From Prochlorococcus sp. AG-363-P06 (lineage in GTDB: Bacteria > Cyanobacteriota > Cyanobacteriia > PCC-6307 > Cyanobiaceae): a DNA stretch of 35,282 bases. The position numbers and the translations under genes were made by a program. Each line of letters begins with the position of its first letter. Within the stretch, counting starts at the first letter, position 1. Below are positions 1 through 35,282 of this stretch, one piece after another. Under the pieces are notes generated by a model. It worked only from the letters and a program-made list of their open reading frames with translations. It searched no databases and was not told the DNA's origin. The stretch lies in the NCBI GenBank assembly GCA_003280025.1, contig QCGD01000016.1, forward strand, positions 1 to 35,282. Direction: 5' to 3'.

Positions 1-410
1 TTAAGAAGAGCCGAAAAATATTTATCAAAATAAAATAATAATTATTCAAAAAATAAATTTAAGAAGTTTTGCTTATTGTGTTTTTTTTTTATAAGTTTAA
101 ATTTAAAATATTTTAAGAAATAAATTATGCAGACTCACAATAAACAAAATAATAAAAACGAGATCAAAATAAAGTTGATGTTCTTGATAGTTTCTTATGG
201 ATTTTAGGGAAAAAGGAGGTTGAATTTAAATTAACTTTCAACTAAGTTCATTTTGAAGAGATTAATTATTATGAAACATCAAATTGCATTAATTGACTTA
301 TTCTTTATTGTTTAATCCATAAATGATATTTTTTTTCAAAATGAACATTAAAAATAATTTGATCAAGCCAAATACTTCATTTAAATACTTTTTTAAAAAT
401 TAAAAAAAAA
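1..410. other. AT-rich non-coding leader upstream of the Nramp-like gene
   Basis: I see no convincing gene in this stretch. It holds an almost perfect Shine-Dalgarno-like sequence (AAGGAGGT, 213-220) with no usable ORF after it, and a 12-bp perfect inverted repeat (246-257 and 335-346) listed separately. A 14-codon ATG frame lies inside the repeat loop but has nothing to support it. The left edge may cut a gene or its terminator that lies outside the window. Confidence 0.5.
246..346. repeat. 12-bp perfect inverted repeat with ~77-nt loop
   Basis: GTTCATTTTGAA at 246-257 is the exact reverse complement of TTCAAAATGAAC at 335-346. The repeat lies 65 nt before the Nramp-like start codon, so it could fold in the 5' leader or be a binding or mobile-element remnant. 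No known riboswitch consensus was recognised. Function unknown. Confidence 0.5.
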
Positions 411-1715
411 ATGAAACTATCAAAAGGAATTCAAAAAAGTTTAGGTCCAGGAATACTACTTGCTGGAGCAGCTATTGGAGGCTCCCATTTAATGTCATCA
501 ACCACAGCTGGAGCAAGATTTGGATTTTCATTAGTTGGTCTAATCCTACTAACTAATCTATTTAAATATCCATTCTTATTAGTAGGAACTAGATTTACAG
601 CATCTACTGGAAAATCATTATTAGAGGGATTTAAAGAGAGGAATTCTTATTATCTGCCTTTATTTTTAATCGTTAGTTTAATTACAGGGACTTTCACAAT
701 AGCTGCTGTTAGCTTTGTTTCGGGTGTCCTTCTAACAAATATTCCTTTGTTTTCTTCTTTCCCTGCTATGGATCTATCTATAGGAATCTTGGGAGTATCT
801 GGAATGATTTTAATTATTGGTAAATATAAAGCTCTAGATAGAATCTCTAAATTTTTAGTTGCTTTACTAACTTTTTTAACCTTATTTGCAGTTGGATCTC
901 TTTTTTTCAAAGGTTCAATGAATGAATCACTCTTTACCAGTTGGTTTGCTCCTGAGACAAGTCCTTGGAAATTATCAAATTTAATGTTTCTAATACCTTT
1001 GATGGGATGGATGCCTTGCCCCGTAGAATTATGTGTATGGCCATCTTTATGGATGTTCTCAAGAGCAAAAGATTCTCACTATGTTCCAAATGTTAGAGAA
1101 GCTGAATTTGATTTTAATCTTGGTTACATAATTACAGTAATTACAGCTATTCTGTTTTTAACTCTTGGAGCAATAACAATGTATGGAACTGGGGATGGAA
1201 TGCTCTCTGGGACAGGAGTATCCTTTGCTCAGAAGTTAATATTACTTTATACAAAATCTATTGGGGAATGGTCTAAATGGATAATTATTCCAGCATCTTT
1301 TGCAGCAATGTTTAGCACGACAATTACATGTCTAGATGCATATCCAAGAAGTATCTCTGCGATTCAAGGCTTAATGAAAGGGACTGATTTGGGACATATG
1401 GATTCAAGTTCAGAGCGAAATAGATTTCAAAATTGGATGATTCTTCATATCTTTGCATCTTTGTTAGCTCTGCTGGTGGCAAAATCGGGAGGAATAGGCG
1501 TTAAAGACTTTGTCTTTACGGCTATGTCAGGAAGTTTTTTAGCCGCACCATTATTTGCTTGGATGGCAATGGATACTATTAATAGTAATTTAGTCCCAGT
1601 TCAAAATAGATACGGATCATTTTTGAAAACTCTATGTTGGATAGGATTGTTTTTCTTAACTATATTTAGTTTGCTATTCATTGCAAATTCATTTTTTGGC
1701 ATTGGAGTTGATTAA
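411..1715 (+). CDS. Nramp-related divalent metal transporter-like membrane protein
   Basis: A 434-residue, very hydrophobic protein with about 11 membrane segments. The N-terminus (GPGILLAGAAIGGSHLMSS, residues 12-30) aligns with the Nramp TM1 region, and GWMPCPVEL (199-207) falls where the TM6 metal-binding helix is expected. In classical Mn/Fe Nramp proteins these helices carry DPGN and MPHN. Here the positions read GGSH and MPCP, so the canonical Asp, Asn and His ligands are absent while Met and a Cys remain. This points to a divergent branch of the superfamily. The substrate cannot be named from sequence. The ATG follows an A-rich stretch without a clear ribosome-binding site. It stands alone, with a 178-bp gap before the next gene. 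Fold assignment is fairly sure, substrate is not. Confidence 0.75.
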   Translation: MKLSKGIQKSLGPGILLAGAAIGGSHLMSSTTAGARFGFSLVGLILLTNLFKYPFLLVGTRFTASTGKSLLEGFKERNSYYLPLFLIVSLITGTFTIAAVSFVSGVLLTNIPLFSSFPAMDLSIGILGVSGMILIIGKYKALDRISKFLVALLTFLTLFAVGSLFFKGSMNESLFTSWFAPETSPWKLSNLMFLIPLMGWMPCPVELCVWPSLWMFSRAKDSHYVPNVREAEFDFNLGYIITVITAILFLTLGAITMYGTGDGMLSGTGVSFAQKLILLYTKSIGEWSKWIIIPASFAAMFSTTITCLDAYPRSISAIQGLMKGTDLGHMDSSSERNRFQNWMILHIFASLLALLVAKSGGIGVKDFVFTAMSGSFLAAPLFAWMAMDTINSNLVPVQNRYGSFLKTLCWIGLFFLTIFSLLFIANSFFGIGVD

Positions 1716-1893
1716 CCTCCTTTTAATTCTTCAATAGTTAAAAACTTTATAGATCAAGTTTGATAAATTTGTTGTAAGCATTAAATATGGGAAAAAATAT
1801 TTTAAGATTTGATTTTTTTTAAAAGTTAGTTGGCTATGCAATTAAATAATGTTATTTTTAAATTTAAAAAATAAGAAAATTTATTATCGATGT

Positions 1894-2280
1894 ATGAAAA
1901 TATTTAGTTTTAAAAACAAATTTATTTATACTTTTTTAGATTTTTTTGCAAGAGTTTCAATTTCAGCGATTTTTATAACTGCGATTACTGATAAAGTAAA
2001 TAATTTTGCAAAAACAGTTGAATATATTTCTTCTAGGGGTATTCCTGATCCAATTGCCTCAATCTTATTAATTGGATCAGTTGTCTGCCTTACTTTAGGC
2101 TCTGGCTTTTTTATTTTTGGAGAAAATCAAAAAATTGGAGCAGCTTTTTTATTACTTTTTCTAATTCCAACAACAATAATATTTCATGTATTTCCATTTC
2201 ATCTAAAATCAGTGCTTATAAATCTAGGATTGATTGGAGGATTACTTATTACTGCTTTACGAGATTCGAAATATAAATAG
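1894..2280 (+). CDS. DoxX family small membrane protein
   Basis: A 128-residue protein with four hydrophobic segments. The order and content fit the DoxX family: a first helix ending in a short polar loop with VEYISSRGIPDP, a glycine-rich second helix (LGSGFFIFGE), and a third and fourth helix around a HVFPFH motif. DoxX-type proteins are linked to redox processes at the membrane, but a specific reaction is not known for most members. The ATG at 1894 (MKIFSFKN) is preferred over an upstream ATG at 1849, because the extra 15 residues are Lys/Asn/Tyr-rich and look like non-coding AT sequence. Flanking gaps suggest a single-gene transcript. Confidence 0.7.
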   Translation: MKIFSFKNKFIYTFLDFFARVSISAIFITAITDKVNNFAKTVEYISSRGIPDPIASILLIGSVVCLTLGSGFFIFGENQKIGAAFLLLFLIPTTIIFHVFPFHLKSVLINLGLIGGLLITALRDSKYK

Positions 2281-2456
2281 GTATTAATTAAATAATAAAG
2301 TAAATTAATTCTTTAGCAATTTTGAGATAGAAAGACTTTTTTTAACCATAAAAATAGCTCATATCATTACAAAAAATTCTCTTAATTGATAAATTAGCAA
2401 TTTCAATTCTATAAAAAATATTCTTGCGAGCTTCTTTTTTACTTCCAAAAAAGTTT

Positions 2457-2486
2457 TTGAAAAACTTTACTAGTGCCTAATATAAT
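2457..2486 (+). promoter_or_regulatory. Putative sigma-70 promoter for the double protease gene
   Basis: TTGAAA (2457-2462) and TATAAT (2481-2486) are separated by 18 bp, about 50 nt before the start codon at 2537. The -35 overlaps a small palindrome (AAGTTTTT..AAAAACTT), which could be an operator or chance AT symmetry. Confidence 0.5.
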
Positions 2487-2536
2487 CTTATTAAAGTAAG
2501 TAGATTCTTAGGCTCAAATACATTAGAATATTTTTC

Positions 2537-4816
2537 ATGAAAAAAGCTGTTACTAATTGCTTAAGATGCGGAGCTCCTATAAATCCTCCTAAAAGTGGAC
2601 ACTATAATTGTGAATTTTGTGGAGCACCATATTTTGCAGGAGGAATATTTGCGAGAAGCGTGCATTATGTAAAAAGTGTTTCTGAAACTCAAGGATTTAA
2701 TTCTTCAATAGTTATTCCAGCAGGATTAGGAAGTATTTTATTAGCATTGTTAATTTTTAGATATCCTTCTTTCCAAAAAAATCAAGATCAAAATATACCC
2801 GTAAATTTTAATAAATGTAGCAATAAAGAAAATTCAACTCAGAAAGTATTTAAAAAAACTATTGATGGAGTTGTTGGAGTAACAACAAATTCTGGCATAG
2901 GTTCGGGTTTTATTATTCGTCATAAAAATAATAAGTCCTATATACTTACCAATTCTCATGTAATCAAAGGATCTAGAAAGGTAAAAGTTACTTTGAAAAA
3001 TGGATATACAAATTCTGCGATAGTAATTTCAGATGCTGGAGATAACTATCCAATTAATGATTTAGCTATTCTTGAGGTAAATGGAAAAATTGGAAAAGTT
3101 TTAAATTTAAATCATAATCTTCCAAGTATTGGAAGTAATGTAATAGCGATAGGATCACCAGAAGGGTTAGATTTTACTCTTACTAGAGGCATAGTTAGTT
3201 CATTGAGAGAGCAGGGCAATATTATTCAATCTGATGTTGCCTTAAACCCAGGAAATTCAGGGGGACCACTTATTGATGAATACGGATGTGTTACAGGTAT
3301 TAATACAATGGGACTTATTGAATCTGAAGGCCTAAACTTCGCTATATCAGCAAAAAGAATCAAGTCTTACATAGATACACAAAAATATCTCGATCTAACC
3401 CTAAATCGAACTCCAAAACGATCACAAATAACAACTAATCAAAGATTTATTGGAAATTTAGGTAATACTAAATCGGCGGCTTACAAAAGAGCCAAAAAAA
3501 TAATGGACCCTGATCTCTACTTGACTTACAGGATTACTGAAAGAATTTTAGAATCAAATAATATTAAAAGACCGATAAGAATAGCTGTTAGAAAAGGAGC
3601 TGATTGCATAGGAACACTTGGCTTAGATCCAAATAGTAGTAAATGCTGGTCAGCTCAGTTACTACCAGACATAGATAAAATTACAAACTTTGATATTTGG
3701 GCATCTCAAGTTATTAATACTATGGCAGGTCAAGCTAATGCTTTTGCAAATAGCGATTCTGGATTTTTATTCGTTAACAAAGCATTATTAAAAGAACTAA
3801 AGGGACGTCCTGAGCAATTAGCTTGTGTCATTTCTCATGAATTAGCACATATAACTCAAAATCATACTGAGGCGAAAAGAAAGGCACGTTTTAAATATGA
3901 TTCGATAGCAGCTTCAAGAATCTCTGAAAGGATAGTGAAATTAAAGAAAAGACAACAAGGTAATAATTTTATGGCAGCCGTGATAGCAGGTATTTCAGAT
4001 AGTTACTCAGGTACTAATACTTCAGTTAATCAATTATCAAATCGAATTGCTTTGAATAATCTTGCATCTCAAATGTTAGCTCCACAGATAATTGAAAAAG
4101 CCATGAAATATTCACCCGTAATTGCAAAATCAATTACTAAAATGCAAGGATTAAGTCCAGAATATGTGAACAAAGGATTCAGCTATCTTGATAGCTACTT
4201 AAGAGATTCAACACTTTCTCTAACTGCTTTTAGCAGAGGTCTTGAATATGAGGCAGATTTATTAGGTACTCAATATGCCGCGAGTGCAGGGTTTGATGAA
4301 AAAAAATGTCTGAAATTATGGACAGAAACAATGCCTCATGATACTGATAAATTAGTTGCAAGATTACTGCCTCCAGGAATCTCTGATCCAGGTAAAAAGC
4401 AACCTGAAATATTCATTAACAAGAAAAAAAACCAAGAATTAGAGTATGACCCAGATTGTAAAGTTAGATACAAAGTAAGAGCGGATAGGTTACTTGAACG
4501 AAAATGTAAACTAATTGCAAAAGGAGAAATAAAACCTTCAGAGAAAATAAGTGATGAAACCTTAGAGATACTAAGTACTCATCCAAGTGATGAAAGGAGA
4601 GCTAATGCTATAAGAGAACATATTGAAAATAAAAATTTATTTAATATATTTAGAGCTGCTGGGAAGCAAAACAGATCGAAGAATACCATGAGAGATTGGA
4701 GCTATGATAAAGATTCAGATAGTCTTGTCATTTCTGACATTGAAAAAGATCCTAAACTAGTTGGTTTAGGAAAAACAGGCACAACTGGAATTAATATTGA
4801 TAAATTTTTAGATTAG
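2537..4816 (+). CDS. Zinc-ribbon / membrane / HtrA-like serine protease / M48 metalloprotease fusion
   Basis: One 759-residue chain with four recognisable parts. Residues 8-28 form a CxxC...CxxC zinc ribbon (Cys8, 11, 25, 28). Residues 57-75 form a single membrane segment. Residues about 105-285 are a trypsin-fold HtrA/Deg-like protease with a visible triad: His141 in TNSHV, Asp175 in NDLAIL, Ser241 in NPGNSGGP. No PDZ domain follows it. Residues about 320-640 are an M48 peptidase with HELAH (434-438) and the third metal ligand probably Glu570 in SRGLEYEAD. All catalytic residues are present in both domains, so both should be active. Topology of the zinc ribbon relative to the proteases is unclear. 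The likely role is membrane-associated protein quality control; this is inference. The ATG at 2537 gives the ribbon intact and sits behind a good promoter. Confidence 0.85.
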   Translation: MKKAVTNCLRCGAPINPPKSGHYNCEFCGAPYFAGGIFARSVHYVKSVSETQGFNSSIVIPAGLGSILLALLIFRYPSFQKNQDQNIPVNFNKCSNKENSTQKVFKKTIDGVVGVTTNSGIGSGFIIRHKNNKSYILTNSHVIKGSRKVKVTLKNGYTNSAIVISDAGDNYPINDLAILEVNGKIGKVLNLNHNLPSIGSNVIAIGSPEGLDFTLTRGIVSSLREQGNIIQSDVALNPGNSGGPLIDEYGCVTGINTMGLIESEGLNFAISAKRIKSYIDTQKYLDLTLNRTPKRSQITTNQRFIGNLGNTKSAAYKRAKKIMDPDLYLTYRITERILESNNIKRPIRIAVRKGADCIGTLGLDPNSSKCWSAQLLPDIDKITNFDIWASQVINTMAGQANAFANSDSGFLFVNKALLKELKGRPEQLACVISHELAHITQNHTEAKRKARFKYDSIAASRISERIVKLKKRQQGNNFMAAVIAGISDSYSGTNTSVNQLSNRIALNNLASQMLAPQIIEKAMKYSPVIAKSITKMQGLSPEYVNKGFSYLDSYLRDSTLSLTAFSRGLEYEADLLGTQYAASAGFDEKKCLKLWTETMPHDTDKLVARLLPPGISDPGKKQPEIFINKKKNQELEYDPDCKVRYKVRADRLLERKCKLIAKGEIKPSEKISDETLEILSTHPSDERRANAIREHIENKNLFNIFRAAGKQNRSKNTMRDWSYDKDSDSLVISDIEKDPKLVGLGKTGTTGINIDKFLD

Positions 4817-5159
4817 AAGTATTTATCTTATTAAAAAAAGCTCCTTCTTTAGTGAAATAGTATCTCAGAGCAAAAAGCTTAAGAAATAAAAATAGAAATT
4901 GGATAGAAAGGTATTTTCATGAAATGAAGAGAGATGGTTCTTTTGAAGTAGGATGAAAATATTTTGGAATTTGGTTTTTAATTTATTTTTTTATTCAAGT
5001 ATATAGAGTGTAGTATAAATAGGCTAATTCCCCCTTGTTTTAGATCTACTGTCAATCAATACAATTATGCCACCAACTGTTTTTCAAATTTACTTAAGGT
5101 GTCTTTTGTAAAAACATTGCATAGTTCTGTTGATGAACTTCTACAGTTTTTGTGAAAAG

Positions 5160-5178
5160 TCCAACCGATTGGATTTTT
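5160..5178 (+). terminator. Weak stem-loop with T5 tail
   Basis: TCCAA (5160-5164), loop CCGA, TTGGA (5169-5173), then TTTTT (5174-5178). The stem is short and AT-rich, so it would be a weak intrinsic terminator, possibly ending a small transcript that starts near 5025. Confidence 0.3.
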
Positions 5179-5225
5179 GGATTTAGGGGCATGTGTTAAA
5201 TGTTCTTAAATGGCTATTTTTCTTC

Positions 5226-5346
5226 TAAACCCCTTGCTAGTAATAGGTTTATTGAAAATGATTAAATCTATTAAGTATTGCCTGATACTTTATAAGAAAA
5301 CCTAATAATAGTTATAGGCTATATAAGAAATTAGTAGAGGGGTTTA
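5226..5346 (+). promoter_or_regulatory. Long-range inverted repeat covering a micro-ORF ribosome-binding site
   Basis: TAAACCCCT (5226-5234) is an exact reverse complement of AGGGGTTTA (5338-5346). The right arm contains the purine-rich AGAGGGG that would serve as the ribosome-binding site for the ATG at 5351. If the RNA folds this way the site is hidden. Smaller hairpins lie in the loop, including AGGTTT against AAACCT. This is seen directly as base pairing potential; the regulatory meaning is inference. Confidence 0.4.
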
Positions 5347-5350
5347 AAAA

Positions 5351-5413
5351 ATGAAAAGGTTATTTGATTTATTGGATACTTTTATAGCTATTTTAAAAGA
5401 AGTAATCAAATGA
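5351..5413 (+). CDS. Possible 20-residue amphipathic micro-protein
   Basis: An ATG frame of 20 codons (begins MKRLFDLLDTF, ends KEVIK) follows AGAGGGG by about 8 nt. The peptide has charged residues spaced between Leu, Ile and Phe in a pattern that gives an amphipathic helix, as in membrane-active toxic or signalling peptides. The ribosome-binding site lies in one arm of a 9-bp inverted repeat. No family was recognised, and AT-rich DNA makes such short frames by chance often, so coding status is uncertain. Confidence 0.3.
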   Translation: MKRLFDLLDTFIAILKEVIK

Positions 5414-5542
5414 TATAGGTCTTATTTTTGATGTATGTCTTTATGACATATTAAATCGCATCTTCAAATCTATTCTAGGCTAAAGTGATGGTTCGTATTG
5501 AATAAAAGAGCCCTGATTTATTTAGTTTAAGATTGTAAATAA

Positions 5543-5770
5543 CTAATTTTCTATACCTACTGCTTCTTTTTGTTCCGCTAGTCGTTTTTTTAGAATTGCA
5601 TAAGCTTGTGAAGCCCATTTTCGAGAAATATCAAATTCAGAATCTAACTTCTTTTTAAGTGATTTCCTTATTTTAAATACTTCTTCGATGCCTAGATAAA
5701 TTATTACCAGCACCTTAGTTACGTTTAGTGCAACACCTGCTATCTTTTCAATTCTTTGATCATTTTGCAT
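5543..5770 (-). CDS. Small membrane-anchored hypothetical protein
   Basis: A 75-residue protein beginning MQNDQRIEKIAG. Residues about 8-28 are hydrophobic (GVALNVTKVLVIIYLGI) and the remainder is a highly charged Lys/Arg/Glu-rich helix. I do not recognise a family. The ATG at 5770 is chosen because GGAAGG lies 4 nt before it; an in-frame TTG four codons upstream would overlap that site. It is isolated on the minus strand, with a long hairpin (5811-5850) in its likely 5' leader. Confidence 0.55.
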   Translation of the reverse strand: MQNDQRIEKIAGVALNVTKVLVIIYLGIEEVFKIRKSLKKKLDSEFDISRKWASQAYAILKKRLAEQKEAVGIEN

Positions 5771-5810
5771 TTTGCCTTCCAATTTCTTAATTAAGTTTTA
5801 GTTGTTTTAA

Positions 5811-5850
5811 TAAATGACCCTGAAACGGAACGATGCTTCAAGGTCATTTA
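5811..5850. promoter_or_regulatory. Strong imperfect hairpin upstream of the small membrane-protein gene
   Basis: TAAATGACC (5811-5819) pairs with GGTCATTTA (5842-5850); after one mismatch TGAA (5821-5824) pairs with TTCA (5837-5840), leaving a 12-nt loop with CGGAACG. Read on the minus strand it lies 41 nt before the ATG at 5770, so it may be a leader element or terminator/attenuator. Read on the plus strand it could end or begin a small RNA. Not matched to a known RNA family. Confidence 0.45.
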
Positions 5851-5872
5851 TGTTGAGAGTAAGAAGTATGCA

Positions 5873-5933
5873 AGACATCAATCCCCATTAATGTCTTTCT
5901 CTCTGGCTGGATAGATTCGATACCTAAACTATC
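5873..5933 (+). ncRNA. Two further adjacent hairpins, possible small RNA
   Basis: AGACATcAAT (5873-5882) folds on ATTaATGTCT (5887-5896) with a CCCC loop and is followed by a pyrimidine run. A little further on, GGATAG (about 5910-5915) can pair with CTATCC (about 5928-5933). Together with the 5811-5850 hairpin this makes three stem-loops in about 120 nt without a protein gene. Boundaries and strand are uncertain. Confidence 0.25.
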
Positions 5934-5965
5934 CAATTCTCGTAAAATTAGCAGAGGTAAAAAAT

Positions 5966-6034
5966 ATGTCTCGCAAATGTTTTGGGGATCATATATTTGA
6001 AATAACAAAAAAAGCCATTAAAGAGATAATTTAA
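5966..6034 (+). CDS. Possible 22-residue micro-protein
   Basis: An ATG frame of 22 codons (begins MSRKCFGDHIF, ends KEII) follows AGAGG by 8 nt. The peptide is basic with an amphipathic C-terminal half (EITKKAIKEII). No family was recognised. It is listed because of the good ribosome-binding site and its place in an otherwise gene-free stretch; it may be chance. Confidence 0.22.
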   Translation: MSRKCFGDHIFEITKKAIKEII

Positions 6035-6130
6035 GGTTCAAACAATTCAAATTTTTTACTTAAAAGTGATCTGTTTCCTAGACTATAGTCGCTAACATGG
6101 TCCTGCATTTGGTACTGTACACAAAATCTT

Positions 6131-6184
6131 TAAAATAAAATTACCTACCAAATGCCTGTTATAGCAAGCAGTCTGATAGGTAAC
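6131..6184 (-). terminator. Intrinsic terminator after the 6S RNA
   Basis: On the minus strand TTACCTATCA pairs with TGGTAGGTAA over 10 positions (one G-U), with further pairing inside, followed by TTTTATTTTA (6140-6131). It is a good intrinsic terminator for the RNA transcribed from upstream on the minus strand. Confidence 0.6.
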
Positions 6185-6352
6185 ACCGAATCGCCGTCAG
6201 TTCTCTGATGCATCGACCTGGAAAAGCCAGAAGAGGAGACAAAGTGAGCTTTCGTTTCCGGTTACAAGACCGGTTTACTGCCACGTCACGACAGTATCCT
6301 CATGTCGAAAGAGAGTCAGATCAGAGCACATAAAGAAGAACTTAACCAAAGA
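6141..6352 (-). ncRNA. ssaA: Probable 6S RNA
   Basis: The region just downstream of purK is much richer in G+C than its surroundings and does not code for protein. Read on the minus strand, a 5' segment GTGCTCTGAT (6329-6320) pairs with ATCAGAGAAC (6209-6200) with one mismatch, enclosing about 110 nt of partly paired sequence, as the closing stem and open bubble of 6S RNA would. A -10-like TAATAC (6364-6359) suggests a start near 6352. A strong hairpin (6184-6141) followed by TTTTATTTTA forms the 3' end. It is established that the cyanobacterial 6S gene (ssaA) lies next to purK, which matches the position. 6S RNA binds the housekeeping RNA polymerase and tunes transcription. Ends are approximate, and identity rests on location plus fold, not on alignment. 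Confidence 0.65.
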
Positions 6353-6380
6353 CTCAGTGTATTAACTTTAACTTATTTTT

Positions 6381-7572
6381 TTATTCATGTGGAGAAGGCC
6401 ATATGTCTCTTACCTTCGTTAATATTTCTTGGGATTCCTCATATCTTTCTAAATGAGTTTTACCATTTAACAAGAATGTAATATGAGCCATTTTTCTTCC
6501 CGGGGTTTCCTGAGATTTACCGTACAAATGCAAATTAGAACCATTTATTTTAGATAACATTTTGATTCGTGCTTCTATTGAGGTTGGGAAATCATTTTTT
6601 AATCCAAGCAAATTTATCATAATTGCGCCTTCACAGTTCATTTTAATTTCAGGTGGTTTAATACCAGAAGAAATACAAACATATTGATCAAACTGACTTG
6701 AAGAACACGCTTCAATAGAGAAATGAGCAGAATTATGAGTTCTAGGAGCTATTTCATTAATTAATAGGCCATTAACTCCATAAAAAAATTCAATTCCCAA
6801 AACTCCTACATAGTTAAGTTGATTTACTATTGAAGAAAAAATATTTAGCGCAAATAAATTTAAATCATAATCTGTTGAGGCAGGAGACAATACCCAATCA
6901 CAAACGTGATTTGATTGGAACGTTTCTACTATTGGAAATACTCTTATCTTGCCATTATGATCTCTAGAACCTACAAGAGCTAACTCATGTTCAAAATCTA
7001 TCCATTCCTCAATTAACCATTCATCAGAATTATTCTCAGTCAAAAAATAATCTAGTTCTTCTTTATTTTTTATTTTTTTTATTGCCTTTACCATCGTATC
7101 CTCCTTTATTTGATTTTGCCATAAGAGGAAAACTCCAATTTTGAATTTCCTCTTCCGAGAGACTTTTAAGGTCTTTAATAGAAATCCATTTTGGGCTCGG
7201 AATATTAATACTATCTATTAATTTTTTTTGAGAAATCCTATCTACTAAAGGTTTAATTGCATCAAGGCTAGGAATAAAAATGTTTTTGGTATCAATTAAA
7301 TTTAATTTATCAATTTTTATCCATTCATTTTCAAAAATTATTCTTTCACACTCATTTATTAAGGACTTATTTCCATTTATCTGTAAAGGATCCTCTTCTA
7401 TTACATAATCCGCTTTAAAACCTGCAGGATCGTTAGAAGATTTTGTTTGCACACATACTTCTAAACCTCTATTTTTTGCTGCTTCAGTTAACATCAACGC
7501 AAGTTGGCCACCACCAATTATTCCTAGAGAATAATTTTTATGTCTATTGTTTATATTTTTTTTAAAGCTCAT
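6381..7572 (-). pseudogene. purK: PurK, N5-carboxyaminoimidazole ribonucleotide synthase, frameshifted
   Basis: PurK is an ATP-grasp enzyme of purine synthesis that carboxylates AIR with bicarbonate. The N-terminal part (start 7572) has the GIIGGGQLALML motif and ends after KGGYDGKGN. The rest, in another frame, runs from KNKEELDYF through NEIAPRTHNSAHFSIEAC to the C-terminal GKMAHI-like region (GRKMAHITFL). The frames join in an A8 run on the coding strand (plus-strand T8 at 7073-7080). Removing one A gives the continuous sequence GKGNKKIKNKEELDYF and a normal 396-residue PurK. Apart from this one base all expected motifs are intact. This looks like a recent mutation or a homopolymer sequencing error, or slippage-tolerant expression. 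It diverges from aroB across 123 bp and runs toward the 6S RNA gene. Confidence 0.88.
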
Positions 7573-7695
7573 AAAATGATTTTATTATGATTTTAAATTC
7601 TTAACAACTGATTTTGAAGTATTTTTGGAGCTTAATTTTTGCTAGTATGTATTATTAAATTGGAATATTTATAAATCTAATATAGGTAATTAATC

Positions 7696-8788
7696 GTGAA
7701 TAAGAGCAAAATATTAGTTCCTTTAGGCAAAAAATCATATGAAGTCACAATAGAAGCAGGAATACGAAACAAGATAAGTGAAGAACTTTTAAAAATTGGG
7801 GTAAAAAACAATAGAAAAATACTTGTAATTTCTAATAAGGAAATATCGGATTTATATATTGAAGAATTCTTAAAAAATCTAAACGATAATAATTATCAAG
7901 TCCAAACATTCCTTATTAAGGCAGGAGAATTGCATAAAAAACTTGGAAACTTTAAGTGAGATCTATAACTTTGCCTTTGAATTTGGCCTCGAAAGAAATT
8001 CCTTAATCATTGCCCTTGGAGGAGGTATCGTTGGAGATATCACTGGCTTAGCGGCTGCGACTTGGTTAAGAGGTATCGAATATATTCAGATCCCCACAAC
8101 ATTATTATCTATGGTTGATTCATCAGTAGGAGGTAAAACAGCTGTTAATCATCCTAAAGGCAAAAATTTAATAGGAGCTTTTCATCAACCAAAAGCTGTA
8201 TTTATTGACCCGGAAACTTTACAAACTTTACCCAAAAGAGAATTTAATGCTGGTATGGCCGAAGTGATCAAATACGGAGTCATTAAAGATAAAGAACTTT
8301 TTGAATTTTTAGAAAATGAGAATAACAAAAACAAACTAATAAATCTTGATAATGAATGTTTAATTAAAATAATAAATAGTTCAATTAAAACGAAGTCTCA
8401 CATTGTTTCTAAAGACGAACAAGAGCATGGCATAAGAGCCATATTGAATTATGGGCATTCTTTTGGCCACGTAATTGAAAATCTGTGTGGATATGGTGAA
8501 TTTTTGCATGGTGAAGCGATATCTATCGGCATGAAAATTGCAGGTGAGATAGCACTTGAGAAAGGTTTATGGTCTAATGAGGAATTAATAAGACAAGATA
8601 ATCTTCTTAAAAGCTATAGCCTTCCTAATAAGATTCCCAAAATAAATAAAAAAGAAATTATAACAATACTTATGGGCGACAAAAAAGTCCGAGATGGCAA
8701 AATGAGATTTGTTTTACCTAAAGGAATTGGAGAAGTTGATATTTATGATGACATAGTGGATTCATTATTTTTAAAATATTTTTCTTAA
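7696..8788 (+). pseudogene. aroB: AroB, 3-dehydroquinate synthase, frameshifted
   Basis: AroB converts DAHP to 3-dehydroquinate, step two of the shikimate pathway, using NAD and a divalent metal. The first frame (GTG start at 7696, [11 protein letters not shown]) ends soon after IKAGELHKK. The second frame continues [52 protein letters not shown] and [11 protein letters not shown], with the metal-binding Glu and His residues present. The join is an A6 run at 7936-7941; removing one A gives [10 protein letters not shown] and an intact protein of 363 residues, normal for the family. This is the second single-A frameshift within 900 bp, which favours local sequencing error over true gene loss. 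The stop overlaps that of the convergent methyltransferase. Confidence 0.9.
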
Positions 8789-9975
8789 CGCAAACAAGTT
8801 GAAGTTATATTCGATTTCTTGTCTTTAAGCTTATGAAAAACAAACCACTTGAAATTACCGAGACATATAGGATCAACCAATCTCAATAAAGCTTCTCTTC
8901 TTGCAAGAGCCTTAGATAAATCTTTCTTAAAGTCTTTCTGAATTTCATAAAGTCTCGCTGCCAATCCAAGCGCCAACAAAGCTTCTCCTTGCTTAGTTGT
9001 TCCAATATTCTTAAAACCCAGAGTTTCCGCATCATTGATTAATGTTTCAATACAAATATGTGATGTCAGATCAGCATTCCCTGGGGATTCTAAGATGTTA
9101 TTTGATGTCTTTTGATTTTTATAAGAAATTATCATCCCATTTGAATTGCGAAGTCCATAGTAATTTTTTGCTTCTTTAGCGTAATCAATTATTAATAAAA
9201 TACCATTATTAATTTTTTCATAAATACCCTTTAACCATTTTGAGTTATCTATATGCCACTCTGTCGTCCATCCTTCTGGAGCATCTTCAGGCGGAATAGT
9301 AATTCCAAATTTACTTTCGGCAAGTTTAATGCTATTTTCTAATTCATTTGTAATTGGTAGTTCATCAAAAAATAATCTGGAAGATATTTTATCTATAGAC
9401 ACTGCTTGTCGAAATAATTTTCCTTTTGAAAAAGTAATTCTCTCTACTGGTAAGGCGTCTAAAACTTCATTTGCTATAAAAACTCCATTAATATTATTTC
9501 CTTCTAGTTCTTCCAAACCTTTCCATAAAATATCAATACCTAAGCTTAGAAATTCTTTCAATTTTATTTTTTGTTTTTCTATCATTCCTTTGTTAGGTTC
9601 AATAATTACAAAAGAAACTCCTTCTGAAAAATTATTACTACTTTCCAACAAATATTTTATAAGTCCACTAATAAAGCTTCCATCACCAGCTCCAAAATCA
9701 ATGACACATAATTTCTGATCACATAAATAATTACTTTTTAACTGAATCAACCACTCTTCAATTTGTTTACCAACAAAGAAAGCAAAATCATCTGATAAAG
9801 AAGGAGATGTAACAAAATCTCCTTGGGCACCTAACTCAGCTTTTCCACTGCCATAATAACCATTAATAGGATCATTTAAAGCAAAATTCATATAATCATA
9901 AAAACTTATAGTTCCTCCCATTTTTATTATTTTTTTTATTAACCAATCTTGATTATTCACAGGTAAGCTATTCAT
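8785..9975 (-). CDS. MidA/NDUFAF7-like SAM-dependent methyltransferase
   Basis: A 396-residue protein of the COG1565 family. The N-terminus has the family-typical segment [19 protein letters not shown] followed by [13 protein letters not shown], and residues about 90-97 hold the SAM-binding glycine motif ([10 protein letters not shown]). [14 protein letters not shown] is another family block. The mitochondrial relative methylates an arginine of respiratory complex I during assembly. By analogy the cyanobacterial protein may act on a partner such as NDH-1, but that is inference. The ATG at 9975 is only 31 bp from the divergent TPM gene start. Its stop shares bases with the aroB stop. Confidence 0.85.
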
Positions 9976-10006
9976 CGGCCAAAATATATAGAGAAAAAAA
10001 CTTCTT

Positions 10007-10804
10007 ATGCTTTCAAAGACTAACTATTTATTGGGAATATTTCTATCTCTAGTAATTTTTATTTCTAACAAACCCGTTCTCGCTATAAATAATCCAAATC
10101 TTTTACCAGAAACAAAAACACCTGTTATAGATCTAGCTAAAACATTAAGCCCTAATCAAAAAAAATCCTTAGAGGAAAATCTTAATAAATTAGAAATTGA
10201 AAGTGGTTGGAAAATTAAATATTTATCTCAATTCGAGAGTGCTCCTGGTATTGCAATAAAGGATTACTGGAATCTAGATGATACAAGTTTGTTAATCATT
10301 GCAGATCCAAGAGGCGGTAATTTACTAAATTTCAATGTTGGAGAAGCATATTTCTCCTTTATGCCAAGACTATTCTGGGTTGAGCTACAAACAAGATTCG
10401 GTAATCAATATTATGTAAAAGATCACGGAGAAGATGGTGCAGTTTTAGATGCAATTAATTCCGTAAAAGTTTGCTTGGATAGAGGTGGCTGTCAAGTTGT
10501 ACCAGGCTTATCAAAAGAACAATATATATGGAGTTTATGTACTTCTATCTTAGGCGGATTAATAGCAGGATTTTCTGCGGCGCCAAGAAAAGAAGGTAAA
10601 ATCATATCTATTGGATTTTTAGCTCTTCTTTCACCATTATGGGGAATGTTATTTGGAATCTTTGGATTAGCTCCAATAATTACCAGAACGAATGATATAT
10701 TACCTTTATTAAAAAATGGTTTAGCATTTGTCGCAGCTGGAATTGCAGGATATATTCTTTCACAAACTATATTTTCCAGATACGAACAGCCCAAAGAGGG
10801 TTAA
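10007..10804 (+). CDS. TPM-domain thylakoid/periplasmic protein
   Basis: A 265-residue exported membrane protein. Residues 1-26 form a signal peptide ending at VLA. Residues about 38-155 form a TPM domain (VIDLAKTLSPNQKKSLEENLNK, then SLLIIADPRGG). Residues about 170-255 contain two to three membrane segments. The plant relative (TLP18.3) takes part in photosystem II repair and related domains have weak phosphatase activity, so a role in PSII maintenance is likely but unproven. The unusual pair of Cys in CLDRGGCQ (about 157-163) lies just before the first C-terminal helix and could form a disulfide. Divergent from the MidA-like gene. Confidence 0.75.
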   Translation: MLSKTNYLLGIFLSLVIFISNKPVLAINNPNLLPETKTPVIDLAKTLSPNQKKSLEENLNKLEIESGWKIKYLSQFESAPGIAIKDYWNLDDTSLLIIADPRGGNLLNFNVGEAYFSFMPRLFWVELQTRFGNQYYVKDHGEDGAVLDAINSVKVCLDRGGCQVVPGLSKEQYIWSLCTSILGGLIAGFSAAPRKEGKIISIGFLALLSPLWGMLFGIFGLAPIITRTNDILPLLKNGLAFVAAGIAGYILSQTIFSRYEQPKEG

Positions 10805-10827
10805 GAAATTAAAATTTTAAATTAAAT

Positions 10828-11661
10828 TCAAAGAAACTTATTCTCTTCATAAACTTTTCCAGATTCTGAATACCATCTATGAGAAACATGTTTAAGTTTA
10901 TTGTTTTCAAACTCAACCCATGAAAAATTTATTAATAATTCTCCATCGTCAATAGTTTGATATCTTGGCACGACAGCAGTATTGAAATAAGCAGTACCTT
11001 TATTATCAGTTTTGAACATTTCTCGAAAACCAAGATTTCTTTTAAGACGATTATGCATATGACCAAAGATAACTAAGTTAACTATTCTTTTCTTTTGAAT
11101 CTCTGAAATAGCTACTGATAAATCCCTATCTCCCCAATCTAGAGATGGCAATTTCCAATCTTTTCCGCAAATACTTCTAGGTTCTGAACCTAAACCAGAA
11201 GGGCCTGCATGAGACATAATTATTAACGGTAAGTCTTTAATAGTTTTTTCTGAACCTTGGATCATTTTACTAACTGATTCTTTTTCTGTTATGGGTCCAT
11301 AAACACCTCTAACCTCTTTTGAAAGATAATATCCACCACCTGAACTGCATGGCCTTGCAGATAGTATATTTATTTGATTATTAAAAACCCTCAAATCCCA
11401 AGCGCAGTATTTTTCTCCAAGAATACGAATTTGTTTTAAAAGAGTTTCTCCTGTGAAATCTTTCCCTCTATCATGATTACCTAAAATCACATAAGTAGGG
11501 ATTTTAATAGCATTTATTTTTTTTATTATTTTGATACTACCATCAGAAATATCGCCTACAAATAAAACAATATTTGGTTGAATAATCGATAAAATTTTTA
11601 CGTCTGATTCAGACCATTGACCATGGCAGTCACCAACAATAGCAATTTTTAAATTTGTCAG
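10828..11661 (-). CDS. Calcineurin-like metallophosphoesterase (TIGR04168-like)
   Basis: The frame from 11661 encodes 277 residues with all metal-binding blocks of the superfamily: GDCHGQ (10-15), GDISDG (36-41), GNHD (61-64), MSHAGPSG and a late GHMHN. It resembles the cyanobacterial/plant family TIGR04168, whose substrate is unknown. No ATG, GTG or TTG in frame lies before GDCHGQ: the upstream in-frame stop is followed by ACAGACAAAATT and then CTG. The first conventional start (GTG near 11490) would remove the first two metal-binding motifs and leave a dead enzyme, so I start it at CTG 11661 (or the ATT before it). A -10-like TATAAA lies 20 nt upstream. The gene diverges from nadA, which shows the same problem. 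Confidence 0.75.
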   Translation of the reverse strand: MTNLKIAIVGDCHGQWSESDVKILSIIQPNIVLFVGDISDGSIKIIKKINAIKIPTYVILGNHDRGKDFTGETLLKQIRILGEKYCAWDLRVFNNQINILSARPCSSGGGYYLSKEVRGVYGPITEKESVSKMIQGSEKTIKDLPLIIMSHAGPSGLGSEPRSICGKDWKLPSLDWGDRDLSVAISEIQKKRIVNLVIFGHMHNRLKRNLGFREMFKTDNKGTAYFNTAVVPRYQTIDDGELLINFSWVEFENNKLKHVSHRWYSESGKVYEENKFL

Positions 11662-11680
11662 AATTTTGTCTGTTTAAAAG

Positions 11681-11688
11681 TTTATAAT
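11681..11688. promoter_or_regulatory. Overlapping divergent -10 elements
   Basis: TATAAT (11683-11688) on the plus strand and TATAAA (11686-11681) on the minus strand overlap in the 49-bp gap between the two divergent genes. Each would start transcription about 15 nt before the CTG codon of its gene, giving very short leaders. No good -35 was found for either. Confidence 0.4.
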
Positions 11689-11710
11689 CTATTTAGATAT
11701 ATTCTAAATC

Positions 11711-12679
11711 CTGAACAGCATAACTTCTACTGCCAAAAAGCAATCTCTTATAAATGAAGAAGATTTAATTTCTGAAATAAAAGAGCGTTGCTTAAAATCT
11801 AATGCCATAATTTTGGCACACTATTATCAAGCACCCGAGATTCAAGATATTGCTGATTTCATTGGGGATTCTTTGGATCTATCAAGAAAAGCTGCGAATA
11901 ATAATGCAGATATAATAATTTTTTGCGGTGTACACTTTATGGCAGAAACTGCGAAAATACTTAGCCCAAACAAAACTGTCTTGTTACCTGATGTTGATGC
12001 AGGTTGCTCTTTGGCTGACGATTGTCCAGCAGATGAATTTCAAAAGTTTAGGAATGAGAATTCAGACCATTTTGTCGTGAGTTACATAAATTGCACCGCA
12101 GAAGTAAAAGCCCAGAGCGACCTGATATGTACAAGCAGCAATGCAGTTTCCTTAGTTGAACAGATACCTAAAGATAAAAAAATAATTTTTGCACCCGATC
12201 AAAACCTTGGAAGATGGGTGCAGAAAAAATCAGGAAGAGTTCTTAAACTGTGGCCTGGCAGCTGTATTGTGCATGAAACTTTTAGTGAAGAAGCTTTATT
12301 AAAATTGAAATATCAAAATCCAGCAGCAAAAGTAATAGCGCATCCTGAATGCAGTCAAAATTTATTGGCACTTTCAGATTTTATTGGTTCAACGAGTAAA
12401 TTACTTGATTTCGTCAGTAAGGATCCATCTGAAATTTATATGGTTTTAACTGAGCCTGGAATAATACATCAAATGAAAAAGAGAGAGCCTAACAAAGTCT
12501 TTATTGAAGTTCCTGACATAGAAGGATGTAAATGTAATGAATGTCCATATATGAAATTAAATACTTTAGAAAAAATTCTTGATTGTTTAAAAAATAATTC
12601 ACCTTCTATTAAACTAGATCCAGAAATAATTAAAAAAGCATACAAACCAATAAAGAGAATGTTAGAAATGAGTAATTAA
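11711..12679 (+). CDS. nadA: NadA, quinolinate synthase
   Basis: NadA condenses iminoaspartate with dihydroxyacetone phosphate to quinolinate in NAD synthesis and needs a [4Fe-4S] cluster. The sequence carries AIILAHYYQAPEIQDIAD, then GDSLDLSRKA, GVHFMAETAKILSP and IFAPDQNLGRWV. The three probable cluster cysteines are in AGCSLAD, PGSCIVH and GCKCNECP. The family normally has an N-terminal helix before AHYY; here it is encoded (DLISEIKERCLKSN) but upstream of any ATG, GTG or TTG. The in-frame stop TAA (11705-11707) is followed by ATC then CTG, so CTG at 11711 is the likely start (322 residues). The stop overlaps that of the convergent S41 protease by 4 nt. Confidence 0.9.
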   Translation: MNSITSTAKKQSLINEEDLISEIKERCLKSNAIILAHYYQAPEIQDIADFIGDSLDLSRKAANNNADIIIFCGVHFMAETAKILSPNKTVLLPDVDAGCSLADDCPADEFQKFRNENSDHFVVSYINCTAEVKAQSDLICTSSNAVSLVEQIPKDKKIIFAPDQNLGRWVQKKSGRVLKLWPGSCIVHETFSEEALLKLKYQNPAAKVIAHPECSQNLLALSDFIGSTSKLLDFVSKDPSEIYMVLTEPGIIHQMKKREPNKVFIEVPDIEGCKCNECPYMKLNTLEKILDCLKNNSPSIKLDPEIIKKAYKPIKRMLEMSN

Positions 12680-14025
12680 TAAAGTGAAAAAACTAAATTC
12701 TTTTCATTATTTTTTATAAAGGCATTTAAATTAGTAGTCTTAGGATTAAACTCACTTATTTTATTTTTAATTTGAATTATCTTGATTAGTTCTTTCTCGC
12801 CTACTTTATATTGTTTATCTCTTCTAGTTCCAATTTCTCCAGGGAGAATTGGATTGTTATTCATTTTTACTTCTATATCAGGACTAATGCCAAATTTGTT
12901 TATGTCTGTTCCATTGGGAGTCAAATACTTGGCGACTGTAACTGTTAATCCTGATCCATCTACCAAAGTTCTCATTGATTGAACAAGACCTTTACCAAAA
13001 GTTTTCTTGCCAACTAATATACCTCGTTTGTTATCTTTAATTGCACCAGAAACTATTTCACTAGCACTGGCAGATCCTTCATTAACAAGTACAACTAATG
13101 GCTTGTTTGTTAAAGCTTGACCATTACCTCTTTTGATTTCTTTCATGCCGTCTTTAGTTAAGGTGCTTACTATTATTCCTTTATTAATAAATTGCCTTGA
13201 GACATCAATACTTGACTCTAATAAACCTCCAGGATTACTTCTCAAATCGAGTATATAACCAGAAACTTTTTTTGTTTCTAAATCTTTGAGAGCATCCTTC
13301 ATCTCTCTCGAGGCATTGGCATTAAATTGTTTAATTCGCAAATAGCCTATTAATAAATCGTTTTTAGCTTTGTTTATTTTGCTTGAAACTGATTTTATTT
13401 CTATTTTTTCTCTCGTTAATGATTTATAAAAAGAATTACCAGCTCTAAGAATTTCTAGCTTAACAACAGTTCCTCTTTCACCTCTTATTAATTTAACAGC
13501 ATCCTCAATATCCATGCCTTTAGTAGAGATATCATCAATAGATAATATTTTATCTCTAGCTTTAATTCCTGCGTAATAGGCTGGAGTTCCTTCAATAGGA
13601 GAGACAATTATTAAATTATCAGATTCTTTATCTTTAACTATCTGAATCCCAACTCCAGTTAATTCCCCTGAAGTATCAATTCTCATTTGATTAAATTCCT
13701 TTGGATCTAAAAATCTAGTGTAGGGATCTTCTAAATTTGACAATAAATCTCTAATGGCATCATAAGCTTCATTGCTATCTGAGTATTTTCTTGATAATAA
13801 TTCTTTTCTTAAATCAATCCAATTAGATTTTTCAAACTTTCCATTTGAATCAAGAAAATCTCTATATACAATTTGCCAAACATGATCAATTACCTCTTTG
13901 TAGCTATTATTTAAGATTGTGGCTCCTGCGTAATTATTAGCAAATATTCCAGAAAAACTACTGGTCAATAAAATTACAAATTGCGTTTTAAGAATTTTTT
14001 TTATTTTAAAAGATTTATAAAGCAT
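12676..14025 (-). CDS. S41 carboxyl-terminal processing protease (Ctp family)
   Basis: A 449-residue exported protease. Residues 11-34 form a signal segment. A helical N-terminal region is followed by the conserved LEDPYTRFLDPKEF (98-111), a PDZ domain (about 120-195, GVGIQIV to VKLEILR) and the S41 catalytic domain. The Ser/Lys dyad fits Ser320 in GSASASEI and Lys345 in KTFGKG, 25 residues apart as in the family. In cyanobacteria one member (CtpA) matures the photosystem II D1 protein; there are usually several paralogues and I cannot tell which this is, so no symbol is given. ispG lies upstream on the same strand with a gap of about 50 bp. Confidence 0.9.
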   Translation of the reverse strand: MLYKSFKIKKILKTQFVILLTSSFSGIFANNYAGATILNNSYKEVIDHVWQIVYRDFLDSNGKFEKSNWIDLRKELLSRKYSDSNEAYDAIRDLLSNLEDPYTRFLDPKEFNQMRIDTSGELTGVGIQIVKDKESDNLIIVSPIEGTPAYYAGIKARDKILSIDDISTKGMDIEDAVKLIRGERGTVVKLEILRAGNSFYKSLTREKIEIKSVSSKINKAKNDLLIGYLRIKQFNANASREMKDALKDLETKKVSGYILDLRSNPGGLLESSIDVSRQFINKGIIVSTLTKDGMKEIKRGNGQALTNKPLVVLVNEGSASASEIVSGAIKDNKRGILVGKKTFGKGLVQSMRTLVDGSGLTVTVAKYLTPNGTDINKFGISPDIEVKMNNNPILPGEIGTRRDKQYKVGEKELIKIIQIKNKISEFNPKTTNLNAFIKNNEKNLVFSLY

Positions 14026-14076
14026 ATTTTTTATTATAAAAAACTTTTATTTGAAATTTTATAGTCAGATTAAACC

Positions 14077-15294
14077 TTAAGGATCAATCCATTTACCATC
14101 ATCTTTAATAAGCTGAATTAAAGCATCAACCCCTTCGTCTTCAGATACTCTTTTAATCTCTTCTTTCCTTCTGTATAAAGCAATAGTACCCTTACCTTTT
14201 CCAACATAACCATAATCGGCATCTGCCATTTCTCCAGGTCCATTAACTATACATCCCATGATTGCTATATCTAAACCTGTTAAATGTGAGGTAGCATTTC
14301 TAACTTTATCTACAACTTCTTCTAGATTAAAGAGAGTTCTCCCACAACTGGGGCAACTAATATATTCAACCATTGTTTTTCTTAATCCTAAAGATTGCAA
14401 AATTGAATAACATACTGGAATTTCCTTCTCAGGAGCTTCTGTTAGTGAAACTCTTATAGTATCTCCTAATCCTTCTGCCAAAAGAGTACCGATTCCAGCA
14501 GTACTTTTTATCCTGCCATAATCTCCATCACCAGCTTCTGTTACACCTAAATGTAAAGGGTAGTTATATCCTTCTGAATCAAGTCTATCTGCAATCATCC
14601 TGTAAGCAGCCATCATCACAGGTGCCCTAGAGGCTTTCATAGAAATTATTATATTATGAAAATCCAGCTCATCACAAATCTTGACAAATTCCATTGCAGA
14701 TTCTGTCATCCCAAGTGGAGTATCTCCATAAGTAAAAAGCATTCTCTCAGACAGAGACCCGTGATTAACACCAATCCTAAGAGCCTTATTTTCAGATTTT
14801 AGAACCTCTACGAGTGGAGTGAATCTCTTTAAAATTGTTTGTTTAATTGCTTCAAATTCCTCGTCAGTATATTCAGTCCTTGAGGGGTCTGACTTCTCAA
14901 AGACAAACAAACCTGGATTAATCCTGACTTTATCAACGTGTTTTGCAACTTCCATAGCGATTTTCATACCGTTATGATGAACATCTGCAACTAATGGGGT
15001 GTTGATATTATTTTCTAGTAATTTTTCTTTTATATCACCAACAGCCTTGGCATGAGCTATTGAAGGCACAGTTAGCCTAACTATTTCACAACCTACTTCA
15101 TGGAGTCTTTTAATAGCTAAATATGAATTTTCAACATCCATAGTATCTTCATTTATCATCGATTGAACTCTTACTGGGAAATCACTCCCAATGGCTATAT
15201 CACCTACCATTACTGTTTTAGTTATTCTTCTCTCAATATGAGTTGAATATCTTTTTGAGAGACTATTCTCCTCTTTTGATTGAGTTAATGACAT
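14077..15294 (-). CDS. ispG: IspG (GcpE), HMBPP synthase
   Basis: IspG reduces methylerythritol cyclodiphosphate to HMBPP in the plastid-type isoprenoid pathway, using a [4Fe-4S] cluster and ferredoxin. The 405-residue protein has the TIM-barrel start ([19 protein letters not shown]), [19 protein letters not shown] and [12 protein letters not shown], and the cluster-binding cysteines in SCPSCGRT and [10 protein letters not shown]. Length and motifs are normal for the cyanobacterial/plant form. It sits between the UDG-like gene upstream (34 bp) and the S41 protease downstream on the same strand. Confidence 0.97.
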
Positions 15295-15328
15295 TAAGAT
15301 TTTTGAAATTTAAAAAGGTTTCATTAAA

Positions 15329-15832
15329 TTATAAGGCATATAGTTTACTACTAACATTAGTAAGATCTTTTAAAGTTAAATCATAAGGTTTCCCACTTTC
15401 TTTTGAAGGGAATCTCAACAAATAAGAAGGGTGAAAAATTGTCATAATTTCTCTACCATCTTTTTTAATCCATTTACCCCTTAAATTACTTATTGGACCC
15501 TTCATTCCCAAAACTGTTCTCATAGCAGTAGATCCAGTAAGAATTATAAATTTTGGATCAATTAGTTTAATTTGTTGGAACAACCAAGGTTTTTGTATAT
15601 TGATTTCGTTATTTGTTGGTTTTCTGTTGTTTGGCGGACGACATTTAATCACATTACAAAAATAAACATCTTCCTCCTGATCAATTCCTGCTTGTTTCAA
15701 TAAATCGTTTAATAATTTACCAGATTTACCAACATAAGGTTTTCCCTCTAAGTCTTCCTGTGAGCCAGGAGCTTCACCAATTATTAATAAATTTGCGAAT
15801 ACACTTCCTCTTCCAACAACTAACCTTTTCAC
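15329..15832 (-). CDS. Uracil-DNA glycosylase family 4-like protein lacking Fe-S ligands
   Basis: A 167-residue protein with the family 4/5 signature blocks: GEAPGSQEDLEGKPYVGKSG (19-38), the NVIKCRPPNNRKP segment, and IFHPSYLLR near the end. These enzymes remove uracil from DNA. Usual family members carry four Cys ligands for a [4Fe-4S] cluster: two in an N-terminal extension, one in KCRPP and one in a following EI..C helix. Here the protein starts just before the fold (GTG at 15832, with a stop codon immediately upstream), so the first two are missing, and the last position reads EINIQKPW without Cys. Only the KCRPP Cys remains. The catalytic pocket residues look intact. It may be a cluster-free variant, or not an active glycosylase. 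Confidence 0.8.
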   Translation of the reverse strand: MKRLVVGRGSVFANLLIIGEAPGSQEDLEGKPYVGKSGKLLNDLLKQAGIDQEEDVYFCNVIKCRPPNNRKPTNNEINIQKPWLFQQIKLIDPKFIILTGSTAMRTVLGMKGPISNLRGKWIKKDGREIMTIFHPSYLLRFPSKESGKPYDLTLKDLTNVSSKLYAL

Positions 15833-15995
15833 CTAAATAAAAATAAAATTTTTTTTTAATTTTAAGAAGTCAAAACATGAAAATAAAATAAATTTAAGAA
15901 AATGAACTAAATGAAGCCAATTTGTGATAGTTAATTTATTCTAAAATTACTTATTGGCCTTTTTAATAGGTGATATTTAACAAGCAATAAATAAA

Positions 15996-17174
15996 ATGAG
16001 TGAAATAAATTTATCTAAAAGGGCACTTTCTCTTGAGCCTTCACTTACACTTGAAATAAGTGCTACAGCGAAGTTACTCATATCAGAGGGGAGAGATATC
16101 TGCAATTTAAGTGCGGGAGAGCCTGATTTTGATGCTCCTAAAGCAGTTATAGATGCAACGAGTCAAGCTATATTTGGTGGATATACAAAATATGGTCCTG
16201 CTTCGGGTGATATAGATCTTAGAAAAGCCATTGCAAAAAAACTACAAATCCAAAACAATTTGAACCTCGAATTTGAAAATGTAATGGTCACGAATGGAGC
16301 TAAACAAGCAATTTATAATCTTTTCCAAGTCTTACTAAATGATGGAGATGAAGTACTTATTCCTGCTCCATATTGGTTAAGTTATCCTCAAATGGTTAGG
16401 CTGGCTGGTGGAAAGCCCATCTTTGTAAATTCATCTGCTGAAGATGGATTCAAAATAAATATTCAAGATTTAAAAGCAAAAATATCTTCAAAAACTAAAT
16501 TTATAATTATAAATACACCCAACAACCCTACTGGGAGGGTAATGTCTAAGGAAGAATTATTGCAAGTTGCAGAATTAGTTAGAGAAAATAAAAATATTAA
16601 TATTCTTTCAGATGAAATTTACGAACTAATTCTTAAAAAAGATTTTAAACACTTCAGTTTATCTACATTAGCAAGCGACCTTCAAGAAAGAATTTTCATA
16701 GTTAATGGTTTTGCAAAAGGTTGGGCCATGACAGGATGGAGAATAGGTTATCTTGTAGGTCCAAAAGATGTAATTAAAGCCTCCTCTGCATTGCAGAGTC
16801 AGAGTACAAGTAATGTTTGTTCTTTTGTTCAGAGAGGAGCTTTAGAGGCTTTAAAAATAAATGATGGCTTTTTCGAAAAAATTAATAACCATTATGACCA
16901 AAGAAGAGACCTTCTTTATGAAGGTCTTAAAAACATAAAGGGAATTATGCTTCAAAAACCTAATGGAGCATTCTACGCATTTCCCAAATTACCTGACGCT
17001 TCAATTACTTCTGTTGAATTCTGCAAAAGAATTCTTAACGAGTATGGATTAGTATTAATACCTGGTAAAGTTTTTGGTGATGACCGATGTTTCAGAATAT
17101 CATGTGCCAACTCCAAAGAAAAAATTATTGATGGATTAATAAGGTTACAAAATGCCATTAGTAATTTCTATTAA
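15996..17174 (+). CDS. Class I/II PLP-dependent aminotransferase (aspartate aminotransferase-like)
   Basis: A 392-residue fold-type I aminotransferase. Visible motifs are LSAGEPDFDAP (38-48), NNPTGR (176-181), DEIYE (206-210), and the PLP-binding Lys241 in NGFAKGWAMTGWRIGY, with a late FRISCA Arg that binds the substrate carboxylate. This pattern fits the AspC/prephenate aminotransferase subgroup; whether the main substrate is aspartate, prephenate or another amino acid cannot be read from sequence. The ATG at 15996 fits the family length. A phosphonate-type transporter follows 48 bp later but is probably functionally unrelated. Confidence 0.9.
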   Translation: MSEINLSKRALSLEPSLTLEISATAKLLISEGRDICNLSAGEPDFDAPKAVIDATSQAIFGGYTKYGPASGDIDLRKAIAKKLQIQNNLNLEFENVMVTNGAKQAIYNLFQVLLNDGDEVLIPAPYWLSYPQMVRLAGGKPIFVNSSAEDGFKINIQDLKAKISSKTKFIIINTPNNPTGRVMSKEELLQVAELVRENKNINILSDEIYELILKKDFKHFSLSTLASDLQERIFIVNGFAKGWAMTGWRIGYLVGPKDVIKASSALQSQSTSNVCSFVQRGALEALKINDGFFEKINNHYDQRRDLLYEGLKNIKGIMLQKPNGAFYAFPKLPDASITSVEFCKRILNEYGLVLIPGKVFGDDRCFRISCANSKEKIIDGLIRLQNAISNFY

Positions 17175-17222
17175 GAAATTTTTTCTTAAAAATTATTAAA
17201 ATTAATGATTATATAAAAAATA

Positions 17223-18116
17223 ATGATAAACATTAAAAATTGCTTATTTACTTACACTTTATTTTTTTCCATTTTTTCTACTCCACTATTTGCAAATATA
17301 AAGGTTTTAAAAGTAGGAGCTATACCCGACCAAAACCAAAATATTTTAGACAAACGATTTAAGTTATTCTCAAAAGAATTATCCAAACAATTAGGCGTAG
17401 ACGTAAAGTATGTTCCTGTTATTAATTATGTTGCTGCAGTTACTGGATTCAGAACAAAAGATCTAGATTTAGTTTGGTTTGGTGGTTTGTCAGGAGTTCA
17501 AGCAAGATTACAAACACCTAATTCTTTAGTTATTGCTCAAAGAGATATTGATAAGGAATTTAAAAGTGTTTTTATAGTAAATAAAAAGTTAAAAATTTCC
17601 CCAATTTCAAATATTAAGGGGCTCAAGAAACTCAAAAATTTAAGATTTACTTTTGGATCAGAGAACTCAACTTCTGGAAGATTAATGCCAGAATATTTCC
17701 TTAATAAAGCAAACATAGAAATTAAAGACTTTAAAGGTAAGAAAGCCGGTTTTAGCGGAAGCCATGATGCGACAATAGCTTTGGTTAATAGTGGAGCCTT
17801 TGATGCTGGTGCTTTAAATAAACAAGTATGGGAAAATAATCTAAAAAATCAACCTAAAAGGACAAAGAATGTTAGCCTTTTCTGGATTACTCCTGATTAT
17901 TTTGACTACCATTGGTTAGCTCAAGGAAATCTTGACAAAAGGTTTAGGAAGGGATTCACAAAAGAACTTAAATCTACAATTCTCAATTTAGACTCCGAAA
18001 ACCTTTCACATAAGAAGATATTAGATATGTTCAATGCTGAAAAATTCATAAAGGCCGAGGTAAAGCATTATAAAAAGATAGAAGAGATTGGGAGAAAGTT
18101 AAAGAAAATTAGATGA
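17223..18116 (+). CDS. phnD: PhnD-like phosphonate/phosphite ABC substrate-binding protein
   Basis: A 297-residue periplasmic binding protein. A signal peptide ends at residue 24 (PLFA). The mature part begins VLKVGAIPDQN, followed by YVPVINYVAAVTGFRTKDLDLVWFGGLSG, the family's ligand-site block, and FGSENSTSGRLMPEYFL. Relatives bind phosphonates, phosphite or, in some annotations, selenate; in Prochlorococcus the PhnD1-type protein has been studied as a phosphite/phosphonate binder. The ligand here is therefore probably a reduced phosphorus compound, but it is not certain. It overlaps phnC by 4 nt (ATGA), so the three genes form an operon. Confidence 0.85.
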   Translation: MINIKNCLFTYTLFFSIFSTPLFANIKVLKVGAIPDQNQNILDKRFKLFSKELSKQLGVDVKYVPVINYVAAVTGFRTKDLDLVWFGGLSGVQARLQTPNSLVIAQRDIDKEFKSVFIVNKKLKISPISNIKGLKKLKNLRFTFGSENSTSGRLMPEYFLNKANIEIKDFKGKKAGFSGSHDATIALVNSGAFDAGALNKQVWENNLKNQPKRTKNVSLFWITPDYFDYHWLAQGNLDKRFRKGFTKELKSTILNLDSENLSHKKILDMFNAEKFIKAEVKHYKKIEEIGRKLKKIR

Positions 18117-18850
18117 ATAATATTCTCCTTGAATTAAAAGATATTTCATATGTAAATGAAAAAAATCTCATACTAAATAAAATTAATTTTAAAATTAACT
18201 CAGGTGATAAGATTGCTCTTCTAGGTAAAAGTGGTTCAGGGAAAACTACACTAATATCAATTCTTAACGGCACACTAAATCCAACTAAAGGTGAAGTTAA
18301 ATATTTTAATAAAAAATATAAAGAATTAGATGTTAATCAGAAGCAAAAGATAACTACTATTTGGCAAGATTTAAGATTAATAGAAGGTCTCTCAGCAGAA
18401 CAAAATGTAAATTGTGGACTTCTAGGGAAAAGAAGTTTTTTTTTCGCTTTTAAAAATTTGCTAAATATAGGTTCTTTTAAAAGAGCCCATAAATATATGC
18501 AATTATGTCAAATTCCTCAATCTATTTACTCTAAAGAAATTAACAAATTATCTGGAGGAGAAAAACAAAGAGTAGCTATTGCTAGATCTTTAATTCAAGG
18601 ATCAGAAATCTTACTTGCTGATGAACCTTTCAATAATTTAGATCCTAAATTAATAACATTAATTAAAAACTTATTGCTAAATCATGAAAATAAAAATAAT
18701 ATAAAAACCCCTAGTACAGGATTAATTTCATTACATAGATTAGAGTTGCTAGATGGATTTAATAGAGTTTTAGGAATTAAGGATGGTGAAATATTTTTTA
18801 ATTTAGAAAGAATTAAATTAAAGAAATCTCATTTAGATAAAATATACTAA
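18113..18850 (+). CDS. phnC: PhnC-like ABC transporter ATP-binding protein
   Basis: A 245-residue ABC ATPase with Walker A GKSGSGKTT (38-46), Q-loop WQDLRL, signature LSGGEKQR and Walker B ILLADEP, then an H-loop His in SLHRLE. Closest pattern is the phosphonate-type PhnC group. The PhnD start overlaps it and the permease follows 4 nt after its stop, which identifies it as the energy subunit of this importer. It has normal length and no missing motif. Confidence 0.88.
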   Translation: MNNILLELKDISYVNEKNLILNKINFKINSGDKIALLGKSGSGKTTLISILNGTLNPTKGEVKYFNKKYKELDVNQKQKITTIWQDLRLIEGLSAEQNVNCGLLGKRSFFFAFKNLLNIGSFKRAHKYMQLCQIPQSIYSKEINKLSGGEKQRVAIARSLIQGSEILLADEPFNNLDPKLITLIKNLLLNHENKNNIKTPSTGLISLHRLELLDGFNRVLGIKDGEIFFNLERIKLKKSHLDKIY

Positions 18851-18854
18851 TTAT

Positions 18855-20357
18855 TTGAGAAAACTTAAATTAAATCACACTTCAATATCTTTTATACCAA
18901 TATTAGTTTGCATACCTTTAGCATATCAAATATTAATAAACTTAAATTTTGGAGGGGTTGAATTATTTCGAGAATTCATTATTTCTGTTTTTCATCCTGA
19001 AATAAATAATGAAATCATTATTACAGTTGTTAAGAGATTAAATCAAACTTTAGTAATTGCTTTTTTTAGTTGGTTAATAAGTATTATTTTTGGAGTTATT
19101 TTTGGAATATTATCCTCAAATATTTTTTATAAGATATTTAATCTTCCAGTGTTTTTTTATAGCATAATAAAGTTTTTTTTAACAATAATTCGATCAATTC
19201 ATGAAATAATTTGGGGATTAGTATTAATGCAAATATATGGCATAAATTTTTCAATAGGAATAATTGCCATATGTATTCCTTATATTGCTGTAAATTCAAA
19301 AGTTTTTGCAGAACAATTAGAAACTATTGAAGATAAAAGTTTTGATGCCATAACTCAAATCCATGGTCCTAAATTTTCTTCTTTTTTAACCTTAATATGG
19401 AACCGAATAGTAAATACCTTTAAGAATTTTGGTTTATACCGATTAGAATGTGCAATAAGAAGTAGTGTGATGCTAGGACTTTTTGGTTTTGGAGGAATTG
19501 GTACTAGTATATTTTTATCTTTTCAAGCTTTTAATTTCAGAGAGTTATGGACCTATTTATGGTCATTAGCGATTTTTATAATTCTTTCTAGAGAAATAAT
19601 TAAAAAGATTAAATTTAACAAACTAAATAAAAATCTATCTATTTTTTTAACTGCAGTTTTCTTTATAACAATTTTATTTACTTTTTCATATTTCCTTTAT
19701 TTTATTTTTAATAGTATGTTTGTAGATTTTTATTCTATAAATTCACTATTTAAATCAGGCTCAGAATTAGTATTTTTAGATTTCTTAAAACTTATAATAG
19801 ATACAATAATTTTAAGTCTGTTTTCGACAGCAATCGCAATTAGTTTACCTCCTTTTGTTATAGGAATTTTTAACAACAATACTTCCACGATTCTTATCAG
19901 ATTTTTAGCCTTTTTATTACGTCTAATACCTCCACCTGTACTAATTCTAATTCTATTAACTTTTAATAATCCTTCTTTATCTTTGGCAGCTTTAACATTA
20001 GGTCTGCATAACGCTGGCATTACAAGTAAATTACTTTTTACAAATCTAGATAGTCAAGATAAAAGAAATTATATCGCATTGAAATCTTTAGGAACCTCAA
20101 AAAAGACTAGTTGGCTTTTAGGTTTATTTTCCCAACAAGCAAAAAGTTACTTGGCATATTGCGCTTATAGATCTGACATAATTATTAGAGAAACAGCAAT
20201 CGTTGGTGTTATTGGAAGTGTTGGACTAGGTTGGCAACTTCAAGAATCACTAAGTTCATTCGCCTGGCAAGAAGTTATCACAGTTTTGATAGCTTATAGC
20301 TCAATAGCAATAGTTGGCGAATTAATAAATGATAAAATCAAAACTAGTTTAACTTGA
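18855..20357 (+). CDS. phnE: PhnE-like fused double-domain ABC permease
   Basis: A 500-residue membrane protein, about twice the usual PhnE length, with roughly 12 membrane segments. Two copies of the permease coupling loop are visible: one around EQLETIEDKSFDAITQIHG, the second around NLDSQDKRNYIALKSLGTSKK. Each is followed by a similar RSS/RSDIIIRE...GLFGFGGIG or GVIGSVGLGW block. This is an internal fusion of two permease domains that in other species are one homodimeric or two separate chains. The TTG at 18855 is the start that fits. An inverted repeat with a T run overlaps the stop codon. Confidence 0.85.
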   Translation: MRKLKLNHTSISFIPILVCIPLAYQILINLNFGGVELFREFIISVFHPEINNEIIITVVKRLNQTLVIAFFSWLISIIFGVIFGILSSNIFYKIFNLPVFFYSIIKFFLTIIRSIHEIIWGLVLMQIYGINFSIGIIAICIPYIAVNSKVFAEQLETIEDKSFDAITQIHGPKFSSFLTLIWNRIVNTFKNFGLYRLECAIRSSVMLGLFGFGGIGTSIFLSFQAFNFRELWTYLWSLAIFIILSREIIKKIKFNKLNKNLSIFLTAVFFITILFTFSYFLYFIFNSMFVDFYSINSLFKSGSELVFLDFLKLIIDTIILSLFSTAIAISLPPFVIGIFNNNTSTILIRFLAFLLRLIPPPVLILILLTFNNPSLSLAALTLGLHNAGITSKLLFTNLDSQDKRNYIALKSLGTSKKTSWLLGLFSQQAKSYLAYCAYRSDIIIRETAIVGVIGSVGLGWQLQESLSSFAWQEVITVLIAYSSIAIVGELINDKIKTSLT

Positions 20358-20397
20358 TTTGTAAGAATATTTTGTTGAATCAAGTAATTATTTTTTT
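20352..20397 (+). terminator. Probable terminator of the phnDCE operon
   Basis: ACTTGATT (20352-20359) pairs with AATCAAGT (20378-20385) and is followed by AATTATTTTTTT. The 8-bp stem overlaps the phnE stop codon and has an 18-nt loop, so efficiency is uncertain. Confidence 0.45.
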
Positions 20398-20406
20398 ACG
20401 GTTATA

Positions 20407-21051
20407 GTGATTAGTTTACCAAAACAACTAGTTGTAATTGGAGATAGCTCAGTTTATGGATGGGGAGATCATGAAGGTGGCGGATGGTGTGAAAGGCTAA
20501 GAAAAGATTGGTCCAAGAACCAAAATGGACCAATTATTTATCAACTTGGAGTAAGAGGAGATGGGATAGAAAAAGTTTCTTCTAGATGGAAAAGAGAGTG
20601 GTCTTCTAGAGGAGAAACAAGAAGAAATAAACCTAAAGCAATCCTGCTAAGTGTGGGTCTTAATGACACTGCATCAATTGGTCAGAAAAACGGGAGGCAT
20701 CAATTAGATATCGATGGATTTGAATATGGATTAGAGAGATTAATTAATGAAATAAAGTCTCAAACAAGGATTTTTGTAATTGGTCTAACACCGGTTGATG
20801 ATAACAAAATGCCGTTTGCAGGATGTCTATGGTATTCAAATGATTTTTGTAATTCTTATGAAAGGAGAATGGAGGCAGTATGTCTCAATCAGAACATTCC
20901 ATTTCTACCAACGTTTAGAGAAATGTACTCTGATCAAAGGAGTAAGAATTGGATTACAAATGATGGGATTCATCTGAATTCCGAAGGTCATTTCTGGATT
21001 TTCCAAAGACTGAAGAGCTGGGATATTCTTACAAAATGGAAGGAATCCTAA
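20407..21051 (+). CDS. SGNH/GDSL-type hydrolase
   Basis: A 214-residue cytosolic protein (no signal peptide). SGNH blocks are visible: the nucleophile Ser in VVIGDSSVYGWGD (residues 9-21), Gly in the second block (GVRGDG), Asn in SVGLNDT, and the C-terminal Asp-His pair in NDGIHLNSEGH. Such enzymes are esterases, lipases or acetylhydrolases; the substrate is not evident. The GTG at 20407 is the start, with no earlier alternative. It lies downstream of the phn operon, separated by a terminator-like hairpin, and converges with the DUF92 gene. Confidence 0.8.
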   Translation: MISLPKQLVVIGDSSVYGWGDHEGGGWCERLRKDWSKNQNGPIIYQLGVRGDGIEKVSSRWKREWSSRGETRRNKPKAILLSVGLNDTASIGQKNGRHQLDIDGFEYGLERLINEIKSQTRIFVIGLTPVDDNKMPFAGCLWYSNDFCNSYERRMEAVCLNQNIPFLPTFREMYSDQRSKNWITNDGIHLNSEGHFWIFQRLKSWDILTKWKES

Positions 21052-21067
21052 GTCTTCCCTAACAATT

Positions 21068-21811
21068 TTAATTTAAAAAATATGAGTATAAGAGAAAGGA
21101 AAAGATAGCAAAAACAGAAGCAATACTTGTCTGGATAGCATTTACCATTTCATTACTCAATTTATATTTATTTTGAAATTTAGCACCAATAATACTTTCA
21201 GAAATTGTTGCTAAGAATCCAGAAATTGAGACTATTATAAATTGATATTTATTAGAAATAATTGATAGAGAAAACATCACAAATGCCATAAATATTGCAC
21301 CTAAGAAACTAGCTAATGTACCTTCTAAGCTAATGCCACCTTCAGTTCCTCTCTCAACTTTTTTAAGAGAAGTAATTAGATATGTTTTACCTCCAAATCT
21401 TTTTCCTATTTCACTACCAAAAGTATCTGCTAACTTTGCGGAGAAACTCGCAGCAAAACCAATTTTAAAAAAAACTAAATTCGGCACATTCAATTTGGTC
21501 ATCATTGCAAAAAATAAGCCTGTAGCAGCAGACCCCCATACATTTTCAGGTCCTCTTTTACCTCCTCTTTTCTCTTCTATACCTCTTTCTTTCTTAAACT
21601 TATAACCTATTTTCGTTACGAGTGAGCCAAGCAATAAATAAATAACTACTGACATCCAACCCTGCCACGACAAACATCCCCACAAAACAGTCCCTAAAAT
21701 CCCTGCACTTATCCAACCATCTTTGGTCATCAAAGGAATTCTAGAGAATAAAGAAATCAAAATAAAATTTATGCAAAAACCTATAAAGAATTGATTTGTA
21801 AGCAAGATCAT
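21068..21811 (-). CDS. DUF92 family membrane protein, VTE6-like (phytyl-phosphate kinase candidate)
   Basis: A 247-residue protein with six to seven membrane segments. Family motifs include GKRGPENVWGSAATG (about residues 83-97), the AAKLADTFGSEIGK-type block (FSAKLADTFGSEIGKRFGGK) and GTEGGISLEGTLAS. DUF92 relatives in Arabidopsis (VTE6) and Synechocystis are phytyl-phosphate kinases that recycle phytol for tocopherol and chlorophyll metabolism. Assignment to that reaction here is by family. It is the last gene of a tight minus-strand run after rsmE (3 bp gap). Confidence 0.8.
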   Translation of the reverse strand: MILLTNQFFIGFCINFILISLFSRIPLMTKDGWISAGILGTVLWGCLSWQGWMSVVIYLLLGSLVTKIGYKFKKERGIEEKRGGKRGPENVWGSAATGLFFAMMTKLNVPNLVFFKIGFAASFSAKLADTFGSEIGKRFGGKTYLITSLKKVERGTEGGISLEGTLASFLGAIFMAFVMFSLSIISNKYQFIIVSISGFLATISESIIGAKFQNKYKLSNEMVNAIQTSIASVFAIFSFLLYSYFLN

Positions 21812-21814
21812 TTT

Positions 21815-22591
21815 TTAATTAATTCTCCAATTGAAATCATTTCTCCATTGGTTAAGAATGGAAGAAGCATTAACTGTAGCTGTCGAAGTTCTTAAAATAT
21901 TATTTGAAAGTTTTACCAATGGGATTTTATTTTTAATAAAAAATTCAATTTCTGAGGAAGACCAACCACCCTCAGGACCAATTACATTCCACAATACCCC
22001 ACTTTTTTTGTTCATAACTTCGTGTTGTTTTTTTAACCATTGATTTAGATAATCAAAACTATCATCTCGAGTAACAGCAATTGAAATAGTATCTTGATTA
22101 TCTCTTTCTTTTATCCAATTAATAATATCTATTCCATTTAAAATAGATGGTTTCCATAATCTTTCACTTTGTTCAACTGATTCTTTGATAATTGTATTCC
22201 ATCTTGAAAGTTTTCTTGAAAAATTTAAATTCTTATTGATCTGTCTTTCAGAAAATAATGGTTGTATAAAATCAATTCCTATTTCTGTACACATTTTTAA
22301 AATATCCTCAAAACCATTTTTCGGAATAACCACAGCTATGCCTAATAATAAAGTATCTTGTTTTTTTAATAAGTAAGGTTTATCTAATCTACTTATCTCT
22401 ATAAAATCTTTAGTAACTTTTTTAGCTTTCCATAATGCTCCCTCTCCATTAGTTACGAAAATTTCTTTTCCAGTTTTTATTCTCATAACTTTATTTATAT
22501 AATGTGCCTCCTCTTTATTAAGTTCTAGATTATTTGTCTTATTATTTACTATTCTTTTATTCGCAATAAGTAATCTTATTAAGTCTTCCAT
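21815..22591 (-). CDS. rsmE: RsmE, 16S rRNA (uracil-1498-N3)-methyltransferase
   Basis: RsmE methylates U1498 of 16S rRNA, using SAM, in a SPOUT-type knotted fold. The 258-residue protein has a PUA-like N-terminus (NKEEAHYINKVMRIKTGKEI), the knot motif NVIGPEGGWSSSEIEFF, and the C-terminal LRTSTATVNASSIL. Length is normal. It lies between the DUF3531 gene (9 bp upstream) and the DUF92 gene, probably one transcript. Confidence 0.92.
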   Translation of the reverse strand: MEDLIRLLIANKRIVNNKTNNLELNKEEAHYINKVMRIKTGKEIFVTNGEGALWKAKKVTKDFIEISRLDKPYLLKKQDTLLLGIAVVIPKNGFEDILKMCTEIGIDFIQPLFSERQINKNLNFSRKLSRWNTIIKESVEQSERLWKPSILNGIDIINWIKERDNQDTISIAVTRDDSFDYLNQWLKKQHEVMNKKSGVLWNVIGPEGGWSSSEIEFFIKNKIPLVKLSNNILRTSTATVNASSILNQWRNDFNWRIN

Positions 22592-22600
22592 ATAAAACCA

Positions 22601-23044
22601 TCAATTTTTAAAAACTAAATCTTCGTGTTCCTCAATTGCCCAATCATTATTTTCACCTCCAATAATTAATTCCTCAATTTTTACATAATTATTAGATATC
22701 TCGTTAAGTGAATTTATTAAAATATCAATTCCGATAGAATCAGAAGTTCCAAAATCAACCCAACATCTAGACCATAAATTTTGATATTCCATAACACCTA
22801 AATTATGCATTAATGCAGGTATAGATGATGCTTTTTGGTCATTATCATATGACATCCAACTTAAATCTGATCCCTCTTCATGAGTTTGCAAGTTCTCAGA
22901 ATTAAAGCCACCTAACCTGCCTAAAACGTACCAACTATCAAAGACCCCATCTAAATAATTTTTTTCTGCTTGAGTTGGAATTTCAGAAAATTTTATCCAA
23001 ATCCAACAATTAAAAGGATCAACTTCCCTAAATAAAATATTCAT
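22601..23044 (-). CDS. DUF3531 family protein
   Basis: A 147-residue soluble acidic protein conserved in cyanobacteria and plants. The core pattern is WIWIKFSEIPTQAEKNYLDGVFDSWYVLGRLGGFN (residues about 13-48), with SYDN...SIPALMHNLGVMEY and WSRCWVDFGTSD following. No catalytic motif or known function is evident. It is the first gene of a minus-strand run with rsmE and DUF92, and diverges from an ABC ATPase across 86 bp. Confidence 0.75.
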   Translation of the reverse strand: MNILFREVDPFNCWIWIKFSEIPTQAEKNYLDGVFDSWYVLGRLGGFNSENLQTHEEGSDLSWMSYDNDQKASSIPALMHNLGVMEYQNLWSRCWVDFGTSDSIGIDILINSLNEISNNYVKIEELIIGGENNDWAIEEHEDLVFKN

Positions 23045-23130
23045 TTTTGCTAATAGCTTTTTTAGATTTATACTTAGATTATAAGTTGGTTCTTAAAAGA
23101 TTAAAATTCATAACTACCACTAAATTAATA

Positions 23131-23775
23131 ATGCTTGACTTAAAAGGAATAACTTATCAACCTCAAACTAGTGATAAAGAAATACTAAAAAATTTAAATT
23201 TTAAAGTTCATGAATCTGAAATTATATTAATTTGTGGTGATAGTGGTTCAGGTAAAACAACTCTACTTGAAATAATAAGTGGACTTATCAAACCTCAAAA
23301 AGGAAAAATTTCATGGAAAAATAAAAATTTATCCTGCAGACAACGAAGATGGTTTTGCGGAGTAGTGTTTCAATTTCCTGAAAGATACTTCATAGGTACA
23401 ACAGTTGGCAAAGAATTAAAAATAGGCCATAAATTTTTAAGAGAAAAAAGTATAGAAATTGTATTACAAAAAGTTGGCCTTGATGGTATTAATCTCACTA
23501 TGCCACCAGAACAACTTAGTGGTGGACAACAAAGAAGATTAGCGGTAGCAGTTCAACTCTTACGAAATCCCTCTATTATTTTACTTGATGAGCCCACGGC
23601 TGGACTAGATTGGTCAATGAAGAATGATATTAAAAATTTAATTCTTAATCTTAAAGATAAAAATACAATTATTATCGTTACTCATGAACCTGCATTATTT
23701 GAAGGAATACCCTGCAAGATGTTTCTTCTTGAAAGAGGTAATATCAAGAAATGCAGTAAAGAAAATCATGAATGA
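23131..23775 (+). CDS. ABC transporter ATP-binding protein, ECF/CbiO-like
   Basis: A 214-residue ABC ATPase: Walker [11 protein letters not shown]-loop VFQFPERYF, signature LSGGQQRR, Walker [15 protein letters not shown]-loop VTHEP. The FQFPE Q-loop and DEPTAGLD pattern are typical of energy-coupling-factor type ATPases. No permease or substrate component lies nearby, so the partner is unknown. The ATG at 23131 ([10 protein letters not shown]) is preferred over a start at 23047, whose extra 28 residues do not match the domain start. Its end overlaps hslO by 8 nt. Confidence 0.8.
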
Positions 23776-24670
23776 TAGAATAGTTAGAGCAACTGCCGCA
23801 AATGGCGGGATAAGGTTAGTCGCAGTATTAACAACAGAGTCTTCTTTGGAAGCTAAAAATAGGCATGGATTATCTTATTTGACTACTACTATTTTAGGAA
23901 GGGCATTTAGCGCTTCACTTCTTTTAGCAAGCTCGATGAAGATAATGCATGGAAGAGTTACTTTAAGAGTTAGGTCTGACGGACCTTTAAAAGGATTACT
24001 AGTAGATGCAGGTAGAGATGGAAAAGTTAGAGGTTATGTCGGTAATCCTGATTTAGAATTGGATTTAATTAAAATAAGTTCGAATAAATATTCATTTAAT
24101 TTCAAAAAAGCATTAGGGACAGGGTATTTAAATATCATTCGAGATAATGGTTTTGGAGAACCTTTCACTAGCACTGTTGAATTAGTAAATGGAAATATTG
24201 CAGAAGATATCGCTTCATATTTATATCATTCAGAACAAACTCCTTCTGCCGTTTTTATCGGAGAAAAAATTCAAAATAAAAAAATTATTTGCAGCGGAGG
24301 ATTATTAGCTCAAGTTTTACCCAAAAAAGATACAGACCCTTTATTAGTTTCACTGCTAGAAGATAGATGTAAAGAAATCAATTCTTTTAGTGAAGATCTA
24401 TTTCAATCAAAGGATAATCTTCTTTCATTGATAAAAAATATATTTCCTGATATTGATGATAAATCAATCTCGGAGAAAGCTCGAACACAAGAAGTTAGGT
24501 TTGAATGTAAATGTTCTAAACAAAAAAGTCTGAATGCTATGAGAATTCTAGATAAGAATGAATTAGAGGATATTCTCAGAAAAGAAGGTAAAGCCGATTT
24601 GGTTTGTGAATTTTGTAAGAATAAATATTTGATAAGTTGCGAAGAAATTAAAGCTATGATTAAAAATTAA
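23768..24670 (+). CDS. hslO: HslO (Hsp33), redox-regulated chaperone
   Basis: Hsp33 is a cytosolic holdase switched on by oxidation. The 300-residue protein starts [20 protein letters not shown], includes the dimer/substrate domain ([23 protein letters not shown]) and the redox zinc centre CKC (247-249) with CEFC (280-283). The ATG at 23768 overlaps the stop of the ABC ATPase (ATGAATGA), suggesting coupled translation. A longer frame upstream is not part of the protein. It converges with the CPP1-like gene with no gap. Confidence 0.93.
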
Positions 24671-25345
24671 TCATAGGCAAATAACACCTATCCACAAAAT
24701 TATAATTGCAGGAATACTCTGTATTTTTTCTATTGATAAAGAATTGTTAGATAATTCTTGAATAAAAGAATTAGTTTCAAATAAGCCTCCAAATATTAAT
24801 CCTATTGAAAGCAAGGTAACACTCCAACCTAAGGAGCTAATGAACCTTTTCCCAGATCTGATTTGAATATAAGTGAGAATTATTGTTGAGATTGAAAGTA
24901 AAAGTCTGTTATTAGAGTCAGGACTAATTAAAAGCAAGATTAAAAATAATATCCCAAAAGATAATTTTATTAAAAAGTTATCAAAGGATGGGATTGATAT
25001 TTTTGGAAAAGTATTTTGATTGGAGTTATTATCAACTTTATTGATTTTTTTTATCTTAGATAGTAATGGGAAGTTATTATTTAAAATTTGATTGACTTGT
25101 TTCTCTTTCTGCGAAGCACTTTCTGCGGCAAAACTAATATTTCCTGATTGCCTTGCTTTTAAACTTCCCATAAGCAATTTATCAAAAGATGATTCTATTT
25201 TTGCCTTAAGAATTAAATCTTCTCCCGCCTCTTTTACTTTTATATCTCTAGCTCTTTGAATATCTTCAAAAGAAGCACCTTCATCAACACCCAAAACTTC
25301 ATAAGGTGTTTTGTCATTATTGTTTTTACTATTGTTTGAGTCCAA
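24671..25345 (-). CDS. CPP1-like J-domain-related membrane protein
   Basis: A 224-residue protein. The N-terminus (KTPYEVLGVDEGASFEDIQRARD, about 12-34) resembles a J-domain start but lacks HPD, and is followed by a charged linker. Residues about 125-224 have three to four membrane segments. This matches the cyanobacterial/plastid CPP1 family (DUF3353), whose plant member acts as a chaperone for protochlorophyllide oxidoreductase and protein import. A role in pigment-enzyme folding is by analogy. Upstream of it on the same strand lies prfC. Confidence 0.8.
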   Translation of the reverse strand: MDSNNSKNNNDKTPYEVLGVDEGASFEDIQRARDIKVKEAGEDLILKAKIESSFDKLLMGSLKARQSGNISFAAESASQKEKQVNQILNNNFPLLSKIKKINKVDNNSNQNTFPKISIPSFDNFLIKLSFGILFLILLLISPDSNNRLLLSISTIILTYIQIRSGKRFISSLGWSVTLLSIGLIFGGLFETNSFIQELSNNSLSIEKIQSIPAIIILWIGVICL

Positions 25346-25397
25346 AATTTTTATTTAATACTAACAGAATAACCAATTTTTATCCTCCATTAAGGCT

Positions 25398-27035
25398 TTA
25401 TAAAACAATTGGCTCAACTCCGCTTACAACCGGGGCTACTTTTTTTAAATTCAAACTAGGATTATCTTCAATAAATTGATTAAGATTCCACTCATTTTTA
25501 AAAAGAATAACTGGTCTATTCCAACAATCTTTAACTACTTTACAATTAAAAATCCTACCTATTTCATCAATAGATGACCATCCATCAGAAACCCATCTCG
25601 CCAATTGATAAGGCATCGCTTCAAGGTTAGCATCTACACCATATTCATTTTTCAATCTATGAGTAACTACTTCCAACTGTAATTGTCCAACAGCAGCAAG
25701 TATAGGGTCTCTTTTACTCTCATCAAAGTCATAGAGTATTTGAACAGCACCTTCTTCTCTTAGTTCATTTACTCCTTTTCTAAAGTTTTTGAATGCTGAA
25801 GGGTTCGGATTTCTTAGCCAACTAAATATTTCAGGACTAAAGGATGGTATACCCTCATACTCAAGATGAGTTCCTGTATAGAGAGTATCTCCTATAGAAA
25901 ACATGCCAGGGTTATTAAGACCAATAACATCCCCAGGATATGCATCATCAACTACTTCTCTCTCTTGACCAAATATTTTCTGAGGACGTGATAATCTAAT
26001 TGTTTTTCCGGTTCTAGAGTGTTTAACTGACATATCCTTTTCAAATTTGCCACTGCAAACTCTTATAAAGGCAACTCTATCTCTATGCTTTGGATCCATA
26101 TTTGCCTGTAGCTTGAACACAAAGCCACTAAATTCAGTACTTGCTGGCTCAATATCTCCCTTATTACTATTTCTTGAAGTTGGTTTTTGTGCCATTTTTA
26201 AAAAACTATCTAAAAACGGTCGAACTCCAAAATTAGTCATAGCGGAACCAAAGAAAACTGGAGTAAGAGAACCATCAAAAACTTTTTCTTTTTCAAATTT
26301 CGATCCAGCCTCATCAAGTACTTCCAATTCTTCGAGGGAAACATCAAGTAACTCCCTCTCTACATATTTTGAGAGGTCTTTATCTTTCAAACTAATTCTC
26401 TTCTCATTCGATTGTTTACCCCTTATTGCCTTATCAAATAAAATAATTTCTCTTGAAAATCTATCAATAACGCCTCTAAATTCTTCACCGCTTCCAATTG
26501 GCCAGTTAATAGGCAAAGTATTCAACCCAAGTTCTGATTCAATTTCATCAAGTAAAGTAAAAGGCTCCCTTCCAGGTCTGTCCATCTTGTTAATAAAAGT
26601 AAATATTGGTATTTTCCTCATTTTGCAAACTTCAAATAATTTTCTTGTTTGAGGTTCTAATCCCTTAGCCGCATCTTCCAACATGACTGCATTGTCAGCG
26701 GCAGCTAATGTTCTATATGTATCTTCAGAAAAATCTTGGTGGCCTGGAGTATCTAAAAGATTGATTACTGATCTTTTATATTCAAATTGCAAGACAGTTG
26801 AAGTAATAGAAATACCTCTTTGTTTCTCTAGTTCCATCCAGTCTGATGTAGCTTTCCTCTGATTTCCCCTAGCTTTTACGGCACCAGCCTGTTGGATCGC
26901 CCCTCCATATAAGAGAAGCTTTTCAGTAAGAGTAGTTTTGCCAGCATCTGGATGTGAAATAATTGCAAAATTTCTTCTTTTATTTACCGCCTCCAAGATA
27001 TCTTCATTATTTAATCTTTTACTACTTAAACTCAT
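25398..27035 (-). CDS. prfC: PrfC, peptide chain release factor 3
   Basis: RF3 is the GTPase that removes RF1/RF2 from the ribosome after termination. The 545-residue protein has the G domain: [17 protein letters not shown] (G1, about 23-39), [12 protein letters not shown] (G2), [16 protein letters not shown] (G3), and [10 protein letters not shown] (G4), followed by the class II RF3 domains ([23 protein letters not shown]). The length fits RF3 rather than EF-G. The ATG at 27035 is the only good start. Confidence 0.95.
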
Positions 27036-27064
27036 TTGACTGATATTTATTTATTTCATTAAAA

Positions 27065-27760
27065 TTAAACCTTACCATATACGATTAAATATTGATCACA
27101 ATCCTCAAATACTTCCAAGGAAAGAAGATTGTTTTTCAAAAGAAAATCTTTTAATTCTTTGTAAGTATAAGAAGCCTTCAAAGACGCATAATAATCATTA
27201 GTAAGAATATTATTATATTTGCTTGAGCATTTTGTTTTAAGCTCTAAAGCCGACTTCTCATCTAGCGGTCTTTTTAAGTCTTTATGAAAATTAACCGTAA
27301 AAGAATTGGACAATCTAACTATAGTTTTAAAGAAATCATCAAGATGAGTAAGATGATGAATCAAACTATTGCTTACAAGAAGATTTATTTCTTTTTTCTG
27401 AGAAATTGCACTTAACTCGAAATTTTTAATATCATCGCAAACATAATATAAGTTATTTAGTTGTTTTCTATAACTAGAAATCTTTTTATTAGATTCTGCT
27501 TTAATAATCATTTCTTTAGATCCATCTACTCCAACTACCTCTGTATTTGGCCACCTTATTGCTAATTTTTCAGATATATTTCCTGGCCCACACCCTAAAT
27601 CAACAATTAAATCTTTTTCACCCAAAATAATTTTATTTTTTAACAGGTAATAATCTATTTGATTAATTAAATTATCTTCTCCTTCTGAGAAGTCAGCCTC
27701 ACTATAAGAAATAACTTGCTCTTTTGTTTCCATCAATTCTGGTTCAGCAACTCTTTTCAT
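27065..27760 (-). CDS. Class I SAM-dependent methyltransferase, unknown substrate
   Basis: A 231-residue protein with the SAM-binding motifs VDLGCGPGNISEKLA (about 53-67) and VVGVDGSKEMI, and a motif-IV-like LLVSNSLIHHLTHLDDFF. This is the Methyltransf_11/25-type fold. The substrate cannot be named. It lies upstream of prfC on the minus strand and diverges from nrdJ. Confidence 0.75.
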   Translation of the reverse strand: MKRVAEPELMETKEQVISYSEADFSEGEDNLINQIDYYLLKNKIILGEKDLIVDLGCGPGNISEKLAIRWPNTEVVGVDGSKEMIIKAESNKKISSYRKQLNNLYYVCDDIKNFELSAISQKKEINLLVSNSLIHHLTHLDDFFKTIVRLSNSFTVNFHKDLKRPLDEKSALELKTKCSSKYNNILTNDYYASLKASYTYKELKDFLLKNNLLSLEVFEDCDQYLIVYGKV

Positions 27761-27892
27761 AAACTTTTATAAGCAAAGATTTCATATTAGACATATTTTT
27801 ACACAAACAGTTAATTAGTGGTAAGAATAGTTGCAGACGCCACAGGTAGAGTTATTCTGCCATTACGGGTTATTTACATACTTTTTTTTATC

Positions 27893-30226
27893 GTGACAAT
27901 TGCACCAAATAAAGCTTCCTCAGAGAGCAATTCTAATAATCTTAAAAAAGATGATTTTCCACAGTCAGCCCCAGCTGCATATCCTGTTTTCTTTAGGTCC
28001 TACAGTAGGAAGACAGCCTCAGGAAAAAGAGAGAATTGGAGAGAAGTAGGTGAAAGAAATTTATCAGGTTTAAAAGAATTAGGAAAACTTTCAGATGAAG
28101 AATTGATCCTAATGAGAGAGATGCAAAGTAACCAAAAAGCCCAACCTTCAGGGAGATGGTTATGGATTGGCGGAACTCCTTGGATTAATAAGAATCAAAA
28201 TTTCTCAGGAGCATACAACTGTACGTCAACAAACTTAATTGATTGGGAAGCCTTCGCTTTGATGATGGACTTAGCAATGATGGGATGTGGAACAGGTGCA
28301 ATAATTGAGCCTCATTTTATAAAAAATCTACCGACGGTAATAAACAAAATAAATATTAAATCAGTTAGTGAAGTTGGAATAACTCCTAAAGACCAAAGAG
28401 AAGAAAAGTCATCATTAGAAATCAAAGGAAAAGATCTTCATATCAAAGTTGGAGATAGCAGAAGAGGCTGGGTGGATAGCTATAAATACCTTCTTGAAGC
28501 ATCAAGTAACGAAAGTCTTGAAAGGGAAATTGATGTTTATATTAATTTGGAAGATATTAGACCTGCTGGAGAATCATTAAAAGGTTTTGGTGGCATGGCA
28601 AATCCTATTAAATTGAAAGATCTTTACTCTAGAGTCGCATCACTTCTTGGAAAGGCCATTGGTAGGAAATTAAGTACCGTAGAGTGTTGTTTACTGATTG
28701 ATGAAGCTGCAGTAACCATAGTTGCGGGGAATATAAGAAGAAGTGCTGGTATGAGACAATTCGCCTCAGATGATAAGGAAGCTGCATCGGCAAAAGAAAA
28801 TCTATGGAGTCAAGATGATAATGGTAATTGGAGAATAGATCCTGAAAAAGATGCCCTCAGGATGGCCAACCATACTAGGGTTTACCATACAAAACCCTCT
28901 TACAAAACTATTTTGGATGCTGTCACAAAACAATTCCATTCAGGTGAGGGGGCTATACAATTTGCTCCAGAAGCAATAGCAAGGTCAAATGCGGATATTC
29001 TCAAAGATGATGAATTGAGACAGGAATTCATTGAAATTTACTCTGAACAAGGTAAGGATGAAGCCAGAAATTGGATAAATACTAGTTATGGTCCATTCTC
29101 TGAAGAAGAGCTAGATCACAGGATGAGCAGATATGGACTTAACCCTTGTGGGGAGATCTTGGGAAATGATTTCCATTGCAATTTAGCTGAAGTTCATTTA
29201 AATCAGATTGATCCTGAAAATTTTGAAGAGCAAAAAAAGGCTTTTAAGGCAGCAGCTCTTTCCGTAGCATGCTTACTTAATCATGAATTTGAAGTTGAGC
29301 GTTATAGAAAAAGTAGAGAATATGACCCTATTGTAGGTGTAAGTTTCACTGGACTATTTGATTTTTGTGTCCATGCCTTTGGGACTCCATGGTTAAAGTG
29401 GTGGGAAGCAGGAAGGCCCGATAACGAAGAAGGAAAAGCTTTCAAGAAGAAGGAAGCTAAATTCTTAGATTCTTGGAGAAAAATAGTAAAAGAAACTGTC
29501 TGGGAATATTGTGATAAACATAATCTAAGAAGACCAAATCGATGCACAACTGTTCAGCCAGCTGGGACTAAAAGTCTTCTAACTGGAGCTGCTCCAGGAT
29601 GGCATCCTCCAAAGGCTCAAAGATTCATTAGAAGAATAACTTTCAGGAAAAATGATCCAATAGCTTTAGCATGCATGGATTATGGTTACTCAGTTGTTCC
29701 ATCTCAATCTGATAAAGATGAAAATGGTTGCTTGCTTGATAATCCATTTGATCCAAGATGTACAGAATGGTTAGTTGAAATCCCAACAGAAGTTAGCTGG
29801 GCAAATATAGAGGGTGCAGACCAAATAGACATTAATAATTTCTCCGCATTAGCTCAATTTGATTTTTATATGCAAGTGCAGAAGTTTTATACAGAGCATA
29901 ATACCTCTGCTACAGTTGAATTTAGAGAAAATGAAATTGAGGACTTAGCGAAAGCGATTCATAATGCTATTACAAATAATGAAGGCTACATATCGGCGGC
30001 GTTACTCGCTCGATTTAGTGCCAACGCAACATTCCCGAGATTACCTTTTGAACCAATAAGTAAAGAGGAATATATATCATTGCAAAATAAAGTAATAGAG
30101 AGAAAAGTTAATGACGATTTTTTTGACGCTCTCAATAAATATGATGTTGGAGAACTATCTGAAGCGGGACCAGCAGGTTGCGATTCAGATAAGTGTCTAC
30201 TTCCTTTAGCTAAACCGAAAAATTAA
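27893..30226 (+). CDS. nrdJ: NrdJ, adenosylcobalamin-dependent (class II) ribonucleotide reductase
   Basis: This enzyme makes deoxyribonucleotides using coenzyme B12 and needs no second subunit. The 777-residue protein has GSGRW-like SGRWLWIGGTPW, the redox Cys of YNCTSTN, the catalytic block LNPCGEIL with a second Cys in HCNLAEV, TVQPAGTKSLLTGAAPG, and a C-terminal CDSDKC (C-x4-C) pair. This is the monomeric RTPR type. The GTG at 27893 (then TIAPNKASS) is preferred to a GTG at 27818: the 25 extra residues are hydrophobic, not family-like, and would look like a false signal peptide on a cytosolic enzyme. No clear ribosome-binding site lies before it. Confidence 0.93.
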   Translation: MTIAPNKASSESNSNNLKKDDFPQSAPAAYPVFFRSYSRKTASGKRENWREVGERNLSGLKELGKLSDEELILMREMQSNQKAQPSGRWLWIGGTPWINKNQNFSGAYNCTSTNLIDWEAFALMMDLAMMGCGTGAIIEPHFIKNLPTVINKINIKSVSEVGITPKDQREEKSSLEIKGKDLHIKVGDSRRGWVDSYKYLLEASSNESLEREIDVYINLEDIRPAGESLKGFGGMANPIKLKDLYSRVASLLGKAIGRKLSTVECCLLIDEAAVTIVAGNIRRSAGMRQFASDDKEAASAKENLWSQDDNGNWRIDPEKDALRMANHTRVYHTKPSYKTILDAVTKQFHSGEGAIQFAPEAIARSNADILKDDELRQEFIEIYSEQGKDEARNWINTSYGPFSEEELDHRMSRYGLNPCGEILGNDFHCNLAEVHLNQIDPENFEEQKKAFKAAALSVACLLNHEFEVERYRKSREYDPIVGVSFTGLFDFCVHAFGTPWLKWWEAGRPDNEEGKAFKKKEAKFLDSWRKIVKETVWEYCDKHNLRRPNRCTTVQPAGTKSLLTGAAPGWHPPKAQRFIRRITFRKNDPIALACMDYGYSVVPSQSDKDENGCLLDNPFDPRCTEWLVEIPTEVSWANIEGADQIDINNFSALAQFDFYMQVQKFYTEHNTSATVEFRENEIEDLAKAIHNAITNNEGYISAALLARFSANATFPRLPFEPISKEEYISLQNKVIERKVNDDFFDALNKYDVGELSEAGPAGCDSDKCLLPLAKPKN

Positions 30227-30248
30227 ATATTAAATAATTTGTAAATAA

Positions 30249-30266
30249 AAAAACAAATTTGTTTTT
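30249..30266. terminator. AT-rich palindrome, possible terminator after nrdJ
   Basis: A perfect 18-bp palindrome (AAAAACAAATTTGTTTTT) 22 bp after the nrdJ stop. It could act as a weak terminator in either direction, but with almost no G+C it is uncertain. Confidence 0.3.
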
Positions 30267-30313
30267 AAAAATATAATTTATGGCTACCTCTTTAATAGGT
30301 ACATAAATTAATT

Positions 30314-30565
30314 ATGACAATAAGCCTAAGTATAGGGAATTTATTTAATGATTCTTCTAGCCATGCTTTAGTTGATGAACTAAGAAAAAGAACTACAGAT
30401 AAAGAAATACTAGAATTTGAAGAGAAATTTAACTCCACAAACGAAAAAAATCTACATATTTACATATGTAGATTTCTAAAAAATAGAGCTATATCTAGAG
30501 CATTAGCCTCTAGGTGGTTAATCACAATGATTGACAACAAAGAATCAAAAATTAAGAATACTTAA
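30314..30565 (+). CDS. Small conserved-looking hypothetical protein
   Basis: An 83-residue soluble protein (MTISLSIGNLFNDSS...). It has a charged central helix (DELRKRTTDKEILEFEEKF) and a second helical part with CRFLKNRAISRALASRW. Codon use and length look like a true gene. No family recognised. It converges with the minus-strand 68-residue gene 8 bp away. Confidence 0.6.
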   Translation: MTISLSIGNLFNDSSSHALVDELRKRTTDKEILEFEEKFNSTNEKNLHIYICRFLKNRAISRALASRWLITMIDNKESKIKNT

Positions 30566-30573
30566 AAAACAAT

Positions 30574-30780
30574 TTAAGTTATGGCAGTTATCCTCCATAG
30601 AGCTATACCAAAAATTGAAACCCCCATAATAAAGGTAAAGGCCAAAGCATTTACCAACTGAACTTTTTCGTTCATTTTACCTGCGAATGGAAGTAATTCA
30701 GCAAATAATGGAGTCCATTGAGTATTGGCAGATTTAAATCTTTTTCCTGTAGATGTAGGTTTTTTGCTTCTAGAAAACAT
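30574..30780 (-). CDS. Small single-span membrane protein
   Basis: A 68-residue protein. Residues 1-25 are basic and hydrophilic (SRSKKPTSTGKRFKSANTQW); residues about 42-63 form one membrane segment (LVNALAFTFIMGVSIFGIAL). I considered a degenerate Hlip or a small photosystem/NDH subunit, but the Hlip ExxNGRxAM signature is absent. The function is not recognised. The size, basic N-terminus and single helix suggest a subunit of a thylakoid complex, as a guess only. Confidence 0.6.
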   Translation of the reverse strand: MFSRSKKPTSTGKRFKSANTQWTPLFAELLPFAGKMNEKVQLVNALAFTFIMGVSIFGIALWRITAIT

Positions 30781-30974
30781 AAAACAAATTTGATTATTTC
30801 CCGAATTTTACATTTAAAAAGAGTTTAAATAAAAAATACTTCTTAAAAAAGTACAAAATGTAACCTGTATAAGTTTTTATAGAGTTTATAGATCAACACA
30901 ATAATTAAAAACGTATTTTTCGTAAAATATTAAATATATTTATGATAAATAATACGAAAGTTATCTATTTATGG

Positions 30975-30980
30975 TATATT
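30975..30980 (+). promoter_or_regulatory. -10 element for the DUF4278 leader transcript
   Basis: TATATT at 30975-30980 lies just before the first stem of the structured leader (30987), where transcription would start. No clear -35. The 5' leader would be about 100 nt. Confidence 0.35.
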
Positions 30981-31046
30981 AAAAAAGTAGCAACCGCTAC
31001 CAAAACGTTCAACTTGTACATAACAAGCCGCAAGTCGATCTAAGCC

Positions 31047-31082
31047 ATGGAACGGGGACTTAGACGTAAAAAAGGAGCTTAA
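31047..31082 (+). CDS. Possible 11-residue leader peptide (uORF)
   Basis: An ATG frame MERGLRRKKGA ends 4 nt before the DUF4278 start codon and runs through its ribosome-binding site. Basic residues are enriched. Translation of it would cover the GGAG site of the downstream gene. It could also be chance within a structured RNA. Confidence 0.2.
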   Translation: MERGLRRKKGA

Positions 31083-31086
31083 AAAA

Positions 31087-31188
31087 ATGACTCTAATTTA
31101 TAGAGGACAAAAGTACGTCCAAAACAAACAAATTGCAAAGAAGCAACACCTTGAACTAACTTACAGAGGAAAATCTTACACAAGTTAG
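31087..31188 (+). CDS. DUF4278-type micro-protein
   Basis: A 33-residue protein too short for standard gene calling. It contains two copies of the YRG motif, LIYRGQKY (3-10) and LTYRGKSY (24-31), characteristic of DUF4278. GGAG lies about 11 nt before the ATG, after an A-rich stretch. It has its own promoter-like -10, a structured leader of about 100 nt and a strong terminator after it, so it is a single-gene unit. Function is unknown. Confidence 0.7.
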   Translation: MTLIYRGQKYVQNKQIAKKQHLELTYRGKSYTS

Positions 31189-31205
31189 TAAATTTTCAAG
31201 TAAAT

Positions 31206-31232
31206 AAAAAAGCCACTTTAAGTGGCTTTTTT
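31206..31232. terminator. Strong intrinsic terminator
   Basis: AAAAAGCCACTT (31206-31217) and AGTGGCTTTTTT (31220-31231 region) form a 7-bp GC-containing stem (GCCACTT/AAGTGGC) with A/T extension, with T6 on the plus strand and T5 on the minus strand. It works in both directions and ends the DUF4278 transcript. Confidence 0.8.
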
Positions 31233-31392
31233 ATTTGGTAATATCTAAAATTACTACCAATATAATCTGCATATAATTTTGAGGTAAATTAGTGGCTTGC
31301 AAAATAAATTCTTTATATCCAAATTAACTTTAGCGATCCACTTGTATTGATCTTTACACTAAGATTATTAATAATTTGAAAAATCAATAAGT

Positions 31393-31542
31393 ATGACAAA
31401 TCAAAAACCATTATTTAAGGCTCCCTACGACATAAAAGATGTAAGTGTTGTTTTTGCAATAGTAGCCGCTGTCCTTATAATTTCTGCCATAGTTGGGAAT
31501 AACTTATTTGGTTTATTTCAAGAAAATATTAATTTTGGATAA
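31393..31542 (+). CDS. Small single-span membrane protein
   Basis: A 49-residue frame, begins MTNQKPLFKAPYDIKD. Residues about 18-36 form one membrane segment (VVFAIVAAVLIISAIVG) followed by NNLFGLFQEN. The composition is convincing for a real small thylakoid or plasma membrane protein. No family was recognised. It begins about 160 bp after the strong terminator and so has its own promoter. Confidence 0.55.
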   Translation: MTNQKPLFKAPYDIKDVSVVFAIVAAVLIISAIVGNNLFGLFQENINFG

Positions 31543-31580
31543 CTAATATAATCTTAATGAAAATATAAATTCATTAAGTA

Positions 31581-31613
31581 TATTAGGAGTGTTTACATAT
31601 TAGGAATGTTTAC
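31581..31613. repeat. Tandem 17-bp direct repeat
   Basis: TATTAGGAGTGTTTAC (31581-31596) is repeated as TATTAGGAATGTTTAC (31598-31613) with one mismatch; a third partial copy (TAGGAAT) follows near 31626. It lies about 95-125 bp before the TPR gene start and could be a tandem regulator binding site. Confidence 0.5.
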
Positions 31614-31707
31614 TTTCTCAATGTTTAGGAATAATTTTATTGCAATGTGACGAAAAAAGATAAAGGTTTAGAAGAATTTATTTTATTATTTTTTAAAGTG
31701 TGAAATA

Positions 31708-32991
31708 ATGATAAAAATTTTAAAATTTATAAAATTGAAATCTAAAAAAGGAAAATTCTTTTACTCTGGTTTTTTGGGTTTAATTTCTTTATTAATTATT
31801 CCAGAGAGGGTTTATTCTACTCCAAGTACTTATTTCGAAGAGAGAAGGGAATGTATTGAAAACCCTGATTTTATATCCCCAAGCACAGAAGAATATAAGT
31901 ATTGTTTAAAGGACAATGGAATAATAAAAAAATATGATAAGTTTGATAATTTAGTTGAAATCGACTTAAAGCTTAATGAACTAGTTAAAGAAAAAATTAA
32001 AAAAGAAAATAAGAAAATAGGAAATAAGACGATTCAAGTTAGGAATCCGTTTAGAGAATTAACTGAATACAAAATAGATGATGAAGAACTTGTTAAATAT
32101 TCATGTAAAGCTAAAAAAGAAAGAGGTAAATTAATTTGCAAAAATAAAGGCCAAAAAATATTAGTTGGGATAAGGCCAAAAGGATTTTATTTAAAGAAAG
32201 GCTTAAAAGAAATTGAGAATAGAAAATGGGATAAATCTATTAAGTTTTTTGATAAAGAAATTGAATATAACAAGAATCAAGAGGCTTATGCACTTAGAGG
32301 CTTTTCAAAATTCAAATTGGAAAACTATTTAGGTTCTATTTCTGATTTAGGGGATGCTTTAAAAATAAAAAAGTCAGATGTTTTTTCTCTTAGCCTTAGA
32401 AGTAGAGCAAATTTTAAAGTTGAAAATTATCAGGATGTAATATCTGATTTAAACAAACTTATTGCATTAATAGAATTCAAATCAAAGAGAGAAGCTAGTG
32501 AATTGTTTAACAAAGAAATTAATCCAGTGGATCCTAATTATTTTTATTTAAGAGGATTAGCAAAAAGTGAATTAGGAGATTCAAATGGAGCAATAAAAGA
32601 TTTTGATTTGGAAATAATTAATAATCCATTAAATGGTGATGCATATTTTCAAAGAGGATTGGAAACATATTGGGAAGAAAGAGAGGAAGCCTGTCAAGAT
32701 TTAATTAAAGGCATTTCATTAGGAGCCGTAGATTCAAGCTCTAATTTTATAAAAGAGAATCCAAAATCGAATTCATTCGTCGATGAACTTTTTAGTGGGA
32801 ATGAGAAATCATTAATTGATGCATGCAAAAGTTCAAGTACAAGAAAAGTAGAGAATATTAAGCAAAACTATGAAACAGAGAAGTTAAATAAAGATCTCAT
32901 AAACCTTTTTAAAAATTATTACTTTCTAATACCTATACCTTTTTTAGTGATTGGATACATTATTTTAAAATACAGGTCAGATGATGAATAA
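31708..32991 (+). CDS. TPR-repeat protein with signal segment and C-terminal membrane anchor
   Basis: A 427-residue protein. Residues about 17-37 form an N-terminal hydrophobic segment (signal or anchor) ending near YSTPS. A middle Lys-rich region precedes TPR-like repeats from about residue 165 to 360, with units such as KEIEYNKNQEAYALRGFSK, DVFSLSLRSRANFKV, NYFYLRGLAKSELGDSNGAI and NGDAYFQRGLETY. Residues about 400-420 form a C-terminal membrane segment (YYFLIPIPFLVIGYIILKY). TPR domains bind protein partners; the partner is unknown. It is followed by an SPFH/SHOCT gene and an unknown membrane protein on the same strand. Confidence 0.7.
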   Translation: MIKILKFIKLKSKKGKFFYSGFLGLISLLIIPERVYSTPSTYFEERRECIENPDFISPSTEEYKYCLKDNGIIKKYDKFDNLVEIDLKLNELVKEKIKKENKKIGNKTIQVRNPFRELTEYKIDDEELVKYSCKAKKERGKLICKNKGQKILVGIRPKGFYLKKGLKEIENRKWDKSIKFFDKEIEYNKNQEAYALRGFSKFKLENYLGSISDLGDALKIKKSDVFSLSLRSRANFKVENYQDVISDLNKLIALIEFKSKREASELFNKEINPVDPNYFYLRGLAKSELGDSNGAIKDFDLEIINNPLNGDAYFQRGLETYWEEREEACQDLIKGISLGAVDSSSNFIKENPKSNSFVDELFSGNEKSLIDACKSSSTRKVENIKQNYETEKLNKDLINLFKNYYFLIPIPFLVIGYIILKYRSDDE

Positions 32992-33068
32992 AAACTATCT
33001 ATTTATGCTTCAATATCTCTCTAGTGATGTATTCTAGGTTATTATTTAAACCTTGATTTAATTAGAAA

Positions 33069-34043
33069 TTGGCAATCAACACTATTGAAACTAAGAATAC
33101 AGGGGACTATTTGATATGGAAACACCCAAATAGAAATTTAAGTATTGGATCACAAATAATAGTAAATGAAAGTGAAGAGGCTTTATTATTTGAGAATGGA
33201 CAATTATTGCATATACTTCAATCAGGAAAGCACAAAATTGAGTCAGGCAATATACCGGGACTAGATGGAGTTATAAGGAGGTCAATAGGTAACACTCCAG
33301 TTATCAAGATTGATACATGGTTTGTAAGTAAAGTTGTTTCTACCGATTATAAATGGGGGATTCAATTACAAGTTAAAGATAATACTCACCAACTTATTGT
33401 CCCGCTTGGATCTTATGGATCAATTTTACTTAAGATTGAAGATCCTGCTTCATTTGTTATTCAAGTTGTTGGCAAGAATAAAAAATTGAAGAAAGAGGAG
33501 TTAAAGAATTTCATATTGCCATGTATCGAAAGAGTTCTAAAAGAATACATAGCTGAAAAAATAAAAGAAGGAAGTCTTGATATTTTTAGTATAGAGACTG
33601 TTTTAGGAAAGGCATCTGGGAAGGTTAAAGACTCTCTAAAAATTGTTTTTGAAAAATATGGTTTATCAGTAGTTGAATTTTTTGTACAAGGGATTCAAGT
33701 TCAAGGAGAAAGCCCCGAATACAAGAAAATCAAAGAAAGTTTAGCGGATGCCGCTAGTTTAAAGATTAGAGCAAAAGCAGCTTCAGAAGCAAAGGGATTT
33801 TATCGCGATCAAAAAGAGCTAGAAGATTTAAATAAATTAGCCAATGCAGCTCAAGATTTAACAAAAACCGTGGATAAAAAGATATTTAATCAAAAACAAG
33901 ATATAAATAATGAATCAAATAGTTCCCAAAAGACTGGAGATCTAAAAGTTAAGCTGGAGTACTTAAGAGAACTATTAGATTCTGGTTTAATAACTAAAGC
34001 TGATTATGATAAGAAACGTTTTAAATTATTAGATCAATTCTAA
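33069..34043 (+). CDS. SPFH (Band 7)-like protein with C-terminal SHOCT domain
   Basis: A 324-residue protein without an obvious membrane helix. The N-terminal half (IIVNESEEALLFENGQLLHILQSGKHKI and DTWFVSK) matches the YdjI-type SPFH group; an Ala/Lys-rich helix (about 230-275) and a SHOCT motif follow (LEYLRELLDSGLITKADYDKKR, about 295-318). YdjI-type proteins are linked to membrane stress and raft-like assemblies. The start is a TTG at 33069: an in-frame TAG lies just before it and no ATG is near, while the domain begins at once. It is preceded by the TPR gene (77 bp) and followed by a membrane protein (27 bp). Confidence 0.75.
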   Translation: MAINTIETKNTGDYLIWKHPNRNLSIGSQIIVNESEEALLFENGQLLHILQSGKHKIESGNIPGLDGVIRRSIGNTPVIKIDTWFVSKVVSTDYKWGIQLQVKDNTHQLIVPLGSYGSILLKIEDPASFVIQVVGKNKKLKKEELKNFILPCIERVLKEYIAEKIKEGSLDIFSIETVLGKASGKVKDSLKIVFEKYGLSVVEFFVQGIQVQGESPEYKKIKESLADAASLKIRAKAASEAKGFYRDQKELEDLNKLANAAQDLTKTVDKKIFNQKQDINNESNSSQKTGDLKVKLEYLRELLDSGLITKADYDKKRFKLLDQF

Positions 34044-34070
34044 ATTATGACATTATTATTTTTTTAAATT

Positions 34071-34748
34071 ATGAAAAGCATTAAATCTCTACCCTTTGTA
34101 TGGCTACCTTTATTAACTTTATGGACCATAATTTTAGTTCTTTTTAAAAATTTATCTGTAGATAGTATTGAAAATTATATTCCTTTAGTAGTTTACATTC
34201 CAATTTCTTTTGTTTTTTCAACTCAATACGGTCTTTTATTAAAAGATAAAAAAGAATACTTATTCACCAAGATAAGTAGCTCAACTTCAATAATTATTTG
34301 TTTTCTGATTTCTACAATTTCCATATTCTCCTATATGTATAACTTTATAGGTATTCAAACATCCTTACTATTTATAGTTTGTCCATTAGTCGTCAATTTA
34401 ATAATTAATGAGTTTATTTCTTTATCAAATAAAAAATTAGTTTCAAATAAGATGCAATGGGATAATACAAATGTGAAAATCGAAGAAAAACAAATTGAAA
34501 AATCCAAAGAAAATGCAATTTCAAGAGAAGTTTCTGTTTCTAATAGAGAAAAATGGAAAGCTTTTTTGAAAAATGCCTTATTTAATCAATCTAATGATGA
34601 TGTATTCATTTTTGAAGTAAAAAGAATCATGGATATTGTTGAATATAGTTCTTATTTTAGAGATAGTCGTTGTATAGAAGACTTAAAAGAAATTGAGAAA
34701 TCAAAAGATTTTGAATTTGTTATACAGATTCTTAAGCAAATCAAGTAA
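34071..34748 (+). CDS. Hypothetical membrane protein
   Basis: A 225-residue protein with four membrane segments in residues 1-120 and a charged cytoplasmic C-terminal half (KIEEKQIEKSKENAISREV onward). I do not recognise a family. It begins 27 bp after the SPFH/SHOCT gene on the same strand, suggesting a shared transcript and a possible link to membrane organisation. Confidence 0.55.
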   Translation: MKSIKSLPFVWLPLLTLWTIILVLFKNLSVDSIENYIPLVVYIPISFVFSTQYGLLLKDKKEYLFTKISSSTSIIICFLISTISIFSYMYNFIGIQTSLLFIVCPLVVNLIINEFISLSNKKLVSNKMQWDNTNVKIEEKQIEKSKENAISREVSVSNREKWKAFLKNALFNQSNDDVFIFEVKRIMDIVEYSSYFRDSRCIEDLKEIEKSKDFEFVIQILKQIK

Positions 34749-34770
34749 AATCTAATCAAAATTAGTTTAG

Positions 34771-34983
34771 TTATTTATCGCCATCTACTTTACAAAATAT
34801 TTTGTAATAAGCATCTTTAAATTTGCCTTTTGATGCTCCAAATCTTAATCTTGATCTAAGAGCAAGCGCTCGATTTTCTTCTGAATCTTGATTATCTTTG
34901 TGAGCATATTCCTTGTCTCCCTATTAATATACTGTTTCTATCATTTTAGCTGCATCATTGGGATTAAAAGTCTCTATCTGCAA
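34771..34983 (-). pseudogene. Small conserved-type gene broken by two in-frame stops
   Basis: Read on the minus strand from TTG 34983, the frame gives MQIETFNPNDAAKMIETVY, then two stop codons (TAA TAG, plus-strand 34921-34926), then GDKEYAHKDNQDSEENRAL... to a stop at 34771. Both parts have protein-like composition and lie in the same frame, so together they would encode about 70 residues. The second half has no plausible start of its own. I do not recognise a family. It is either a real pseudogene or a local sequence error. Confidence 0.5.
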
Positions 34984-35075
34984 CCTTTATCACTTTTGTT
35001 TAAACAAATTAAATTTTTTGCTGTGACAATTTATGAATTGTTGGAGTAGGAGAATTACTGGTATTTCACTCGTTA

Positions 35076-35081
35076 TACTAA
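35076..35081 (+). promoter_or_regulatory. Possible -10 element for the porin gene
   Basis: TATACT at about 35076-35081 lies about 35 nt before the GTG start, with no strong -35 match. The gene is probably highly expressed, so other promoter features are likely. Confidence 0.3.
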
Positions 35082-35114
35082 GTCTGTAAATAATTATAGT
35101 GTGAGGCTATTTTT

Positions 35115-35282
35115 GTGAAACTATTTCAAAAATTACTAATTGCTCCTGCAGCATTAGGTCTTTTATCTCCTATAGCAGCAATAGCTAATGAGATTAACTT
35201 TTCTGATGTTTCTGACTACTCTTCAACAGAAGACGTTCAGAATATTAACGAATTTAACGCTAAAGAACTTGCTGTTACTAAT
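35115..35282 (+). CDS. Porin, N-terminal part (cut by the window end)
   Basis: The frame from GTG 35115 runs open to the edge (56 codons). It begins with a signal peptide (MKLFQKLLIAPAALGLLSP, cleavage after AAIA) and continues EINFSDVSDYSS and NEFNAKELAVTN, the start of the SLH-like region found in picocyanobacterial outer-membrane porins (SomA/iron-uptake porin type). This family forms the main outer-membrane channel. The remainder is outside the window, so the C-terminal barrel cannot be checked. Confidence 0.7.
   Translation, partial: MKLFQKLLIAPAALGLLSPIAAIANEINFSDVSDYSSTEDVQNINEFNAKELAVTN

Follow-up and report, generated by a model that had tools for sequence, protein, structure and literature searches.

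A protein of 759 amino acids encoded in the window (the whole stretch of 35,282 nucleotides of Prochlorococcus sp. AG-363-P06 that was analyzed; contig C16 of a source genome of 1.69 Mb in 19 contigs) carries a zinc ribbon, one predicted transmembrane (TM) helix, a trypsin-like domain and an M48 metalloprotease domain on a single chain. By computation it was found that its parts occur in relatives as a mosaic of other combinations, and that in other genomes zinc-ribbon genes lie beside a three-gene cassette that encodes an SPFH protein. We suggest that the protein may be a membrane-anchored double protease assembled from exchangeable modules, and that its ribbon may be a plug for an SPFH platform, with the proteases as exchangeable extracytosolic parts; taken together, we give these two statements an even chance.

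Domain organization of the protease

The protease gene (2537-4816, + strand) is a single uninterrupted open reading frame (ORF) of 759 codons that starts with ATG. Its features are:

2457..2486, + strand: promoter-like site TTGAAA-18-TATAAT, 11/12 consensus match, 50 bases before the ATG
2558..2620, + strand: zinc ribbon C8-x2-C11 ... C25-x2-C28 (CxxCGAP...CEFCG), by motif
2702..2758, + strand: single predicted TM helix, aa 56-74, by hydropathy only
2816..3391, + strand: trypsin-like domain (HtrA-type, no PDZ), ~aa 94-285, with H141/D175/S241 and C94 + C251, by Pfam and alignment
3392..3475, + strand: linker, ~aa 286-313, which aligns with AG-402-K10 from ~aa 288, by alignment
3476..4813, + strand: M48 metalloprotease with a long insert, HELAH 434-438, E570 and six cysteines, by Pfam and alignment

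The promoter-like site is a consensus match alone, in a region where chance would give 19.5 such sites and 15 are present. Over the 100 bases preceding the ATG the sequence is 90% identical in AG-402-K10 (G104), the nearest relative. The ribbon was called from its CxxC...CxxC motif because no Pfam zinc-ribbon model reaches the cut-off (the best is zf-C2HC5, E 0.028). Gly12, Ala13 and Gly29 are invariant across 16 aligned heads, and the ribbon cysteines are too, but most of these rows were selected by that motif. A preliminary description of this DNA had placed a zinc ribbon and a membrane segment ahead of two intact sites of unrelated protease classes, and this layout is confirmed: the CxxC/CxxC motif, the hydrophobic segment 56-74, the triad H141/D175/S241, HELAH and E570 are all present on the one chain.

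In the serine protease part, Trypsin_2 matches at aa 122-255 with an E-value of 2.7e-22, above the Pfam cut-off. The trypsin-like fold with an intact H/D/S triad is shared with the HtrA/Deg proteases, and HhoA, MucD/DegP and DegS are among the best relatives in the PDB. Unlike HtrA/Deg, the protein has an additional cysteine pair and is fused to M48, and Pfam finds no PDZ domain in the ORF; its scores against the HtrA models of NCBIfam lie far below their cut-offs (124.3 bits vs 416.2 for degP_htrA_DO and 110.9 vs 450 for HhoA/HhoB/HtrA). Peptidase_M48 matches in two stretches (E 2.8e-19, the best at 394-446; 70.1 bits vs a Pfam cut-off of 20.3). The sole HExxH of the ORF starts at residue 434, and the downstream Glu stands in an ExxxD, with E570 within GLEYEADLLG; H434, E435, H438, E570 and D574 are invariant in 10 aligned M48 rows. 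HELAH with a downstream Glu is also the arrangement of BepA and HtpX, and among solved chains an M48 peptidase (3c37) and BepA are the closest. In contrast to BepA/HtpX, E570 is 136 residues past H434, there is no TPR part and the TM is single; the BepA and HtpX equivalog models give 32.8 vs a cut-off of 570 and 19.3 vs 422.

Compared with the gene of G104, dN/dS is 0.31 in the head and 0.35 in the M48 part, so the ORF is not a chance one; the trypsin part is without a close relative to compare. The dS values for head (0.181), M48 (0.184) and the SPFH gene (0.165) are alike. AlphaFold models of the whole chain (10-row alignment, mean pLDDT 33) and of the M48 part alone (38) were both too poor to use.

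Relatives of the protease and origin of the trypsin-like module

The preliminary description had also called the combination unusual, and the domain-architecture search bears this out, as head, trypsin and M48 occur together in only one of 266 genus genomes, the source genome itself (the whole protein was searched in 200 genomes, the head and the M48 part each in 266). All 10 named relatives that the search gave belong to Prochlorococcus. Head matches occur in 5/266 genus genomes, one of them weak (G101), by a query that overlooks diverged ribbons, since the ribbon genes of G079, G053 and G253 were not recovered. The M48 part matches in 12/266, with those in G153 and G159 weak and distant. In a phylum sample of 339 genomes the lone strong M48 relative from outside the genus is in G520 (44% identity, a 495-aa frame, no ribbon), and the other matches are weak and lie around HExxH. 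The viral_contigs scan, which reaches close relatives only, gave no relative of the protease; 19 records of the phage collection do match it, all at <60% identity and, among the 12 matches listed, in the trypsin part only. No description of a trypsin-M48 fusion or of a Prochlorococcus SPFH cassette was found in the open-access literature, which is weak evidence of absence.

The relatives carry the same parts in other combinations. In AG-402-K10 (L034) a ribbon-TM-M48 protein lacks trypsin, and its head and M48 are 86-89% identical to those in the window. At the DNA level, every 50-base bin between -100 and +250 shows 90-100% identity of the two genes, which then falls to 30% where the trypsin part starts. 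G105 and G050 have a similar head (~80%) followed by a TPR tail, which Pfam recognizes as TPR in G105. Headless M48 is found in eight genus genomes, and the N-terminus of the three such proteins read (L037, L041, L043) is a short hydrophobic segment. The trypsin subfamily also occurs without the head, at times with TPR, in other genomes; its nearest members found are about 46-56% identical to the window's trypsin part, and the best other copy in the source genome is 46% identical. Another genus holds a second ribbon-TM-trypsin gene (G638, L141; 647 aa), with a TPR tail and beside a cassette, whose head is 21% and whose trypsin is 40% identical to the window's. A trypsin tree of 17 rows chosen among the trypsin loci collected did not resolve the placement of the window's trypsin or whether it shares its origin with that of the G638 fusion, which we therefore call second and not independent. 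Trypsin is missing both from the outgroup heads and from the M48 proteins that have no head, so that its gain in the window's lineage is a more economical explanation than its loss in G104. This gives indirect support to the suggestion that a ribbon-TM-M48 protein was already present in the window's lineage and acquired the trypsin module by insertion.

The SPFH cassette and its ribbon neighbors

The distant ribbon heads of other genera are grouped around a three-gene cassette. The window holds one such cassette, at 31708-34748:

31708..32991, + strand: TPR-like protein (under the Pfam cut-off) with a C-terminal TM, by Pfam and hydropathy
33069..34043, + strand: SPFH protein (Band_7_1, PF13421) with a SHOCT-like C-terminus (under the cut-off) and no TM, by Pfam and hydropathy
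34071..34748, + strand: 225-aa membrane protein (TM225) with four predicted TM and no Pfam family, by Pfam and hydropathy

The SPFH protein matches Band_7_1 with an E-value of 5.9e-23 (82 bits vs a cut-off of 24). Upstream of the cassette a Glutamine-II riboswitch (31003-31064, + strand, 67.9 bits) is followed by a 33-aa ORF (31087-31188). The contig ends 0.5 kb past the cassette inside another open frame (35115-35282), the start of which, judged by eye, is similar to genes that recur near the cassettes of other genomes (L104, L105, L110). These genes may be porin-like, and such a repeat may have stopped the assembly.

SPFH+TM225 loci were gathered from the SPFH query, independently of the ribbon, in 300 family and 265 genus genomes. 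At 15/16 of those outside the source genome a ribbon gene lies 0.7-2.0 kb away; the exception is G530 (L142), with no ribbon gene in the locus read. Within 3 kb of a cassette 19/99 genes are ribbon genes vs 12/433 in 32 other long loci (Fisher 6e-8, with loci that are not independent), where "ribbon" means the motif in the first 60 residues and not a homology call. The controls are all non-cassette long loci with the window excluded; 10 of the 32 have a ribbon gene, and of these seven were included on account of a distant SPFH match (L144, L145, L147, L151, L159, L178, L179) and two are continuations of cassette-genome loci (L092, L098). This count supersedes a first one (17/131 ribbon+TM genes near SPFH vs 8/425) and a second one (15/16 cassette vs 1/16 control loci) that had hand-picked controls and a slightly wider cassette span. 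Excluded from the cassettes were G245 (at a contig end, no TM225 match), G225 (partial), weak SPFH matches, and G378, G230, G135, G162 and G067, which have a distant SPFH gene with no TM225 match.

One possible option is that the protein is a lone envelope protease with a generic ribbon-TM anchor, and that an SPFH cassette is its neighbor elsewhere only through shared variable islands. In the source genome the protease gene and the cassette are indeed 27 kb apart with core genes in between, so they are not one operon here, and headless M48 and trypsin relatives occur in genomes where no cassette was detected. Yet the frequency of ribbon genes within ~2 kb of cassettes and their rarity elsewhere speak against this option. 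So does the distribution of heads in the genus: the head query matched in five of 266 genomes (once weakly), and all five belong to the 14, out of 265, in which the SPFH query matched. We therefore regard the lone-protease option as rather doubtful. The headed M48 gene is accompanied by a cassette in 2/2 genomes, and none of the eight genomes with headless M48, five of which are only 65-81% complete, is among those listed with SPFH+TM225, a listing that names only genomes with a match.

Several distant SPFH relatives that have no TM partner also adjoin ribbon genes, some with odd cysteine counts (L147, L151, L159), so the proximity of ribbon and SPFH is not special to the cassette. Small zinc-ribbon genes were seen near distant SPFH genes of other kinds in L144, L145, L147, L151 and L159, and the pairing may therefore extend beyond the cassette. 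L179 (G135:C3) contains, at 2985-3980 and 11794-13239, a headless M48 gene and a distant SPFH gene (33% identity, no TM partner) that are separated by ~8 kb. Clusters of 3-5 zinc-ribbon-headed genes with differing tails were observed in L093, L095, L097/L098 and L175, and some of the scanned tails have no Pfam family.

Membrane orientation of the tails

The tails that follow the TM in scorable cassette-linked ribbon proteins contain an even number of cysteines in 25/25 cases vs 218/390 other genes, where rows of one locus are related and the 25 tails are not independent. Scoring covered ribbon proteins of >=150 aa whose tail measures >=80 aa and contains one or more cysteines; the most hydrophobic stretch of 19 residues within the first 200 served as the TM. 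Thirty rows passed, of which the 25 even ones come from cassette loci, the extension L098 and the window, and the five odd ones from other loci (L108, L144, L147, L151, L159). Ribbon proteins near cassettes with a short or cysteine-free tail were unscorable (e.g., L143, L176, L177 and one in L097). In the window's trypsin subfamily a cysteine pair, one before the domain and one in a GCV/GCI motif, is present in 13/13 aligned rows and in 0/4 other trypsins, and the N-terminus of the headless trypsin relatives resembles, by eye, a signal peptide. Taken together, the even tail cysteines, this cysteine pair and the signal-peptide-like N-termini suggest, by indirect support, that the tails lie outside the cytosol with disulfides and that the ribbon lies inside. 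The charges that flank the TM (6 K/R before, 4 after) weakly favor the same N-in orientation.

Variable tails on a constant head are reminiscent of conflict systems. Another hypothesis is that the protein is a defense effector, with tails that are released or activated under phage attack. The trypsin part matches the PADLOC RT-Protease_XI models (E 4e-13, aa 90-279), as does the G638 fusion, and it matches the phage family phrog_11383, of unknown function (E 3.8e-33, aa 94-280); the TPR protein of the cassette matches phrog_7590 (E 1.5e-14). Several peptidases per chain and variable effectors are likewise described for multi-peptidase conflict systems, where trypsin and subtilisin domains on one polypeptide (PMC7159879) provide a precedent for two protease classes per chain. 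Against a conflict role, the PADLOC and PHROG matches to the protease span single protease domains, and Pfam finds no nucleotide-switch, nuclease or death-type domain in it. Unlike the conflict systems, no NucA, EAD or NTPase part was found, and the tails are probably extracytosolic. Neither PADLOC nor a set of 50,697 phage records gave a match to the SPFH protein, and its PHROG matches are weak and limited to the C-terminus (E 2.8e-4). We consider a conflict role improbable.

Proposed mechanism of recruitment

In the mechanism that we favor, the cytosolic zinc ribbon would act as a plug for the YdjI-type SPFH scaffold of the three-gene cassette. The single TM helix would take the chain across the membrane, and the trypsin-like and M48 domains would act jointly on the periplasmic side. 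The substrates would probably be misfolded or damaged membrane or envelope proteins that are collected at the SPFH patch, and an anchored double protease recruited to this patch would cleave them on the far side of the membrane. We infer the binding of ribbon to SPFH, the proteolytic activity and the role in quality control.

Several precedents make recruitment to an SPFH patch the most likely mechanism. YdjI of B. subtilis, an SPFH protein predicted to be soluble, requires the TM proteins YdjG and YdjH for its membrane foci (PMC8581546), and YdjG has two zinc ribbons and a TM (PMC11237479). SPFH proteins paired with membrane proteases are described as a recurring theme (PMC2636767), and PF13421 is the family with which SHOCT is most often associated (PMC3581485). 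The cassette shares a TM-less SPFH protein with pspA-ydjGHI, in which this protein is encoded next to a zinc-ribbon TM protein (PMC8581546, PMC11237479); for the cassette, a ribbon gene lies near SPFH at 15/16 loci in other genomes, and in the source genome the two are 27 kb apart. In contrast to that operon, no PspA or TPM match was found among the three cassette proteins, and in contrast to YdjI the cassette SPFH protein ends in a SHOCT-like piece and not in a zinc motif. Unlike YdjG, the ribbon proteins often occur in groups at one locus, and their tails are TPR, M48, trypsin or unassigned. A protease that works with an SPFH scaffold is also known from SPFH proteins with FtsH and from stomatin with a serine protease of the NfeD type (PMC2636767); the window's protein differs from these in that its proteases are of other classes, that it has no ATPase part and that two classes share one anchor.

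The preliminary description had proposed a self-contained quality-control machine. This part of it finds no support, as relatives carry other tails on the same head, ribbon genes lie beside the cassette at 15/16 loci elsewhere, and the search of the source genome gave a single head and a single cassette SPFH. The best reading is instead that the protease is one exchangeable part of a scaffold-linked family. More tentatively, and with somewhat less than an even chance, we propose for marine picocyanobacteria a so far undescribed system with a constant core of SPFH, TPR and TM proteins that would serve as a socket and recruit, via a cytosolic ribbon plug, TM proteins with swapped extracytosolic ends (TPR, M48, trypsin and unknown domains); the window's protein would then be the most elaborate protease form.

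SPFH scaffolds occur in all domains of life, yet the way in which they select client enzymes is little understood. If the proposal is true, a constant cytosolic head with exchanged extracytosolic enzymes would give a direct handle on the recruitment of SPFH clients. It would also show that envelope proteases are engineered by nature in genomes that rank among the smallest of free-living phototrophs.

Integrity of the fusion and downstream features

A further explanation is that domain shuffling in a variable region of the genome gave rise to the fusion as a short-lived product without function. It is seen in a single genome, and the trypsin part is missing from the otherwise close gene of G104. 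However, the frame has no stop codons, the catalytic residues and the paired cysteines are retained, and the dN/dS of head and M48 argues against such a product, while it says nothing on the trypsin part; we think this explanation very improbable. An assembly or amplification chimera is unlikely, and of the explanations weighed here the least probable, since, even though the fusion is found in one genome and the parts are separate in relatives, and even though a frame change splits purK 1.6 kb downstream, both trypsin seams are in frame, no donor was seen (identity is at most ~56% to any other trypsin found), GC is similar across the parts (0.319, 0.315, 0.330) and a second ribbon-trypsin fusion exists in G638. 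The preliminary description had tied its own refutation to relatives with the two domains apart together with an assembly error at the junction. The first half of this stands, as the domains are apart in relatives; an assembly error is unsupported in view of the in-frame seams, the distance of the trypsin relatives and the second fusion.

The two overlapping frames of purK (6381-7094 and 7063-7572, - strand) meet at an A-rich stretch, by a sequencing error or in a broken gene, and base-level errors are therefore possible in this region. Between the protease gene and purK lies a 6S RNA (6179-6363, - strand; Rfam RF00013, 99.8 bits).
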